Positions 1-64,000 of a stretch of 64,000 bases of DNA are shown in pieces (position 1 is the first letter of the stretch; every line of letters starts with the position of its first letter). The stretch is taken from assembly GCA_017792345.1 (NCBI GenBank), contig CP051228.1, positions 1,116,001-1,180,000 on the forward strand. Reading direction: 5' to 3'. Position numbers and translations under genes: made by a program. The DNA is from Mesoflavibacter sp. (GTDB lineage Bacteria; Pseudomonadota; Alphaproteobacteria; UBA8366; Aestuariispiraceae). Below the pieces are notes generated by a model. The model was not told the DNA's origin and made no database searches. It was given only the letters and a program-made list of their open reading frames with translations.

Positions 1-1
1 T

Positions 2-199
2 GTTAGGCTATTGCAGGACTCGGGCCGTGCGCCCCGTGCGCGTACGGCCTGGGCGGTTTGCCTCAGCGACGCCGTGGCAGCGGAAGCGGGAGGCGTCGAA
101 TGGACTGGGATCAAGGTCTCGGAAAGCCGGGAATCGAATGCGATGATTGCCGCGATCGCCGATTTGTTCGGGGCGGCAGCATCTAACAGGGCAGGTGCC
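2..199 (+). CDS. hemD: 3' end of uroporphyrinogen-III synthase, cut by window edge
   Basis: A frame already open at the window edge encodes about 66 residues that look like the C-terminal tail of HemD (CLSDAVAAEAGG, then a tryptophan, IKVSES and SNAMIAAI), the enzyme that closes hydroxymethylbilane to uroporphyrinogen III. The identification rests on this short tail and on the following hemY, the usual order in alphaproteobacteria. Oddly, no stop codon separates this tail from the ATG at 200, so hemD and the next gene are either one fused polypeptide or the downstream gene starts internally. The first in-window start-like codon (TTG at 11) is inside hemD and is not a credible start. Confidence 0.55.
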
Positions 200-1759
200 A
201 TGACGGAAGACAAGAAAACCCCGGAAGAAGAGGCCGAGGGCGACGCGGTGGCGGAGCCGGTCCAGGACCTGAACGCCGACGCCGTCATCGACGCCTTTGG
301 CGGCATCCGGCCGATGGCGTCCAAACTGGACGTGGCGGTCAGCACCGTTCAGGGCTGGAAAACGCGCGGTCATATTCCGGATTCCCGCTGGCGCGACATC
401 ATCGCCGCCGCGGGTGCTCATGACATCGACCTCAGCGTTGCCCTACCCAATGGCGGCGCGGCACCGGCCGAAGAGCCCGTCGCGGCGGAGGAAGTCACCC
501 CTTGGGCCGAGACGACGGACGAACCTGCCCAGGATGTTCCGGACGATCAGGAGCCCGCGCCCTCCCCGGAAGTACCGGATGAGGCCACAGACCGTGCGGC
601 GGAAGAAGGCGTAGCGGAATCGCCCGTCGCCGAAGAAACGACGACCGAGGCGGAGGCTGCCCCCCCGGCCCCCGCGACCCAGGGCGGTGGAAAGCTGGCC
701 CTGCTGGTCGGCGTCGCGGCCCTGGCGGCGGTCGTCGCGCGCCCCGTCTGGGCGCCCTATGTCGATCCGTACCTTGCGAAATACGCCCCGCAACCGACTG
801 CCGGGACGGTCACGCAGGCCGCAACGCCGCCCGACATGTCCGGTGAGCTCGCGGCGCTGGCCTCCGATATCGCCGCCTTGCGTCAACGCGTCGAAGGCGT
901 GGAATCCCGGCCGGTAGCGACCGGCGGCGAATCCGACGGCGGTGCGGCGACCGCTTCTCTGGACGGCAAGCTGTCGACGTTGGAGGCGGATTTGGCAGCG
1001 CTGCGCGGCGCAGTCGACGATATCCGCGCCGGGCTGGAGCGCGACACCGATACCCGCGACCGGCTGCTGGAGCGGTTGGGCGTGATCGAAAGCCTGACCC
1101 AACAGGCAACGGCCGAGGCCGAGCGGGCCATGGCCGGATTGGCCGGCGTCGAGGCAACGATCCAGCGCCAAGGCGACGCCATCGCCACGCTGGAATCGCG
1201 CCCCGCCATCGAGGGAGCAGCCCAGGCCGGTCTGGCGCTGGCCGTCGGGGACGTCGAATCCGCCATGGCGGACGGACGCCCCTTCCCGGACGCGCTGGAC
1301 CGCCTGAAATCCTTGGCGGACGGCGACCCCGGTGTGACGGAGGCCGCGGCTGCATTGGACGGCGTTGCCGCGTCCGGCGTTCCGACCCGCGCCGAATTGC
1401 TGGCGGCATTCCGCCGTGACGCCCCGGCAATGCAGACCGAACTGGGCAAGACGGACGGTGACGTGCTGGACACGCTGATGGATGGCGCGCGGGCCCTGGT
1501 ATCGATCCGCCGTAAGGGCGACGCGCCGGACGACCCACCGGTCAGCCGTGCCGAAGCCGCCTTGCTGCGCGGCGACCTGACCGGCGCCGTCGCGGCCCTG
1601 ACCCCGGTTCGCGGCGCGTCGGGCGCGGTCGATACCTGGCTGCAATCCGCGGAAGCCAGGTTGTCGGCGGAAGCCGCCTTGCGCGACCTGCGCCGGGCTG
1701 TCGCGGCGGGTCTGAGCGGCGGTGCGGCCCCCGCGAGCACGAATGGGGACGGCACATGA
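200..1759 (+). CDS. Mitofilin-like (COG4223) membrane-anchored coiled-coil protein with N-terminal HTH
   Basis: This 519-residue reading uses ATG at 200; the frame continues open upstream into the hemD tail. Residues about 24-70 (VIDAFGGIRPMASKLDVAVS followed by TVQGWKTRGHIP) look like a small YdaS/Cro-type helix-turn-helix. They are followed by a long Glu/Pro/Ala-rich linker, one membrane helix at about 165-185 (KLALLVGVAALAAVV) and a coiled coil (about 210-340, ASDIAALRQRVEGVE). The C-terminal alanine-rich helical part matches the mitofilin-like COG4223 family usually found between hemD and hemY. Function is unknown; envelope organisation is suggested by distant similarity to mitochondrial Mic60. 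The gene overlaps hemY by 4 bases (ATGA), implying translational coupling. Confidence 0.7.
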   Translation: MTEDKKTPEEEAEGDAVAEPVQDLNADAVIDAFGGIRPMASKLDVAVSTVQGWKTRGHIPDSRWRDIIAAAGAHDIDLSVALPNGGAAPAEEPVAAEEVTPWAETTDEPAQDVPDDQEPAPSPEVPDEATDRAAEEGVAESPVAEETTTEAEAAPPAPATQGGGKLALLVGVAALAAVVARPVWAPYVDPYLAKYAPQPTAGTVTQAATPPDMSGELAALASDIAALRQRVEGVESRPVATGGESDGGAATASLDGKLSTLEADLAALRGAVDDIRAGLERDTDTRDRLLERLGVIESLTQQATAEAERAMAGLAGVEATIQRQGDAIATLESRPAIEGAAQAGLALAVGDVESAMADGRPFPDALDRLKSLADGDPGVTEAAAALDGVAASGVPTRAELLAAFRRDAPAMQTELGKTDGDVLDTLMDGARALVSIRRKGDAPDDPPVSRAEAALLRGDLTGAVAALTPVRGASGAVDTWLQSAEARLSAEAALRDLRRAVAAGLSGGAAPASTNGDGT

Positions 1760-3021
1760 CCTGGCGGGTTCTCTGGTTCCTGATCAAGCTGGGCGTCATC
1801 GGCGCCCTGGCGGTGTTCTTCGCGTTGGAGCCCGGTCGCGTCACCTTCGACTGGCAGGGCTGGGTCGTCGACATGCCGGTCGGCGTCTTCGCCCTGATCA
1901 TCCTGGTCCTGGTGCTGCTGTTCATCTATGGCGAGCGCATTCGTCAGACCGTGTTCCGCTTCCCCGGACGCTGGCGCGCTCAGCGCAAGGCCATCCGGGA
2001 GATGAAAGGCTATCGCGCCCTGACTCTGGGCATGGTCGCCGTCGCCGCGGGCGATCGCGACGAATCCCGGCGGCAATCCCGCCGCGCCAAGGACCTTCTG
2101 ACCGATGCGCCGCTGACCAAGCTGCTGCAGGCGCAAAGCGCGCGCCTTTCCGGCGACGATCAGGCGGCGGTCGCCTATTTCGAGGATATGCGCGGCGATC
2201 CCGAGGTCGCCTTCCTGGGACTGCGCGGGTTGATGACCCAGGCTCTGCGTGCCGGTGACAAGGCGCGCGCCCTGGAATTGGCCGAAGAGGCGCGCCGCCT
2301 GCGGCCGTCCGCCAAATGGGTGCTGCTCGAGCTCCTGGATCTGCAAATCAATGCCGGTCGCTGGGCCGGGGCGTTGAAGACGCTGGACGATGCGGAACGG
2401 ACGGGCGCGCTGCCCAGCCCGGAAGCGGCCCCGATCCGCGCCCGCCTGTCGGTCAAGCAGGCAGAGTTGCTGTCGATCAAGGGGGAGGACGCCCCCGCCC
2501 TGAAGGCCGCACAAACCGCCCTGAAAGCGGACCCGGCCAATGCCGAAGCGGTGACCCTGGCCGCCGGCCTAATGCGCCGGTCCGGCAAGGAGCGCAAGGC
2601 CGAGAAACTGGTCGAGGACGCCTGGCAGAAGGCGCCGGGGCCGCAATTGGCCGCCGCGTATCGCGATTTGGCCCCGGAGGGCACCTCCGCCCTGTCCCAG
2701 GTGAAGCGGTTCGAAAAGCTTTTGAGCCTGGCGCCGGACGATGCCGAAAGCCATATGGCCCTGGCCGATATCTGCCTGGACGCCGAATTGTGGGGGGAGG
2801 CCCGCTCTCACCTGGCCAAAGCCCTGGATATCGTGGGAGAGCCGGTGCCGCCGCGCCTCTGCCGTCTCTGGGCCCGCCTGGAACAATCGGAACATGGCGA
2901 CCTGACCGCCGCGCATGCCTGGCTGATGCGGGCGACGGAAGCCGAGGCCGCACCGGTCCCGGCACCGACCGACGCCCCGTCCAATCTGGGAAGCCATCGC
3001 GATGACGGGGTCGCCGTCTGA
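1756..3021 (+). CDS. hemY: HemY-like TPR membrane protein
   Basis: The 421-residue protein starts with two membrane helices (about 5-24 and 43-61, the latter FALIILVLVLLFIYGERI), the HemY_N arrangement, followed by the HemY-family region (FRFPGRWRAQRKAIREMKGY) and helical TPR-like repeats to about residue 390. Proteobacterial HemY of this type is a membrane protein encoded in heme operons; it is not the protoporphyrinogen oxidase of the same name in Gram-positives, and its role in late heme synthesis is not settled. It overlaps the preceding gene by ATGA and is the last gene of the heme operon. The C-terminus is low-complexity Ala/Pro and probably disordered. Confidence 0.88.
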   Translation: MTWRVLWFLIKLGVIGALAVFFALEPGRVTFDWQGWVVDMPVGVFALIILVLVLLFIYGERIRQTVFRFPGRWRAQRKAIREMKGYRALTLGMVAVAAGDRDESRRQSRRAKDLLTDAPLTKLLQAQSARLSGDDQAAVAYFEDMRGDPEVAFLGLRGLMTQALRAGDKARALELAEEARRLRPSAKWVLLELLDLQINAGRWAGALKTLDDAERTGALPSPEAAPIRARLSVKQAELLSIKGEDAPALKAAQTALKADPANAEAVTLAAGLMRRSGKERKAEKLVEDAWQKAPGPQLAAAYRDLAPEGTSALSQVKRFEKLLSLAPDDAESHMALADICLDAELWGEARSHLAKALDIVGEPVPPRLCRLWARLEQSEHGDLTAAHAWLMRATEAEAAPVPAPTDAPSNLGSHRDDGVAV

Positions 3022-3052
3022 GAGGGCCCCAGGCCACCGCCAAATCGCGGAC

Positions 3053-3078
3053 AAAAAAAAGGCCGGACGGACCGGCCT
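3053..3078 (-). terminator. Rho-independent terminator, minus-strand orientation
   Basis: A 7-bp perfect stem (AGGCCGG / CCGGCCT, loop ACGGA) lies directly after eight A on the plus strand. On the minus strand this reads as a GC-rich hairpin followed by eight U, so it would stop leftward transcription. It lies 31 bases beyond hemY, in the 330-base gap before the tRNA. The only leftward gene nearby is the LysR gene starting at 4336, whose transcript would have to run antisense through the tRNA to reach it. On the plus strand no T-run follows, so use by the heme operon is doubtful. The rest of the gap (3079-3277) shows nothing I recognise. Confidence 0.6.
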
Positions 3079-3277
3079 GAGTCTGACTTGGAGGTAGAAG
3101 GCTGCGGATCCTGCGCGGCGGGGGACAGATCCTTTTGGATCAAAGCGCCGCTCGTTTCCGCGTCCTTCTGAAGCTAATATGGGTCACATACGGCCCGACT
3201 TAAGTGATTGCCGTCACATTGCCCCAATTTTTTCGTCTTTCCTGCCTCATTTCCCGTCGATTTGCAGTCAGGTCGGA

Positions 3278-3306
3278 CTTGCAATGCGTCGCCGGTGCGG
3301 ATAAAA
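3278..3306 (+). promoter_or_regulatory. Probable sigma-70 promoter of tRNA-Thr
   Basis: CTTGCA (3278-3283) and ATAAAA (3301-3306) are separated by exactly 17 bases. The -10 element ends 45 bases before the mature tRNA 5' end, a normal distance for a leader removed by RNase P. Confidence 0.5.
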
Positions 3307-3351
3307 CCCAGCCGCCCGACGCCTCCGGCATTCGGGCGCCCGTCGTGGCGG

Positions 3352-3427
3352 GCCGCCATAGCTCAGTTGGTAGAGCGGCGCATTCGTAATGCGTAGGTCG
3401 GGTGTTCGAGTCACCCTGGCGGCACCA
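3352..3427 (+). tRNA. tRNA-Thr (anticodon CGT)
   Basis: A full 76-base cloverleaf is readable: acceptor GCCGCCA/TGGCGGC, D-arm GCTC/GAGC, anticodon stem GCGCA/TGCGT with loop TTCGTAA (anticodon CGT, reads ACG), T-arm GGGTG/CACCC with TTCGAGT loop, discriminator A and encoded CCA. It stands alone; no integrase or attachment-site duplication is visible next to it. Confidence 0.97.
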
Positions 3428-3472
3428 CTTCCTCCCCTGCCATCCGCATAGATCCCGGCCGTTTTCGGCCCT

Positions 3473-4336
3473 TCATCCGCTCCGCAATGCGTCCTTGCAG
3501 GCGGCGACGAGGCTCAAGGCGGCTTCGCTGCGTTTCGTTCTGCCCTGACGGCCGGGCAGAACGGCATAAACGGGCAACGGAAAGCTGGGAGCATCCTCCA
3601 TGATCGTCATCGCGCCGGATCGGACATGCGCATTGACGATCCGGCGCGGAAAATAGCCGCATCCGCCATTCAGGAGAACATGCCGAAGGGACAGCCAGCC
3701 GATGCTCGCCGACAGGAATGGCCGTGGCGCATCCGGATGAAGCGCCGTGAAGGCACGGGCGAAATCCGGTCCCCAATCGGTATGGACAAGCCCCTCAAGC
3801 CGTAAGGCGCGCTCCGCAGTCAGATCGCTGCTCCGCGCAAGCACCAGCTCCTCGTCGACGATCTTCTCGATCGTCATGCCGCCCCGGTTTTCCGGCGTAT
3901 ACATGAAGGCGCAATCCAGCCTGGCGTTGGAGATCCTTTCCGTCAGATCGTCCTCGAACCCGACAGAACTGCGCAACGCGATGCCGGACATGGTTCGCTC
4001 GATCCTTGCCATCGCGTCCGACAGGAAGGATTCCCAAACCCCGAACCGCGCCCCGACATTCAAGGTAAGGCGGAAATCTTCGGTATCGCCGAGATCTTCA
4101 TGGGCGCGGTTGATCGTGTGCAGCAATTCGGTGGCATGCTTGTGTAGCCGTTGCCCCGCCTGTGTCAGGCGCGCGCCGTTCCGCCCGCGCACGAACAGCG
4201 GGAGCCCGAATTCGTCCTCCAGGCGCTTGATGCGCATGCTGACCGTCGACTGGGTCAGGTGCAGCCGTTCGGAAGCCTCCAGAAAACTTCCGCAGGACGC
4301 CACCATCAAAAAGGTACGGGCAAGATCGGCATCCAT
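3473..4336 (-). CDS. LysR-family transcriptional regulator
   Basis: The 287-residue protein has a typical N-terminal winged HTH (residues 3-61; FLEASERLHLTQSTVSMRIK, then RLEDEFGLPLFVR) and a substrate-binding-like effector domain (about 90-285). The start ATG at 4336 agrees with the family length. It is transcribed divergently from the 5-formyl-THF cyclo-ligase gene at 4436, with about 100 bases between starts, so it may autoregulate and control that gene. The effector is unknown. Its transcript may end at the minus-strand hairpin at 3053-3078. Confidence 0.9.
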   Translation of the reverse strand: MDADLARTFLMVASCGSFLEASERLHLTQSTVSMRIKRLEDEFGLPLFVRGRNGARLTQAGQRLHKHATELLHTINRAHEDLGDTEDFRLTLNVGARFGVWESFLSDAMARIERTMSGIALRSSVGFEDDLTERISNARLDCAFMYTPENRGGMTIEKIVDEELVLARSSDLTAERALRLEGLVHTDWGPDFARAFTALHPDAPRPFLSASIGWLSLRHVLLNGGCGYFPRRIVNAHVRSGAMTIMEDAPSFPLPVYAVLPGRQGRTKRSEAALSLVAACKDALRSG

Positions 4337-4435
4337 GGTTTTACTTCAATGAAATCGATATCACCCCTCAAAATACATCGTTTGTCCGAACTGTCTAATC
4401 CGTGATCTGAATGGTGGGTGAAAGGAGGCGCTTCG

Positions 4436-5032
4436 ATGAACGACGTCGCGATCCCGTCCAATTCCGCAGCGATCTACCGCTGGCGCCGGCTGTGGCGCCG
4501 GACACTGGTGGCCCGCCGGGTCGCAACCGCGGGAACCGAACGCAAAGCCGCGACAACCGTAATCGAGGCCGCGCTGACGGAAATTTTCAACCAGACGGAC
4601 TACACAACGCTCGGATTTTATTGGCCGATCAAAGGGGAAGTCGATCTACGTCCCTTTGTGAGTGACACATTGGCGGATCGCTTCGAACTGGCCTTGCCAT
4701 ACATTCCGGTCCGCAACCAGCCGGTCCGGTTCCGGCGCTGGCGCCCCGGCGCCCCGATGACCCAAGGGTTCTGGAATATTCCGATTCCCAAAGACGAAAC
4801 CTGCCTGTCCCCCGACATTCTGCTGATCCCCCTTGTCGGCTTCGACAGCCAAGGCTTCAGATTGGGCAATGGCGGCGGTTATTATGACCGAACATTGAAA
4901 TCAGCCGGGCGGAGGATTCTGAAAGTCGGCGTCGGATTTGAAAAGACGCACCTGCCGACCATCCACCCGCAATGGCACGATATTCCGATGGATATCGTCG
5001 TCACGGAATCAGGTGCGCGCGTCTGGTCCTAG
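4436..5032 (+). CDS. 5-formyltetrahydrofolate cyclo-ligase family protein
   Basis: This 198-residue protein carries the family hallmark near its C-terminus (DILLIPLVGFD, then GNGGGYYDRTL, the phosphate/folate-binding loop) and the upstream FYWPIKGEVDLRP segment. Family members convert 5-formyl-THF to methenyl-THF using ATP, a salvage step in C1-folate metabolism. I chose ATG 4436 because AAAGGAGG (4421-4428) sits 7 bases before it; an upstream GTG at 4418 has no such site. The N-terminus is Arg-rich and differs from E. coli YgfA, so a side function is possible. It is divergent from a LysR gene. Formate-THF ligase is encoded separately at 32.9 kb. Confidence 0.85.
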   Translation: MNDVAIPSNSAAIYRWRRLWRRTLVARRVATAGTERKAATTVIEAALTEIFNQTDYTTLGFYWPIKGEVDLRPFVSDTLADRFELALPYIPVRNQPVRFRRWRPGAPMTQGFWNIPIPKDETCLSPDILLIPLVGFDSQGFRLGNGGGYYDRTLKSAGRRILKVGVGFEKTHLPTIHPQWHDIPMDIVVTESGARVWS

Positions 5033-5069
5033 TTTGGAATGGGGCATCACCATTAGGACGTCGCGGCCC

Positions 5070-5678
5070 CTATCCATGGGGCCGGATTTCGCCGGTATCG
5101 TGGGCGTAAAGATAGTCTTCCACCGCCGATTTGAGGGCCGTCGCCGCCTGGATCGGGATCTTATAGGCATGCCCGCCCTGAACGAGGCGATTGTCCTGCA
5201 TCACCCAGAAGCTGGGCGTCTTACCGCGGTTCGACACGTGGACGGCCAACGGAACCGCCGCCCCGTTCGGGTTCTGCAAGGCCAAGCGCACCCCATCCTC
5301 CCGGCGTTCGCGGGCAATATCGAAACGCCAGCGCTCCTGGCGCAGGACGTAACGCATCGCCTCTTCCACGAGGGCGACCGGGTCGTCGGCATCGATCTTG
5401 GCCAATTGCTGCGCAACCAGGATTTCCAGCGCCTGTGAGGCAGTGGCGATATCCTCCCGATCGATACTGAGTGCCGCGTTGAGGCAACGCGCCGCGACCT
5501 GGGCCAGGTCATCCCCGTTCAGGGTCGCCACCGTGCCCCAGGTTTCCAGGTCTTCGTCATCGACCTCGCGGCTGCGGGACGCCTCGATACGAATCGGCGC
5601 TGCCAGCGCCGCCCCATCCGGCCCCAGTCTGACCAATACAACGGCGTCCCGATCGGCGACGAATCGGTAATCGGCCAT
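5070..5678 (-). CDS. Conserved hypothetical protein, unrecognised
   Basis: The 202-residue acidic, soluble protein has no signal peptide or membrane helix. I recognise no family. Visible blocks are an N-terminal beta-rich part (MADYRFVADRDAVVLVRL), a helical middle (residues about 60-120, many Ala/Glu) and a C-terminal part (KTPSFWVMQDNRLVQGGHAY). A GGAGG site lies 10 bases before ATG 5678. It faces the 5-formyl-THF cyclo-ligase gene with a 37-base gap between stops and is divergent from the XRE regulator at 5910. Codon use matches the neighbours, so it looks like a resident gene rather than a recent import. Confidence 0.7.
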   Translation of the reverse strand: MADYRFVADRDAVVLVRLGPDGAALAAPIRIEASRSREVDDEDLETWGTVATLNGDDLAQVAARCLNAALSIDREDIATASQALEILVAQQLAKIDADDPVALVEEAMRYVLRQERWRFDIARERREDGVRLALQNPNGAAVPLAVHVSNRGKTPSFWVMQDNRLVQGGHAYKIPIQAATALKSAVEDYLYAHDTGEIRPHG

Positions 5679-5909
5679 GAAATTTCTTGCCTCCCGACGA
5701 ATGACCCTCTAGTGGCGAAATCATATCCAAAATGGAAACAAATACACCCTATGGAAAGTGCATTAGACCGTTAAAGTTTTAAGGTGCGGCATATCAATAC
5801 CGTTCACCTCACGTTTTAATAGAATCGGAAAAAATCAATCAAGTTGAATTACCGCTGGGATCGGATAATCGTTACGGCCTGGATTTGGGGGGTCGAAGGG
5901 GTTTAAGGG

Positions 5910-6260
5910 ATGGCGCATCCGGTTGACGTTGCTGTGGGGAATCGCGTTCGGGAGTTACGTACACGGGCGGGATTGTCGCAAACCGATTTGGGATTGAAGC
6001 TCGGCGTCAGTTTTCAGCAGGTTCAAAAATACGAAAAAGGCGTGAACCGCATGGGAGCGAGCCGATTGATCCAGATCTGCGAAGCTCTGAAGGTGACCGT
6101 GAACGACATTTTCGACGGCATCGCCTCCGTCACCGACGCGACAGACAAGACTTTGGCCGACCCGGAGGCGATGCGCATCGCCCGCGACATCCAGCGGATC
6201 GAGAATGAGAGCATGCGGACAGCGGTCAAGCAGTTGGTCCGCACCATGTCGCGGCTCTGA
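5910..6260 (+). CDS. XRE-family HTH regulator, copy 1
   Basis: The 116-residue protein has an HTH_3 domain at about residues 10-67 with the alphaproteobacterial core LSQTDLGLKLGVSFQQVQKY followed by EKGVNRMGASRL. The C-terminal helix region (MRIARDIQRIENESMRTAVK) probably dimerises. It is closely related to the convergent gene at 6749-6381, sharing most of the core. An AT-rich 231-base region (5679-5909) upstream holds its promoter and likely operators, though I could not place boxes with confidence. Its target is unknown; the signalling-like pair at 7108-8653 is the obvious neighbour. Confidence 0.93.
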   Translation: MAHPVDVAVGNRVRELRTRAGLSQTDLGLKLGVSFQQVQKYEKGVNRMGASRLIQICEALKVTVNDIFDGIASVTDATDKTLADPEAMRIARDIQRIENESMRTAVKQLVRTMSRL

Positions 6261-6317
6261 CGAAGCGCCGGGGCAGCACCAACGGTAGCTTTACCCCGTC
6301 ATCATCGCGAAAACAAA

Positions 6318-6355
6318 ACGGCCGCCCCGGCCAGAGAGCCGGCGCGGCCGTCTTT
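6318..6355. terminator. Bidirectional terminator between convergent XRE genes
   Basis: A long GC hairpin (5' arm from 6318, ACGGCCGC...CCGGC; 3' arm GCCGG...GCGGCCGT ending about 6351) is followed by CTTT on the plus strand and, read on the minus strand, by TTTTGTTTT. It fits transcription stops for both flanking genes. Confidence 0.8.
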
Positions 6356-6380
6356 CAACAATTCATCAGCCGTTTTGGCG

Positions 6381-6749
6381 TCAGCTCGCCAGACGGACTT
6401 CCGCCGCGACGTCGATCAAGCGAATGATCTCGCGGCGCATCGCATCATCGGGAATCTGGTGCAGCTTGGTCGCCGTGGCGATCGCCTTGCGCGACAGTTT
6501 GGCGTTGTTCGGCCCTTCGTCGGCATCGACACCGTCGATCCCGTCGAAGAAGTATTCGACCGGTACGCTCAACGCCATCGACGTCTGCAGCAGACGGCTG
6601 GCGCCGATCCGGTTGGTCCCCTTCTCATACTTCTGCACCTGCTGAAAGCTGACCCCCAGCTTATCGCCGAGATCGGTCTGAGACATTCCTTTCGCGACAC
6701 GCGCTTCGCGCACACGGCGCCCAACATAAACATCCGTAGGATGCGGCAT
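6381..6749 (-). CDS. XRE-family HTH regulator, copy 2
   Basis: With ATG at 6749 (AGGAGA a few bases upstream) the product is 122 residues, MPHPTDVYVGRRVREARVAK..., with the HTH core MSQTDLGDKLGVSFQQVQKY then EKGTNRIGASRL. A longer frame upstream to 6983 lacks a ribosome site and is unlikely. It is a paralogue of the 5910 gene, arranged tail to tail with a shared terminator, so the pair probably arose by inverted duplication or is an old regulatory couple. Its start faces the GNAT gene at 7108 across a 358-base gap, so it could control that gene. Confidence 0.92.
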   Translation of the reverse strand: MPHPTDVYVGRRVREARVAKGMSQTDLGDKLGVSFQQVQKYEKGTNRIGASRLLQTSMALSVPVEYFFDGIDGVDADEGPNNAKLSRKAIATATKLHQIPDDAMRREIIRLIDVAAEVRLAS

Positions 6750-7107
6750 TTCAATCTCCTGTTTCGACTTGAATGAAACCGCTTCCACGAACCCGCATTT
6801 CGGGCGGTGCGACGCACGACCTATCCAGCGCGGTGACAGCACCGCGACGACGGGTTCATAGAGAGCTGGATTAAGGCCGGCTGACACCGACACCGCCGGA
6901 CGTACTGTCGGGGCTTTCACCCCTTGGGCCCGGACACAGGTTTGCGTCTTAGTGCGGTACCCAAATACACGGCAGAAGTGCAATTACATTACAGCGATTT
7001 GACATATGTTCAAGGAAAATCGCGTTTTTATCCACGGAACACGGTAAAAGAGTACTCGCCGGGGCCCAATGCCCCAAAAATGAACCGTAAAAGTGGAAGG
7101 TTAGACC
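6750..7107. other. 358-base regulatory gap with two dyads
   Basis: No gene is credible here. It holds a 7-bp perfect hairpin (CGCGGTG/CACCGCG, 6829-6846), an AT-rich dyad at 6994-7023 (GCGATTT ... AAATCGC flanking TTGACATATGTTCAA) and a GGGGC/GCCCC hairpin (7061-7075) just before the GNAT start. These are candidate control elements for the divergent XRE and GNAT genes; no experimentally known box is recognised. Confidence 0.45.
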
Positions 7108-7716
7108 ATGACAGACGTTAAAATAGACGAACCGAGAAGTAAGGATGCCGAATCCGTGCGCGTCATTGTTGTAACAACCATGGATGACTTTATGGCGTGC
7201 AACGCCGTACGGTCGGCCGCGTTCCTGGCCAGAGGCGAGCCGTATTTCGAGGAATTCGACGGAAACGATCTGGTCAGCACGACGCATCTGCTGGCGAAAT
7301 GCGGCAAGGCGCCGATCGGGACGATGCGGGTGCGCATCCTGAATGCCGGAGCCGGCGGCATCGCCGCCTGGGAACGGCTGGCGATTCTGCCGAATGCCGG
7401 ACGACACGGCACCAAGGCACTGTTGGGTCTGGCGAGAACGGCGCGGGCCTATAGCGAATTCAAGGGGGTCGGATCCGTCGTTGGGGCGGTGGAGAACCCC
7501 AAACTCCTCAAATTCTGGCAGAAGCATGGATTTGAGTTGATGAATGTGCCGCCGGCAGTATACAACAATGTCGAGTATCGGCAGATTCGCCTAAATCTAC
7601 GCGATCCTCAGACCGAGCCTGCGGAATCCGACGATTACGATCTCGTCGAGGCCCTGAACGGTTCGGTCGAGTATCTTGATTTCGACCGATATCTGTCGCA
7701 ACACACGGGGTGGTAG
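7108..7716 (+). CDS. GNAT/LuxI-like putative autoinducer or acyltransferase
   Basis: The 202-residue protein has an acyltransferase (GNAT-like) fold signature: THLLAKCGKAPIGTMRVRI, then AAWERLAILPNAGRHGTKAL as the central strand and acyl-carrier-binding loop, and ENPKLLKFWQKHGFELM. Residues R35, F39, D51, D54 and R74 resemble the invariant LuxI positions (R-x3-F, D-x2-D, and Arg 20 residues after the second Asp), with WER at 88-90 near the LuxI Glu/Arg site. FeeM-type N-acyl amino acid synthases share the same fold and are an alternative. It is followed by a LuxR-type gene 190 bases downstream. A signal synthase is inferred, not shown. Confidence 0.6.
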   Translation: MTDVKIDEPRSKDAESVRVIVVTTMDDFMACNAVRSAAFLARGEPYFEEFDGNDLVSTTHLLAKCGKAPIGTMRVRILNAGAGGIAAWERLAILPNAGRHGTKALLGLARTARAYSEFKGVGSVVGAVENPKLLKFWQKHGFELMNVPPAVYNNVEYRQIRLNLRDPQTEPAESDDYDLVEALNGSVEYLDFDRYLSQHTGW

Positions 7717-7762
7717 CGTGCCGGGGCCAGAAATGACTTTGGCCCGCCGATATCCCGGGGAA

Positions 7763-7784
7763 CGGGCGACCGATCGGTTGCCCG
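7763..7784. repeat. 22-bp near-perfect palindrome between GNAT and LuxR-type genes
   Basis: CGGGCGACC and GGTTGCCCG flank a central GATC, with one G-T pair spoiling symmetry. As DNA it resembles a lux-box-sized operator; as RNA it forms a 9-bp tetraloop hairpin 46 bases after the GNAT stop, though no U-run follows. Confidence 0.6.
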
Positions 7785-7906
7785 CTGCCCCCGGCGGCAC
7801 GCACAACCTCTGACGGAACAGCAGCGTTAAGTTCCCGGTAACAGGTTTCAGGCATTATATATTTACCGAATACACCAGAAGGTGCCCCAGAAAGTGACCC
7901 CCCTCC

Positions 7907-8653
7907 ATGGCGGATCGTAAATCGCTCAACTCAAATGCCGTGTCGGCGCCCTTGGTGGCGTTGGGCAGCGGTTCCGCGTTGAGCGCCTTTGCGAATGCGG
8001 ACTCGCCGGCATCGATCGTGCGCACCGTCAAGGCCGTGGGGTTCAAATGGGCGTTCTGGCAATCCTGGGAACCTGAGGCCGTCCTGACCTGGGACGCGAT
8101 GCCGGACGGCTTTCTGGAACACTATTACGGTATACAGGCCGACCGCTTCTGCCCCGTCGCGGTGGCCATCCGCCGCCGCTGGCAAAATTTCACCTTCTCC
8201 GAAGCACGCGGAACCCTGACCGGCCCCTATGCGAACGACGCCACCCGCGTTTGGGAAGCATTCGGCGTCAAGGACGGCACGGTGATTTTCGGCGGCCGCG
8301 GACAGAATGTCAGCGCCCTGATCCTGACTTCCGACAAATCCGTGGATTCCCTGTTCATGCAGTTCCGCGCGGAATTGTCGATCGCCGCGGTCCGGATGGA
8401 CGAATTGCTGCGCGGTCATCCGGGCCTGACCCGTACCGCACGCGACTTCATCAATCTCAGCGACAAGCAGATGGAAGTCCTGCGCATTCAGATCGACCAT
8501 CCGGAACTCAGTTTCCAGGAACAGGCCAAGCTGCTGGATATCTCGCCCCGCATGCTGGAAAAGCGGCATCAGCAGATCGCAAAGCGTTTCGGCGTGTCCA
8601 GCTTCACCGCAGCCGTCGCGAAAGCCGTGGCGGACGGCGTCGGCCTCGGCTGA
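7907..8653 (+). CDS. LuxR-type regulator with autoinducer-binding-like domain
   Basis: The 248-residue protein has an N-terminal domain (about 30-165) resembling the autoinducer-binding domain and a C-terminal LuxR HTH (about 188-245; LSDKQMEVLRIQIDHPELSF, then LDISPRMLEKRHQQIAKRFG). By-eye alignment puts F69, Y73 and C82 at the positions of TraR W57, Y61 and D70, so the Asp that normally holds the lactone amide would be Cys (FCPVAVA instead of the usual DPV). It lies downstream of the GNAT gene on the same strand. ATG at 7907 lacks an ideal ribosome site; CCCCTCC precedes it. It likely responds to a small signal, possibly not an acyl-homoserine lactone. Confidence 0.8.
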   Translation: MADRKSLNSNAVSAPLVALGSGSALSAFANADSPASIVRTVKAVGFKWAFWQSWEPEAVLTWDAMPDGFLEHYYGIQADRFCPVAVAIRRRWQNFTFSEARGTLTGPYANDATRVWEAFGVKDGTVIFGGRGQNVSALILTSDKSVDSLFMQFRAELSIAAVRMDELLRGHPGLTRTARDFINLSDKQMEVLRIQIDHPELSFQEQAKLLDISPRMLEKRHQQIAKRFGVSSFTAAVAKAVADGVGLG

Positions 8654-8698
8654 CCTTCGGATCACCTCCCCTATCGATACCCCGCACAAGGCCGTAAA

Positions 8699-8728
8699 TT
8701 GGACGGGCCTATTGCGATGCAGTATAAA
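8699..8728 (+). promoter_or_regulatory. Probable sigma-70 promoter of acnA
   Basis: TTGGAC (8699-8704) and TATAAA (8723-8728) are 18 bases apart, giving a leader of about 110 bases before the aconitase start. Confidence 0.5.
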
Positions 8729-8843
8729 CCGACCCATCTGTATTTCTCGGGGGGAAGAGCGGTCCGCCCGCGCCGACAAGCCATTGAGCGCAAGGCACCG
8801 ACCTCCCCGCCCCAGCCCATCTGGAACGGGAGATTTCTAAGCA

Positions 8844-11609
<2,766 letters not shown>

Positions 11610-11632
11610 CCGTCGCGTTCGATCGTATCGGG

Positions 11633-11668
11633 GAAGGCGGGCCGCAACACCCGCCTTCTTCGTCTTTT
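11633..11668 (+). terminator. Rho-independent terminator of acnA
   Basis: A 9-bp perfect stem GAAGGCGGG/CCCGCCTTC with an 8-base loop, followed by TTCGTCTTTT, 23 bases after the acnA stop. Confidence 0.9.
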
Positions 11669-11730
11669 GGGCCGCGGCACGGTATTATTCCCGTGCCCTG
11701 GACCCGGACTCGTCCTATATCCTCGGCGCG

Positions 11731-12624
11731 ATGCAGATTCTGACCGTGCACCACATAACCAGCTATACCTACGACCGGCCCGTCCGGTTCGGGGAACATG
11801 CGCTGATGATGCGGCCGCGCGACAGCCACGATCTGCGCATGCTGGAAGCGTCGATCGCCATTCACCCGGCAGCCAATATCCGCTGGACCCATGATGTCTT
11901 CGGCAACTCAGTGGCCCGGGTCGAGTTTCAGCAGGAATCCGACCGGCTGGATATCGAGAACACGATCCGGATCGAACATTACGGCCTGACCGAGCCGGAT
12001 TTCTCGCCGCTGGACGATTATGCCCGCACCCTGCCCTTCCCCTATCATTCGGACGAAGTCGCGGATTTGGGCCGGTGCATGGAACGGCATTATCACGACC
12101 CGCAGCACCGGATCACCGAATGGGCGCGGCAGTTCCTGAACGGCAAGGACACGCCGGACACGCTGATGGCGATGAACGACGCCGTGCGGAAGACCTTCGC
12201 CTACGAAACGCGCGAGGCGCACGGCACCCAGACACCGACGGAGACCCTGGACCGCGGTGCCGGGACCTGCCGGGACTTCGCCCTGTTCTTCATGGAGGCC
12301 GTGCGCAGCATCGGCCTCGGCGCGCGGTTCGTCTCCGGATATCTCTACGACCCGGCACTGGACGCGGCGATGAAGGACCCCAACCTGCCGCTGGGCGCGG
12401 ATCTGCGCGGGGCCGGATCGACCCATGCCTGGGTCCAGGTCTATCTGCCGGGCGCGGGATGGGTCGAGTTCGACCCGACCAACGGCATCGCGGGCGGCGC
12501 CAACCTGATCCGCGTCGCCGTGGCACGCGACCCGTCCCAGGCCTCGCCGGTGCGCGGCTCGTATTTCGGGCCGGAAGAGGCGTTTCAGACCCTGTCGATT
12601 TCGGTGAAGGTCGCGTCGGGCTGA
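11731..12624 (+). CDS. Transglutaminase-like cysteine protease family protein
   Basis: This 297-residue protein belongs to the bacterial transglutaminase-like family. The N-terminal beta domain (ILTVHHITSYTYDRPVRFGE) is characteristic and is followed by the catalytic core: Cys in GAGTCRDFALFFMEAVRSIG, His in STHAWVQVYLPG and Asp in WVEFDPTNGI. No signal peptide is visible, so it is probably cytoplasmic. Such proteins are often peptidases, sometimes encoded beside circularly permuted ATP-grasp and alpha-E genes, but none of those partners is here. The substrate is unknown. The start follows the acnA terminator by about 60 bases. Confidence 0.92.
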   Translation: MQILTVHHITSYTYDRPVRFGEHALMMRPRDSHDLRMLEASIAIHPAANIRWTHDVFGNSVARVEFQQESDRLDIENTIRIEHYGLTEPDFSPLDDYARTLPFPYHSDEVADLGRCMERHYHDPQHRITEWARQFLNGKDTPDTLMAMNDAVRKTFAYETREAHGTQTPTETLDRGAGTCRDFALFFMEAVRSIGLGARFVSGYLYDPALDAAMKDPNLPLGADLRGAGSTHAWVQVYLPGAGWVEFDPTNGIAGGANLIRVAVARDPSQASPVRGSYFGPEEAFQTLSISVKVASG

Positions 12625-12715
12625 CCGCCTGCCCGGCCTACCGGCCGCTCACCAGCGCGTGATGTCACCCATATGTGATTCGGGTGTGACCGGACTCCGC
12701 GCCTATTTTACCGTC

Positions 12716-13480
12716 ATGACAACATCACGACGCACTCTCCTCGCCGGCGCGACCGCCGCCCTCACCGCCCCCTTCTTCGGCGCCGGAAAGCCGGTCCTGG
12801 CCGCGGGCAAGTCGCCGCCCGTAGTGGTGGAACTGTTCACCAGCCAAGGCTGCAGTTCCTGCCCGCCGGCAGAGGCCTTCCTGGCGGAATTGGCGGAGCG
12901 GCAGGAGATCATCGCCCTGGAGTTCCATGTCGACTATTGGGACTATATCGGGTGGAAGGATCCCTTTGCCGATCCGCGCTATACCGCGCGCCAGCGTGCC
13001 TATAACACCCTGTTCGGGTCGCCCTATAACTATACGCCGCAAATGGTCGTCGACGGCCGCGCGCATGAGGTCGGGTCGCGCCGCAGCGCCGTCGAGGCAC
13101 GGATCGAGGCGGCATCGATGAAACGCATGATGGACGCCCAGAAGGGCGCCGCGCCGGAATTGGTTCTGTCCCATGGCGAGGGCGACGCGCTGACCATCCG
13201 CCTGACCGGCACCCCGCCGGAATCGGGCGCCTACCGCGTCACCGTCGTCGGATTCGATTCGCGCCACCACACCGAAGTGCTGCGCGGTGAGAACAGCGGC
13301 CGCGACCTGGTCAACGCCCATGTCGTGCGCAGCATGACGACGGTCGGACAGGCCTGGTCCGGCGGGGAGGCCGAATTCCGCATCGACATGTCGGAAATTG
13401 CGGGGGACGGCGGCTGCGCGGTCCTGATCCAGAACCCGGATACCGGCCGCATTGCCGCCGCCCACCGGATGATGTTCTAG
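12716..13480 (+). CDS. DUF1223 thioredoxin-like exported protein
   Basis: ATG 12716 gives 254 residues beginning MTTSRRTLLAGATAALTAPF, a twin-arginine-like signal peptide. The DUF1223 core follows: VVVELFTSQGCSSCPPAEAF with a CxxC-type pair (thioredoxin-fold), FHVDYWDYIGWKDPF and YTPQMVVDGRAHEVGS. The role is unknown; export of a redox-active protein is inferred. An upstream in-frame start at 12659 would hide the signal peptide and is less likely. Its stop codon overlaps the stop of the convergent fatty acid hydroxylase gene in the shared tetramer CTAG. Confidence 0.92.
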   Translation: MTTSRRTLLAGATAALTAPFFGAGKPVLAAGKSPPVVVELFTSQGCSSCPPAEAFLAELAERQEIIALEFHVDYWDYIGWKDPFADPRYTARQRAYNTLFGSPYNYTPQMVVDGRAHEVGSRRSAVEARIEAASMKRMMDAQKGAAPELVLSHGEGDALTIRLTGTPPESGAYRVTVVGFDSRHHTEVLRGENSGRDLVNAHVVRSMTTVGQAWSGGEAEFRIDMSEIAGDGGCAVLIQNPDTGRIAAAHRMMF

Positions 13481-14271
13481 GAAACGCGTCCTTCGAACGG
13501 CCGGGTCATCAAACGCCAGAACGGCCGTTCGGTTTCCCGCTCGACGCCGATCTTCATGTCCAATCGCCGCCGGTTCGGGCTGAAAGATCCGAACAGCCGG
13601 TCCCAGAAGCTGAACAGATTGCCGTAATTGGAATCCGTATCGCGGCGGACCGCGTGGTGATGGACCCAATGGATCGCCGGCGTGATGACGACCCAGCCGA
13701 TCGCCCGCTCCAACCCGGCAGGCAGGCGCAGATTGGAATGGGCGAAGATCGCCGCCAGCAGCACTTGAATTTCGAAAATCAGAACGCTTTCCAGCGGGAT
13801 GTCGAAGGCCAGGATGAAGACCGCCCGGGCGCAAGCCGACAGCGCCACCTCCCCCCAGTGGAAGCGGATGGCTGTCGTGCTGTCCAAGGTTTCGTCCAGA
13901 TGATGGATCTCATGGAAGCGCCACAGGAAGGGAATCGCGTGATTGGCGCGGTGCCACCAGTAGATCAGGAAATCCAGGAGCAGCAGGTCCAGCACCACCC
14001 CCCAACCGCCCTGCCACCAGGGGGCGTGGGTTCCGCGCCAATCCGGCGCTGCATCGGCCGCCCACAGGCTGACCGGCACAACGATCAGCAGCGACACGAC
14101 GACATTGGCCCCGAACAGCCCGCCATTGCTGACCAGCCGCCGCCAGCGGCCCGCCCGGTCCAGCGGCACGGGCGCCGCCGGGCACAGTCTTTCGGCCGCG
14201 AAGAACAACGCGATCCAGCCCGCGACGATGGCGGATTTATAGGTGAGCAGCGTTTCCGTCAGGTTTTCCAT
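13477..14271 (-). CDS. Sterol desaturase/fatty acid hydroxylase family membrane protein
   Basis: From ATG 14271 the product is 264 residues with about four membrane helices and the family's diiron histidine motifs: HRANH, HEIHHLDET, HSNLRLP and HWVHHHAVRRD. These enzymes hydroxylate or desaturate lipids, carotenoids or sterol-like substrates in the inner membrane using O2. The N-terminus (MENLTETLLTYKSAIVAGWI) starts directly with a hydrophobic segment; a longer frame to 14847 runs antisense through the next gene and is not credible. No lipid-biosynthesis neighbours help choose the substrate. It converges with the DUF1223 gene with a 4-base stop overlap. Confidence 0.9.
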   Translation of the reverse strand: MENLTETLLTYKSAIVAGWIALFFAAERLCPAAPVPLDRAGRWRRLVSNGGLFGANVVVSLLIVVPVSLWAADAAPDWRGTHAPWWQGGWGVVLDLLLLDFLIYWWHRANHAIPFLWRFHEIHHLDETLDSTTAIRFHWGEVALSACARAVFILAFDIPLESVLIFEIQVLLAAIFAHSNLRLPAGLERAIGWVVITPAIHWVHHHAVRRDTDSNYGNLFSFWDRLFGSFSPNRRRLDMKIGVERETERPFWRLMTRPFEGRVS

Positions 14272-14379
14272 CGCGGATAAAGTGGGCGGATTGCCGAGAC
14301 GCGGCAAGACGCGTAAGACATCGGGGCGCATCAAACCCGCGTGACCTTTCCGCGTAAATCGACAGCACAGAGGCGTTTC

Positions 14380-15138
14380 ATGTCCATCCCCCTGATCGGC
14401 GTTTCCGCCTGCACCCGTTCCAGCGAAGGCGGCAGCCACTACCATCAGGTCGGCCACAAATATCTGTCGGCCGTTGCGACCACGGCGAAGGGCCTGCCCA
14501 TGCCGATCCCGGCAATGGCGGACCAGATCGACATGGACGATCTGCTGGACAAGCTGGACGGCCTGTTCCTGACCGGCAGCCCGTCGAATGTCGAGCCGCA
14601 GCATTACGACGGTCCCGACTTCCGGCCGGAAACGGAGCGCGATCCGCTGCGCGATTCCATGACGCTGCCGCTGATCCGCAAGGCCCTGGACCGGGGTCTG
14701 CCGATCTTCGCGGTCTGCCGGGGTCATCAGGAACTGAACGTCGTCCTGGGCGGCACGCTGCACCAGAATCTCCACGAACTGCCCGGAAAGCGCGATCACC
14801 GCATGCGTCGCGACATCCCGCTTCAGGACCGCTATGACGCGGCCCATCCGGTCGACATCAAACCGGGCGGCATGCTGGAACAGCTCGCCGGAAAGACCGG
14901 TGACGTCATGGTCAACTCCCTACATGCCCAGGGGATCGACCGGCTGGGCGACGGGCTGTTCGTCGAATGCGTCAGCGATGACGGGGTCATCGAGGCAGTT
15001 TCTCTGCCCGGCGCGAAAGGGTTTCTGTTGAGCGTGCAATGGCACCCGGAACACCCGACCGCCCTCGCCTGGCCCTTGAGCCAGGCCATGTTCAAGGCCT
15101 TCGGCGACGCCGCCCGCGCCTATGCCGCCCAAAAGTAA
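14380..15138 (+). CDS. Class I glutamine amidotransferase-like hydrolase (PuuD family)
   Basis: The 252-residue protein has the gamma-glutamyl hydrolase-like triad: nucleophile Cys in IFAVCRGHQELNVVLGG and His/Glu in QWHPEHP, plus the N-terminal GVSACTR and LFLTGSPSNVEPQHY. Family members such as PuuD cleave gamma-glutamyl-GABA in putrescine catabolism, but no polyamine genes lie nearby, so the substrate is open. ATG 14380 is preceded by AGAGG 6 bases upstream; a GTG at 14341 is in frame but less suitable. It is followed 21 bases later by exonuclease III on the same strand. Confidence 0.88.
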   Translation: MSIPLIGVSACTRSSEGGSHYHQVGHKYLSAVATTAKGLPMPIPAMADQIDMDDLLDKLDGLFLTGSPSNVEPQHYDGPDFRPETERDPLRDSMTLPLIRKALDRGLPIFAVCRGHQELNVVLGGTLHQNLHELPGKRDHRMRRDIPLQDRYDAAHPVDIKPGGMLEQLAGKTGDVMVNSLHAQGIDRLGDGLFVECVSDDGVIEAVSLPGAKGFLLSVQWHPEHPTALAWPLSQAMFKAFGDAARAYAAQK

Positions 15139-15159
15139 GACACAAGGGACACATCACTC

Positions 15160-15951
15160 ATGCGAATCGCGACGTGGAACATCAATTCGGTACGCCTGCG
15201 CATGCCGATCGTGGAGCAGCTGACCAAGGAAGTTGCACCGGACGTGCTGTGCCTGCAGGAAACCAAGGTCGACGATCCGCAATTCCCCTTCGATGCCGTG
15301 CGGGCCCTGGGTTATGAGCATGTCGCGATCAACGGGATCAAGGGCTATAACGGCGTCTGCATCCTGTCGAAACTGCCGCTGGAAAATGTCGGCCGCCACG
15401 AATGGACAGGCAAGGCGGACGGCCGCCACATCTTCGCGACCCTGCCGGGCGGGATCGAAATCCACTCCCTCTATGTCCCGGCGGGCGGCGACGAGCCGGA
15501 CCGCGAGATCAACGACAAGTTCGGCCACAAGCTGGATTTCGTGGACGAGATGACCACCTGGTTCGGCGCGAACCGCAAGGCGTCGGACAAGATCATGGTC
15601 GTCGGCGATCTGAACATCGCGCCGCTGGAACACGACGTCTGGTCCCACAAACAGCTTCTCAAGGTCGTCAGCCACACGCCGATCGAGGTCGAAAAGTTCA
15701 CCGCCGCCCAGAACGCGTTCGGCTGGGTCGACTGCATGCGCAAATTCGTGCCCGACGACGAGAAGATGTATACGTGGTGGAGCTACCGGTCCCGCGACTG
15801 GCGCGCCGCAAACAAGGGTCGCCGTCTGGACCATGTCTGGGCGACGCCGGCCCTGGCCCAGAATGTCGGCGGCATGCGCATTTTGAGCGATGCGCGCGGC
15901 TGGGAAAAACCGTCCGATCACGTTCCGGTCATTGTCGAGGTCGCGGCCTAG
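15160..15951 (+). CDS. xthA: Exodeoxyribonuclease III
   Basis: The 263-residue DNA-repair enzyme removes 3' blocks and cuts at abasic sites. It has the full endonuclease/exonuclease/phosphatase pattern: MRIATWNINSVRLR, LQETKVDD, GYNGVCILSK, VVGDLNIAP (metal/catalytic Asp and Asn), RRLDHVWAT and SDHVPVIVE (catalytic Asp-His). Length is normal for XthA. AAGGGAC lies about 7 bases before the ATG. The gene is 77 bases upstream of def and on the same strand, so co-transcription is possible. Confidence 0.96.
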   Translation: MRIATWNINSVRLRMPIVEQLTKEVAPDVLCLQETKVDDPQFPFDAVRALGYEHVAINGIKGYNGVCILSKLPLENVGRHEWTGKADGRHIFATLPGGIEIHSLYVPAGGDEPDREINDKFGHKLDFVDEMTTWFGANRKASDKIMVVGDLNIAPLEHDVWSHKQLLKVVSHTPIEVEKFTAAQNAFGWVDCMRKFVPDDEKMYTWWSYRSRDWRAANKGRRLDHVWATPALAQNVGGMRILSDARGWEKPSDHVPVIVEVAA

Positions 15952-16028
15952 AAAACCGCGCATCCCTTGACCGCGCGGCCCTTGCGGCTTACCTACGGGG
16001 CAGGACATTCACGAGTTGGAATTCGGAA

Positions 16029-16568
16029 ATGGCGATCCTGCCGATCTTGGTCGCACCGCATCCGGTGCTGAAAAAGAAATGCGAGCCTGTCGAGACGGTG
16101 GACGATGCGATCCGCACGTTGCTCGACGATATGCTGGAGACCATGTACGACGCGCCGGGAATCGGCCTCGCCGCGCCGCAGGTGGGTGTGTCGAAGCGCA
16201 TTCTGGTGGTCGACTGCGCCCCGCGCGGTGCCGACCCGCAGCCGATGAAGCTGATCAACCCCGAGATCGTGACCCAGTCCGACGCGCTGTCCACCTATGA
16301 GGAAGGCTGTCTGAGTTTCCCGGAGCAATATGCCGAGGTGCAACGCCCGGCGACGGTCACGGTGCGTTATCTCGACGAGAACGGTACCCAACAGACCATC
16401 GAAGCGGACGGTCTGCTGGCGACCTGCATTCAGCACGAGATCGACCATCTGGACGGGGTTGTGTTCGTCGATCACATCTCGTCCCTGAAACGTGGTATGA
16501 TCATGCGCAAGCTGCAGAAACAGACCAAACTGCGCAGCAAGGAAGGCCGCGCGGCCGCCGCCGAATAA
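16029..16568 (+). CDS. def: Peptide deformylase
   Basis: The 179-residue metalloenzyme removes the N-formyl group from new proteins. All three PDF motifs are present: [18 protein letters not shown] and QHEIDHLDG (metal Cys plus two His and catalytic Glu). ATG 16029 gives the usual N-terminus [16 protein letters not shown]. The same frame is open far upstream through xthA, but that is a GC-rich shadow. It is followed 31 bases later by fmt, the classic def-fmt pair that makes and removes formyl-Met. Confidence 0.97.
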
Positions 16569-16599
16569 CAGAGGGGCGCGCCGCCGCGGACACCGGTTC

Positions 16600-17529
16600 A
16601 TGGCGAAATTGAGATTGGCCTTCATGGGGACCCCGGGGTTCTCCGTTCCTGCACTGGACGCTGTCGTCCGGGCCGGCCATGAAGTGGAAGCCGTCTATAC
16701 CCAGCCGCCCCGCCCCGCCAATCGCGGCAAGAAGGAAACGCCCAGCCCGGTCCATATCGCGGCCGAAAAAATGGGCATCCCCGTGCGGCACCCTGTCAGC
16801 CTGAAAACCCCGGAAGCCCAGGCCGCCTTCGCCGATCTCAGGCTCGATGCGGCGGTGGTGGTCGCCTATGGGCTGATCCTGCCGAAGGCGATCCTGGAGA
16901 TTCCGCGCTATGGCTGCCTGAACATCCATGCCTCTCTGCTGCCGCGCTGGCGCGGTGCGGCGCCGATCCAGCGTGCGATCCTGGCCGGCGATGACGAGAC
17001 GGGCATTTCCATCATGCAGATGGATGAAGGCCTGGATACCGGCCCGGTCCTGCTGGAAGAGCCGGTGCAGATCCTGCACCGGACCACAGCGCATGACTTG
17101 CACGACGATCTGGCGCATTTGGGCGCACGGTTGATCGTCGAGGCGCTGGACGGGCTGGCCGACGGATCGATGCGCCCCAAGAAGCAACCGGAAGACGGCG
17201 TGACCTATGCCGAGAAGCTGAAAAAATCGGAAGGCTTCATCAACTGGCGGGAACCCGCATCGGATATCGACCGCCGGGTGCGCGCGCTGACACCCTGGCC
17301 GGGATGCTACTTCGAACAGGGCGGCGAGCGGATCAAGCTGCTGCGCGCCCTGCCGACCTTCCCCGATCGCGATGCGCCGCCCGGTACCCTGCTGGACGAT
17401 CAGGGTGCCGTCGCCTGCGGGACCGGTGCGATCCGCCTTCAGAGGGTGCAGCGTCCCGGCCGCGGACCGGTTTCCGGCGAGGACTTCCTGCGCGGCTTGC
17501 GACTGTCCCCCGGGACCGTGCTAGGCTGA
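16600..17529 (+). CDS. fmt: Methionyl-tRNA formyltransferase
   Basis: The 309-residue enzyme formylates initiator Met-tRNA with 10-formyl-THF. Key segments are the N-terminal [14 protein letters not shown], the catalytic region [20 protein letters not shown] (Asn-x-His and SLLPRxRG) and [17 protein letters not shown]; the C-terminal OB-like tRNA-binding domain begins about residue 205. Length is normal. It follows def and is 30 bases before a ketopantoate reductase-like gene, so a def-fmt-panE-like transcript is plausible. Confidence 0.97.
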
Positions 17530-17559
17530 CGCCCAAAACCGCGCCGGGGAGGAAAATCC

Positions 17560-18552
17560 ATGAAGGTCTGTATCTATGGTGCTGGCGCCATCGGCGGATA
17601 TATGGCCGTTGCGCTGGCCGAAGGCGGGGCGGAGGTCAGCCTTGTCGCGCGCGGCCCCCATCTGGCGGCCATCCGGGAGAACGGCCTGCGCCTGCATATC
17701 GGCGGGGAGACGAAACGCATCGCCGTCGCCGCCGAGGAGGATCCGGCCGCGCTGGGCCCGCAAGACTATGTCATCGTCGCGCTGAAGGCCCATTCCGTGC
17801 CGCTGGTCGCCCGGCGAATGACGGCGCTGTTCCATGACAAAACCGCGGTCGTTACCGCCGTCAACGGCGTGCCCTGGTGGTATTTCCACGGGCTGGACGG
17901 TCCGCTGGCCGGCACGCGGCTGGACAGTGTCGACCCGGGCGGTGCGCAATGGGATGCCATTGGGCCGGACCGCGCCATCGGCTGCGTCGTCTATCCGGCC
18001 TGTGAAGTCGTCGAACCGGGCGTCGTCCAGCATATCGAAGGCGACCGCTTCACCCTGGGGGAGCCCAGCGGCGAAAAGACGGACCGCGTCGCGGCCTTGG
18101 CGGAGGCGATGCGGGCGGGCGGCCTGAAAGCCCCGGTGAAGCCGCGCATCCGCGACGAGATTTGGGTGAAGCTATGGGGCAACCTGTCCTTCAACCCGAT
18201 CAGCGCGCTGACCGGCGCGACCCTGGAGCAGATCTGTGCCGATCCCGGCGCCCGCGCCGTGGCCAAGGCGATGATGCTGGAAGGCCAGGCCATCGGCGAG
18301 AAACTGGGCGTGCGTTTCGCCATCGATGTCGAAAAGCGCATCGACGGCGCGGCGGCGGTCGGGGCGCACAAGACGTCGATGCTGCAGGATCTGGAACGCG
18401 GACGGGCGATGGAAATCGACGCCCTGGTGACCGCCGTCCAGGAACTGGGACGGATCACGGACACACCGACGCCGACGGTCGACGCCGTCCTGGCGCTGAC
18501 GCAGCTGCGCGGCGCGTTGGCGGGATGTTACGAGAAGCCGGGGGCGGCTTAG
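17560..18552 (+). CDS. 2-dehydropantoate 2-reductase family protein
   Basis: The 330-residue protein has an N-terminal Rossmann fold (MKVCIYGAGAIGGYMAVALA; GxGxxG) binding NADPH and the C-terminal helical ApbA domain with the family lysine region (WVKLWGNLSFNPISALTG, carrying K and N) and EIDALVTAV. PanE reduces ketopantoate in pantothenate synthesis, but the family has many paralogues with other 2-oxo acids as substrates; I leave the symbol blank. GGGGAGGAAAATCC precedes the ATG. Its stop overlaps the convergent fpr stop in TTAG. Confidence 0.88.
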   Translation: MKVCIYGAGAIGGYMAVALAEGGAEVSLVARGPHLAAIRENGLRLHIGGETKRIAVAAEEDPAALGPQDYVIVALKAHSVPLVARRMTALFHDKTAVVTAVNGVPWWYFHGLDGPLAGTRLDSVDPGGAQWDAIGPDRAIGCVVYPACEVVEPGVVQHIEGDRFTLGEPSGEKTDRVAALAEAMRAGGLKAPVKPRIRDEIWVKLWGNLSFNPISALTGATLEQICADPGARAVAKAMMLEGQAIGEKLGVRFAIDVEKRIDGAAAVGAHKTSMLQDLERGRAMEIDALVTAVQELGRITDTPTPTVDAVLALTQLRGALAGCYEKPGAA

Positions 18553-19346
18553 CCGACGAAGGCTTTTTCGATCACGAATTCGCCCGGCATGGAATTGGCG
18601 CCCTCGGTCAGGCCCGCCGCCTCGCACAGATCCTTCGTGTCCTGCAGCATGCCCATGGACCCGCAGATCATCACCCGGTCCTCGTCCTTGTTGAACGGCT
18701 TCCGGCCCAGATCTTCGAACAGCTTGCCGTTTTCGATCAGGGTCGTGATGCGGCCCGTATGGGTGTGGGCTTCGCGGGTGGTCGACGTGTAGTGGGTCAG
18801 GCGCCCCTGCACCATTTCACCGACCAGCGGGTCTTCCAGCGTGTCCTTGACGATCTTCTCGCCATAGGCCAGTTCCGCGACGTCACGGCAGGTATGGGTC
18901 AGCACGACATGGTCGAACCGGTCATAGGTCTCCGGATCGCGGATGACGCTGGCGAAGGGTGCGATACCGGTACCGGTCGACAGCAGATACAGGGTCTTGC
19001 CCGGCAGCAGCGCGTCCAGCACCAGCGTGCCGGTCGGCTTCTTGCCCAGCAGGATTTCGTCGCCGACCTGAATTTTCTGCAGGCGGCTGGTCAGCGGACC
19101 GTCTTCGACCTTGATCGAGAAGAAGTCGAGTTCGTGATCCCAGGACGGGCTGGCAATGGAATAGGCGCGCAGCAGCGGCTTGCCGTCATCCTTCATCAGG
19201 CCGATCATCACGAATTCGCCGGAGCGGAAGCGGAAGCTGTCCGGGCGCGTCACGCGGAACGAGAACAGACGGTTGGTCCAGTGATGCACGTCCACGACCG
19301 TGACCGCGTTCACCGAGCCGGGAATAGCCTGTTTCTTCATTTCCAT
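18549..19346 (-). CDS. fpr: Ferredoxin--NADP reductase
   Basis: The 265-residue FAD enzyme moves electrons between NADPH and ferredoxin/flavodoxin. Seen are the FAD motif (LLRAYSIASPSWDHELDFFS, RxYS type), the NADP-binding region (TLYLLSTGTGIAPFASVIRD) and GSMGMLQDTKDLCEAAGL, with the bacterial subclass C-terminus (ending VIEKAFVG). GGAAGGAG lies 9 bases before ATG 19346, which I chose over ATG 19340. It is monocistronic; the upstream 170 bases to the MarR gene are AT-rich, likely its promoter. Confidence 0.95.
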   Translation of the reverse strand: MEMKKQAIPGSVNAVTVVDVHHWTNRLFSFRVTRPDSFRFRSGEFVMIGLMKDDGKPLLRAYSIASPSWDHELDFFSIKVEDGPLTSRLQKIQVGDEILLGKKPTGTLVLDALLPGKTLYLLSTGTGIAPFASVIRDPETYDRFDHVVLTHTCRDVAELAYGEKIVKDTLEDPLVGEMVQGRLTHYTSTTREAHTHTGRITTLIENGKLFEDLGRKPFNKDEDRVMICGSMGMLQDTKDLCEAAGLTEGANSMPGEFVIEKAFVG

Positions 19347-19517
19347 CTTGCGCCGCTCCTTCCAAAAAATCCGGCCTCCCGCCCCCATTTTGGCGGAAAC
19401 CCCGGATTTCGTATTCGCGAGATATCACAAATGGCCACTTTCGCGCCAGAGGCAAGTGGTGCGTCAAAGTTTCTTCACTGTCAACTGTGAAAATAAAAAT
19501 TGCACATTTTTTATTTG

Positions 19518-20015
19518 TTATTTCTGAGGCAATCCCGCGATCAGCTTTTTCAACAGGTCCGCCAGGGCCCGCTGTTCCGCCTCGTCCAGCCCGGCCACCG
19601 CCTTCTTCTGGGCAGCCAGATGAACCGGAAGCATCCGGTCGATCAGCTCCTTGCCCTCCGGGGTCAAGGCAATCTGAACCGCACGCCGGTCGGTTTCATG
19701 GGGATTGCGGACAATCAAACCTGCTTTCTCCAACCGGTCGAGCCGCGCCGTCATGCCCCCGGACGTAATCATGGTCGTATTGTAGAGATCCGTCGGCGTC
19801 AGCGCGTAGGGCGCCCCGGACCGGCGCAAGGTCATCAGGACGTCGAATTCCCCGGGCTTCAACCCGAACTCCGTAAAAACCGGCAACAGGAAGGTCGAAC
19901 GCGCCAAATGCGTCGCCTCCGCAAGGCGGCCCAGCACCTCCATCGGCAGAAGGTCCAACCCCGGAATCTCCGCCTCCCATTGCGCCCTGGCGGCGCCTGC
20001 CCGATCTCTAGCCAT
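19518..20015 (-). CDS. MarR-family transcriptional regulator
   Basis: The 165-residue protein has the MarR winged helix (about 55-125: FDVLMTLRRSGAPYALTPTD; SGGMTARLDRLEKAGLIVR; DRRAVQIALTPEGKEL with the wing Asp-Arg-Arg). It is divergent from an EamA transporter gene at 20124, and the 108-base gap carries a near-perfect palindrome at 20036-20051, so it very likely represses itself and the transporter and releases on binding a small molecule. Confidence 0.93.
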   Translation of the reverse strand: MARDRAGAARAQWEAEIPGLDLLPMEVLGRLAEATHLARSTFLLPVFTEFGLKPGEFDVLMTLRRSGAPYALTPTDLYNTTMITSGGMTARLDRLEKAGLIVRNPHETDRRAVQIALTPEGKELIDRMLPVHLAAQKKAVAGLDEAEQRALADLLKKLIAGLPQK

Positions 20016-20035
20016 GATTTACCTTGCTATTAAGA

Positions 20036-20051
20036 TACTTGATATTAAGTA
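20036..20051. promoter_or_regulatory. Candidate MarR operator
   Basis: TACTTGATATTAAGTA is a 16-bp palindrome with one mismatched pair, in the MarR/EamA intergenic gap and only about 20 bases from the MarR start. A second TATTAAG copy lies just beside it (20028-20034), giving a repeat with 15-base phasing. Confidence 0.5.
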
Positions 20052-20123
20052 ATACCCGCCAAGAGGTCCAGTCCTCATATCGCCGCCAGGTTTCGCGGCC
20101 GCCGCCCATCGGGAGACAGTAGA

Positions 20124-21044
20124 ATGGTACAAGCCCCTTCCTCCGCCAGTCCGAATATCTGGCATGCCGTCGGATTGCTCATCGCCACCGGCTCGCTGCT
20201 GGGCCTGTCGGCGATCTGGGCCAAGGCGTCGGGCAGTGTCGGCTGGCCGCCGATGGCCCTGCTGCTCTGGGCGATGGTCGGTGGGGCGGCGATCCAGACC
20301 GTCGGGCAGGTTCTGCGCCGGCGCGTCCCGATGCCGGGCGGGTCCGCCCTCGTCTTCTCTGTCTTCTCCGGCATTCTGTTTGCCATTCCCAATGCCATGG
20401 CCTTTTCCGCCGTCCAGCATGTCGGCGCCGGTTTCGTCGCCCTGTGCTTCGCCTTTCCGCTGATGCTGACCTATGCCCTGGCCTTGGCCCTGCGCCTGGA
20501 CCGGTTCAACGGGCAGAAGCTGCTGGGTGTCCTGTTCGGGGTCGCGGGCGGGGTGGTCCTGGCGACCGCGAAGACCGGGGTCGACGGCGGCTACAGCCCG
20601 TGGTCCCTGGTCGCGCTGGCGGTCCCGGTCATACTGGCCATCGCCAATATCTACCGCAGCGTCTATTGGCCGAAAGGATCGGATTCGATGCAGATGTCCA
20701 TCGGCATGCTGGTCTTCGGCGCGGCAACGATGGTGGCGGTACTGCTGCTGTTCGGGATCGATTTTGGGCCGGTTGCCTGGAATGCGGAAAGCGCCGGTCT
20801 GCTGGCGGCGCAATCCGTGACCTTCGCCGTGCTCTATGACGTCTATTTCCGGCTTCAGAAACTGGCGGGGCCGGTCTATCTCAGCCAGATCGGATCGGTC
20901 GCGGCGGTCACCGGCATCGCGCTGGCCTATCTGATCTTCACCGAAATCCCCAGCATCCAGCAAAGCGTCGCCGCCATTCTGGTCGCCATCGGGTTGGTGC
21001 TGGTGAACCGGGCGATGACCCGTCAGACCCGCGCAGCCGCCTGA
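20124..21044 (+). CDS. EamA/DMT-family transporter
   Basis: The 306-residue inner-membrane protein has about ten hydrophobic helices in two EamA repeats (first about 12-145, second about 160-295). It is a drug/metabolite transporter, probably an exporter; the substrate cannot be read. It is divergent from a MarR regulator with a shared operator, a common arrangement for efflux of toxic or signalling small molecules. GGGAGACAG precedes ATG 20124. One of four EamA transporters in this window. Confidence 0.9.
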   Translation: MVQAPSSASPNIWHAVGLLIATGSLLGLSAIWAKASGSVGWPPMALLLWAMVGGAAIQTVGQVLRRRVPMPGGSALVFSVFSGILFAIPNAMAFSAVQHVGAGFVALCFAFPLMLTYALALALRLDRFNGQKLLGVLFGVAGGVVLATAKTGVDGGYSPWSLVALAVPVILAIANIYRSVYWPKGSDSMQMSIGMLVFGAATMVAVLLLFGIDFGPVAWNAESAGLLAAQSVTFAVLYDVYFRLQKLAGPVYLSQIGSVAAVTGIALAYLIFTEIPSIQQSVAAILVAIGLVLVNRAMTRQTRAAA

Positions 21045-21053
21045 CGGCCGGGG

Positions 21054-21857
21054 TCAGGTTCCGTCGAATTCCGGTTTGCGCTTGTCCAGATGCGCGGCGA
21101 CGGCCTCCGCATGGTCGGCCGTCCCGTGCAGCAGTGCCTGATAGGCGGCGCACATGGCCAGATGGTCCTCCAACGTCTGATGCGGCGCCTTGCGCAGCAG
21201 CCGCTTCGAAAGCTGCACCGCGCGCGGCGCGTTGGCGGCGATGCGGCAGGCGATGGCATGCGCTTCGGTCAGCAGGTTTTCCTGCGGCACGATGCGCGAA
21301 ATCAGCCCCCAGGCCTTCGCCTTCTCCGCGTCGGCCGGTTCTCCGGTCAGGATCATCTCCGCCGCCGCCGACGGCCCTATGATCCGGCTGAGGAACCAGG
21401 CGGCGCCGTCGCCGGGGGAGATGCCCAGCTTGACGAAGGGGGCGCCGAACTTGGCCGCCGGGGTCGCCAGACGGATATCGCACATGCAGACCAGATCCAG
21501 CGCCGCGCCATAGGCCGGGCCGTTGACCGCCGCAATGACCGGTATTTCGAGATTCCAGAAGGCCGGCGGCACCCTGTGAATACCGTCGGCATAGGCGCGT
21601 TCGATATCCGATGTCGTCCCGGCGAACATGTCGGTCTTGTCGCGCATATGCTTGACGTTCCCGCCGGCCGAGAAGGCGCGCCCCGCCCCGGTCAGGATGA
21701 CGCAGCGCACGCCTGCATCCGCCGTCACCCGGTCCAGCGCCGCCAGGAAACCATCGACCATCGGCCCGTCGGAAAAGGCGTTCAATTCGTCCGGCCGGTT
21801 CAGGGTCAGGGTCACCACCGCGCCGTCGCGATGATACAGGACACGATCCTCACTCAT
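21054..21857 (-). CDS. Enoyl-CoA hydratase/isomerase family protein
   Basis: The 267-residue crotonase-fold protein shows the oxyanion-hole and CoA-binding segments: VVTLTLNRPDELNAFSD, GRAFSAGGNVKHM, AAVNGPAYGAALDLVCMCDI and KLGISPGDGAAWFLSRIIG. Members hydrate or isomerise enoyl-CoA in fatty-acid, amino-acid or other catabolism. ATG 21857 starts 4 bases after the GlxA-like stop, so it is likely translated from the same mRNA. The 10-base spacing to the stop of the EamA gene makes the two ends convergent. Substrate unknown. Confidence 0.9.
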   Translation of the reverse strand: MSEDRVLYHRDGAVVTLTLNRPDELNAFSDGPMVDGFLAALDRVTADAGVRCVILTGAGRAFSAGGNVKHMRDKTDMFAGTTSDIERAYADGIHRVPPAFWNLEIPVIAAVNGPAYGAALDLVCMCDIRLATPAAKFGAPFVKLGISPGDGAAWFLSRIIGPSAAAEMILTGEPADAEKAKAWGLISRIVPQENLLTEAHAIACRIAANAPRAVQLSKRLLRKAPHQTLEDHLAMCAAYQALLHGTADHAEAVAAHLDKRKPEFDGT

Positions 21858-21861
21858 GGTC

Positions 21862-22827
21862 TCAAGACTCCGGTGCGCGGTCCCGGCGCGGGGAATGGCC
21901 GAAGAACTCGCGATAACATTTGGCGAAATGGCTGGCCGACACAAAGCCGCAGGCCAGCGCGACATCCAGAACCGACATGCTGGTCTGACGCAGCAGGATG
22001 CGTGCGCGCTGCATGCGCAGACCGAAATAATACTTACGCGGCGTCGAATTCAGGTATTTCCGGAACAACCGCTCCAACTGCCGGGTCGACAGGCTGACCG
22101 CCTCGGCGATCTCCTCCCGGTCCAGCGGGGTTTCCAGATTGTCCTCCATGAACTGGATCGCGCCCAGCAATTTCGGATGGCTGACCCCGACCCGGAAACG
22201 CAGCGACATGCGCTGATGTTCGGATTGTTCGCGGATCTGTTTATGCAGGAACCAGTCCGACACATGGGTGGCCAGATCGTGCCCATGGGAATGGCTGATC
22301 ATGTGCAACAGCAGATCGATCGACGCCGTCCCGCCGGAACAGGTCACGATGCCACCGTCGATCTCGTACAGCTCATCCGTGATTTCCAGATGCGGGAAGT
22401 CTTCCCGGAACCCGTCGAGATATTCCCAATGGATGGTGCAGCGCCGATTGTCCAACAGCCCCGCATGGGCCAGCAGATAGGGCGCGGTCGACACCGCCCC
22501 GATGGTGGTGCCCAGCCGCGACAGCTTGCGGACATAGTTGATCGCGCGCGGGTCCTTGATCTTTTCCGCCCCGGTGCCGCCGACGACGAACAGATAGTCG
22601 AAGCGCTTGTCGATGGCGACCGACAGGTCCGGCATGATGTCGATATCGTTCGACGCCGTCACCGCCGCCCCGTCCATCGACACCAAGGTCCAGTCATACA
22701 GTTTCTTGCCCGCGATCGTATTGGCCGCGCGCAACGGTTCGACGGCGGAGGAAAACGCCATCAACGAAAAACTGGGCAGGAGAAGATACCCGAATTGCTC
22801 GGGCTCACCGGATCCACGCATCACCAT
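21862..22827 (-). CDS. GlxA-family AraC regulator (DJ-1/PfpI plus AraC HTH)
   Basis: From ATG 22827 (AAGG about 9 bases upstream) the product is 321 residues. The N-terminal DJ-1/PfpI domain (about 10-165; FGYLLLPSFSLMAFSSAVEP, VGGTGAEKI) lacks an obvious catalytic Cys (GAVSTAPYLLA), as in regulators such as GbdR and CdhR. The C-terminal AraC domain (about 215-315) has two HTHs (SLSTRQLERLFRKYLNSTPR; ALACGFVSASHFAKCYREFF). GbdR/CdhR relatives sense glycine betaine or carnitine, which fits the adjacent mttB-like methyltransferase gene. It is 89 bases downstream of that gene and just upstream of the enoyl-CoA hydratase. Confidence 0.9.
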   Translation of the reverse strand: MVMRGSGEPEQFGYLLLPSFSLMAFSSAVEPLRAANTIAGKKLYDWTLVSMDGAAVTASNDIDIMPDLSVAIDKRFDYLFVVGGTGAEKIKDPRAINYVRKLSRLGTTIGAVSTAPYLLAHAGLLDNRRCTIHWEYLDGFREDFPHLEITDELYEIDGGIVTCSGGTASIDLLLHMISHSHGHDLATHVSDWFLHKQIREQSEHQRMSLRFRVGVSHPKLLGAIQFMEDNLETPLDREEIAEAVSLSTRQLERLFRKYLNSTPRKYYFGLRMQRARILLRQTSMSVLDVALACGFVSASHFAKCYREFFGHSPRRDRAPES

Positions 22828-22916
22828 GCGAGGTACCTTAATCCCTTCGTGGGAAAGCAAAAGAAGGTTTTGACCGCCGGGCCAGGAAATCGCGCATGGT
22901 CATCTTGTGGCGTCCT

Positions 22917-24458
22917 TTATGGCTCCCCGGTCCCGATCTCTTCCTTCCGCTTGGCGACATAGGCGTCGATCGATTCCAAGCGGGCCGGGTCCATCGGCGG
23001 CTGTTCGTATTCCTCCAGCACCTGCTGCCACAGTTCGGTCGCGCGCTGGGTCGTGTCCTTGGCCCCGGCGGCGGCCCAGGCCTCGCTGTTGGTCCAATCG
23101 CTGAGGATCGGTGCGTAGAAAGCGGTTTCATACCGCGCCATCGTATGGTCGGTGCCGAAGAAATGGCCGCCCGGTGCGACCGACGATATGGCATCCAGGC
23201 CCAGTTCGTCCGGCGCCGTGTCGATCGGCTGGATCATGCCGATCAGGTGCTGGATCATCTCGACATCGACCATGACCTTTTCGAAGGAGGCGACAAGGCC
23301 GCCTTCCAGCCAACCGGCGGCGTGATAGATGAAATGGCCGTGCCCCATCAGGGCGCCGAACATCGCCATCATCGTCTCATAGGTCGCCTGGGCGTCGACG
23401 GTATTGGACGCGTTGCAGGCACTGGTGCGGTAGGGGACATTGTAGAAGCGCGCCAATTGCCCGCCCGCCAGATTGGCCTTGGCATTTTCCGGCGTACCGA
23501 AGGCCGGGGCACCGGACTTCATGTCGACATTGGAGGTGAAGCCGCCATAGACGACCGGTGCGCCGGGCCGGACGATCTGGGTCAGACACATGCCGAACAG
23601 CGCCTCGGCATTCTGCTGCACCAGGGCGGCGGCCATGGTCACCGGCGTCATGGCCCCCATCAGGGTGAAGGGCGTGACGATGGTCGCCTGGCCCAGCTCC
23701 GCCATCTGGATCGCGCCGGTCGCCATATGCTCGTCCAGCTTGCGCGGGCTGTTGACGTTGATATTGCCGATACAGGCGGGCGCGCCCATCAGGTCCTCGA
23801 CCGTCTTGCCGCAGGCACGCGCCACGATCTCGCAGGAATCCTTGGCCCGTCCCGCGCCGATGAGCTGATGATTGAAGGCCTTGGTCGTGTAGACCACGTT
23901 GGCCCGGGTCGAATCCATATGCCGCGAATTGGCCGGCAGGTCGGTCGGCGCCACGGCCTGATTGCCCAGAAAGCGGATGCAGTTGAAGAACTGGGCGAAT
24001 TTGGCCAGCGTCACGTAATCCGCGTAGTTGCCGACCCGGCGGCCGCGGATCGCGTCATGGACATTGGGCGGGCCGGACACGAGGCCGAAGTTGATATGGT
24101 CGCCGCCGACGGTGATGGCATGGTTCGGATCGCGCGGCGTCAGGGTGAATTCCGACGGCGCATGGGCCATCAGTTCCATGACCAGCGCCCGGTCCATCCG
24201 GACCATCTCATTGGCCCGGTCGACCTCCGCGCCCGCCCTGGCATAGAGGTCCAGCGCCTTATCGCCATTGACCTCCAGCCCGTCGCGCTCGATCACGTCC
24301 AGGCTCGCCTCGTGGATCGCCTCAAGCTGATCGGCCGATAGCGGGCACATCGGCGGATAGGGATTGCGAAGGGTCGGGGTCCAGGGAAGCTGCTTGATGC
24401 CGGCGGCTTTGCCGCGGCGTTCGCGCATGGTCGCGCGGCGGCCGGAATGTCGGGCCAT
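22917..24458 (-). CDS. Trimethylamine methyltransferase (MttB)-family protein, no pyrrolysine
   Basis: The 513-residue protein is in the MttB superfamily (LSADQLEAIHEASLDVIER; VSGPPNVHDA; VYGGFTSNVDMKSGAPAFGT; FGALMGHGHFIYHAAGWLEGG). MttB itself uses pyrrolysine at a UAG; here the frame has no UAG, so it belongs to the non-Pyl branch that includes MtgB (glycine betaine methyltransferase) and related quaternary-amine demethylases. These need a corrinoid protein and a methyl carrier, none of which is encoded within the window. GGGGAGA lies about 10 bases before ATG 24458; a TTG at 24476 is in frame. The basic N-terminus (RRATMRERRGK) is unusual. First gene of the mttB-like/glxA-like/ech transcript. 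Confidence 0.85.
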   Translation of the reverse strand: MARHSGRRATMRERRGKAAGIKQLPWTPTLRNPYPPMCPLSADQLEAIHEASLDVIERDGLEVNGDKALDLYARAGAEVDRANEMVRMDRALVMELMAHAPSEFTLTPRDPNHAITVGGDHINFGLVSGPPNVHDAIRGRRVGNYADYVTLAKFAQFFNCIRFLGNQAVAPTDLPANSRHMDSTRANVVYTTKAFNHQLIGAGRAKDSCEIVARACGKTVEDLMGAPACIGNINVNSPRKLDEHMATGAIQMAELGQATIVTPFTLMGAMTPVTMAAALVQQNAEALFGMCLTQIVRPGAPVVYGGFTSNVDMKSGAPAFGTPENAKANLAGGQLARFYNVPYRTSACNASNTVDAQATYETMMAMFGALMGHGHFIYHAAGWLEGGLVASFEKVMVDVEMIQHLIGMIQPIDTAPDELGLDAISSVAPGGHFFGTDHTMARYETAFYAPILSDWTNSEAWAAAGAKDTTQRATELWQQVLEEYEQPPMDPARLESIDAYVAKRKEEIGTGEP

Positions 24459-24586
24459 ACGGTACTGTCTCCCCAAGTCATGCGCCGAAGCGTCGTTTCC
24501 GCTTAGAATCCCCCAGTCCCGACAGACCAGTGTCCAGTCTGCGACATGAATTGCTTGTTTTTGCCGTTTGTTTTGGCGCGAAGGAA

Positions 24587-25135
24587 TCAGTTTTCCGGCC
24601 GAACCGCGCAGAGTCGCTGACGGATTCCCGGTTTCGGCAAATCGTCATAACCGTGCTCATAGGCCCGCACGGTCAGACGCCCGTCGACGGCGCGCAGCAA
24701 TTCGCCTTCCTCCAGCAGATAGGCGTCGCGCGCCGGATGGCCGTAGGCCTCGTTTCCGCGCGCGAAGGTCTCGTAGATCAGGACGCCGCCCGGCGCGACC
24801 GCGTCGACCAGGTCGGACAGGATCGGCCGGTGCAGATAACAGGTCACGACGACGGCCCCGAACCGCCGCCCGGCCAGGGGAAAGGGCCGTCCGTCCTCCA
24901 AGTCTTCTTGAACCACTTCCACGCCCGGGGATTGGGCTAGGTCGGCGACGGCGGATATGTCCTTGTCCAGAAAGACGGTCGGATGCCCCCGGCCGTGGAA
25001 CAACCGGCCATGCCGTCCGTTGCCGCAGGCCAGGTCGAGGATCACCGACCCTTCCGGGGCCAGTGCCAACCAGCGTTCGACCCAGGGGCTGGGGGCGGTG
25101 AACCCGGCATGGCGCTGCGTCAGATGATCCGTCAT
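24587..25135 (-). CDS. Class I SAM-dependent methyltransferase
   Basis: The 182-residue Rossmann-fold methyltransferase has motif I VILDLACGNGRHGRLFHGRG, an acidic motif II (FLDKDISAV) and a motif IV-like VVVTCYLHRPIL, close to the TehB/Methyltransf_11 type. It contains no transmembrane region. The substrate is unknown; relatives methylate thiols, tellurite or small metabolites. AAAGG precedes ATG 25135. It is divergent from the DUF1178 gene with about 120 bases between, and 128 bases downstream there is no further gene until the mttB-like start. Confidence 0.85.
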   Translation of the reverse strand: MTDHLTQRHAGFTAPSPWVERWLALAPEGSVILDLACGNGRHGRLFHGRGHPTVFLDKDISAVADLAQSPGVEVVQEDLEDGRPFPLAGRRFGAVVVTCYLHRPILSDLVDAVAPGGVLIYETFARGNEAYGHPARDAYLLEEGELLRAVDGRLTVRAYEHGYDDLPKPGIRQRLCAVRPEN

Positions 25136-25254
25136 GGTCCGGCCTTTCGTATCAGATCGCTTGCAAGCCAACGCGTTTAGGGCCAAATCAAAGGTTAAGG
25201 CCCCGATTGAGGGTCAAGTCCCCGCAAGGGGTAACGGAAATATGGTCGACGGAT

Positions 25255-25674
25255 ATGATTTCGTTCAACCTTCGCTGTGCAAAGGATCATGAATTCGAAG
25301 GCTGGTTCAAGGATTCGGCCAGCTTCGATACTCAGATCGCCCAAAAGAAGATCGACTGCCCCGTCTGCGGCAGCCGCAAGGTGGAGAAGGCGCTGAGCCG
25401 CCCGAACATCTCGTCCAGCCGGACCCAGGGCGCGGCCCAGGCCGAGGCGGCCCGTAAAATGCGGGACACGCTGCGGGAATTCCGCCGCAAGGTTGAGTCT
25501 ACCCACGAGCATGTCGGCGAGCGTTTCGCCGAAGAGGCGCGCAAGATCCATTACGGCGAGACCGAAGCGCGCGGCATTTACGGCGAAGCGACCGGTGAAG
25601 AAGCCCAGTCCCTTGCCGATGAGGGCATTGCCGTCGCCCAGATTCCTTGGATCGAGGAAGTCAAGGACAACTGA
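25255..25674 (+). CDS. DUF1178 family protein
   Basis: The 139-residue protein matches DUF1178: MISFNLRCAKDHEFEGWFKD, FDTQIAQKKIDCPVCGSRKV (a CxxC zinc-knuckle pair with an earlier Cys/His pair) and KALSRPNISS. A charged helical middle follows, then a conserved end (SLADEGIAVAQIPW). The function is unknown; in many alphaproteobacteria it sits beside the glutaredoxin-nitrilase genes, here at 31.5 kb instead. I chose ATG 25255 because family members begin exactly there, although the ribosome site is weak. Confidence 0.9.
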   Translation: MISFNLRCAKDHEFEGWFKDSASFDTQIAQKKIDCPVCGSRKVEKALSRPNISSSRTQGAAQAEAARKMRDTLREFRRKVESTHEHVGERFAEEARKIHYGETEARGIYGEATGEEAQSLADEGIAVAQIPWIEEVKDN

Positions 25675-25692
25675 CATCCGGTGGTTGAAATA

Positions 25693-25746
25693 GTTCGATA
25701 TTCGAACTTACAACTCGCGGATTCGAATATATCGGTCCGATATATT
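25693..25746. promoter_or_regulatory. Two palindromes upstream of the PadR/RND operon
   Basis: Site A (25693-25707) is GTTCGA-TAT-TCGAAC, a perfect 6-bp inverted repeat. Site B (25726-25746) is a perfect 21-bp palindrome with arms AATATATCGG and CCGATATATT around one T. A -35-like TTGACT begins at 25747, with CATTAT at 25772-25777. The location just before the PadR start suggests operators for that regulator. Confidence 0.6.
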
Positions 25747-25848
25747 TTGACTTGATATAGGTCTTCGTCGGCATTATCTGTCCGCCGACCGAAACGATTG
25801 TGCGCTGCGGCACCCGGAACCGGGATTGGCTGCGACCATCCGGACCCA

Positions 25849-26406
25849 ATGGATACAAAGACGACATGCCTCGGAGTCCTCGCCCTCGGCGAAGCATCCG
25901 GCTATGAAATCCGCAAAGCGTTCGAGGAAGGGCCGTTCAGCCATTTCGCGGATGGTGGCTTCGGATCGATCTATCCGGCGCTGAACAAGCTGACGGATGA
26001 AGGGCTGGTCACCTGCACCGCCCATTACCAGGAAAAGCGTCCGTCCAAGAAAGTCTACCGCCTGACCGAAGGCGGCTGGGACCGGTTGGAGCAGGAAATG
26101 CGCGCCCGCATTCCGGGTGAGGACAAATACCGGTCCGACCTTCTGTTCATCCTGTTCTTTGCCGATTGGCAGGATCCCGCCTGGATCGCGCGCGTCATCG
26201 ATACCCGCATCGATTTCTACCGCGAGAAGCTGGAGGCGATGAAGGATTGTTCGACGCTCGACGGATTGATGGTCGGTCAGCGTCTTGTTCACGGTTTCGG
26301 ATGTGCGGTCTATCAGGCCGCCTTGGATTATCTGGTCGAACACCGCGACGCCTTCGTGGCGGCCGCGGGCAATTGCCATGACTGCCGCCAAACCGCGGCG
26401 GAATGA
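25849..26406 (+). CDS. PadR-family transcriptional regulator
   Basis: The 185-residue protein begins with the PadR winged helix (LGVLALGEASGYEIRKAFEE; GFGSIYPALNKLTDEGLVTC; RPSKKVYRLTEGGW) and ends in a helical vir_act_alpha-type dimerisation domain (about 90-165). The extreme C-terminus has a CHDC pair (GNCHDCRQTAAE) that might sense metal or redox state. It is the first gene of an operon with an RND adaptor and pump 20 bases downstream, so it very likely represses that pump. ATG 25849 is in the family-expected place. Confidence 0.92.
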   Translation: MDTKTTCLGVLALGEASGYEIRKAFEEGPFSHFADGGFGSIYPALNKLTDEGLVTCTAHYQEKRPSKKVYRLTEGGWDRLEQEMRARIPGEDKYRSDLLFILFFADWQDPAWIARVIDTRIDFYREKLEAMKDCSTLDGLMVGQRLVHGFGCAVYQAALDYLVEHRDAFVAAAGNCHDCRQTAAE

Positions 26407-26425
26407 TCGAGCGCAGGATAGAACG

Positions 26426-27598
26426 ATGAAATTCCCGATCAAACCCTCCTACCTGATCGCCTTTGCCCTGGCGGCAGGGTCCGCCGGCTGGATCTATTCC
26501 GGCCAGATGGAGGAAGATCCCCTCGCCGATCCGCAGGCCGAAACCGCCGAACAGCAGGCCCAGGAGCCCGCTGCCGAGACGAAGGCGCTGCCGTCCGTCC
26601 GGGTCGCGGAAAGCCGCGCCACGGATCATCGCGCGATCCTGCTGTATACCGGCCGCACCGAGGCCGACCGCCGGGCGGTTCTGCGTGCCGAGACCGAAGG
26701 CCGCGTCATCGAGATCGGCGCCAACGTCAGCGATCCCGTCGCGACCGGAAAGGTGATCGCGAAACTGGCGACAAACGATCGCTATGCGAAGCTGAAACAG
26801 GCGGAATCCCTGGTGCGCCAGCGCGAGATTGAATACGAGGCCGCAAGGCAGCTCGCCGGAAAGGGGTTCCAGACGGAATCCAAGAAGGCGGAGGCGGAAG
26901 CCAACCTGTCATCCGCCCGCGCGTCGCTGGAAGCAATCCGCGTCGATCTGGGCCGCACCACGATCGAAGCGCCGTTCGACGGGGTCATCGAAACCCGGTC
27001 CGTCGAGGTCGGCGATTACGTGCAGGTGGGCGACGAGATCGCGGTTATCGCCGATTTCGACCCGATCGTCGTGACGATCCAGGTGTCCGAACGCGAGATT
27101 TCCCGTGTCGACGCCGGTGTCACGGCGGAAATTCAGATGCTGGACGGCCAGACGCATTTCGGGTTGGTCAGCCGCATCGCCCCCACCGCCGACAGCGCCA
27201 CCCGAACTTTCGAGGTCGAGCTGGAGGTCGCCAATCAGGGCGACGGGCTGCTGGACGGCATGACCGCCAAAGTCTTCCTGCCGGCGCAGGAAGTCTCGGC
27301 CCACCGCATCACCCCGGCGCTGCTGGCGCTGAGCGACGATGGCGCGGTCGGGGTCAAGGCGGTCGACGCGCAGAACAAGGTCGTCTTCTATCCGATCGAG
27401 ATCGTCGAAGACACGGCCGGCGCCATGTGGGTATCCGGCCTGCCGGAAACCGTGACGCTGATCACAGTGGGTCAAGCCTATGTCGCCCCCGGCGCGACGG
27501 TGAAGCCGGTGCCCGAGGACGAGGCCGAAAAGCCCTATAGCGAACAGCCCGGCGCCTCCCAGACCCTCAGCTCCGTTCCGGCGGGAGATCCTTCGTGA
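26426..27598 (+). CDS. RND efflux periplasmic adaptor (membrane fusion protein)
   Basis: The 390-residue adaptor has an N-terminal membrane anchor (YLIAFALAAGSAGWIYSG), no lipobox, then the barrel-sandwich lipoyl halves (ETEGRVIEIGANVSDPVATG and IEAPFDGVIETRSVEVGDYV), a helical hairpin (about 120-165) and beta-barrel domain. It links the inner-membrane pump to an outer-membrane channel; no TolC-like gene is present in the window. AGGATAG lies before ATG 26426. It overlaps the pump start by 4 bases (GTGA). The last 35 residues are acidic and Pro-rich. Confidence 0.93.
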   Translation: MKFPIKPSYLIAFALAAGSAGWIYSGQMEEDPLADPQAETAEQQAQEPAAETKALPSVRVAESRATDHRAILLYTGRTEADRRAVLRAETEGRVIEIGANVSDPVATGKVIAKLATNDRYAKLKQAESLVRQREIEYEAARQLAGKGFQTESKKAEAEANLSSARASLEAIRVDLGRTTIEAPFDGVIETRSVEVGDYVQVGDEIAVIADFDPIVVTIQVSEREISRVDAGVTAEIQMLDGQTHFGLVSRIAPTADSATRTFEVELEVANQGDGLLDGMTAKVFLPAQEVSAHRITPALLALSDDGAVGVKAVDAQNKVVFYPIEIVEDTAGAMWVSGLPETVTLITVGQAYVAPGATVKPVPEDEAEKPYSEQPGASQTLSSVPAGDPS

Positions 27599-30500
27599 GT
27601 CCGATCGACGCCGCCCTGAACCGGTCGCGGACGGTTCTCGGCACCCTGGCCTTCATCCTGATCGCCGGGGCGCTGGCCTATATCGCCATCCCGAAAGAGG
27701 CCGATCCGGACATCAACATCCCGATCATCTATGTCTCGATGCATCACGACGGCATCTCGCCCGAAGACGCCGAACGCCTGCTGGTCCGTCCGATGGAACA
27801 GGAACTGCGCGGGATCGAAGGCGTGAAGGAGATGCGGTCCACCGCCTATGAGGGCGGGGCCAACGTCCTGATGGAATTCGAGGCCGGGTTCGATGCCGAC
27901 AGCGCCCTGGACGACGTCCGGGAAAAGGTCGATCTGGTCCGGCCCGACCTGCCGGAAGACACTGACGACCCGACCGTCAACGAGGTGAATTTCAGCCTGT
28001 TCCCGGTTCTGGTCGTTACCCTGGCGGGCGATGTCCCGGAACGCACACTGCTGCGGATCGCGCGCGACCTGCAGGACCGGCTGGAAGGCATCGGCACCGT
28101 TCTGGAAGTCAACATCACCGGCGACCGCGATGAGGTCGTCGAGGTTCTGGTCGACCCGGTCCTGGTCGAAAGCTACGGCCTGGAGCCGGAAGCGCTTTTG
28201 ACCCGCATTGGCAACTCCAACCGCCTGGTGGCGGCGGGCGCGCTGGATACCGGCAGCGGCCGGTTTTCGATCAAGGTGCCCGGCCTGTTCGAGGATGTGA
28301 ACGACATCCTGAACCTGCCTCTGGTCAACAATGGCGACGCCGTGGTCCGTATCCGCGACATCGCCGAGGTCCGGCGCGGCTTCAAGGATCCGGTCAACTA
28401 TGCCCGGCTGCACGGCAAGCCCGCCCTGGCGCTGGAAGTCGTGAAGCGCAGCGGCGAGAACATCATCGAGACCATCGAGGCCGTCCGCGCCATCGTCGAG
28501 ACGGAGCGGCAATACTGGCCGGTCGGGGTCGAGGTCGGTTTCTCGAACGACAAGTCCGAAGACATCCGCACCATGCTGACCGACCTGCAGAACAACGTTC
28601 TGTCGGCGATCCTGCTGGTCATGATCGTCGTCGTCGCCGCCCTGGGCCTGCGCGGCGGTCTGCTGGTCGGTGTCGCCATTCCAGGATCCTTCCTGGCTGG
28701 GGTGATGGTCCTCTCGATCCTCGGCCTGACCGTGAATGTCGTCGTCCTGTTCGCACTGATCCTGGCGGTCGGCATGCTGGTCGACGGGGCCATCGTCGTC
28801 ACAGAATACGCCGACCGGAAACTGTCCGAAGGGATCGACAAGAAGGAAGCTTACGGTCTGGCCGCCAAGCGCATGGCCTGGCCGATCATCGCATCGACCG
28901 CGACCACCCTGGCCGCCTTCCTGCCGCTGCTGTTCTGGCCGGGCGTGGTCGGCGAGTTCATGAAGTTCCTGCCGATCACCCTGATCGCGACCCTGTCCGC
29001 GTCGCTGGCCATGGCGCTGATCTTCATCCCGACCCTGGGTGCCAACCTGTCCGCCGTGACCCGCATCATCGTGACCGCGGCTCTGACCGTCGCGCTGGGC
29101 GGTATGGGGTTCGGTATGGCGGGCGAGTTCGGCCTGGACGACATGGCGCCGTTGATCGCGCTGCCAGCCGCCATCGGCGGGCTGGTGCTGGGCCTATGGC
29201 TGGGCGGTATCGCCGGCCGGCTGCTGGAACGGCACGAGGTGGACAATGCCAATGCCCGCGCCCTGGCCGCGCCGAAGACATCCGGCCAGGACGACGATGT
29301 CGATTCCACCATGGACCCGAATGCGGTGCGCGGCGTGACCGGGCTTTATGTGAAGACCCTGTCCCTGGCGCTGCGCGCGCCCTGGCTGGTTCTGTTGCTG
29401 GCCGGCGGGGCTTTGGTCGGCACGATCATGGCCTATGGCACGATCGGCAAAGGTGTCGAATTCTTCCCGGAAATCGAACCGAAGCTGATGATCGTCAACG
29501 TCCATGCCCGGGGCAACCTGTCCGTCGATGAGAAGGACACGCTGACCGCCGAGGTCGAGCGCGAAATCCTGGCCATCGGCGACGAGACCGGCGAGTTCAA
29601 ATCGGTCTATACGTCCAGCGGCAATTTCGAGGTCCGCGACGACGAGGCCGAGGATATCATCGGCAAGATCACCCTCGAATTCGTCGAATGGGACCTGCGC
29701 CGCCCGGCCGCCGAGATCAAGGCGGATATCCGCGAGCGCACCGCGCATCTGGCCGGGATCGTCATCGAAATCCGCCAGGAAGAACAAGGGCCGCCGACCG
29801 GCAAGCCGGTCCATCTGCAGATGAGCGCGCGGAACCCGGCCGTTCTGGACGAGGCGGTGGAGATCGCCCGCGCCCATTTCGACACCATGGACGGTCTGGT
29901 CGATATCGAGGATTCGAACCCGATCCCCGGCATCCAATGGGAATACAGCGTCGACCGCGCCCAGGCGTCCAAGTTCGGCGCCAATGTCGCGGTGCTGGGC
30001 AGTTTCATCGAACTGGTCACGAACGGGCTGAAAATGTCCGACTACCGGCCCGACGATTCGGATGAGGAAATCGACATCCCCGCCCGCTTCCCGGAACAGT
30101 ACCGGTCGATCGACCAGTTGGACCGGCTGCGGGTCAACACCGACCAGGGCCGAGTGCCGGCGGGCAATTTCGTGACCCGGGTCGCGAAGCAGAATACCGG
30201 CATCCTGCGCCGGGTCGACGGGTCGCGCGTCGCCTTCGTGAAGGCCGATGTCGCGGAAGATCTGCTGCCCAACGATTTCGTCAACGATCTGCGCGGCTGG
30301 CTGGAGACCCGCCCGCTGCCGGACGGCGTGACGGTCGAATTCAAGGGCGAGGATCAGGAACAGCAGGAGGCCCAGCAATTCCTGATGAAGGCCTTCGCCA
30401 TCGCGCTGTTCCTGATGGCGATCATCCTGGTGACCCAGTTCAACAGCTTCTTCTCCGCCTTCCTGATCCTGTTCGCGGTGATCATGTCGACCGTGGGCGT

Positions 30501-30966
30501 GCTGATCGGGTTGATGGTGATCCAGGAACCCTTCGGCATCGTGATGAGCGGGATCGGCGTCATCGCCCTGGCCGGGATCGTGGTGAACAACAATATCGTC
30601 CTGATCGATACGTTCGACCGTCTGAAGAAGACCTCCGCCACGGCCCGGGACGCGATCCTGCGCACCGGGGCGCAGCGCCTGCGGCCGGTCATGCTGACCA
30701 CGGTCACGACGATCCTGGGCCTGCTGCCCATGGTGTTGCAGACCAATATCGACTTTGTGACCCGCGAGATCTCCCAGGGCGCGCCGTCGACGCAATGGTG
30801 GGTCCAATTGGCGACGGCCATCGTCTTCGGCTTGGCCTTCGCAACCCTGCTGACCCTGCTGGTCACGCCGTGCTGGCTGCAATTGCGTGCCGATATCTCC
30901 AACGCGTTGGCGCGCCGCCGCGCGAAACGGGCAGCACCGATTGCGGAACCCAGCGCCGCCGAATAG
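27595..30966 (+). CDS. RND-family efflux pump inner-membrane permease
   Basis: The 1123-residue protein uses proton flow to export compounds. GTG 27595 overlaps the adaptor stop (GTGA). Seen are TM1 (LGTLAFILIAGALAYIAIPK), periplasmic porter loops, TM4 with the proton-relay Asp pair region (ALILAVGMLVDGAIVVTEYA, one acidic residue where AcrB-type pumps have DD) and the second-half TM10-like GIVVNNNIVLID. It is longer than the usual ~1040 residues: residues about 484-550 carry two extra hydrophobic stretches between halves. The sequence resembles HAE/multidrug or metabolite exporters; specificity cannot be inferred. Confidence 0.93.
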   Translation: MSPIDAALNRSRTVLGTLAFILIAGALAYIAIPKEADPDINIPIIYVSMHHDGISPEDAERLLVRPMEQELRGIEGVKEMRSTAYEGGANVLMEFEAGFDADSALDDVREKVDLVRPDLPEDTDDPTVNEVNFSLFPVLVVTLAGDVPERTLLRIARDLQDRLEGIGTVLEVNITGDRDEVVEVLVDPVLVESYGLEPEALLTRIGNSNRLVAAGALDTGSGRFSIKVPGLFEDVNDILNLPLVNNGDAVVRIRDIAEVRRGFKDPVNYARLHGKPALALEVVKRSGENIIETIEAVRAIVETERQYWPVGVEVGFSNDKSEDIRTMLTDLQNNVLSAILLVMIVVVAALGLRGGLLVGVAIPGSFLAGVMVLSILGLTVNVVVLFALILAVGMLVDGAIVVTEYADRKLSEGIDKKEAYGLAAKRMAWPIIASTATTLAAFLPLLFWPGVVGEFMKFLPITLIATLSASLAMALIFIPTLGANLSAVTRIIVTAALTVALGGMGFGMAGEFGLDDMAPLIALPAAIGGLVLGLWLGGIAGRLLERHEVDNANARALAAPKTSGQDDDVDSTMDPNAVRGVTGLYVKTLSLALRAPWLVLLLAGGALVGTIMAYGTIGKGVEFFPEIEPKLMIVNVHARGNLSVDEKDTLTAEVEREILAIGDETGEFKSVYTSSGNFEVRDDEAEDIIGKITLEFVEWDLRRPAAEIKADIRERTAHLAGIVIEIRQEEQGPPTGKPVHLQMSARNPAVLDEAVEIARAHFDTMDGLVDIEDSNPIPGIQWEYSVDRAQASKFGANVAVLGSFIELVTNGLKMSDYRPDDSDEEIDIPARFPEQYRSIDQLDRLRVNTDQGRVPAGNFVTRVAKQNTGILRRVDGSRVAFVKADVAEDLLPNDFVNDLRGWLETRPLPDGVTVEFKGEDQEQQEAQQFLMKAFAIALFLMAIILVTQFNSFFSAFLILFAVIMSTVGVLIGLMVIQEPFGIVMSGIGVIALAGIVVNNNIVLIDTFDRLKKTSATARDAILRTGAQRLRPVMLTTVTTILGLLPMVLQTNIDFVTREISQGAPSTQWWVQLATAIVFGLAFATLLTLLVTPCWLQLRADISNALARRRAKRAAPIAEPSAAE

Positions 30967-31003
30967 GCTGCTTCCCGGTAACAACGAGACCCGGGAGGCA
31001 GAC

Positions 31004-31396
31004 ATGGACAAGGAATTGTTCGAAAAGGGGCTGGAGATCCGTAAAGCGGTCGTCGGCGAGGAGTACGTCAACAAATCGCTTGAGAACGCCAACAGCTTCA
31101 ACATGCCGTTCCAGGAACTGGTGACCGGCTATTGCTGGGGGCATGTCTGGGGCCGACCGGGCCTGTCGCGCCATACGCGGTCGATGCTGAACATTGCCAT
31201 GCTGTGCGCCCTGAACCGGCCGCATGAGTTGAAGATCCATCTGCGCGGCGCCGTGAACAATGGCGTCAGTCCGGAGGAGATGCAGGAAATCCTGCTGCAG
31301 GTCGCGATCTACTGCGGCGTCCCGGCGGCACTGGAAGGCTTCAAGATCGCAACCGAAGTCCTGGAGGAAATGGGCGTCGACATCCCCAAGGCGTGA
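31004..31396 (+). CDS. Carboxymuconolactone decarboxylase family protein
   Basis: The 130-residue helical protein resembles gamma-carboxymuconolactone decarboxylase (PcaC) of protocatechuate breakdown: RSMLNIAMLCALNRPHELKI, HLRGAVNNGVSPEEMQEILL and IYCGVPAALEGFKIA. CMD-family proteins also include AhpD-like peroxidase partners, but no CxxC is present, so a PcaC-like or uncharacterised dehydrogenase-partner role is more likely. A GGGAGG lies 9 bases before ATG 31004. No other pca genes are nearby, so the pathway is uncertain. Confidence 0.9.
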   Translation: MDKELFEKGLEIRKAVVGEEYVNKSLENANSFNMPFQELVTGYCWGHVWGRPGLSRHTRSMLNIAMLCALNRPHELKIHLRGAVNNGVSPEEMQEILLQVAIYCGVPAALEGFKIATEVLEEMGVDIPKA

Positions 31397-31514
31397 TCGG
31401 CGAAACCCGCCGCCGCCGGGGCCGCCCCCTGGACATTTACCCGTCGGTATACAATCTTGCGGGATGATCGGCGCCGCGTTCCGGCGCCTCCGTCTGTATT
31501 GGGAGAGCCTAAGA

Positions 31515-31778
31515 ATGGCCGTTGTTGAAATCTATACCCGCCCGATGTGCGGCTTTTGCTATCGCGCGAAGAAGCTGCTGGACAGCAAGGGCGTCAGCTA
31601 TACCGAATACGACATCTGGGCCGAGGGCGGCCGCAAGGCAGAGATGGAAAAGCGCAGCAGCGGCGCGCAGACCGTCCCGCAAATCTTCATCGACGACGCC
31701 CTGGTCGGCGGCTGCGACGACCTGATGGCAGCGGAAGCCGATGGCAGCCTGGACAAGCTGCTAGGCGCAGCCGCGTAG
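31515..31778 (+). CDS. grxC: Glutaredoxin 3-like
   Basis: The 87-residue glutaredoxin reduces disulfides using glutathione. The fold is clear (VEIYTRPMCGFCYRAKKLLD, TVPQIFIDDALVGGCDDLM, the cis-Pro TVPQ and GG helix). The active site reads CGFC rather than the common CPYC, so its redox potential may differ. It sits 27 bases upstream of the nitrilase gene, a pairing seen in many alphaproteobacteria. No good ribosome site other than GGGAGAG about 9 bases before the ATG. Confidence 0.95.
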   Translation: MAVVEIYTRPMCGFCYRAKKLLDSKGVSYTEYDIWAEGGRKAEMEKRSSGAQTVPQIFIDDALVGGCDDLMAAEADGSLDKLLGAAA

Positions 31779-31805
31779 ACCATTCGAAGGGGGAGGAGCT
31801 TGGAC

Positions 31806-32663
31806 ATGGCGAAGACGCTCAAAATCGGCCTGGTGCAGATGACCTCGACCGTTTCGGTCGAGCGCAATATCGAGATCTCGTCCGGCATGATCCGCAACGC
31901 CGCGGCACAGGGCGCCGAACTGGTTGCCCTGCCCGAGGTGGTGAACCTCATGCAGATCAATCGCGACGAATCCAAGAAGGTCGCGGCGCTGGAATCCGAA
32001 GATCCCTCGCTGGCGGCCTACCGCGCGCTGGCGAAGGAACTGGGCATCTGGCTGCATGCCGGGTCGCTGATGATCCGACTGTCCGACGACAAGCGTTTCG
32101 CCAATCGCGGCTTCCTGATCGGGCCCGACGGCGAAATCCGCGGCCGCTATGACAAGATCCACATGTTCGACGTCAACTTGGCCAATGGCGAAAGCTACCG
32201 CGAGAGCAACGGCTTCCGGCCCGGCGATCACGCGACCGTCGTCGACACGCCCTGGGGCGGGTACGGCATGGCCGTGTGCTATGACGTACGCTTCCCGCAT
32301 CTGTTCCGCGATCTGGCCAAGGCCGGCGCCCGCATCCTGGCCGTGCCCGCCGCCTTCACCCGCACGACCGGCCAGGCGCATTGGCACACGCTGCTGCGCG
32401 CCCGGGCGATCGAGAATGGCTGTTTCGTCATCGCGCCCGCGCAATGCGGCGATCACGAGGACGGCCGCAAGACCTTCGGCCATGCCCTGATCATCGACCC
32501 CTGGGGCGAGATCCTCGCCGATGGCGGCGCGGCGCCCGGCGTCGTTCTGGCGGAAATCGACCTGGCCCGCGTCGACGAGGTGCGCGCCATGGTTCCGTCG
32601 CTGTCCAATGACCTGCCCTATGAAAAGCCGGCGTCGGCCGGACTGGACGCGGCGGCGGAGTGA
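31806..32663 (+). CDS. Carbon-nitrogen hydrolase (nitrilase superfamily, Nit-like amidase)
   Basis: The 285-residue protein has the Glu-Lys-Cys catalytic triad: Glu in GAELVALPEVVNLM, Lys in GRYDKIHMFDVN and Cys in MAVCYDVRFPHLF. It is closest by eye to Nit1/deaminated-glutathione amidase or omega-amidase, which fits the adjacent glutaredoxin. GGGGAGGAG (31789-31798) gives 7-base spacing to ATG 31806, which I prefer to TTG 31800. Cytoplasmic. Confidence 0.93.
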   Translation: MAKTLKIGLVQMTSTVSVERNIEISSGMIRNAAAQGAELVALPEVVNLMQINRDESKKVAALESEDPSLAAYRALAKELGIWLHAGSLMIRLSDDKRFANRGFLIGPDGEIRGRYDKIHMFDVNLANGESYRESNGFRPGDHATVVDTPWGGYGMAVCYDVRFPHLFRDLAKAGARILAVPAAFTRTTGQAHWHTLLRARAIENGCFVIAPAQCGDHEDGRKTFGHALIIDPWGEILADGGAAPGVVLAEIDLARVDEVRAMVPSLSNDLPYEKPASAGLDAAAE

Positions 32664-32877
32664 TCCGGTCCGGCGTCGCGTTTTGAATAGCGCCGGCGTT
32701 CCGCCCCGTGCGCGACATCCCCATGTCGTGTTAATCGCAAAAGAAGTCGCGGGGGCGCGCTCACCCGGCCCCCGTTGCCCCTAGCAATACTGCACAGTCG
32801 ATCCGGGGGGCGCGGCCGTAAGATCCGCCGTCCCTGCTCGACGCCCCGACAGTGCCAATCGAAAGGTGGGATGGATC

Positions 32878-34551
32878 ATGAGTAAGTCCGATATCGAAAT
32901 CGCCCGCGAAGCCAAAATGCAGCCGATCACCGAAGTCGGCGCAAAGCTTGGCATTCCGGCCGAACAGCTGATGCAATACGGCCCGAACAAGGCGAAGATG
33001 AGCTTCGAATATCTGGACTCGCTGAAAGGCAAGCCGGACGGCAAGCTGATCCTGGTGACCGCGATCTCGCCGACCCCGGCGGGCGAAGGCAAGACCACGA
33101 CGACGGTCGGTCTGGGCGACGGCCTGAACCGCATCGGCAAGAAGGCGATGATCTGCCTGCGCGAACCGTCGCTGGGCCCGTGCTTCGGCGTCAAGGGCGG
33201 CGCGGCCGGCGGCGGCTATGCCCAGGTCGTCCCGATGGAAGACATCAACCTGCATTTCACCGGCGATTTCCACGCCATCACCTCGGCCCATAACCTTCTG
33301 TCGGCGCTGATCGACAACCACATCTATTGGGGTAACGAGCTGGGCTTCGACGAGCGCCGGGTCGCCTGGCGCCGGGTCATGGACATGAACGACCGCGCGC
33401 TGCGCGACACGGTCGTCTCGCTGGGCGGCGTCGCCAACGGCTTCCCGCGCCAGACCGGTTTCGACATCACCGTTGCGTCCGAAGTCATGGCGATCTTCTG
33501 CCTGGCCGACGGTCTGAAGGACCTGCAGGAACGCCTAGGCCGCATCGTCGTCGGTTATACCCGCGACCGCGCCCCGATCCTGGCCCGCGACCTGCAAGCC
33601 GAAGGGCCGATGACCGTCCTGCTGAAGGACGCGCTGATGCCGAACCTGGTGCAGACGCTGGAAAACAACCCGGCCTTCATCCATGGCGGTCCGTTCGCGA
33701 ACATCGCCCATGGCTGCAACTCCGTCTCCGCCACCAAATCGGCCCTGAAAGTCGCCGATTATGTCGTGACGGAAGCCGGGTTCGGGGCCGATCTGGGCGC
33801 CGAGAAATTCTTCGACATCAAATGCCGCAAGGCCGGCCTGTCGCCGGAAGCGGTGGTCATCGTCGCCACGGTCCGCGCGCTGAAAATGCATGGCGGCGTC
33901 GCGAAGGATAAGCTGGGCGACGAGAATGTCGACGCGGTCAAGAAAGGCCTGGCCAATTTGGGCCGCCACATCCGCAATGTCGGCAAGTTCGGCGTCCCGG
34001 CGGTGGTCGGCATCAACCGCTTCATCAAGGACACCGAGGCCGAACTGCAGGCGATCCAGGAATTCACCAAGACGCTGGGCGTCGTGGCGGTGGTCTGCGA
34101 ACATTGGGGCAAGGGCTCCGAAGGCACCGAGGAATTGGCAAACAAGGTCGTCGGCCTGATCGACGGCGGCCATGCCCAGTTCCGTCCGCTCTATGACGAC
34201 GACATGCCGCTGTTCGACAAGATCAACACGATCTGCCGCGAAATCTATGGCGCGGAAGAGGCCATCGCCGACAAGAAGGTCCGCGACCAGCTGCATCAGT
34301 GGGAAGAGGAAGGCTACGGCAACCTGCCGGTCTGCATGGCGAAGACGCAGTACAGCTTCTCCACCGATCCGAACCTGCGCGGCGCCCCGTCGGGCCATGT
34401 CGTGCCGGTCCGCGAAGTGCGTCTGTCGGCCGGCGCCGGCTTCATCGTCGCGATCTGCGGCGAGATCATGACCATGCCGGGCCTGCCGCGGAAGCCTGCG
34501 GCGAACTCGATCAAGCTGGACGATGCCGGCCTGATCCAGGGCCTGTTCTGA
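32878..34551 (+). CDS. fhs: Formate--tetrahydrofolate ligase
   Basis: The 557-residue enzyme makes 10-formyl-THF from formate, ATP and THF. Signatures are the P-loop-like [50 protein letters not shown] and [15 protein letters not shown]. Length is typical. ATG 32878 has AAAGGTGGG 7 bases upstream; GTG 32866 is in frame but lies in that site. The 214 bases upstream show no riboswitch I can identify. With 5-formyl-THF cyclo-ligase and an MttB-like protein it suggests active C1-folate metabolism. Confidence 0.97.
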
Positions 34552-34580
34552 TCCGCAAAACTCGGATCCCATCGGTTTGG

Positions 34581-34613
34581 GAAAGGGAAGGCTCCGGCCT
34601 CCCCTTTCTCTTT
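34581..34613 (+). terminator. Rho-independent terminator of fhs
   Basis: An 11-bp stem with one mismatch (GAAAGGGaAGG/CCTcCCCTTTC, 6-base loop) is followed by TCTTTG, 30 bases after the fhs stop. Confidence 0.75.
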
Positions 34614-34633
34614 GTCCGTGTCGGTAGGGGTCG

Positions 34634-35548
34634 TCAGCCCGGCGTGCTGCGCGCGGCGGGGGGCGGCGGCTGGCGCAAGCGGGATTCGCGCAGCGCGATA
34701 TAGGTCGCGGCGGCGAAGATCACCGCACCGCCCAGGAAGGTGAACAGGCCCGGCTGCTGCTGAAAGAAGACGAAGCCCAGCACGGCGGCCCAGATCAGCT
34801 TGAAGAAATCGACCGGCATGACGACCGCGGTCTCACCCTGGCGCAGCGCCTCGGTCAGCGCCCATTGCGCCGCCCCGCCCAGCGCGCCGATGGCAATCAG
34901 CCACAGCCACTCCCCGCCCTGCGGCCAGGTCCAGACCGTCAGCGCGAAGGGCAGCGACAGCGGCGTCATCATCAATCCCATGTAAAGGGTAATGGTCAGC
35001 GAGCTGTCGTATTGCGCCGCCCGCTTGATCACCAGCATGGCGCAGGCCCAGAGCAGCGCGGAGCCGAGCACCAGCGCATGCCCCAGCTCCACGGCGGAAA
35101 AGCCCGGCCGGATGACGATCATCGCGCCCAGGAACCCGACCGCGATCGCCGCGCCGCGGCGCCAGCCCACAACCTCCTTCAGGATCAGCGCCGCCAGCCC
35201 GGTGGCGAAGATCGGCGCCGTGAAGCCCAGCGCCGCGACATCGGCCAGCGGCGTCAGCGTCAGCGCCGTGAAATAGGCCAGCATGGCAAACAGGTTGATG
35301 ACCGCACGCAGCCCCAGCAATCCGGGCCGCTTCGCCTTCAACGGCGTAAGCCCATAACGCAGGAACAGCGGCGTCAGCGCCAGGAAGCCAAACAGATTGC
35401 GGAAAAAGGCGATCTCGAACGGATGGATCGTCTCCCCCGCATGCCGGATCGACGCATGCATGGCCGCAAAGCACAGGCCCGACAGAAACATCCACCCCAT
35501 GCCGCGCAGATTGCCGCTGCGCCTCTCACTATCCGTCAGTGCCCGCAT
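34634..35548 (-). CDS. EamA/DMT-family transporter
   Basis: The 304-residue inner-membrane protein has ten hydrophobic helices in two EamA repeats (about 17-145 and 155-290); typical pieces are FFRNLFGFLALTPLFL and FKLIWAAVLGFVFFQQQPG. The substrate is unknown. I chose ATG 35548 because GGGTGAT precedes it and it avoids an upstream hydrophilic stretch. It converges with fhs; no regulator is adjacent. Confidence 0.88.
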   Translation of the reverse strand: MRALTDSERRSGNLRGMGWMFLSGLCFAAMHASIRHAGETIHPFEIAFFRNLFGFLALTPLFLRYGLTPLKAKRPGLLGLRAVINLFAMLAYFTALTLTPLADVAALGFTAPIFATGLAALILKEVVGWRRGAAIAVGFLGAMIVIRPGFSAVELGHALVLGSALLWACAMLVIKRAAQYDSSLTITLYMGLMMTPLSLPFALTVWTWPQGGEWLWLIAIGALGGAAQWALTEALRQGETAVVMPVDFFKLIWAAVLGFVFFQQQPGLFTFLGGAVIFAAATYIALRESRLRQPPPPAARSTPG

Positions 35549-35909
35549 ATCACCCGCATCGAAAGCCGAGCCACCAGTGTAGCCCGCTTCGAACCGAAGC
35601 CAACCCGCCACGACCCCGCCATTGCCGCCCTCAGGGCACGAGAGCTATGCGCGGGGATTAAGGGGGACGGTCGGGATGCCGCGGCCTCTCACGACGCCGA
35701 AGGGGGCATGGGCGCGTTTATCGAAACCGAACCAGCAAAACCATACGCAACGACGATCAGAGAGCGCCTTGACCGGCGTGATCAAAATGAAAAGTTCTCA
35801 AAATTAGCCACGGGCAGTCATTGCCATACCGATCATCAAATGACGTATTTGCGACCGGAAGCAGATCGGCGGCCTTCGGGCACTGATTGAACCGTCCCAT
35901 CAATTCCGA
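35549..35909. other. Gene-free 361-base junction, GC drop at its right end
   Basis: I see no credible gene, RNA or terminator here. Base composition is GC-rich near 35549 but turns clearly AT-richer from about 35780 onward, marking the left edge of the accessory patch. It presumably contains the promoter of the minus-strand EamA gene. Confidence 0.5.
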
Positions 35910-36254
35910 CTATTTGATCCTCCATGCAACGTGCCCTTTAGATTGCACATACCCATGATAACGGCCCCTGAAACCCGACAGCGCGCCCTCGTACTGCGAC
36001 AAGATTAGAATAGCATCGCTGTACTGCGGTAATGCTTCGTCATCCAGTAAATCCAAGTACCGTCCTTCCGGTTCATCGTTCATAAAGGCTCGAATGTCGG
36101 TCAGGATTCGGTTGATGAACTTCACCTTGTTTGCACTGAGTGTGTCAGCAGGTTTCTTCATACCCAATGCCTTCAGCTCTTTGTTTAGGTGTTGAAAGGC
36201 GGCCACAACGCCGTCATAGGCCTCGGCCTTCTCCTTTGTGGTGTGGTCGTTCAT
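35910..36254 (-). CDS. Small hypothetical protein, third gene of nuclease operon
   Basis: This 114-residue acidic, helical protein has no signal peptide. Its core (NRILTDIR; LPQYSDAILILSQYEGALSG; GFRGRYHGY) aligns by eye with the preceding protein (NKILGDK; IPSNSDATVVLAIYLEELER; YRSDLL), so the two are paralogues. The stop of the upstream gene is 1 base before its ATG, and AAAGGCAAG acts as ribosome site. It belongs to the lower-GC, three-gene operon. The function is unknown; a regulatory or immunity partner of the nuclease-like protein is inferred only from context. Confidence 0.7.
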   Translation of the reverse strand: MNDHTTKEKAEAYDGVVAAFQHLNKELKALGMKKPADTLSANKVKFINRILTDIRAFMNDEPEGRYLDLLDDEALPQYSDAILILSQYEGALSGFRGRYHGYVQSKGHVAWRIK

Positions 36255-36255
36255 A

Positions 36256-36633
36256 TCACTTGCCTTTCAAACGTTTCGGCTGCGCAGCGCGTAGTTTGGT
36301 GCCATCTTCAAACTCGTACCAGTAGCGACCGCTTGAGAACGTCAACAGGTCGCTTCTATAGCGTTCGAGTTCTTCCAAATAGATCGCCAAGACTACCGTA
36401 GCGTCGCTGTTACTTGGTATGTCGTCGGCGTTAAACTCGGTGAACCCATCCACCGGCTGATGCTTGTCGCCAAGAATTTTGTTTGCTGCAGCGAGGGCGC
36501 TGTTTGTGAGGTTAAGCTTGAAAGTGTTGAGACCATCCGTAGAAGATTTTTTCGCCAGAAGAGTAATCTCCCTGTGCAGCCCTTCGATCTTCCCGGTGAC
36601 CTTTTCAAGTTGTTCGATTTCTTCTCGGTTCAT
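36256..36633 (-). CDS. Small hypothetical protein, second gene of nuclease operon
   Basis: From ATG 36633 the product is 125 residues; GAGGAA lies 6 bases upstream, so I prefer this to GTG 36654, which overlaps the upstream gene. The N-terminal half is a probable coiled coil (REEIEQLEKVTGKIEGLHRE). The second half contains ANKILGDK and IPSNSDATVVLAIYLEELER, the segment shared with the next gene. No known family is recognised. Lower GC than the flanks and 1 to 8 base spacings to both neighbours mark a tight operon. Confidence 0.75.
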   Translation of the reverse strand: MNREEIEQLEKVTGKIEGLHREITLLAKKSSTDGLNTFKLNLTNSALAAANKILGDKHQPVDGFTEFNADDIPSNSDATVVLAIYLEELERYRSDLLTFSSGRYWYEFEDGTKLRAAQPKRLKGK

Positions 36634-36641
36634 GATTTTCC

Positions 36642-38111
36642 TCAACTCGGACACAATCGATGAAACTCGACGTACTTCTTCTTCAAAACATCTAGTGGCA
36701 AGCGTTGTCCGCTCTCAAACAACTCAACCATCTGCGCAATATCTGCATCCGTAAGCGTTACTATCGTGCGGCGCTGACCCGCCCACAAATCAATTGTATT
36801 CTGCATGCGCGCCTTCTTAAGTGGATGCCTCGTGACCAGCACGCCGAACTTGCCAAGAGTATCGGTCATATATCGGTTTAGCTGATTGATGTGGTCACGA
36901 CTTATTTCTGCCACGTTTTTCATCTCAAATACGAGTTGCCGAGAACCATAATCGTCCATCAGGTGCTTCAGGAACTCATGAGACTGGTTGTTGTAAAAAA
37001 TCAGGTCACGAATTTGGGCCCCACTCTCTGTTCTTGACTGCGTCGCAGCAAAATCGAGTTGCGGATAAAGCAGCGACGGCAGAAGCTGACAAAGCGCATC
37101 CTCGTACTCGCGATCAGCATTGCCCGTCTTGCCGGTCGTCAAGTTCTCGATCAGGCTTAGCTTGCGTTTTGCCGATACGACTGGAATTTGCGAGAAGAGT
37201 GGGTCGTTGGCACAGTCTGCAAAGGTGCGCTCTTTTTCAGTGATGTAGCGTTCGACGGCACCATAGTTGTCCCGATTGTACGAAAGCACCTCCACCCGTC
37301 CGATATCCTCTGGATTGTGTGAGATTTCGTCCAAAGGACAGTAGTGTCTGAAATAGTCGTCGTAATTGATCCACGGTGAAAAACGAAGCCATCGCTTAGG
37401 CACTAGAATCAACGGCTCGCCGGTTTCTGGATTTGCAGGTAACTCGATCCCTTCGGCAGTAGCGAAGCCGTATTGCCTGTAATCATACAAGTCGGGAATT
37501 TTGCTCGCGACTCTTGGGATCTCCAGCCGCTGGCACTCGTCTATTGTGAAGTCGATCAGAAATGATTTGAGGAAGTTGCAGGCAATGTCGCTGATTCGGT
37601 CTTTCGAAATGTCTTCCACGAAGAACTGGATTTCCTCAAAGTGCCGAAAACCCGCCTTCGCATAATGAGGAATTCGCTTGAACAGCTCTAGAACTTCACG
37701 TGCCTTCGTTTCGCCGATGCGCTTTCCTTTGCGTTTCGCTGATGATCCTAGCCCGACTTCGTCACACTCCGACGCTCGTATTAGCGACTCAACAGCGTCA
37801 TCTTCGTTTCCGGAACGATAGGTATGACCGAGCTGGTTGAATGCGTTGATCAGGCTTGTGTGGAGCGCCTGATCTTGCTGCGATGGTGAAGCCCACAGTA
37901 AGAACGGATCGAGATAGAGCGGAATGTCTTCATCAAAGTGGGGAATGGCAAACGCCAGTTCTTCCTGTGGACGTTGCACACCATGAAAGTCTGTCAAACG
38001 GGGGGAAACTAGCGGCAAGTTCCTGAACACCTCACTGGAAGAAGCAAGATTCTTTGTCTCAATACGAAAAACAACGCTGCATTTGCCAAGCCAGAAATGT
38101 GCTTTCAACAC
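36642..38111 (-). CDS. Large protein with PD-(D/E)XK-like nuclease signature, unrecognised family
   Basis: The 489-residue protein has a C-terminal region with D369 (AQIRDLIFYN), then E396 and K398 (RQLVFEMKNV), spacing D-X26-E-X-K, and a following helix (DHINQLNRYM). This matches PD-(D/E)XK nuclease core layout, with hydrophobic strands before each acidic residue. The N-terminal 300 residues (YLDPFLLWASPSQQ; FKRIPHYAKAGFRH; FVEDISKDRISDIACNFLKS) match nothing I know. The start is uncertain: GTG 38111 or TTG 38108 with GAGG too close. Lower GC, AT-rich codon third positions and the operon context suggest horizontal transfer and possibly defence. Confidence 0.72.
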   Translation of the reverse strand: MLKAHFWLGKCSVVFRIETKNLASSSEVFRNLPLVSPRLTDFHGVQRPQEELAFAIPHFDEDIPLYLDPFLLWASPSQQDQALHTSLINAFNQLGHTYRSGNEDDAVESLIRASECDEVGLGSSAKRKGKRIGETKAREVLELFKRIPHYAKAGFRHFEEIQFFVEDISKDRISDIACNFLKSFLIDFTIDECQRLEIPRVASKIPDLYDYRQYGFATAEGIELPANPETGEPLILVPKRWLRFSPWINYDDYFRHYCPLDEISHNPEDIGRVEVLSYNRDNYGAVERYITEKERTFADCANDPLFSQIPVVSAKRKLSLIENLTTGKTGNADREYEDALCQLLPSLLYPQLDFAATQSRTESGAQIRDLIFYNNQSHEFLKHLMDDYGSRQLVFEMKNVAEISRDHINQLNRYMTDTLGKFGVLVTRHPLKKARMQNTIDLWAGQRRTIVTLTDADIAQMVELFESGQRLPLDVLKKKYVEFHRLCPS

Positions 38112-38398
38112 CTCGATTCAGTGATTGAAGCTGCGCCCTTGTTGTGATGCGGGCAGTGTGGCTACGGTTGTAGCCGGTTCCCTCGTGAAAGTCATCCTTT
38201 CGAGCGTTAACCCTGATCCCTCAGGCGCGGCGAGACTGGCTCTCCGCTAATTCTGACTACTGGGCTGACCGCAATACCGAACGGCCGACACTCAACACAA
38301 AGCGGTCGTTCTGAAACGAACATGTGAAGGCTGCTCCGGATCATCAGCAGACTATACGACCTTGAGCGTCCGGCGTTCGGTAAGGCAGCGATACCCCC
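38112..38398. other. Gap right of the accessory operon
   Basis: No gene is supported in these 287 bases. Composition rises back towards high GC by about 38340. A promoter for the leftward nuclease operon should lie near 38112-38200, but I could not identify convincing boxes. Confidence 0.45.
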
Positions 38399-39649
38399 TC
38401 ACCCGGCCCGTAGCTCGCCCTGCAGCATGCGGGATACGGCGTGGGTGCCGGTGATGTAGGCGCCGTGGGCGGTGCTGAAGGCGTCGGGGGAGCAGGCTTC
38501 GCCGGCCAGTGCGAGGCGGTTGTCGAATGGCTCCCGCAGGGCGGCGCGGGCGGCGTGGCGGCCGGGTAGGGCGGCGGAGTAGCCGCCCAAAATGTTGGGG
38601 TCGGTCGACCAGCAGCTTGAGATGGCGCCCAGGATTTTCCCGCGCAGATCGCTGCCCAGGATCTCGACGACGGCGTCCAGCGTATAGTCGATCAGCGCCG
38701 CGCGTCCGCCCTCGCGGGCGAGGTCCGCCGCCAGATCCCCGGCCAGATAGCCGCCGATCGTGTTCTGGCCGAATTCGTGGAAACTCACCCCGATCATATG
38801 CCCGGCCCTGGGCATGATATGGGCGATGACCGGCGGGTCCATGACCGGCCCGTCGGTGAACAGCGCCACCCGCTCGGCGAAGCCCAGGCGCACATCCTCC
38901 AGCGCCCCGCGCACCGCATTGGGCAGGTCCGGCGTGAACCGGATCGATCCGGACCGCAGCACGTCGGGCGAGACGGTGACGATCACCGCCTGGGCGGTCA
39001 GGGTTCCGTCCGGCGTTTCGACCCGGACGGTCTCGCCGGTACGGTCGATGGCGCTGACCGGGCAGCCGGTGCGAATCGGCAGACCGTCCGCCAGACCGGC
39101 GATCAGCGCGCCATAACCGTCCTTGACCGGCCAATCCTCCCCGGTTTCGGCATAGGCTTTCACATCCTCGGTCGAAATCCGCTCCGGCGGCACGCCGACG
39201 ATGGCCCCGCACCAGCCGGTATAGATGTCGCGGAAGGGCGATTGGCCGTCGATCGCCGCCGCAACCGACACATCCGCCTGCACCGCCAGGGAGCGCTGAT
39301 AGCATTCGGCATAGTACCGGCCACAGGCCGCGCGCGTTTCCTCATCCTGCAGCACGCCGTCGCGGTAGAGCGCCGGGGGAAATGCACCATGGGTCCCGTG
39401 CATCTTCATCGTCTCGCCGCGCGTCAGGGCGGCCAGCGAAAACGGGTTGCGCGAGGCGCTGTGCAGGAAATGGCAGCCCAGATCGTAGGCGATGCCGCGT
39501 TCCCGGACGGTATGCGCCCGGCCGCCGATTCGGTCGGCAGCCTCCAGGATCTGCGTCTTCAGCCCGGCCGCCCGCGCCGCCAGTCCGGCGCCTATCCCCG
39601 CCGCCCCTGCCCCGACGACGACCAGATCCCATTCCGCGCTTTTCGACAC
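38399..39649 (-). CDS. FAD-dependent amine oxidase family protein
   Basis: The 416-residue flavoenzyme has an N-terminal Rossmann FAD motif (DLVVVGAGAAGIGAGLAARA then ILEAADRIGGRAHT) and a C-terminal FAD-contacting segment (RLALAGEACSPDAFSTAHGA). It belongs to the flavin amine oxidase group; the substrate is unknown. I chose GTG 39649 because GGAGGAGGGG lies 4 bases before it; the frame is open further upstream without a site. It is divergent from arsC. Confidence 0.88.
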   Translation of the reverse strand: MSKSAEWDLVVVGAGAAGIGAGLAARAAGLKTQILEAADRIGGRAHTVRERGIAYDLGCHFLHSASRNPFSLAALTRGETMKMHGTHGAFPPALYRDGVLQDEETRAACGRYYAECYQRSLAVQADVSVAAAIDGQSPFRDIYTGWCGAIVGVPPERISTEDVKAYAETGEDWPVKDGYGALIAGLADGLPIRTGCPVSAIDRTGETVRVETPDGTLTAQAVIVTVSPDVLRSGSIRFTPDLPNAVRGALEDVRLGFAERVALFTDGPVMDPPVIAHIMPRAGHMIGVSFHEFGQNTIGGYLAGDLAADLAREGGRAALIDYTLDAVVEILGSDLRGKILGAISSCWSTDPNILGGYSAALPGRHAARAALREPFDNRLALAGEACSPDAFSTAHGAYITGTHAVSRMLQGELRAG

Positions 39650-39716
39650 TTGACCCCTCCTCCACCAGAACGACACTAGGCCTGACTTACATAACCACCG
39701 GTCCGGGAGTCTCAAG

Positions 39717-40064
39717 ATGTCCGTCTCGATCTATCACAATCCGCGCTGCTCCAAATCGCGCCAGACCCTGACCCTGTTGCAGGACAAGGGGATCGAGCCG
39801 GAAATCGTCCTCTATCTGGAAACCCCGCCCGACGCCGCGACGATCCGCGCCCTCGTCGCCAAGCTCGGCCTCGCCAGCGCCCGCGACCTAATGCGCCGGG
39901 GCGAGGCGGTCTATAAGGAGCTGGGCCTGAAAGATGTCACCGACGAGGACGCCCTGATCCAGGCCATGGCCGACAACCCGATCCTGATCGAACGCCCCAT
40001 CGTCCTGAACGGCGCCAAGGCCAGGATCGGCCGCCCGCCGGAAGGGGTGCTGGAGATCGTTTGA
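39717..40064 (+). CDS. arsC: Arsenate reductase, glutaredoxin-type
   Basis: The 115-residue ArsC-family protein has the catalytic Cys in YHNPRCSKSRQTL and the Arg cluster segments (VAKLGLASARDLMRRGEAVY; ERPIVLNGAKARIGRPPE). It reduces arsenate to arsenite with glutathione/glutaredoxin; the family also includes Spx/YffB-like proteins, but PRCSKSR and IERPIV favour ArsC. No other ars genes are nearby, so it stands alone, divergent from the amine oxidase. Confidence 0.93.
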   Translation: MSVSIYHNPRCSKSRQTLTLLQDKGIEPEIVLYLETPPDAATIRALVAKLGLASARDLMRRGEAVYKELGLKDVTDEDALIQAMADNPILIERPIVLNGAKARIGRPPEGVLEIV

Positions 40065-40088
40065 GACGGGCCGGCCATCCCGGTTCAA

Positions 40089-41102
40089 TCAACGGACATC
40101 GTTCCCGTTCGCGGCCCAGCGATATTTGGTAGGAGCTCCGAAGCGCCGCTCCAGTTCGGCGGCGGCTTCGGCGTCGGTATTCTCCGGCAGGCTCGCCAAA
40201 TCGTCGAGCAATTCGGCATCCGACGCATAGACCCGCTTCAGTATTGTGGAACCTTTTCGATAACGTTCCAAGATTTCCAGTTCATAGCTCCAGAACCAAT
40301 CCGGGTTACGTTCGATTTCCTCGTCCAAGAGAGCCCAGAAGCGGTCTACCTGTTCCAGGTCCTCGGGCACCCTCTCCCCATATCGTTTTGCAGCGAGTTC
40401 GTAACTGTCGTCGAACCGAAGCAGGCTGAGGCAGAGCCGGTCCTTCCGGTTCGGGTCGAGCCGTGCGCATAACGCCGCCAATCTGTGAGATATCGCCGTG
40501 TATGCCGTGGCCTTCATCATCGCTGATGCGACACCAACCAACTCTCTCGCCTCCACCGACGACTTCACGCCATCCGACCAGTAACCAACGCGTTCGAGCT
40601 GCGCATCGAGCAGAAGCCGCTCAACACCGAGCAGCAGAATGGAATGGCGCCAGATCTGTTCCGCCCGACGATCAAGATCGCCCTCGGCAGGTACCGACAG
40701 TGCTGTCTCCGCCATAGCCGACCGCAGGTCCCGATACATCCCGGCCATGTCACGCAGCGTGTCGGTCGGCGCTTCGTCCAGGAAATCGGCCTCGCCGGTA
40801 CGCTTGCCGTCCCACCAGCGCACGGCGGTTTCCACCGCCGCCGGCAAGCGGTCGAGATTGCGGCAAGATGCAGGATCGGCGCCGGGCTCTCCGCAGGCCA
40901 GTTCCGGCCCAAAGGCAATCCGAATGGGATCGAACCCCTCCTGCCGGATCAGTGAAGTATATGATAACTGGTTGATGAGCTGCCACGCCCAGCGTTGCGA
41001 GTCCGACCATTTCTCCGCCCGGACAGCGGGGAAGCCCGCACTCGCGGTCAGCAAAACCGCGGCGACACAGGGGACAACGAAAACATCGCGTAGAAATCGC
41101 AT
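40089..41102 (-). CDS. Exported hypothetical protein
   Basis: From ATG 41102 the product is 337 residues with a classic Sec signal peptide (MRFLRDVFVVPCVAAVLLTA ending near AVRAEK). The mature protein is helical and Trp/Tyr-rich (WAWQLINQLSYTSLIRQEGF; WSYELEILERYRKGS), with four cysteines suggesting disulfides. I recognise no family. It is divergent from carB with about 150 bases between. Codon use is like the neighbours, so it looks resident. It is probably periplasmic. Confidence 0.7.
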   Translation of the reverse strand: MRFLRDVFVVPCVAAVLLTASAGFPAVRAEKWSDSQRWAWQLINQLSYTSLIRQEGFDPIRIAFGPELACGEPGADPASCRNLDRLPAAVETAVRWWDGKRTGEADFLDEAPTDTLRDMAGMYRDLRSAMAETALSVPAEGDLDRRAEQIWRHSILLLGVERLLLDAQLERVGYWSDGVKSSVEARELVGVASAMMKATAYTAISHRLAALCARLDPNRKDRLCLSLLRFDDSYELAAKRYGERVPEDLEQVDRFWALLDEEIERNPDWFWSYELEILERYRKGSTILKRVYASDAELLDDLASLPENTDAEAAAELERRFGAPTKYRWAANGNDVR

Positions 41103-41251
41103 CTGCGACAATCCCACACGGCGACGATATTTGGCAAGAAATCCGCCATCCTGCGCTTTCCATGCCGGGGCGCTTCGTGTAGAGAACCCGCCTAGCCCAC
41201 AGGGTCGCACTGCCGTATCAACGCTTCGCATTTCCGGAGGCGCGTTCGCCC

Positions 41252-44509
<3,258 letters not shown>

Positions 44510-44674
44510 GGGGTTCTTCCCGACAGACGCGGGGCAATCTCACGACGTCCTGAACATGTGCCGGTCGGCGAAGAACTTACCTTAAGGTCTTTCCCGATCG
44601 CTGGATTGTAGTGCCGAAACCCGGCGCGCGATGGCGCGGTTGCCGGCGGACAAGATTGGTAGTGGATTGGTAGA

Positions 44675-45148
44675 ATGCAGAAGGTGCCGATGACGCTGCG
44701 CGGCTATGAAGCCATGACGGCGGAACTGAAGACGTTGAAGGGAACCGAACGCCCGGCGATCATCCAGGCGATCGCGGAAGCGCGCGAACATGGCGACCTG
44801 TCGGAAAACGCGGAATATCACGCCGCGCGCGAACGGCAGAGCTTCATCGAAGGGCGCATCGCGGAACTGGAAGACCAGACCAGCCGCGCCGAAGTGATCG
44901 ATCCGACCAAACTGGACGGCGATTCCGTCAAGTTCGGCGCCACCGTGACCATCGCCGATTGCGAGTCGGATGAAGAATCCGTCTATCAGATCGTCGGCGA
45001 ATTCGAGGCCGACCTGACGAAAAAGAAGATCTCGGTCACCAGCCCGATGTCCCGGGCCATGATCGGCAAATCGGTGGGAGACGTCTTCGAGGTGAACAGC
45101 CCAGGCGGAACGCGCGACTATGAGGTCGTCGCGGTCAAATACGCCTGA
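44675..45148 (+). CDS. greA: Transcription elongation factor GreA
   Basis: The 157-residue factor rescues backtracked RNA polymerase by stimulating transcript cleavage. The N-terminal coiled coil carries the basic/acidic tip residues ([20 protein letters not shown]), and the C-terminal FKBP-like domain ([57 protein letters not shown]) is complete. ATG 44675 follows a GC-poor leader. Its stop overlaps the next ATG by one base (TGATG), so the small membrane protein is probably co-translated. Confidence 0.98.
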
Positions 45149-45357
45149 TGACCGAATTCTTCGCCCCACTGACGCACTGGCTCAACGGGATCACCGGGCT
45201 CGACATCTCGATCCACGGCTATATCGCGATCCTGCTGACCCTGATCGGGGTTTTCGCGCTCTATCTCGGGCTGCTCTATCTGCTGCGCCTGTCGCACCGC
45301 AGCGGTCATGACGAGATTGTCTATGATTACCGCGACCCGCGGCAGGATCTGAAATAG
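45148..45357 (+). CDS. Small membrane protein co-encoded with greA
   Basis: A 69-residue protein with one strong membrane helix (IHGYIAILLTLIGVFALYLG, continuing LLYLLRL) and a charged C-terminal tail (HRSGHDEIVYDYRDPRQDLK). The start overlaps the greA stop by one base. No family is recognised; it is short but its coding potential, tight coupling and tail pattern support a real gene. It likely sits in the inner membrane with a cytoplasmic tail. Confidence 0.7.
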   Translation: MTEFFAPLTHWLNGITGLDISIHGYIAILLTLIGVFALYLGLLYLLRLSHRSGHDEIVYDYRDPRQDLK

Positions 45358-45373
45358 CCGCAGAATCCTAAGG

Positions 45374-45417
45374 CTATCCTACCCAGTTCTCCTTCAGACG
45401 ATACCCTGGTAAGATAG
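45374..45417 (+). repeat. Imperfect inverted repeat before the chemoreceptor gene
   Basis: CTATCCTACCCAG and CTGGTAAGATAG form a stem of about 11 pairs with one mismatch and one bulge around a 19-base loop, 24 bases before ATG 45441. It could be an mRNA leader structure or an operator; no T-run follows, so it is not a good terminator for greA. Confidence 0.45.
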
Positions 45418-45440
45418 GGAAAAATTTGAAGGAAACTCCC

Positions 45441-47132
45441 ATGCTGTCCAAATTGTCGATCAATGCGAAGCTGCTGCTAATCGTGGCGGCGCTTACGCTT
45501 ACCAGCGTCGTCGTGGCCTGGGTAACGCTGGACGCGATGTACAGGGCGATGGTGTCCGAGCGTCTTTCCAAGCTGAATGCGCTCACCGAGACCAGCGTCA
45601 ACGCCGCCAAAGCCTATAATCAGCGTGTCACCGACGGTGAGATGACACGGGACGAGGCAATCCAGGAATGGGCCAAGGTCGTGTCGGCGATGACCTATGA
45701 GGGCAAGGAGTATCTCTTCGCCTGGGACCGCAAGGGAAATGCCATCGCCCATATCCGGCCAGATCTCCTCGGCAAGAACCTCTGGGACCTGCAGGATCCG
45801 ACCGGAAAATACCTGATCCGCGACTTGTGGAAGATATCCCTCGCGTCGGAGGAAGGTGGCCGATACGACTATCTATGGCCGCCGGCAAAGGACGAAACCC
45901 CGATCGCGAAGGTCAGTTGGGCCCGCTATGTCGAACCTTTCGATTTAATGGTCGGCACCGGCGTCTTCATTGAAGATCTGGACGCCGCCTTCCGGGAACA
46001 GATGATCACGGTCGTGATCGTGATCGTGGTTCTGGCCGGATTTTCGATCCTGATCGCCCTGCTGATCGCGCGCGACATCGCGGGATCCCTGGGACGCGTC
46101 GCCAAGGTCATGCAGCGGATGAATGACGGCGATCTGGACGTCGATGTGCCGGATCAGGATCGCCGCGATGCGGTCGGGATCATCAGCCGAGCACTGGACG
46201 TGTTGCGCGCCGGCGCGAAGGAAGCATCGGCTCTGCGCGAACAGCAGGCGGAAACCAAGGCCGTGGCGGAACGGCAACGCAAGGAACAACTGGCCCGTAT
46301 TGCCGAGGAATTCCGCGCATCCGTCGAATCCGTGGTTGGCAAGGTTTCCAAGGCATCCGAGGACGTTCGCGCAGCGGCAAACAACATGTCGGATATGGCG
46401 CAGTCTACTCAGAAGCAGGCCGGCGAGGCATCCGCGGCAACATCGGAATCGTCGGAGAATGTCGCCACCGTTGCCACGGCGACGGAGGAACTGATCGCGT
46501 CTATTCAGGAAATCGGCCGACAGACCGAAAGCGCCCGCACCGTCAGCGAAGACGCCGTGGGCGCCACGGAACGCTCGGAACAAACCGTGCAGGGACTGGT
46601 CGCGGCGGCCCAGAAGATCGGTGACGTCCTGGGCCTGATCGCCGAGATCGCGGAGCAGACCAATCTGCTGGCCCTGAATGCGACCATCGAGGCCGCCCGC
46701 GCGGGCGAGGCCGGCAAGGGGTTCGCCGTCGTCGCCAGCGAGGTCAAGGCCCTGGCCCAGCAGACGCAGCGGGCAACGGACGACATCAACTCCCATATCG
46801 ACGGTATCCGGAAAGCCGTGGGCGATGCGGCCGGGGAAATGTCGAACATCCGGGACGTCATTTCGGACGTGTCCCGCTCGGCAACGGCGATCAGCGCCGC
46901 CATCGAGCAGCAAGCCGCCGCGACCCAGGAGATCAGCCGCTCGATCCAACAGGCCGCCAGCGGTACCGAACAGGTCAGCAGCAACGTCGCGGCCGTGACC
47001 GACACGGCGCGGAACGCAGGACAGGTGGCCGAACATCTGCTCACCGCCGCGAACGCGTTGACGCAGGATTCGGTTGTCCTTCGCGATCAGGTTACTAAGT
47101 TCCTGAATTCACTGTCCGAGCAACAGAACTGA
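45441..47132 (+). CDS. Methyl-accepting chemotaxis protein with Cache sensor
   Basis: The 563-residue transducer has TM1 (about 9-31), a single-Cache-type periplasmic sensor (about 32-185; [14 protein letters not shown]-like [20 protein letters not shown], then [19 protein letters not shown]), TM2 (about 190-212), a HAMP domain and a long coiled-coil signalling domain with the conserved tip [20 protein letters not shown]. Methylation helices flank it. ATG 45441 has GAAGGAAA 6 bases upstream. The ligand is unknown; sCache_2 receptors often sense small carboxylates. No che genes are adjacent. Confidence 0.94.
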
Positions 47133-47142
47133 TCGCAACTTC

Positions 47143-48060
47143 ATGATTCGACCCGCTGCCGCCCTGATCGGAATTCTGTTCGTTCTGGGGGCGGCGCGGG
47201 CCGAACCGGTTCCTGCCGGCCTTGCCGGGGCCGAGATCCTGGACGCTCAGCGCGGCACGCCCCTGACGGGGGAAGCGTTTCTTGACCGGGTCCGGTCAGC
47301 GGACATCCTGTTGCTGGGCGAAGTGCACGACAATCCCGGGCACCATGCGGTACAGGCGGCGATACTGCGTCATCGCTTCGAAAACACGGACCGGACCGCC
47401 AGCGTCGTCTTTGAAATGTTGCCCCGTTCGAAACAGCAGGCTGTCGATGCCTATGGCGGCGACGCGGACGGGTTTGCCGATGCGATGGGCTGGAACGACA
47501 GCGGTTGGCCGGATGCGGCGATCTATCAGCCGGTTTTCGATGCCGCTTTCGAGGCCGGCGCACGGCTGATCGCCGGCGATCTGCCGCGCGACACCCTGAA
47601 ATCGCTGTATGGCGCCGGTCCGGAAATCCTGCCGACGGAGATTCTGACGGTCTACCGGTTGTTCGATCCGCTGCCGGAGGCGGTGCGGGACGAGATGACC
47701 GAACTGCAGTTCGACGCCCATTGCGGCGTCTTTCCCCGCGACCGGCTGGGCGCCATGGTGACGATACAGCGTGCCCGCGACGCCGCCCTGGCTGCGGCCG
47801 TGATTGCCGCTTTCGAACAGTCCGGCGGACCGGTCATCCTGATCGCCGGGACCGGCCATACGCGCACAGATTACGGTGCGGGAAAGCTTCTGCGCCTCGG
47901 CCTGCCCGGCGCCGACATCCTGGCCATCGGCATGGTCGAGCGGGACAAATGGGCCGGCGCGCCCGCCCCCTATGATGTCGTGATCGCGACGGACCCGCAC
48001 AGCCGCCCGGATCCGTGTGACGCACTGCGAAAGAGTCACGGCGGGAACCAATCCGGTTAA
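47143..48060 (+). CDS. ChaN-like (DUF399) exported protein
   Basis: The 305-residue protein has a Sec signal peptide (MIRPAAALIGILFVLGAARA) and the ChaN/EreA-like core (LLLGEVHDNPGHHAVQAAIL; VVFEMLPRSKQQAVD; PVILIAGTGHTRTDYGAGKL). Family members bind heme on the periplasmic or outer-membrane face in Campylobacter and Pseudomonas, and are often lipoproteins; no lipobox Cys is seen here. Its stop is followed by a PAS protein gene. The role in iron or heme handling is inferred. Confidence 0.85.
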   Translation: MIRPAAALIGILFVLGAARAEPVPAGLAGAEILDAQRGTPLTGEAFLDRVRSADILLLGEVHDNPGHHAVQAAILRHRFENTDRTASVVFEMLPRSKQQAVDAYGGDADGFADAMGWNDSGWPDAAIYQPVFDAAFEAGARLIAGDLPRDTLKSLYGAGPEILPTEILTVYRLFDPLPEAVRDEMTELQFDAHCGVFPRDRLGAMVTIQRARDAALAAAVIAAFEQSGGPVILIAGTGHTRTDYGAGKLLRLGLPGADILAIGMVERDKWAGAPAPYDVVIATDPHSRPDPCDALRKSHGGNQSG

Positions 48061-48119
48061 GAGTTAGGTAACCTTTTGCGACCTAGACTTGCGGCCTTGC
48101 TGATTAAAATGGGCCTGCC

Positions 48120-48617
48120 ATGTCCGGGCTGGAATTCAATCTATCGGCGCTGGACCACTCCAGCATACGCATCCGGCGAATATTCGATTACTGGAACGAT
48201 ATCCGTGCCGGGCGTCCCATGCCGGCCTGGTCCGATTTTGACCCCGCCGACATTCCCCATCACCTGCCCGGCATCATCCTGATCGATGTCGAGGCACCGC
48301 GGCCCGACGGCACATTCCCCTATCGCTATCGCGTTGTCGGACAATGGGAGGTCGACGCAAGGGGCCATAACCCGACGGGCTCGACCGTCGACGAAGGGTT
48401 TTATGGCCCTGCCCTGGAAAGCGCCCTGTCCGATTACGACACGGTGCGCAGCACGGCCGGGCCACTCTATGCCCCGCTCGACTTCATCGATTCGCGCGGG
48501 CTGCATGTCGACGAGTATTCCATCCTGCTGCCCTTCACGGATAAGGGCACACGGGTCGACAAGATCCTGGTCTATTCCGAACGACGTGTCCGACCGGACT
48601 GCGATCTGCCATATTGA
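48120..48617 (+). CDS. PAS-domain (PAS_5-type) protein
   Basis: The 165-residue protein is a single-domain PAS_5/DUF-type sensor: IRRIFDYWNDIRAGRPMPAW, FDPADIPHHLPGIILIDVEA and RYRVVGQWEVDARGHN. Such solo PAS proteins are common in Rhodospirillales and may bind heme, flavin or a small ligand and signal to partners. No output domain is fused. Its partner is unknown. Confidence 0.8.
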   Translation: MSGLEFNLSALDHSSIRIRRIFDYWNDIRAGRPMPAWSDFDPADIPHHLPGIILIDVEAPRPDGTFPYRYRVVGQWEVDARGHNPTGSTVDEGFYGPALESALSDYDTVRSTAGPLYAPLDFIDSRGLHVDEYSILLPFTDKGTRVDKILVYSERRVRPDCDLPY

Positions 48618-48793
48618 CCGAGGTCATCCGGGCCACGCTCACCAAGCGTGAAGGTTTCGCGACAAACCCGCGACATTTTCCGGACGCGCGCGATTGGAAC
48701 TTCATGCCCGCTTCACGGCAGGGCCACGATCGCTTCACGGCGACCTCCTAGCATCACCCTCCTCGACCAACATCCCGGAGAGGGGGTTCCGCC

Positions 48794-49678
48794 ATGAAGA
48801 AATTGTTCTCGGCCCTGAGCATCGCCATGCTCGTCGGGCTTTTCGGCGCACCGGCCAAGGCCGACACGATTAAGCTCGCCGTTACCGACCTTGTCGGTCT
48901 GGAAGAATTGCAGCGTGAGTTCGGGGAATTCGTGACCGTCCTGGAAGACGCGACCGGCCACGAAATCGAATTCCTGCCCGTGACCAACCGCACCGCCGCG
49001 GCGGAAGCCCTGCGCTTCGGCAAGGTCGATTTCGTCCTGACCGGCCCGGCCGAATATGTCGTGATGAAGAAGCGCACGAATGCCGACATCGTTGTCGGTT
49101 TCTCGCGCCCGGACTATTTCGCGGTTCTGATCACCCTGGCTGAGAACGGCTACAACCTGCCGACCGATCTGAAGGGTCAGAAAGTCGCGCTCGGCTCCGT
49201 CGGGTCGACGTCGAAGCATCTGGGTCCGATCCAGGTTCTGGCGGATTACGGTCTGAAGCCGCTGAACGATGTCGAAATCATTCACACCAAGGTGCCGGTT
49301 GCCTGGGAAGCGCTGAAAAAGGGCGATGTCGCCGCGATGGGCGTCAACCACATCAACTTCCTGTCGCTGCGTGACAAGGAAGCGGCTTCGGGCGGCCTGC
49401 CCCCCGGCGCGTTCCGCATTGTCGGCCGTGGTCCGGATCTGCCGAACGATGTGTTGATGGTCGGCCCCCATGTCGACAAATCCATCGTCGACACTTTCCG
49501 CACGGCCTTCGTCGAGCGGTCGGACGATCTGATCGCCGCGATCCTGACCGGCGAGGACAACAAGAAGTATTCGGGGATGCGGTTCATCTCCAACATCAAA
49601 GACAGCAATTATGATTACGTCCGCGCCATGTACGACACCGCGGGCTATCCCGAATATGCCGACTTCATCGGCAATTGA
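48794..49678 (+). CDS. phnD: Phosphonate ABC transporter substrate-binding protein
   Basis: The 294-residue protein has a signal peptide (MKKLFSALSIAMLVGLFGAP) and a periplasmic-binding fold of the PhnD type (LRFGKVDFVLTGPAEYVVMK; VALGSVGSTSKHLGPIQVLA; WEALKKGDVAAMGVNHINFL). It delivers phosphonates or related phosphorus compounds to the PhnCE transporter encoded next. GAGAGGGGG precedes ATG 48794. The exact ligand (aminoethylphosphonate, phosphite, other) cannot be read. Confidence 0.88.
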   Translation: MKKLFSALSIAMLVGLFGAPAKADTIKLAVTDLVGLEELQREFGEFVTVLEDATGHEIEFLPVTNRTAAAEALRFGKVDFVLTGPAEYVVMKKRTNADIVVGFSRPDYFAVLITLAENGYNLPTDLKGQKVALGSVGSTSKHLGPIQVLADYGLKPLNDVEIIHTKVPVAWEALKKGDVAAMGVNHINFLSLRDKEAASGGLPPGAFRIVGRGPDLPNDVLMVGPHVDKSIVDTFRTAFVERSDDLIAAILTGEDNKKYSGMRFISNIKDSNYDYVRAMYDTAGYPEYADFIGN

Positions 49679-50555
49679 CCGGATCCGGGTCGTCTCCCCG
49701 TCCGATCATCCGGCCGGGGAGCAGGGGAGGGCGCCCGACGCGCCCTCCCCGCCTGCTTTCGACGGGCAGCCGCGCCCCGTCAATGCCGCGACCGCCCTGT
49801 CCGTAACCGGCCTGCGTAAGACCTATCCCGGCCCAACCGGTGCGACGACCGTGCTGCGGGGAATCGATTTCGCCGTTCAGTCGGGGGAAGCCGTGGCCAT
49901 TGTCGGTGCGAACGGGTCCGGCAAGAGCACCGCGCTGCGGTGCGCCCTGCGTCTGATTGAGCCCAGCGCGGGCGATGTCGTATTGGACGGGCGTTCCATC
50001 ATCGGCCTGTCCGGCAAGCGGCTGCGCGCCGCCCGGGCGCGGGTCGGTTTCGTCTTTCAGCGCCACAACCTCAGCACCCGGCTGACGGTGCTCAGCAATG
50101 TCCTGCATGGCGCCCTGGCCAGAGGCGGCGGCATGCGAAACTGGAGTCATGCCTTTGCACGGCCCGAGGAAAGAGCACGCGCCCTGCACTGCCTGGATCA
50201 GGTCGGCCTTGCCGATTTGGCCGGACGGCGCGCGGACCGCCTGTCCGGCGGCCAGTCGCAACGCGTCGCCATCGCCCGCGCCCTGATGCAGGATCCGGCC
50301 ATGCTGTTCGCCGACGAGCCCGCCGCCAGCCTGGACCCGAAAGCCGGGGAGGATGTGATGGAACTGTTTGCCCGGCTGCGGTCGGAATCGGGCATCACCC
50401 TGGTCTTCGTATCGCACAATCTGGATCACGCGCTGGCCTATGCCGACCGCCTGATCGGCCTGAAATCCGGCCGTATCGTGCTGGACCGATCCAGTAGCGG
50501 CATCCATCCGAACGATCTCGCCGGTCTCTACGAAACCGCGGAGGCGCGGCCATGA
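49653..50555 (+). CDS. phnC: Phosphonate ABC transporter ATP-binding protein
   Basis: The 300-residue reading has Walker A (AIVGANGSGKSTALR), ABC signature LSGGQSQRVAIARALMQ and Walker B (MLFADEPAASLD), then H-loop SHNLDHALAYADR. The start is uncertain: ATG 49653 overlaps phnD by 26 bases, and ATG 49611 would overlap by 68; both lack a strong ribosome site. The first about 50 residues are not part of the normal PhnC fold and span a very stable hairpin (49724-49750). Overlaps phnE by ATGA. Part of the phnDCE uptake system. Confidence 0.88.
   Translation, partial: NMPTSSAIDRIRVVSPSDHPAGEQGRAPDAPSPPAFDGQPRPVNAATALSVTGLRKTYPGPTGATTVLRGIDFAVQSGEAVAIVGANGSGKSTALRCALRLIEPSAGDVVLDGRSIIGLSGKRLRAARARVGFVFQRHNLSTRLTVLSNVLHGALARGGGMRNWSHAFARPEERARALHCLDQVGLADLAGRRADRLSGGQSQRVAIARALMQDPAMLFADEPAASLDPKAGEDVMELFARLRSESGITLVFVSHNLDHALAYADRLIGLKSGRIVLDRSSSGIHPNDLAGLYETAEARP
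49724..49750 (+). repeat. Strong 10-bp hairpin inside the phnD-phnC boundary
   Basis: GGGGAGGGCG and CGCCCTCCCC are perfectly paired around a 7-base loop. Located 46-72 bases after the phnD stop, inside the assumed 5' part of phnC. Such hairpins after binding-protein genes stabilise the binding-protein mRNA and lower expression of downstream genes. Confidence 0.7.
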
Positions 50556-51370
50556 GCACGTCAGACGCCCGTAGCCTGCCGCCGCGTTGGTCGAGCCCGG
50601 GCCTTGTGCCCAGCATCCTGTTCGTCCTGTTCGTCGCCTTCTTCGCCTGGTCGTTGAGCCGGGCCGGGATTTCCATTCCGGACCTGATCGCCGGCATTCC
50701 GGCCATGGGAACGATCGCGTCCGAAATGGTGCCGCCCGCCACGGACCGGTTCATGCCGATGCTGAACGCGGTGCTGACCACCTTCCAGATGGCTTTGGTC
50801 GGGGCCGTGATCGGCATCGTCCTCAGCCTGCCTATCGCGGTGCTGGCGGCACGCAACCTGTCGCCGCATCCGCTGGTCTATTCCGGCACACGGGCCCTGG
50901 TCAGCTTCATGCGGACCGTGCCCGACCTTGCCTGGGCGCTGTTCTTCGTCGCGTCGGTCGGCCTCGGCCCCTTCGCAGGCACTTTGGCGCTGATCGTCGA
51001 CACGATCGGCTTCTGCGGCCGGTTCTTCGCCGAAAGCATGGAGGAGGCCGATCCCGGGCCGGGCGAGGCCCTGGTCGCCATGGGCGCGCGGCGGATCGAT
51101 ATCGTTGCCTGCGCCGTGCTGCCCGCAGCAACACCGGGCCTGACCAATGCCGGGCTGTTCTCGCTGGAGAAGGCGGTACGGTCCTCCGTCGTGCTGGGCC
51201 TTGTCGGGGCCGGCGGGATCGGCGCGGAACTGGCCGTGTCGATGGAAATGTTCCGTTATGACCAGGCCGCGATGATCGTCCTGATGATCTTCGTCCTGGT
51301 CCTGGCCGTGGAGCGGTTCAGCGCCTGGGCCCGGGCAAAGCTGCTCGACGGGACCGCGCCCAAGCTGTAA
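50552..51370 (+). CDS. phnE: Phosphonate ABC transporter permease
   Basis: The 272-residue inner-membrane permease has about six membrane helices and the BPD_transp-type cytoplasmic loop (ESMEEADPGPGEALVAMGAR, EAA-like). PhnE-like segments include FMRTVPDLAWALFFVASVGL and SSVVLGLVGAGGIGAELAVS. Overlaps phnC by ATGA and is followed 32 bases later by phnM. Confidence 0.92.
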   Translation: MSTSDARSLPPRWSSPGLVPSILFVLFVAFFAWSLSRAGISIPDLIAGIPAMGTIASEMVPPATDRFMPMLNAVLTTFQMALVGAVIGIVLSLPIAVLAARNLSPHPLVYSGTRALVSFMRTVPDLAWALFFVASVGLGPFAGTLALIVDTIGFCGRFFAESMEEADPGPGEALVAMGARRIDIVACAVLPAATPGLTNAGLFSLEKAVRSSVVLGLVGAGGIGAELAVSMEMFRYDQAAMIVLMIFVLVLAVERFSAWARAKLLDGTAPKL

Positions 51371-51402
51371 CCCTTTTTCCGACAAAAGAGGACCCACCGA
51401 TC

Positions 51403-52569
51403 ATGCCGGACAGTATCGCCACCCAGGAAAGCGTCACCCTGCGCCATACGCGCGCGCTGTTGCCCGGCGGGTTCCAGGACGGGGTTACCATCGCCATCCA
51501 GGACGGTCGCATCGTTGAGATCGGCGACGGGCCCGGACCGGCGGCGGAACTGGAGATCGACGGCCGGAACCTGACCGTTCTGCCGGGGCTGATCGACCTG
51601 CATGGCGACGCTTTCGAACGCGAAGTCGCGCCGCGTCCCGGCTGCGTCTTCCCCTTGGACCTGGCGATCGAGTCGAATGACGCCAACCTGATCTCGGCCG
51701 GGATCACGACCTTCTACTATTCCATCACCGATGGATTCGAACCCAGTGTCCGGAACCGCGCGACGGTACGCGGGCTGCTGGACGGAATCGAAAGCCGCCG
51801 CGACCGGCTGATGTCCGACAGCCGCATCCACATCCGCCACGAATGCGTCGCGACGGACGATCATGAGGAATTGCTGGACTGGATCGCCGACCACCGGATC
51901 GACCTTCTGTCGCTGAACGACCACCTGCCGAAACCGGGCGATGCGCGCAAGCTGGACCGCTACCGGGCCGGCGCCGCGCGGCGCTTCACCATGAGCGCGG
52001 AAGATCTGGACAGCTTCATCGCCGACCGTCAGGCCCGCCGCGACCTGGGCAATGCCCAAACGGAGGAATTAGCGGCGGCGGCCCATGCGGCGGGGGTGAC
52101 CCTGGCGTCCCATGATGAGCTGACGGCTGAGGACGCGGCCCGCGCGGCCGAGCTGAACGTCCGCATCTGCGAGTTCCCGCTGACTGCAGAATGCGCGGAA
52201 AAAGGCTTGGCGCGAGGGGCGTCCGTGGTCATGGGCGCGCCCAATCTGGTGCGCGGCGGCAGCCATGTGGGCGGCACCAGTGTGCGTGACGAAATCGCCG
52301 CCGGCCGGGTCAGCATCCTGGTCAGCGATTATTTCTATCCCAGCCTGCTGCGCGCGCCCTTCCTGATCGCCGAACTGGGCCTGCTGCCGCTGGAGAAGGC
52401 CTGGCGCTTGGTATCCGGCAACCCGGCGGAGGCGTCGGGTCTGGGCGACCGCAAGGGCCGAATCGCCGTCGGCGCGGATGCCGACCTGATCGGCGTCCAG
52501 GGCACGACCGGTCTGCCCGGCGACGTCGCCCTGGTTTCCGCCCGGAATCGGCTGCGCCGGATCAGATAA
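51403..52569 (+). CDS. phnM: Alpha-D-ribose 1-methylphosphonate 5-triphosphate diphosphatase
   Basis: The 388-residue amidohydrolase-fold protein has PhnM marks: VLPGLIDLHGDAFEREVAPR, IHIRHECVATDDHEELLDWI, LNDHLPKPGDAR and LASHDELTAEDA. PhnM removes pyrophosphate in the C-P lyase pathway, upstream of PhnJ. No PhnGHIJKL genes are within the window, so it may be an orphan or serve another phosphonate route. Its end overlaps the convergent AsnC gene by 8 bases. Confidence 0.9.
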   Translation: MPDSIATQESVTLRHTRALLPGGFQDGVTIAIQDGRIVEIGDGPGPAAELEIDGRNLTVLPGLIDLHGDAFEREVAPRPGCVFPLDLAIESNDANLISAGITTFYYSITDGFEPSVRNRATVRGLLDGIESRRDRLMSDSRIHIRHECVATDDHEELLDWIADHRIDLLSLNDHLPKPGDARKLDRYRAGAARRFTMSAEDLDSFIADRQARRDLGNAQTEELAAAAHAAGVTLASHDELTAEDAARAAELNVRICEFPLTAECAEKGLARGASVVMGAPNLVRGGSHVGGTSVRDEIAAGRVSILVSDYFYPSLLRAPFLIAELGLLPLEKAWRLVSGNPAEASGLGDRKGRIAVGADADLIGVQGTTGLPGDVALVSARNRLRRIR

Positions 52570-53059
52570 TGTCTTCGATCGGGACTTCGGGGTCGACCGG
52601 GACGCCGTATTCCTGTTTCGATGCGCGAATGCCGATGGCCGACCGGACATTGGCGACATTCGGGGCGGCGGTCAGTTGGCTGGTCAGGAACCGGTTATAG
52701 CTGTCCAGATCCCGCGCGACGATTTTCAACAGAAAGTCGGTATCGCCCTGCAGCATGTGGGCCTCGCGGACCAACGGCCAACCGCGCGCCATTTCCTCGA
52801 ACTGCCGCAGATCGGCTTCCGCCTGACTGACCAGGCCGACAAAGGCGAAGACGGTGACGTCGAAACCCAGCATCTCGCCGTCCAGATCGGCGTGATAGCC
52901 GCGAATGAACCCGGCCTCTTCCAATGCACGCACACGGCGCAGACAGGGCGGGGCCGAAATACCGGCCCGTTTGGCCAGTTCCACATTCGTGATCCGGCCG
53001 TCATCCTGCAGGTCCCGCAGAATTTTCTTATCGATCTTGTCCAGTTTGGCGTGGCGCAT
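52562..53059 (-). CDS. Lrp/AsnC-family transcriptional regulator
   Basis: The 165-residue regulator starts with the Lrp HTH (DKIDKKILRDLQDDGRITNV; ELAKRAGISAPPCLRRVRAL), then a RAM effector domain (FAFVGLVSQAEADLRQFEEM; LQGDTDFLLKIVARDLDSYN). ATG 53059 is in the expected place; AAAGGA lies 12 bases away. It senses a small ligand, commonly an amino acid. Its upstream gap contains a dyad at 53120-53154. It is divergent from the ELM1-like gene and convergent with phnM. Confidence 0.92.
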   Translation of the reverse strand: MRHAKLDKIDKKILRDLQDDGRITNVELAKRAGISAPPCLRRVRALEEAGFIRGYHADLDGEMLGFDVTVFAFVGLVSQAEADLRQFEEMARGWPLVREAHMLQGDTDFLLKIVARDLDSYNRFLTSQLTAAPNVANVRSAIGIRASKQEYGVPVDPEVPIEDII

Positions 53060-53119
53060 GGCGCTGAGTGTCCTTTCAACCGGCTTCGGGGCCAAGTGGG
53101 CTGGAATTACCCTGACGGC

Positions 53120-53154
53120 GCGTTACACGCAATAATATTATAGTGACAAAACGC
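53120..53154. promoter_or_regulatory. Nested dyad in AsnC/ELM1 gap
   Basis: GCGTT (53120-53124) and AACGC (53150-53154) are symmetric about 53137, which is also the centre of a perfect ATAATATTAT (53132-53141). The layout suits an Lrp/AsnC operator controlling the divergent regulator and/or ELM1-like gene. Confidence 0.4.
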
Positions 53155-53201
53155 ATTTTCAGCCGCTTGCCTCAAAAGCGGGGCGCGGGCATAACCGGAG
53201 G

Positions 53202-54212
53202 ATGAGCCGATCCGGAAACGCCCCGCCGCCTGCGGACCGCCCTGTCTGCTGGGTCCTGACCGACGGCAAGGCGGGCAATGTGAACCCCGCCCTGGGCCTG
53301 GCGGAACGCGCCGGATTGGCAATCACCGAGATGTCCATCGCCCTCGCCCGACCCTGGGTCTGGCTGCCGCCCGCGCTCTGGCCGCCCGGCGTGCTGGGCG
53401 TCGACCGTGCCTCGGCCGCGCGCCTGACCCCGCCCTGGCCGGATGTGACCCTGTCCTGCGGACGCCGCGCCATCGGTCCGGCCCTGGAGATCAAGCGGCG
53501 CAGCGGCGGACGAACCAGGACGGTCCATATCCAGCATCCGCGTATGGCGACCGGCCGTTTCGACCTGTTGATCGTACCGGAACACGACCAACTCTCCGGC
53601 CCGAATGTCGAAGTCACCTGCGGCTCCGTCCACCGCGTCACCCGCGAAAAGCTGGACGCTGCCGCACGGGACTGGGCCGGGCGGCTGGCCCATCTGCCCG
53701 GCCCCAGGATCGCAGTCTGTATCGGCGGCAAGAACGCCGCCTATCGTTTCGACGCGGCGGTGGGGCAAGCAATCGGCGCCGATCTGGCGACGCTGGCACG
53801 GAATGCCGGTGCGGGTCTGATGCTGACCTTTTCCCGACGCACCCCGCCGGATGCCGCAGCGGCGATCCGCGAAGCCCTGGCGGGCACGGCGACGGAAATC
53901 TGGGACGGACAGGGCGACAATCCTTATTTCGGATATCTGGGCCTTGCCGACCGGGTCATCGTCACCGGCGATTCCGTCAACATGGTGTCGGAAGCCGCTG
54001 CGACCGGACGCCCGGTTCAGGTCATCCGTCTGCCGGTCGCCGGCCGTGCCGACAAGTTCGAGCGATTTCACGCCGCGATGGAGCGTCGCGGAGCCACGCG
54101 GCCGTTCGGCGGGACGCTTGAGGACTGGGATTTTCAGCCGCCGGACGACACGCAGCGCGCCGCCGACCGCCTGCGCGCGCTGCTGAGCGACAGCGGCAAT
54201 TCCACTCGCTGA
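53202..54212 (+). CDS. ELM1-family (COG3660) protein
   Basis: The 336-residue protein matches the mitochondrial fission ELM1-like family: VCWVLTDGKAGNVNPALGLA, ALWPPGVLGVDRAS and IWDGQGDNPYFGYLGLADRV, with a GT-B-like fold. The family is conserved in alphaproteobacteria; a glycosyltransferase-like or envelope function is suspected. The ATG has a GGAG immediately before it, which is closer than ideal. It follows the AsnC regulator divergently. Confidence 0.85.
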   Translation: MSRSGNAPPPADRPVCWVLTDGKAGNVNPALGLAERAGLAITEMSIALARPWVWLPPALWPPGVLGVDRASAARLTPPWPDVTLSCGRRAIGPALEIKRRSGGRTRTVHIQHPRMATGRFDLLIVPEHDQLSGPNVEVTCGSVHRVTREKLDAAARDWAGRLAHLPGPRIAVCIGGKNAAYRFDAAVGQAIGADLATLARNAGAGLMLTFSRRTPPDAAAAIREALAGTATEIWDGQGDNPYFGYLGLADRVIVTGDSVNMVSEAAATGRPVQVIRLPVAGRADKFERFHAAMERRGATRPFGGTLEDWDFQPPDDTQRAADRLRALLSDSGNSTR

Positions 54213-54293
54213 CCCGTTTTTCGTCGATTTTCGGGGGCGACTCTCCTAAATATGCCTTCGGGAGGAGCAATCGGCGCGTTGTAAGGTGACCCC

Positions 54294-55190
54294 ATGCCAA
54301 TGGATTGGGACAGACTGCGGATTTTTCACGCCGTGGCCGAAGCGGGCAGCTTCACCCATGCGGGTGAGAAGCTGAACCTCAGCCAGTCGGCGATTTCGCG
54401 CCAGATTTCCGCGCTTGAGGAAAGCGTGCGGGTCCCGCTGTTCCACCGCCATGCCCGCGGCCTATTGCTGACCGAACAGGGCGAGATGCTCTATCGCACG
54501 GTCAAGGACGTGTTCCATAAGCTGAGCATGGCCGAGGCGCGGCTGGCCGAAACCAAGGACCGGCCGTCCGGCCCGTTGAAGGTCACGACGACCATGGCCT
54601 TCGGGTCCACGTGGCTGACCCCTCAAATCAAGGAATTCATCGACCTGTTCCCGGAGGTCGAGGTCACGCTGCTGCTGTCGGACGAGGAGTTGGATCTCGG
54701 CATGCGCCAGGCCGATGTGGCCATCCGCATGTCGCCGCCGCGCCAGCCGGATCTGATCCAACGACCGCTGATGAGCGTCAAACACCTTATCTATGGCAGC
54801 CCCGACTATTTCGCGCGGCGCGGCCGCCCGAACACGGCGTCGGACCTGGATCATCACGATCTGATCGTCTTCGGCGAGGAAGCGCCGCAACCGTCGAAAT
54901 CGGTGAACTGGCTGTTGGATGTCGGCGCCCGGCCGGAAACGCCGCGCCGGCCGATTCTGCGGGTGAACAACGTCTACGGCATTTATCGTGCGGTCCGGTC
55001 CGGCCTGGGCCTCGCCGCCCTGCCGGAATTCATGCAGCCGGAGCAATTGAAGCTGGAGCCGGTCCTACCGGAGTTGGAAGGCCCGGTCACCCAGGCCTAT
55101 TTCGTCTATCCGGAAGAACTGCGCCATTCCAAGCGCATCACCGTTTTCCGCGACTTCCTGCTGCGCAAGGTCGCGGAACACAATTTCTAA
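54294..55190 (+). CDS. LysR-family transcriptional regulator
   Basis: The 298-residue LysR protein has an N-terminal HTH (MDWDRLRIFHAVAEAGSFTH; LNLSQSAISRQISALEESVR) and the effector domain (about 92-295; LKVTTTMAFGSTWLTPQIKE; GLAALPEFMQPEQLKLEPVL). It is closest in type to GcvA/LysR regulators seen beside thioredoxin reductase genes in Rhodospirillales, though no trxB is here. Ligand unknown. Convergent with the HD-domain protein gene. Confidence 0.9.
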   Translation: MPMDWDRLRIFHAVAEAGSFTHAGEKLNLSQSAISRQISALEESVRVPLFHRHARGLLLTEQGEMLYRTVKDVFHKLSMAEARLAETKDRPSGPLKVTTTMAFGSTWLTPQIKEFIDLFPEVEVTLLLSDEELDLGMRQADVAIRMSPPRQPDLIQRPLMSVKHLIYGSPDYFARRGRPNTASDLDHHDLIVFGEEAPQPSKSVNWLLDVGARPETPRRPILRVNNVYGIYRAVRSGLGLAALPEFMQPEQLKLEPVLPELEGPVTQAYFVYPEELRHSKRITVFRDFLLRKVAEHNF

Positions 55191-55205
55191 GCCCGCACCC
55201 GCGCC

Positions 55206-55796
55206 TTATTCCGCCGCCTGGGCATTCGTGGAGCCCAGTTCCTGGTGGCCGAATTTCGACTGCGCCATGACCCGCCGCACCATGGGTTCGAAAAACTCCA
55301 GCGGCAGCGTATCGTAATCCGGGTCGAAAGCGTTCTGATCGTAGTTCTGGCAGAAGTAGACGCAGGCATCGTAATAGGGATGGTCCTTGAACCGGTCCCG
55401 TGCATTGCGGTCACCGCCCAGGAAATGGTCGTAGTAATAGCCCTGGAACAGGCCGTGATGCTTCACGATCCAGTAGGTCTGATCCGACACGAAGGGCTTC
55501 AGCATCGCCGCCGCCATTTCGGAATGGTTATAGGGGCTGAGGATATCGCCGATATCGTGCAGCAGTGCCGCGACGACCACTTCCTCGTCCGCGCCGTCGC
55601 GATGGGCCAGCGTCGCGGATTGCAGCGAATGGACATAGCGGGTGACGCGATAACCGCCCCAATCCACATCCAGGCTGCGCAATTGCGTCAGGACCCGGTC
55701 GACCAGATCGGCGTTGAATTCGTCCTCGAGGCGGCACAGCAGGCGCCAGTCCTCCTGGGTCCCGTCTTCCATTTTGGTCCAGCCGACATATTCCAT
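55206..55796 (-). CDS. HD-domain protein, PhnZ/MIOX-like oxygenase candidate
   Basis: The 196-residue protein has an HD domain with HSLQSATLAHRDG, VVAALLHDIGDILSPYNHSE, IVKHHGLFQGYYY and a later NYDQNAFDPD. This resembles the mixed-valent diiron PhnZ family: H-S-L-Q, H-D, H, H, D ligand order and the phrase GADEEVVVAALLHDIG. PhnZ oxidises a hydroxylated aminoethylphosphonate with O2. However, some substrate residues differ, and other HD proteins (MIOX-like, phosphohydrolases) remain possible. GGAGG sits 7 bases before ATG 55796. It is 2.6 kb from phnM. Confidence 0.8.
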   Translation of the reverse strand: MEYVGWTKMEDGTQEDWRLLCRLEDEFNADLVDRVLTQLRSLDVDWGGYRVTRYVHSLQSATLAHRDGADEEVVVAALLHDIGDILSPYNHSEMAAAMLKPFVSDQTYWIVKHHGLFQGYYYDHFLGGDRNARDRFKDHPYYDACVYFCQNYDQNAFDPDYDTLPLEFFEPMVRRVMAQSKFGHQELGSTNAQAAE

Positions 55797-55858
55797 TGCA
55801 AGCCTCCTTCGGTTTCCCCGATCTGACAGCGGGATGCCCGCCGCCGTCAAGGGCCGCT

Positions 55859-56332
55859 TTAGCGAATGGGCACCAAAGGCGGTAACCGTCGATCGAACGG
55901 CGAAGACTGCACCACCGACGTATTGGTCGTCGCATGGACGATCAGACGGTCGATCAGGACTTCCAGGTCCTGCACCGTGCGGACATGGGCTTTGGCGACA
56001 AAGCAATCATCCCCGGTCACCCGGTCGCATTCCACGAATTCCGGTGTTTCCGCCAGAATCTCCGCAACCTTCTGCAATTTTCCCGGCAAGGGCCGGATAC
56101 GCAGCCAGGCGGTGATCGCAAGGCCGATCGCCGCCGGATCCAGGTCTATCGTATAGCCGCGCAGAACCCCGGCTTCCTCCATCCGCCGGATACGCTCCGC
56201 GACACTGGGCGCCGACAGGCCGACCATCCGCGCCAGTTCGGCATGGGCGATCCGGGCATTCTCCGCCAGCGCCGACACGATACGCATATCGGTTTCGTCC
56301 AGCGTGGCATTTTTCAAACGAAGCTTATACAT
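55859..56332 (-). CDS. Lrp/AsnC-family transcriptional regulator
   Basis: The 157-residue protein has an Lrp HTH (DETDMRIVSALAENARIAHA; ELARMVGLSAPSVAERIRRM) and RAM domain (AITAWLRIRPLPGKLQKVAE; DDCFVAKAHVRTVQDLEVLI). It is divergent from the RhtA-like exporter at 56451, so it probably regulates that gene in response to an amino acid, as LysG/ArgP-type or Lrp-type regulators do. Confidence 0.92.
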   Translation of the reverse strand: MYKLRLKNATLDETDMRIVSALAENARIAHAELARMVGLSAPSVAERIRRMEEAGVLRGYTIDLDPAAIGLAITAWLRIRPLPGKLQKVAEILAETPEFVECDRVTGDDCFVAKAHVRTVQDLEVLIDRLIVHATTNTSVVQSSPFDRRLPPLVPIR

Positions 56333-56450
56333 GACTTATCCTTTCGTTTCGAAGGAAGTATCCCGCATTTTCCTTTCAGCATCCATTCGTTTCCTGGCCA
56401 TTACCCTGCATCTTGCGTTCGAACTTAGGAAATGCCGGCAGGAGGATGGA

Positions 56451-57320
56451 ATGACGAACGCAACTTCGGGATATGGCAGGGTCGCCGCGCGGGTGCCGCC
56501 GCAGGCATGGTTCGGCGTCAGCGCCGTCTTTCACTATCTGGGTCCGTCCTTCGCGGTGTTGCTGTTCCCGGCGGTCGGCCCTCTTGGGGTGGCCTGGTTC
56601 CGGGTCGCCTCCGCCGCCGCGGCCTTCTGCCTGATCGCATCGCCCATCCGGACACTGCGTCAGGCCGACTGGAAGGGCCGTCTGCTGCTGGTGGGGCTGG
56701 GCCTATGTCTGGCGGTCATGAACACCTCCTTCTATCTGGCGCTGGACAGGCTGCCGATGAGCCTCGTCGCGGCGATGGAATTCATCGGCACCATCGCGGT
56801 CGCGCTCTGGGGTTTGAGGACCGGCCGCAATCTGATTGCCCTGATCCTGACGGTGCTGGGGGTCGCGGTTCTGATCGACGTGAAATGGGCTTCCGACCCG
56901 ATGGGCCTTTTCTGGTCTGCGCTGAACGCGCTGCTCTTCGTCGGCTATATCGTGCTGGGCCACCGCGCCGCCGCCAACGGCGCCGATCAGGGGGTTGAGC
57001 GCCTGGGCGCGGCGATGCTGATCGCCTTCATCGCCCTGATGCCCCTTGGCTTTGCTCAGGCCGTCGCCGTGCTGGACCAACCGCTGTTGATTCTGGCCGG
57101 GATCGGGGTCGGGCTCTGCTCGTCGGTGATCCCGTATATCTGCGATCAGCTGGCCATGTCACGACTGCCACGCGCCAGTTTCGCGCTGTTGCTGGCCCTG
57201 CTGCCGGCGACGGCGACCGTGATCGCGGCCATCGTCCTGACACAGATCCCCAGCTTCCGGGATCTGGTCGGCATTGCCCTGGTCATGGCGGGTGTGGCGA
57301 TCCACAGACCGCTGCGTTAG
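56451..57320 (+). CDS. RhtA-like EamA amino-acid exporter
   Basis: The 289-residue inner-membrane protein has ten hydrophobic helices; segments such as FRVASAAAAFCLIASPIRTL, LPMSLVAAMEFIGTIAVALW and AMSRLPRASFALLLALLPAT match the RhtA group exporting threonine/homoserine. GGAGGATGGA gives a good ribosome site for ATG 56451; a longer frame from 56304 lacks one. Divergent from AsnC. Its stop overlaps the convergent EamA gene in TTAG. Confidence 0.9.
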   Translation: MTNATSGYGRVAARVPPQAWFGVSAVFHYLGPSFAVLLFPAVGPLGVAWFRVASAAAAFCLIASPIRTLRQADWKGRLLLVGLGLCLAVMNTSFYLALDRLPMSLVAAMEFIGTIAVALWGLRTGRNLIALILTVLGVAVLIDVKWASDPMGLFWSALNALLFVGYIVLGHRAAANGADQGVERLGAAMLIAFIALMPLGFAQAVAVLDQPLLILAGIGVGLCSSVIPYICDQLAMSRLPRASFALLLALLPATATVIAAIVLTQIPSFRDLVGIALVMAGVAIHRPLR

Positions 57321-58201
57321 CGCCGCGTTTCCCGCCAGGCGACGAACAGACCACCACCGATCACGAGGCCGCAGCCGAGCCAAACCGACAGGGCCGGAAA
57401 CTCGTCGAAGACGAGATAACCCAGCACGGTCGCGGTCACCATTTCGAAGTACGGCATCGGCGCCATGGCCGAGGCTTCCAGCCGGTCCGCCGCCCAGACG
57501 ATCAGACTGTGCCCCAGGGTCAGGACCGCCCCCATGATCGCGATATGCAGCCATTGTTCGGCGGTAAAGGCCTGGAACACCGGCAGGGCCAGCGGTGTCA
57601 TGCCGATGGCGCCGACGATGCCCATCCACAGCATGGTGACCATGGGCGGATTGCGCCCGGCATTCCTGCGCGCAATCAACAGATAGAGGACCAGACAGAT
57701 CGCGCCCCCGACTGCATAGAGGGAGCCGATTTCGAACCGCGCCGTGCCCGGTTTCACGATCAGCAGCATGCCGACAAAGCCGACGGCAACTGCCCCCCAG
57801 CGCCACGGGCCGACCCGCTCTCCCAGGACCAGACCGGACACCGCGGTGACGATCAACGGCGCGACGAATAGGGTCGCCGTCACCGTCGGCATCGGCAGTT
57901 CCCGCAATCCGAAGAAGACAAGCACGGTCGCCCCGGCCACCGACAGGCCGAGGCCGATCTGGGTCAATGGCGCTTTCGGAACCAAGGCCTTCCGGCCGTA
58001 GAAGCACAGCGCCAGCGGCAGCATGTAGACGACTTGGGCCAGCCAGCGGCCCCAGCCGATCTGCAGCGGGTGGACGCCGCCGATCCCCATCGCCTTGGCG
58101 ATCGCGTCGGAGATCGGCAACAGCAGGAAACCCAGCCCGGCGGCCAGGAACCCCAATGTCACCCGCGCCGATGGGGCGGCGATGTCCGGACCGGCCGCCA
58201 C
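57317..58201 (-). CDS. EamA/DMT-family transporter
   Basis: The 294-residue protein has ten hydrophobic helices in two EamA repeats (VTLGFLAAGLGFLLLPISDA; FGLRELPMPTVTATLFVAPL). GTG 58201 directly follows the lpdA stop (TAAGTG), with any ribosome site inside lpdA, so expression may depend on lpdA translation. Substrate unknown. Confidence 0.85.
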   Translation of the reverse strand: MAAGPDIAAPSARVTLGFLAAGLGFLLLPISDAIAKAMGIGGVHPLQIGWGRWLAQVVYMLPLALCFYGRKALVPKAPLTQIGLGLSVAGATVLVFFGLRELPMPTVTATLFVAPLIVTAVSGLVLGERVGPWRWGAVAVGFVGMLLIVKPGTARFEIGSLYAVGGAICLVLYLLIARRNAGRNPPMVTMLWMGIVGAIGMTPLALPVFQAFTAEQWLHIAIMGAVLTLGHSLIVWAADRLEASAMAPMPYFEMVTATVLGYLVFDEFPALSVWLGCGLVIGGGLFVAWRETRR

Positions 58202-59605
58202 TTACATGTGGATCGGCCGCCCGTCGACGGCCAGCGCCGCCTCCTTGACTGCCTCTGAGAAGGTCGGGTGGGCATGGCAGGTCCGGGCCACATCTTCCGC
58301 CGATCCGCCGAATTCCATGATCGTCACGATCTCCTGAATCAAGTCGCCGGCATTCGGCCCGATGATATGGGCGCCCAGAACCTTATCGGTCTCGGCATCG
58401 GCCAGAATCTTCACGAAGCCTTCCGTCGCATCATTCGCCTTGGCGCGGGAGTTGGCCGTGAAGGGAAACTTGCCGGAACGATACTTGCGGCCCTGTTCCT
58501 TCAACTGTTCTTCCGTCGCGCCGACATCGGCCACTTCCGGCCAGGTGTAGATCACGCCCGGAATGGCGTCGTAATTGATATGCGGCTTCTGACCCGCCAG
58601 CATCTCGACGACGACGGTGCCTTCATCCTCGGCCTTATGGGCCAGCATGGCGCCCGGAATGCAGTCGCCGATGGCGTAGATGCCGTCGACATTGGTCTTG
58701 TAGTGACTGTCGACCTGAATCACGCCGCGCTTGTCGCGCTCAACGCCCAGTTCGTCCAGCCCCAGACCTTCGGTATAGGGACGGCGTCCGATGCACAGCA
58801 GAACCTTGTCGCAGGACAGGGTTTCGGCATCGCCGCCCGCCGCCGGTTCCATGGTCAGCTCTACGCCGGATTTGGATTTCTTCGCGCCGGTGACCTTGGT
58901 CTTCAGCTTGAACTCCATGCCCTGCTTTTTCAGGATCCGCTGGAAGTTCTTCGACACTTCGCCGTCCATGGTGGGGACGATACGGTCCAGGAACTCGACC
59001 ACGGAGACCTTCGCACCCAGACGGCCCCAGACGGAGCCGAGTTCCAGCCCGATGACGCCGCCGCCGATCACGACCAGATGCTCCGGCACCTTGTCGAATT
59101 CCAGCGCGCCCGTCGACGTCACGATGGTTTTCTCATCGACCTCGATCCCCGGCAGCGGGGTCGATTCGGAGCCGGTGGCGATGATGATGTTCTTGGTTTC
59201 GATCGTCTTGCCCTTGTCTTCGCCTTCGGTGACGGAGACCTTGCCGGGCGCGTCGATATGGCCGCGGCCCTTCAGATAGGTGATCTTGTGTTTCTTGAAC
59301 AGGAACTCGATGCCCTTGGTCAGGCCGTCGACGATCCCAGATTTGCGCGTCATCATCGCGCCCAAATCCAGCTTCGGTTTCACCACAATGCCGTGGTTAG
59401 AAAAGGAATGCTGGGCCTCATGAAACAGTTCCGAGGATTGCAGCAGCGCCTTGGACGGAATGCAGCCGACATTCAGGCAGGTCCCGCCCAGCGCGCCGCG
59501 CATCTCCACACAGGCCGTTTTCATGCCCAGTTGCGCGGCACGGATCGCGGCCACATAACCGCCCGGCCCACCGCCGATTACAACGACGTCATAGGTATCG
59601 CTCAT
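58202..59605 (-). CDS. lpdA: Dihydrolipoyl dehydrogenase
   Basis: The 467-residue E3 flavoprotein reoxidises dihydrolipoamide in 2-oxoacid dehydrogenase complexes and the glycine cleavage system. Seen are FAD motif ([20 protein letters not shown]), redox disulfide [19 protein letters not shown] motif ([20 protein letters not shown]) and catalytic His/Glu ([16 protein letters not shown]). E1/E2 genes are not in the window. ATG 59605 gives the usual start. It abuts the downstream EamA gene. Confidence 0.97.
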
Positions 59606-59766
59606 TTGTCGAGAACCCCCGATTTGGATGGCTGTTCCTTGGTTAGCCGGACATTGCCCCAAAGCGGTCGCAGGGGCAACCCGCCGGGGCTGCGGCAAGA
59701 CGCGTCCTTTGACACTGCGCGACGGCGCCACCACATTGATATTGCCGCTGAGACAAGGAGTTTCCG

Positions 59767-60042
59767 ATGCGTCGACTGATGCTTGTATCCGCCCTGACGA
59801 TCCTGATGCCCCTGTCGGCCGGCCCGTCCCTGGCGCAGGAGGACAAGACGCCGGAAACGCTGGCCCTGGAAGGGTTGGACCGGATGATGCGGGCGCTGGA
59901 ACTGTTCGTCGACACGATCCCGCTCTATGAGCCGCCGGAGGTTCTGCCCAACGGCGACATCATCATCCGGCGTATCCCGCGCGGGGACGAATCCGCACCG
60001 CAGAGGGGCGACAAGGAAGAAGGCGGCGTTAAGGACATCTGA
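59767..60042 (+). CDS. Small exported protein, unknown function
   Basis: The 91-residue protein has a signal peptide ([20 protein letters not shown] ... AQE) and a mature region of about 66 residues with an amphipathic helix ([20 protein letters not shown]) and acidic/basic tail. AAGGAG lies 7 bases before ATG 59767. Similar small exported proteins with a helical core are common in alphaproteobacteria; the function is unknown. Divergent from lpdA. Confidence 0.78.
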
Positions 60043-60124
60043 CCCTGACATCTGACGGGACGCCCGACGTCCCACGATTTCTGTTGCTCGCGGGCGGATC
60101 GCCGCCCACAATGTGATCACAAAT

Positions 60125-60829
60125 ATGAGCGACAGATCCGACCCTTTCCCCACCGAAGAAACCTCGCCCGCCGGCACCTTGCAGGAACGGGTCTATCGCG
60201 AATTGCGTGAGGAAATCATGCTGGGGCGGTTCCGTCCCGGCGAGGCGATGACAATCCGCGGCCTGGCGGAAAAGCTGGGCACCAGCATGATGCCTGCCCG
60301 CGAAGCACTGCGCCGGCTGGTGGCGGAACGGGCGCTGGACCTGTTGCCGAACCGGCGGATCGCGGTCCCCCATATGACGCCGGAGACCTTCCGCGAACTG
60401 ACCGAGGCGCGGGTCGCGCTGGAAGTGCTGGCGGCCCGCCGCGCCTTCCCGGAAACCGATTCAGCCTTGGCCGATCAGCTGGACGTCATCAATGACGAAC
60501 AGGACGTCGCCATCGCCAAGGGCGACTGGGCGGGGTATCAGGAACGCAACCGCGCCTTTCATTTCGCACTGTACGAACGCGCGCCGGGACGGGTGCTGAT
60601 GCCGCTGATCGAAAGCCTGTGGCTGCAGATCGGGCCGTTCCTGTATCTGACCCGCGAAAGCCTGGGCACGACCTATCTGGAAGACCGGCATGTCGAGGCC
60701 ATCGCCGCCATTCGCGACCGCGACGAGGACGCGCTGGCCCTGGCCGTGGAACAGGATATCCGCGACGGCATGGGCGGATTGCCTGCCCTCCTGACCCAGC
60801 GGGAAGCCCGCACGGCCACGGGCCGATAG
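60125..60829 (+). CDS. GntR-family (FCD-type) transcriptional regulator
   Basis: The 234-residue regulator has a GntR winged helix (about 22-88; LQERVYRELREEIMLGRFRP; IRGLAEKLGTSMMPAREALR) and an FCD effector domain (about 95-225; TEARVALEVLAARRAFPETD; HVEAIAAIRDRDEDALALAV). FCD proteins often bind carboxylic acids with a metal. GTG 60113 is in frame but ATG 60125 is more conventional. It lies alone; the target is unknown. Convergent with the NfeD gene. Confidence 0.9.
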   Translation: MSDRSDPFPTEETSPAGTLQERVYRELREEIMLGRFRPGEAMTIRGLAEKLGTSMMPAREALRRLVAERALDLLPNRRIAVPHMTPETFRELTEARVALEVLAARRAFPETDSALADQLDVINDEQDVAIAKGDWAGYQERNRAFHFALYERAPGRVLMPLIESLWLQIGPFLYLTRESLGTTYLEDRHVEAIAAIRDRDEDALALAVEQDIRDGMGGLPALLTQREARTATGR

Positions 60830-60857
60830 AGGGTCAGGCCGCTAGAGGGTCAGGCGG

Positions 60858-61169
60858 CTAGTATTCGTTGATATCCGGGGTTTCGTCGCGCCGGCGCTGA
60901 AACATTTTACGGATCAGGAAGACCGATGCGATGGACAGCACCGCGAAGGCGATCAGCACGTCGTGCCAATCCTCCAGCAGGATCGTGTCGCTGAACCAGA
61001 ACCGGTTTTCGGCATAAAGTGCGGCCGAGACCAGCGCCGCCGAAACGCCGACCGGCAGGACGAAGAGGTTCAGGCCGATCAGGATATCGGCGATGATCAG
61101 AACCATCGCCAGAATGATCCAGACTTCCGGCCGGAACAGCCAATAGGTAATCGAAACGGCGGTATCCAT
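60858..61169 (-). CDS. NfeD-like membrane protein
   Basis: The 103-residue protein has about two membrane stretches (VWIILAMVLIIADILIGLNL; VLIAFAVLSIASVFLIRKMF) and the NfeD-family loop. Short NfeD1-type partners accompany stomatin/QmcA proteins, which fits the stomatin gene 14 bases upstream. It is too short for the protease-containing NfeD form. It probably helps assemble membrane microdomains. Confidence 0.9.
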   Translation of the reverse strand: MDTAVSITYWLFRPEVWIILAMVLIIADILIGLNLFVLPVGVSAALVSAALYAENRFWFSDTILLEDWHDVLIAFAVLSIASVFLIRKMFQRRRDETPDINEY

Positions 61170-61183
61170 TTTCTAACCCGCCC

Positions 61184-62131
61184 TTAATTCCCGCGGCGGG
61201 ACGCAGCCAGGGTTTCGGCCAGGACCTGCAGCGACCCGACGGCGCCGGCGATATCGGTCGGCACGATGATGGTCTTGGAATTGTCCGCCGACGCGACCCA
61301 TCCCAAGGCCTCGACCTGGCGCTTCATGATTTCGAAATCGACGGCGGCCTGGCCGTTTTCGGCGATGGCCTTGGCGACAAGGCGGGTCTGTTCGGCATCG
61401 GCTTCGGCCGCGACCTTAACGGCATAGGCCTTGGCATCGGCCTGAACCCGGGTGGCTTCGGCATCCTTCTGCGCCTCATAGAGCATCGCATCGGCCGCCA
61501 GTTCGACAGAGCGCTTATCGCCCTCCGCCTTGGCGATCGCGGCGCGGCGCTGCCTTTCGGCGTTCAGCTGCTGCCGCTGGGCGTCCTTGGTCTGCTCGTC
61601 GATGATCACATCGGTGATTTCGGTCCGCGTGATCTCGATGCCCCAGACTTCCGCAGCCTGCTGCAGGTTCTTGGCGATCTCGGCATTCATCGATTCGCGC
61701 GACGACTGCAGTTCGTCCAGTTCCAGCTTGCCGGCGGCGGATCGGACGATGGAGGTCGCGGCGGTATAGATCGCCTGGTCGATATTGTTGATTCGGTAGA
61801 CCGAGGAGGCCGCGTCCAGCACCCGGTAGAAGACGGTGGCTTCCAGACGGACCTCGACGTTGTCGCGGGTGATGACCGAAATTTCGAATTCCGGAAGCTG
61901 GCGCTCCAGAATCGAAATCCGATGCGCGACACGGTCCAGGAACGGCACGATGAAGTTCAGTCCGGCGCTCAAGGTCTTGGTGTATTTGCCAAAGCGTTCG
62001 ACCACATAGACGCGGCTTTGCGGCACGACCTTTACGCCCTGGAAGACCAGGATCAGCGCGAACAGCACCAGGATCAGAACGATCACGCTGGACAGCGATT
62101 CCTGGATCAGGTTCGAAATTTCGGGACTCAC
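61184..62131 (-). CDS. SPFH/band 7 stomatin-like protein (QmcA-like)
   Basis: The 315-residue protein has an N-terminal membrane helix (SVIVLILVLFALILVFQGVK) and the SPFH domain (VVPQSRVYVVERFGKYTKTL; GLNFIVPFLDRVAHRISILE), followed by a coiled-coil region. Stomatin-type proteins form membrane rings with NfeD partners. I chose GTG 62131 because GGAGG lies 8 bases upstream; TTG 62149 is in frame. It is upstream of the NfeD gene on the same strand. Confidence 0.9.
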   Translation of the reverse strand: MSPEISNLIQESLSSVIVLILVLFALILVFQGVKVVPQSRVYVVERFGKYTKTLSAGLNFIVPFLDRVAHRISILERQLPEFEISVITRDNVEVRLEATVFYRVLDAASSVYRINNIDQAIYTAATSIVRSAAGKLELDELQSSRESMNAEIAKNLQQAAEVWGIEITRTEITDVIIDEQTKDAQRQQLNAERQRRAAIAKAEGDKRSVELAADAMLYEAQKDAEATRVQADAKAYAVKVAAEADAEQTRLVAKAIAENGQAAVDFEIMKRQVEALGWVASADNSKTIIVPTDIAGAVGSLQVLAETLAASRRGN

Positions 62132-62193
62132 AGGATATTCCTCCCCCAATCGAAAACGTGTTCTTCATACACGCTTAGCCGTTGTGGGGGGAA

Positions 62194-62226
62194 CAAAAAA
62201 CGGCCCCGGATCTTCTCCGGGGCCGT
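62194..62226. terminator. Terminator after hflC, stem readable both ways
   Basis: An 11-bp perfect stem ACGGCCCCGGA/TCCGGGGCCGT with loop TCTTC; on the minus strand it is followed by six U (62194-62199), ending the hflKC transcript 28 bases past the hflC stop. Plus-strand reading also has CTTTC after it. Confidence 0.88.
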
Positions 62227-62253
62227 CTTTCATTCGGTCGTGAAAGACCCGAT

Positions 62254-63135
62254 TTACTGCGATTCCGGCGGCGCGCCGGTCTCGTCCCGGAAGAACCGGA
62301 AGAAATCGCTGTCCGGCGGGCCGACATAGGTCGTCGTGTCCCCGGAAAGACCTTTCTGCATGGCCTGCATGGACCGCCAGAAATCGAAGAACTCGACATT
62401 CTTGCCATAGGCATTGTTGTAGAGACCCTGGGCTTCGGCGTCGCCTTCCCCGCGCAGGATTTCGGCTTCCCGCTGGGCTTCGGCCACGATGACCCGCTGG
62501 CGCTTGTCGCCTTCGGCCCGGATACGCTTCGATTCCTTATCACCCTCGGCACGGACCAGACGGGCCTCCTGCTCTCGCTGGGTGCTCATCCGGTCGAAGA
62601 TCGCCTTGCTGTTCTCGGCCGGAAGGTCGATGCGCTTGATGCGGACGTCGACGACCTCGACCCCGAAATCCTTCGCCTCGGCGGCGACGATCCGGGTGAA
62701 CTCCTCCATCAGGCGGGCGCGTTCCGGCGTCAGAACGACGGACAGTTGGACTTCACCCAACACCCGGCGCAGGGCCGAGTTGATCAGCGCATCGAAGCGC
62801 TGCTCCATGTTGAACTCGGTTCCCACCGTCGTATAGAAGTTCAGCTGATTGACGATGCGATAGCGGGCGAAGGCGTTGACGACCAACTGCTTCTGGTCCG
62901 CCGTCGGAATTTCCTGAACCGTCGCGTCGTAATCCAGCACGCGCTTGTCGAAGAAGCGGGCCGTGTCGATGAACGGCAGCTTGAAATTCAGGCCCGGTTC
63001 GCTGATCGACCGTTGCACTTCCCCGAAACGCAGCACCAGAACCTGCTCCGTCTCACGGACGGTGAAGGCGGCGCTGGCCGTGACGATCAGGCCGATAACG
63101 ACGATGACGAGGGCTGCGATGCTTTTCTTGTTCAT
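62254..63135 (-). CDS. hflC: Protease modulator HflC
   Basis: The 293-residue SPFH protein has an N-terminal membrane helix (AALVIVVIGLIVTASAAFTV), the band 7 domain (QVLVLRFGEVQRSISEPGLN; RLMEEFTRIVAAEAKDFGVE) and a charged helical region with repeated EGDK segments. With HflK it forms the periplasmic ring around FtsH and controls its proteolysis. It overlaps hflK by ATGA. ATG 63135 is clear. Confidence 0.96.
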   Translation of the reverse strand: MNKKSIAALVIVVIGLIVTASAAFTVRETEQVLVLRFGEVQRSISEPGLNFKLPFIDTARFFDKRVLDYDATVQEIPTADQKQLVVNAFARYRIVNQLNFYTTVGTEFNMEQRFDALINSALRRVLGEVQLSVVLTPERARLMEEFTRIVAAEAKDFGVEVVDVRIKRIDLPAENSKAIFDRMSTQREQEARLVRAEGDKESKRIRAEGDKRQRVIVAEAQREAEILRGEGDAEAQGLYNNAYGKNVEFFDFWRSMQAMQKGLSGDTTTYVGPPDSDFFRFFRDETGAPPESQ

Positions 63136-64000
63136 TGGTTCGTCCCCCGGCTCTGGGAGGGATTCGTCAGACGGTCCAGCGGCAGATAAGGCAGGACGCC
63201 CTGACCGCCATTTTGGCTGTCATTCTGAATCAGGACCTTGTTCATGCGCTCCAGGATTTCCTCCATGGTCTGCAGATAGATCCGGCGTTTGGTGATATCC
63301 GGCGCCTGTTCGAATTCCGTCAGAATCGACAGGAAGCGCTGCGAATCACCCTGCGCCTGGTTCACCCGTTCCTCCTTATACGCCTCGGCGGCGCGCAGGA
63401 TGCGTTGCGCATCCCCTTCGGCGGTCTGGGTCACTTCGTTGAAATAGGCGGTCGCCTGGTTGATCATCCGCTCGCGGTCGGCATTCGCCGCCTGCACGTC
63501 GCGGAAGGCGCCGATGACTTCACCCGGCGGTTCCACGCTCTGCGGGTTGACCTGGGTGATCTCGATCCCCGCCTCGTAGCTGTCCAGGATTTCCTGAATG
63601 CGCTTCTGGGCGTCCAGACCGACGGCGTTCCGGCCACGGGTACGAATGTATTCGAACCCGCTTTTCCCGACGATTTCGCGCATTGCCGCCTCGGCAGCGT
63701 TGCGGACGCTTTCCTGCGGGTTGCGGACGTTGAACAGGAAGGACTGCGCATCGCTGATCTTCCAGAAGACCGAGAACTGCACGGCGACGATGTTCTCGTC
63801 CCCGGTCAGCATCAGGCTTTCCTCGTCGATCACGCGCTTGTTGCCGTTGCTGAGATTTTGGAAGCCGATGTTGACCTGGTTGATCGCGGTCACATTCGGC
63901 AACAGCACTTCGCCGATCGGTGCCGGGAAATTATAGTTCAGACCTGGCTCGGTCGTCGCGACAAGCTTGCCGAACACCAGTTCGGCGCCGCGCTGTTGCG
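63132..64000 (-). CDS. hflK: Protease modulator HflK, N-terminus missing at window edge
   Basis: The C-terminal about 290 residues of HflK are present; the frame continues past base 64000. SPFH-domain segments include VFGKLVATTEPGLNYNFPAP, GDENIVAVQFSVFWKISDAQ and AGIEITQVNPQSVEPPGEVI, then a Gln/Asp-rich coiled coil and a C-terminal Asn/Gly-rich tail. It partners HflC (4-base overlap) around FtsH. The start and the N-terminal membrane helix are outside the window. Confidence 0.95.
   Translation of the reverse strand, partial: QQRGAELVFGKLVATTEPGLNYNFPAPIGEVLLPNVTAINQVNIGFQNLSNGNKRVIDEESLMLTGDENIVAVQFSVFWKISDAQSFLFNVRNPQESVRNAAEAAMREIVGKSGFEYIRTRGRNAVGLDAQKRIQEILDSYEAGIEITQVNPQSVEPPGEVIGAFRDVQAANADRERMINQATAYFNEVTQTAEGDAQRILRAAEAYKEERVNQAQGDSQRFLSILTEFEQAPDITKRRIYLQTMEEILERMNKVLIQNDSQNGGQGVLPYLPLDRLTNPSQSRGTNQ

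Follow-up and report, generated by a model that had tools for sequence, protein, structure and literature searches.

Does the low-GC three-gene operon in this stretch of DNA encode a defence system, and is that system new? The window, which is the whole stretch of 64,000 nucleotides that was analysed, lies inside a single 4.9-Mb contig. The operon is on the minus strand and consists of a large gene, M36A, followed by two small genes, M36B1 (36256-36633, minus strand, 125 amino acids from an ATG) and M36B2 (35910-36254, minus strand, 114 amino acids). The original prediction had placed a three-gene minus-strand operon here with gaps of 8 and 1 bases, and the open reading frame coordinates agree: 8 bases separate M36A from M36B1 (36634-36641) and a single base separates M36B1 from M36B2 (36255). 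The best explanation, to which we give a probability of about 0.7, is that the operon is a horizontally acquired, self-contained candidate defence module of the catalogued type PDC-M36, in which M36A would be a metal-dependent DNA endonuclease.

The three proteins all match a candidate system that is already catalogued. In PADLOC-DB 2.0.0 (2023), M36A matches PDC-M36A (models PDLC04597/04598) with an E-value of 2.3e-229 over residues 34-489, corresponding to positions 3-457 of a profile of 457, and both small proteins match PDC-M36B (models PDLC04599/04600) with E-values of 1.1e-38 for M36B1 and 1.9e-34 for M36B2. The likeness to PDC-M36 extends over nearly the whole A model and includes the presence of two B proteins and their arrangement in one operon. 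No difference was found, and the PADLOC-DB entry is a candidate without a stated mechanism. The idea that the module might be undescribed is ruled out by this entry. A passage of PMC12988326 describes PDC systems as putative candidates obtained via guilt-by-embedding and gives a 2024 bioRxiv preprint (10.1101/2024.01.29.577857) as their source; it also says that most members of the core set of PDCs it covers still await validation. PDC systems are termed unvalidated in a passage of PMC12813430. A literature search with preprints outside its scope found no text naming PDC-M36. NCBIfam gave nothing above its cut-offs for the proteins of the operon, and M36A had no tblastn match at 1e-5 in the phage collection. 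Three PHROGs families of no known function match M36A, and one of them, phrog_27295, covers the N-terminal part. The statement that the N-terminal 300 residues belong to no family holds at Pfam and NCBIfam cut-offs but not for PADLOC PDC-M36A and phrog_27295, both of which match.

The translated part of M36A is probably shorter than its open reading frame. The frame spans 36642-38111 on the minus strand and has 489 codons counted from the first GTG. In most relatives homology to M36A opens at about residue 30-34, and because of this residues 1-27 are probably untranslated. The start would lie at residue 28-34 or so, at the GTG at 38030 or at a nearby TTG, with the frame itself opening at 38111. 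The likely coding part is 36642-38030 (minus strand), and it would encode an N-terminal domain (residues 34-260, approximately) and a C-terminal PD-(D/E)XK-type domain (approximately 329-470). The extent of the open reading frame was correctly given at the outset, but the translated length is more likely about 456-462 amino acids than 489.

An empty site in relatives, low GC, a patchy distribution, and a tree at odds with the phyla support the view, proposed earlier, that the module was acquired by horizontal transfer, and the acquisition would be recent. The inserted segment covers 35619-38400 (2782 bp) and is missing in relatives. In the nearest relative (G003), blastn homology stops at 35618 and restarts at 38401, and 115 bp replaces the 2782 bp. 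The genes that flank the insert here, for an amine oxidase and a DMT-type transporter, are side by side in six relatives (G001-G005 and G007), where the spacing between the protein matches is 34-129 bp. The large protein is found in none of 58 relatives, five of which belong to the same genus. Apart from short non-coding ends, the insert contains nothing but the three genes. GC is 0.50 in each of the three genes and 0.512 across the insertion, and in the rest of the window it is 0.574-0.712 in 1-kb steps outside 36001-38000; the operon was described as visibly lower in GC than all of its flanks, and these values bear that out. GC at third codon positions is 0.57-0.62 in the operon versus 0.85-0.86 in the three flanking genes that were measured.

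The idea that the insert is a mobile element carrying a tyrosine integrase was rejected, as there is no Phage_integrase (PF00589) match inside it; the closest matches on the chromosome are about 53-58 kb away. No direct or inverted repeat of at least 12 nt links the two insert ends. An imperfect inverted repeat is present within the insert upstream of the operon (38275-38382, minus strand), with 21-nt arms that are 86% complementary and a 66-nt spacer. Its fold z-score is -3.3, and just one of 200 shuffled sequences folded equally well. A conserved upstream RNA was considered and rejected: the repeat has no Rfam match at E-values up to 1, and blastn at E 1 finds nothing matching the 390-base upstream stretch ahead of the operon in the other copies (L026-L063).

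Homologues of the operon are found in many lineages. Thirty loci came from one scan of genome contigs, and 28 have a full-length A that is 55-72% identical to the query; the loci are from Pseudomonadota, Bacteroidota, Bacillota, Verrucomicrobiota, Chloroflexota, Nitrospirota, and Poribacteria. Plasmid copies in Cyanobacteriota (Leptolyngbya) and Methylobacterium bring the total to eight phyla, among which Poribacteria, Nitrospirota, Chloroflexota, and Bacillota are represented by metagenome bins only, which may be misassigned. In a midpoint-rooted tree of 29 A sequences, those from Nitrospira and Poribacteria, both from metagenome bins, are nested within a Pseudomonadota group on well-supported branches, a topology that would fit transfer. 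In all 28 loci compared, the operon has a lower GC than its flanks, by 0.016 (L058) to 0.196 (L054); coordinates here run from stop to stop, the truncated copies L059 and L063 are counted, and L046 and L055, which have too little flank, are left out. A is also found on six virus-classed IMG/VR contigs, all six of which have the D...E-X-K pattern. Five have both B genes, and the sixth locus ends just past A. We treat these loci as provirus- or island-like rather than as proven phage because TerL_ATPase (PF03354) is found in none of the six and Phage_integrase in three.

M36A is strongly predicted to be a PD-(D/E)XK-type nuclease, as first proposed, and the prediction is strong because of the invariant motif and the topology taken together rather than because of any single score. 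D369, E396, and K398 are at the residues originally named, and they, like E337, do not vary in any of the 31 full-length proteins (a count without the truncated L028, L059, and L063 and without L003, which duplicates L043 at the same place). None of these homologues has lost D369, E396, or K398. In M36A the motif reads D-X26-E-X-K-X11-Q, the glutamine being Q410. The AlphaFold (AF2) model of M36A has a mean pLDDT of 77. Its C-terminal part has the order helix-strand-strand-helix-strand-helix-strand, as in the restriction endonuclease core, with D369 within one strand, E396 within the next, and K398 just past it. The core has pLDDT values of 77-95, except for one block at model residues 331-340 with a value of 52.

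Structure prediction gives a topology like that of restriction enzymes, and the fold matches are weak. The list of PDB folds from Foldseek is headed by Nt.BspD6I, FokI, MspJI, EcoT38I, and RPB5; the restriction enzymes have E-values of 0.002 or worse and TM values below 0.3 relative to the query, and the model has no match at E 0.001 in the PDB or the viral library. The top Nt.BspD6I alignments superpose poorly (rmsd about 22 A, TM 0.18-0.27); FokI and EcoT38I superpose better, with rmsd about 5 A and E-values above 0.1. Pfam PDDEXK_3 reaches 19.2 bits at residues 371-427, under its cut-off of 22, and a profile search of PDB chains with the A alignments gave no credible match. No confident match to a non-nuclease family was found. 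M36A resembles FokI, Nt.BspD6I, MspJI, and EcoT38I in its predicted core topology and its D-X26-E-X-K-X11-Q pattern, while it differs from them in its N-terminal part, in the lack of a methylase, in having two small partners, and in showing neither a fold match at E 0.001 nor a credible sequence match.

Shedu (SduA) is a one-gene system with a large protein that has a C-terminal PD-(D/E)XK-type nuclease. M36A is similar in this respect, but PDC-M36 has three genes, and no SduA match was found for M36A, which matched only the PDC-M36A models of PADLOC at E-values up to 1. A more distant relative of the C-terminal domain (L029:3936-4775) is matched in 42 Enterobacterales plasmid records at 29.5% identity. 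In one of these records a KPC beta-lactamase gene and IS elements are close to this region, and D takes the place of the E in E-X-K.

One more specific version of the defence reading is that M36A is a modification-dependent (type IV, Mrr-like) restriction enzyme that cuts recognised DNA directly without killing the host, the N-terminal domain or the B pair reading modified or foreign DNA. The operon has no methylase gene, the E-X-K...Q pattern is compatible with this type of nuclease, and two relatives with the same N-terminal domain have weak Mrr_cat matches (0.00097 and 0.0057). However, these two matches are under the cut-off, M36A itself has no Mrr_cat match in Pfam at E-values up to 1, and its architecture differs from that of Mrr. 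Pfam finds no known modified-base reader domain, and some homologues adjoin restriction-modification genes that include a methylase. We consider this form possible but rather unlikely.

The two small proteins are paralogues, as had been suggested (hhalign probability 99.8% for B1 versus B2), and they accompany full-length A closely. Of the 30 full-length loci (28 on genome contigs and 2 on plasmids), 27 have a pair of B genes after A, which answers the earlier question of whether the three genes stay together. Among the other three, one is at a contig edge past B1, and two from Bacteroidota have a single B, showing that a B1-B2 heterodimer is not universal. The single B of these two loci (L055 and L056) is nearer to B2 than to B1. 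In the Afipia copy (L035:11758-13316), which is counted among the 27, a transposase gene, apparently IS630-like, splits B2. B is present in 22 of 22 A-bearing genomes tested. Among 398 genomes of the phylum B is found in two, both with full A. Nineteen genomes have an A-profile match, and B is missing from 17 of them; these 17 match via the N-terminal domain, the C-terminal domain, or both of more distant proteins. Among the plasmid records, B1 is found in three, and full-length A in exactly these three. B without A was not seen in the 398 genomes or the plasmid records. The AF2 model of M36B1 has three helices and a small beta hairpin (pLDDT 94). No known fold was found for M36B1, which nothing in the PDB matches at E 0.001, and a profile search of PDB sequences with the B alignments gave nothing credible.

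The constant presence of one or two small partners after A in 30 of 30 full-length loci could point to a second specific version of the defence reading, a toxin-antitoxin or abortive infection module, in which M36A would cut host nucleic acid and B1 and B2 would be inhibitors that are freed on infection. The distances for A and for each B protein are correlated (Spearman 0.73 for A-B1 and 0.78 for A-B2), although shared descent would also produce this. The gene order is against such a system, since the nuclease gene comes first in the operon. Neither B1 nor B2 matches a Pfam family over the cut-off, antitoxin families included, and B1 lacks a fold match at the threshold given above. In addition, nucleases of other clades with the same N-terminal domain have no B genes within up to 1.5 kb on each side (L004-L025), nor does the locus of L032, showing that the N-domain nuclease is not inherently B-dependent. 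These points leave the toxin-antitoxin form doubtful.

Known defence genes are enriched near the homologues yet far from universal. At 1e-10, and among the matches listed, PADLOC models recognise about 10 of 111 neighbour proteins, versus 0 of 78 control proteins. The systems are GajA, type IIG restriction-modification, HsdM, AbiEi, AbiEii, NsnA, RmrA, bSEFIR, HEC-05, and PDC-S02. The figure of 10 counts distinct system names among the best 25 of 143 and the best 25 of 87 families, with matches on one protein merged (DrmMI with the IIG enzyme, mad2 and MTase_II with HsdM) and the remaining matches assumed to be separate proteins; Fisher's p is 0.004 with 10 neighbours and 0.022 if just 7 are separate proteins. 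The neighbour set was hand-picked from 265 open reading frames at 30 loci, taking the nearest ones (about two per side) of at least about 140 amino acids and omitting two very long ones. The controls are 78 of 79 frames (one of 3205 amino acids was omitted) on the same contigs, no closer than about 50 kb to the operon, and they cover 20 of 22 genomes rather than every locus. The type IIG enzyme adjoins L042, HsdM adjoins L055, and a PaeR7I restriction-modification system adjoins a truncated copy in Falsihalocynthiibacter. On a small Methylobacterium plasmid an Abi-family gene is about 6.6 kb from A. The enrichment is far from universal because 8 of 10 neighbours scanned singly have no PADLOC match at 1e-40. 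The evidence is also partly tied to the PDC label, as genome context is how PDC candidates were identified, according to a passage of PMC12988326.

The expected clustering with defence genes is seen in this comparison, and homologues are not consistently found in housekeeping loci of normal GC. However, no defence gene is adjacent at the locus studied here, where the neighbours are metabolic or housekeeping genes, and most neighbours elsewhere have no defence match. A role outside defence, as an accessory enzyme of DNA repair or recombination carried by chance on mobile DNA, would agree with an operon that stands alone between metabolic genes, and with the fact that no interference phenotype is on record. 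The defence-gene neighbours, set against zero among the controls, and the patchy distribution make such a role improbable.

The preferred reading is a candidate defence module, and from the data above we infer DNA cleavage, action against phages (or plasmids), and roles for each protein as follows. The C-terminal domain of M36A would cut DNA in a metal-dependent manner, and the N-terminal domain, with its invariant acidic and glycine motifs, may recognise the target or sense infection. Most likely, B1 and B2 would pair as a heterodimer and bind to M36A; this dimer may keep M36A inactive until infection triggers it or may supply target specificity. At about 2.2 kb the module is compact, and its A homologues on genome contigs are 55-72% identical in a family that reaches eight phyla. 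Easy cloning and clear catalytic mutants mean that this catalogued candidate could become a characterised system. M36A also has a domain with invariant residues and no Pfam or NCBIfam model over the cut-off, and characterising PDC-M36 could hint at the function of this domain in other proteins.

The N-terminal domain is shared with nucleases of several other clades. It is joined to a nuclease subtype with RKRIDI...VECKNY and similar motifs in L004-L009 and to a GPVDFK...E-X-K subtype in L010-L013, L016-L018, L024, and L032, and these proteins resemble M36A in both the N-terminal domain and the D, E, K, and Q residues. The domain stands alone in proteins of 304-317 residues on small plasmids (L030 and L031). 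When 24 proteins, distant relatives among them, are aligned, D62, P69, E115, G122, G129, D171, D175, and P238 are present in all 24, and D68 and S174 in 23. Among the nuclease residues, D369 and E396 are found in 21 of the 24, K398 in 22, and Q410 in 22, although the Q counted for L030 aligns there by chance. L030 and L031 have no nuclease domain, and L033 looks degenerate there. Ten distant relatives, eight of which have the N-terminal domain, have no Pfam family over the cut-off. Tentatively, and with the odds somewhat against it, the N-terminal domain may be an uncatalogued sensor or enzyme common to several defence nucleases, and B1-B2 a new class of heterodimeric nuclease regulator seen with the M36A clade alone; if both were true, this would be a mechanistically new type of defence. 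Within the GPVDFK clade, eight of nine proteins (L010-L013, L016-L018, and L032, but not L024) end in a short tail containing S[AG]SK, which is kept although the sequences are far apart.
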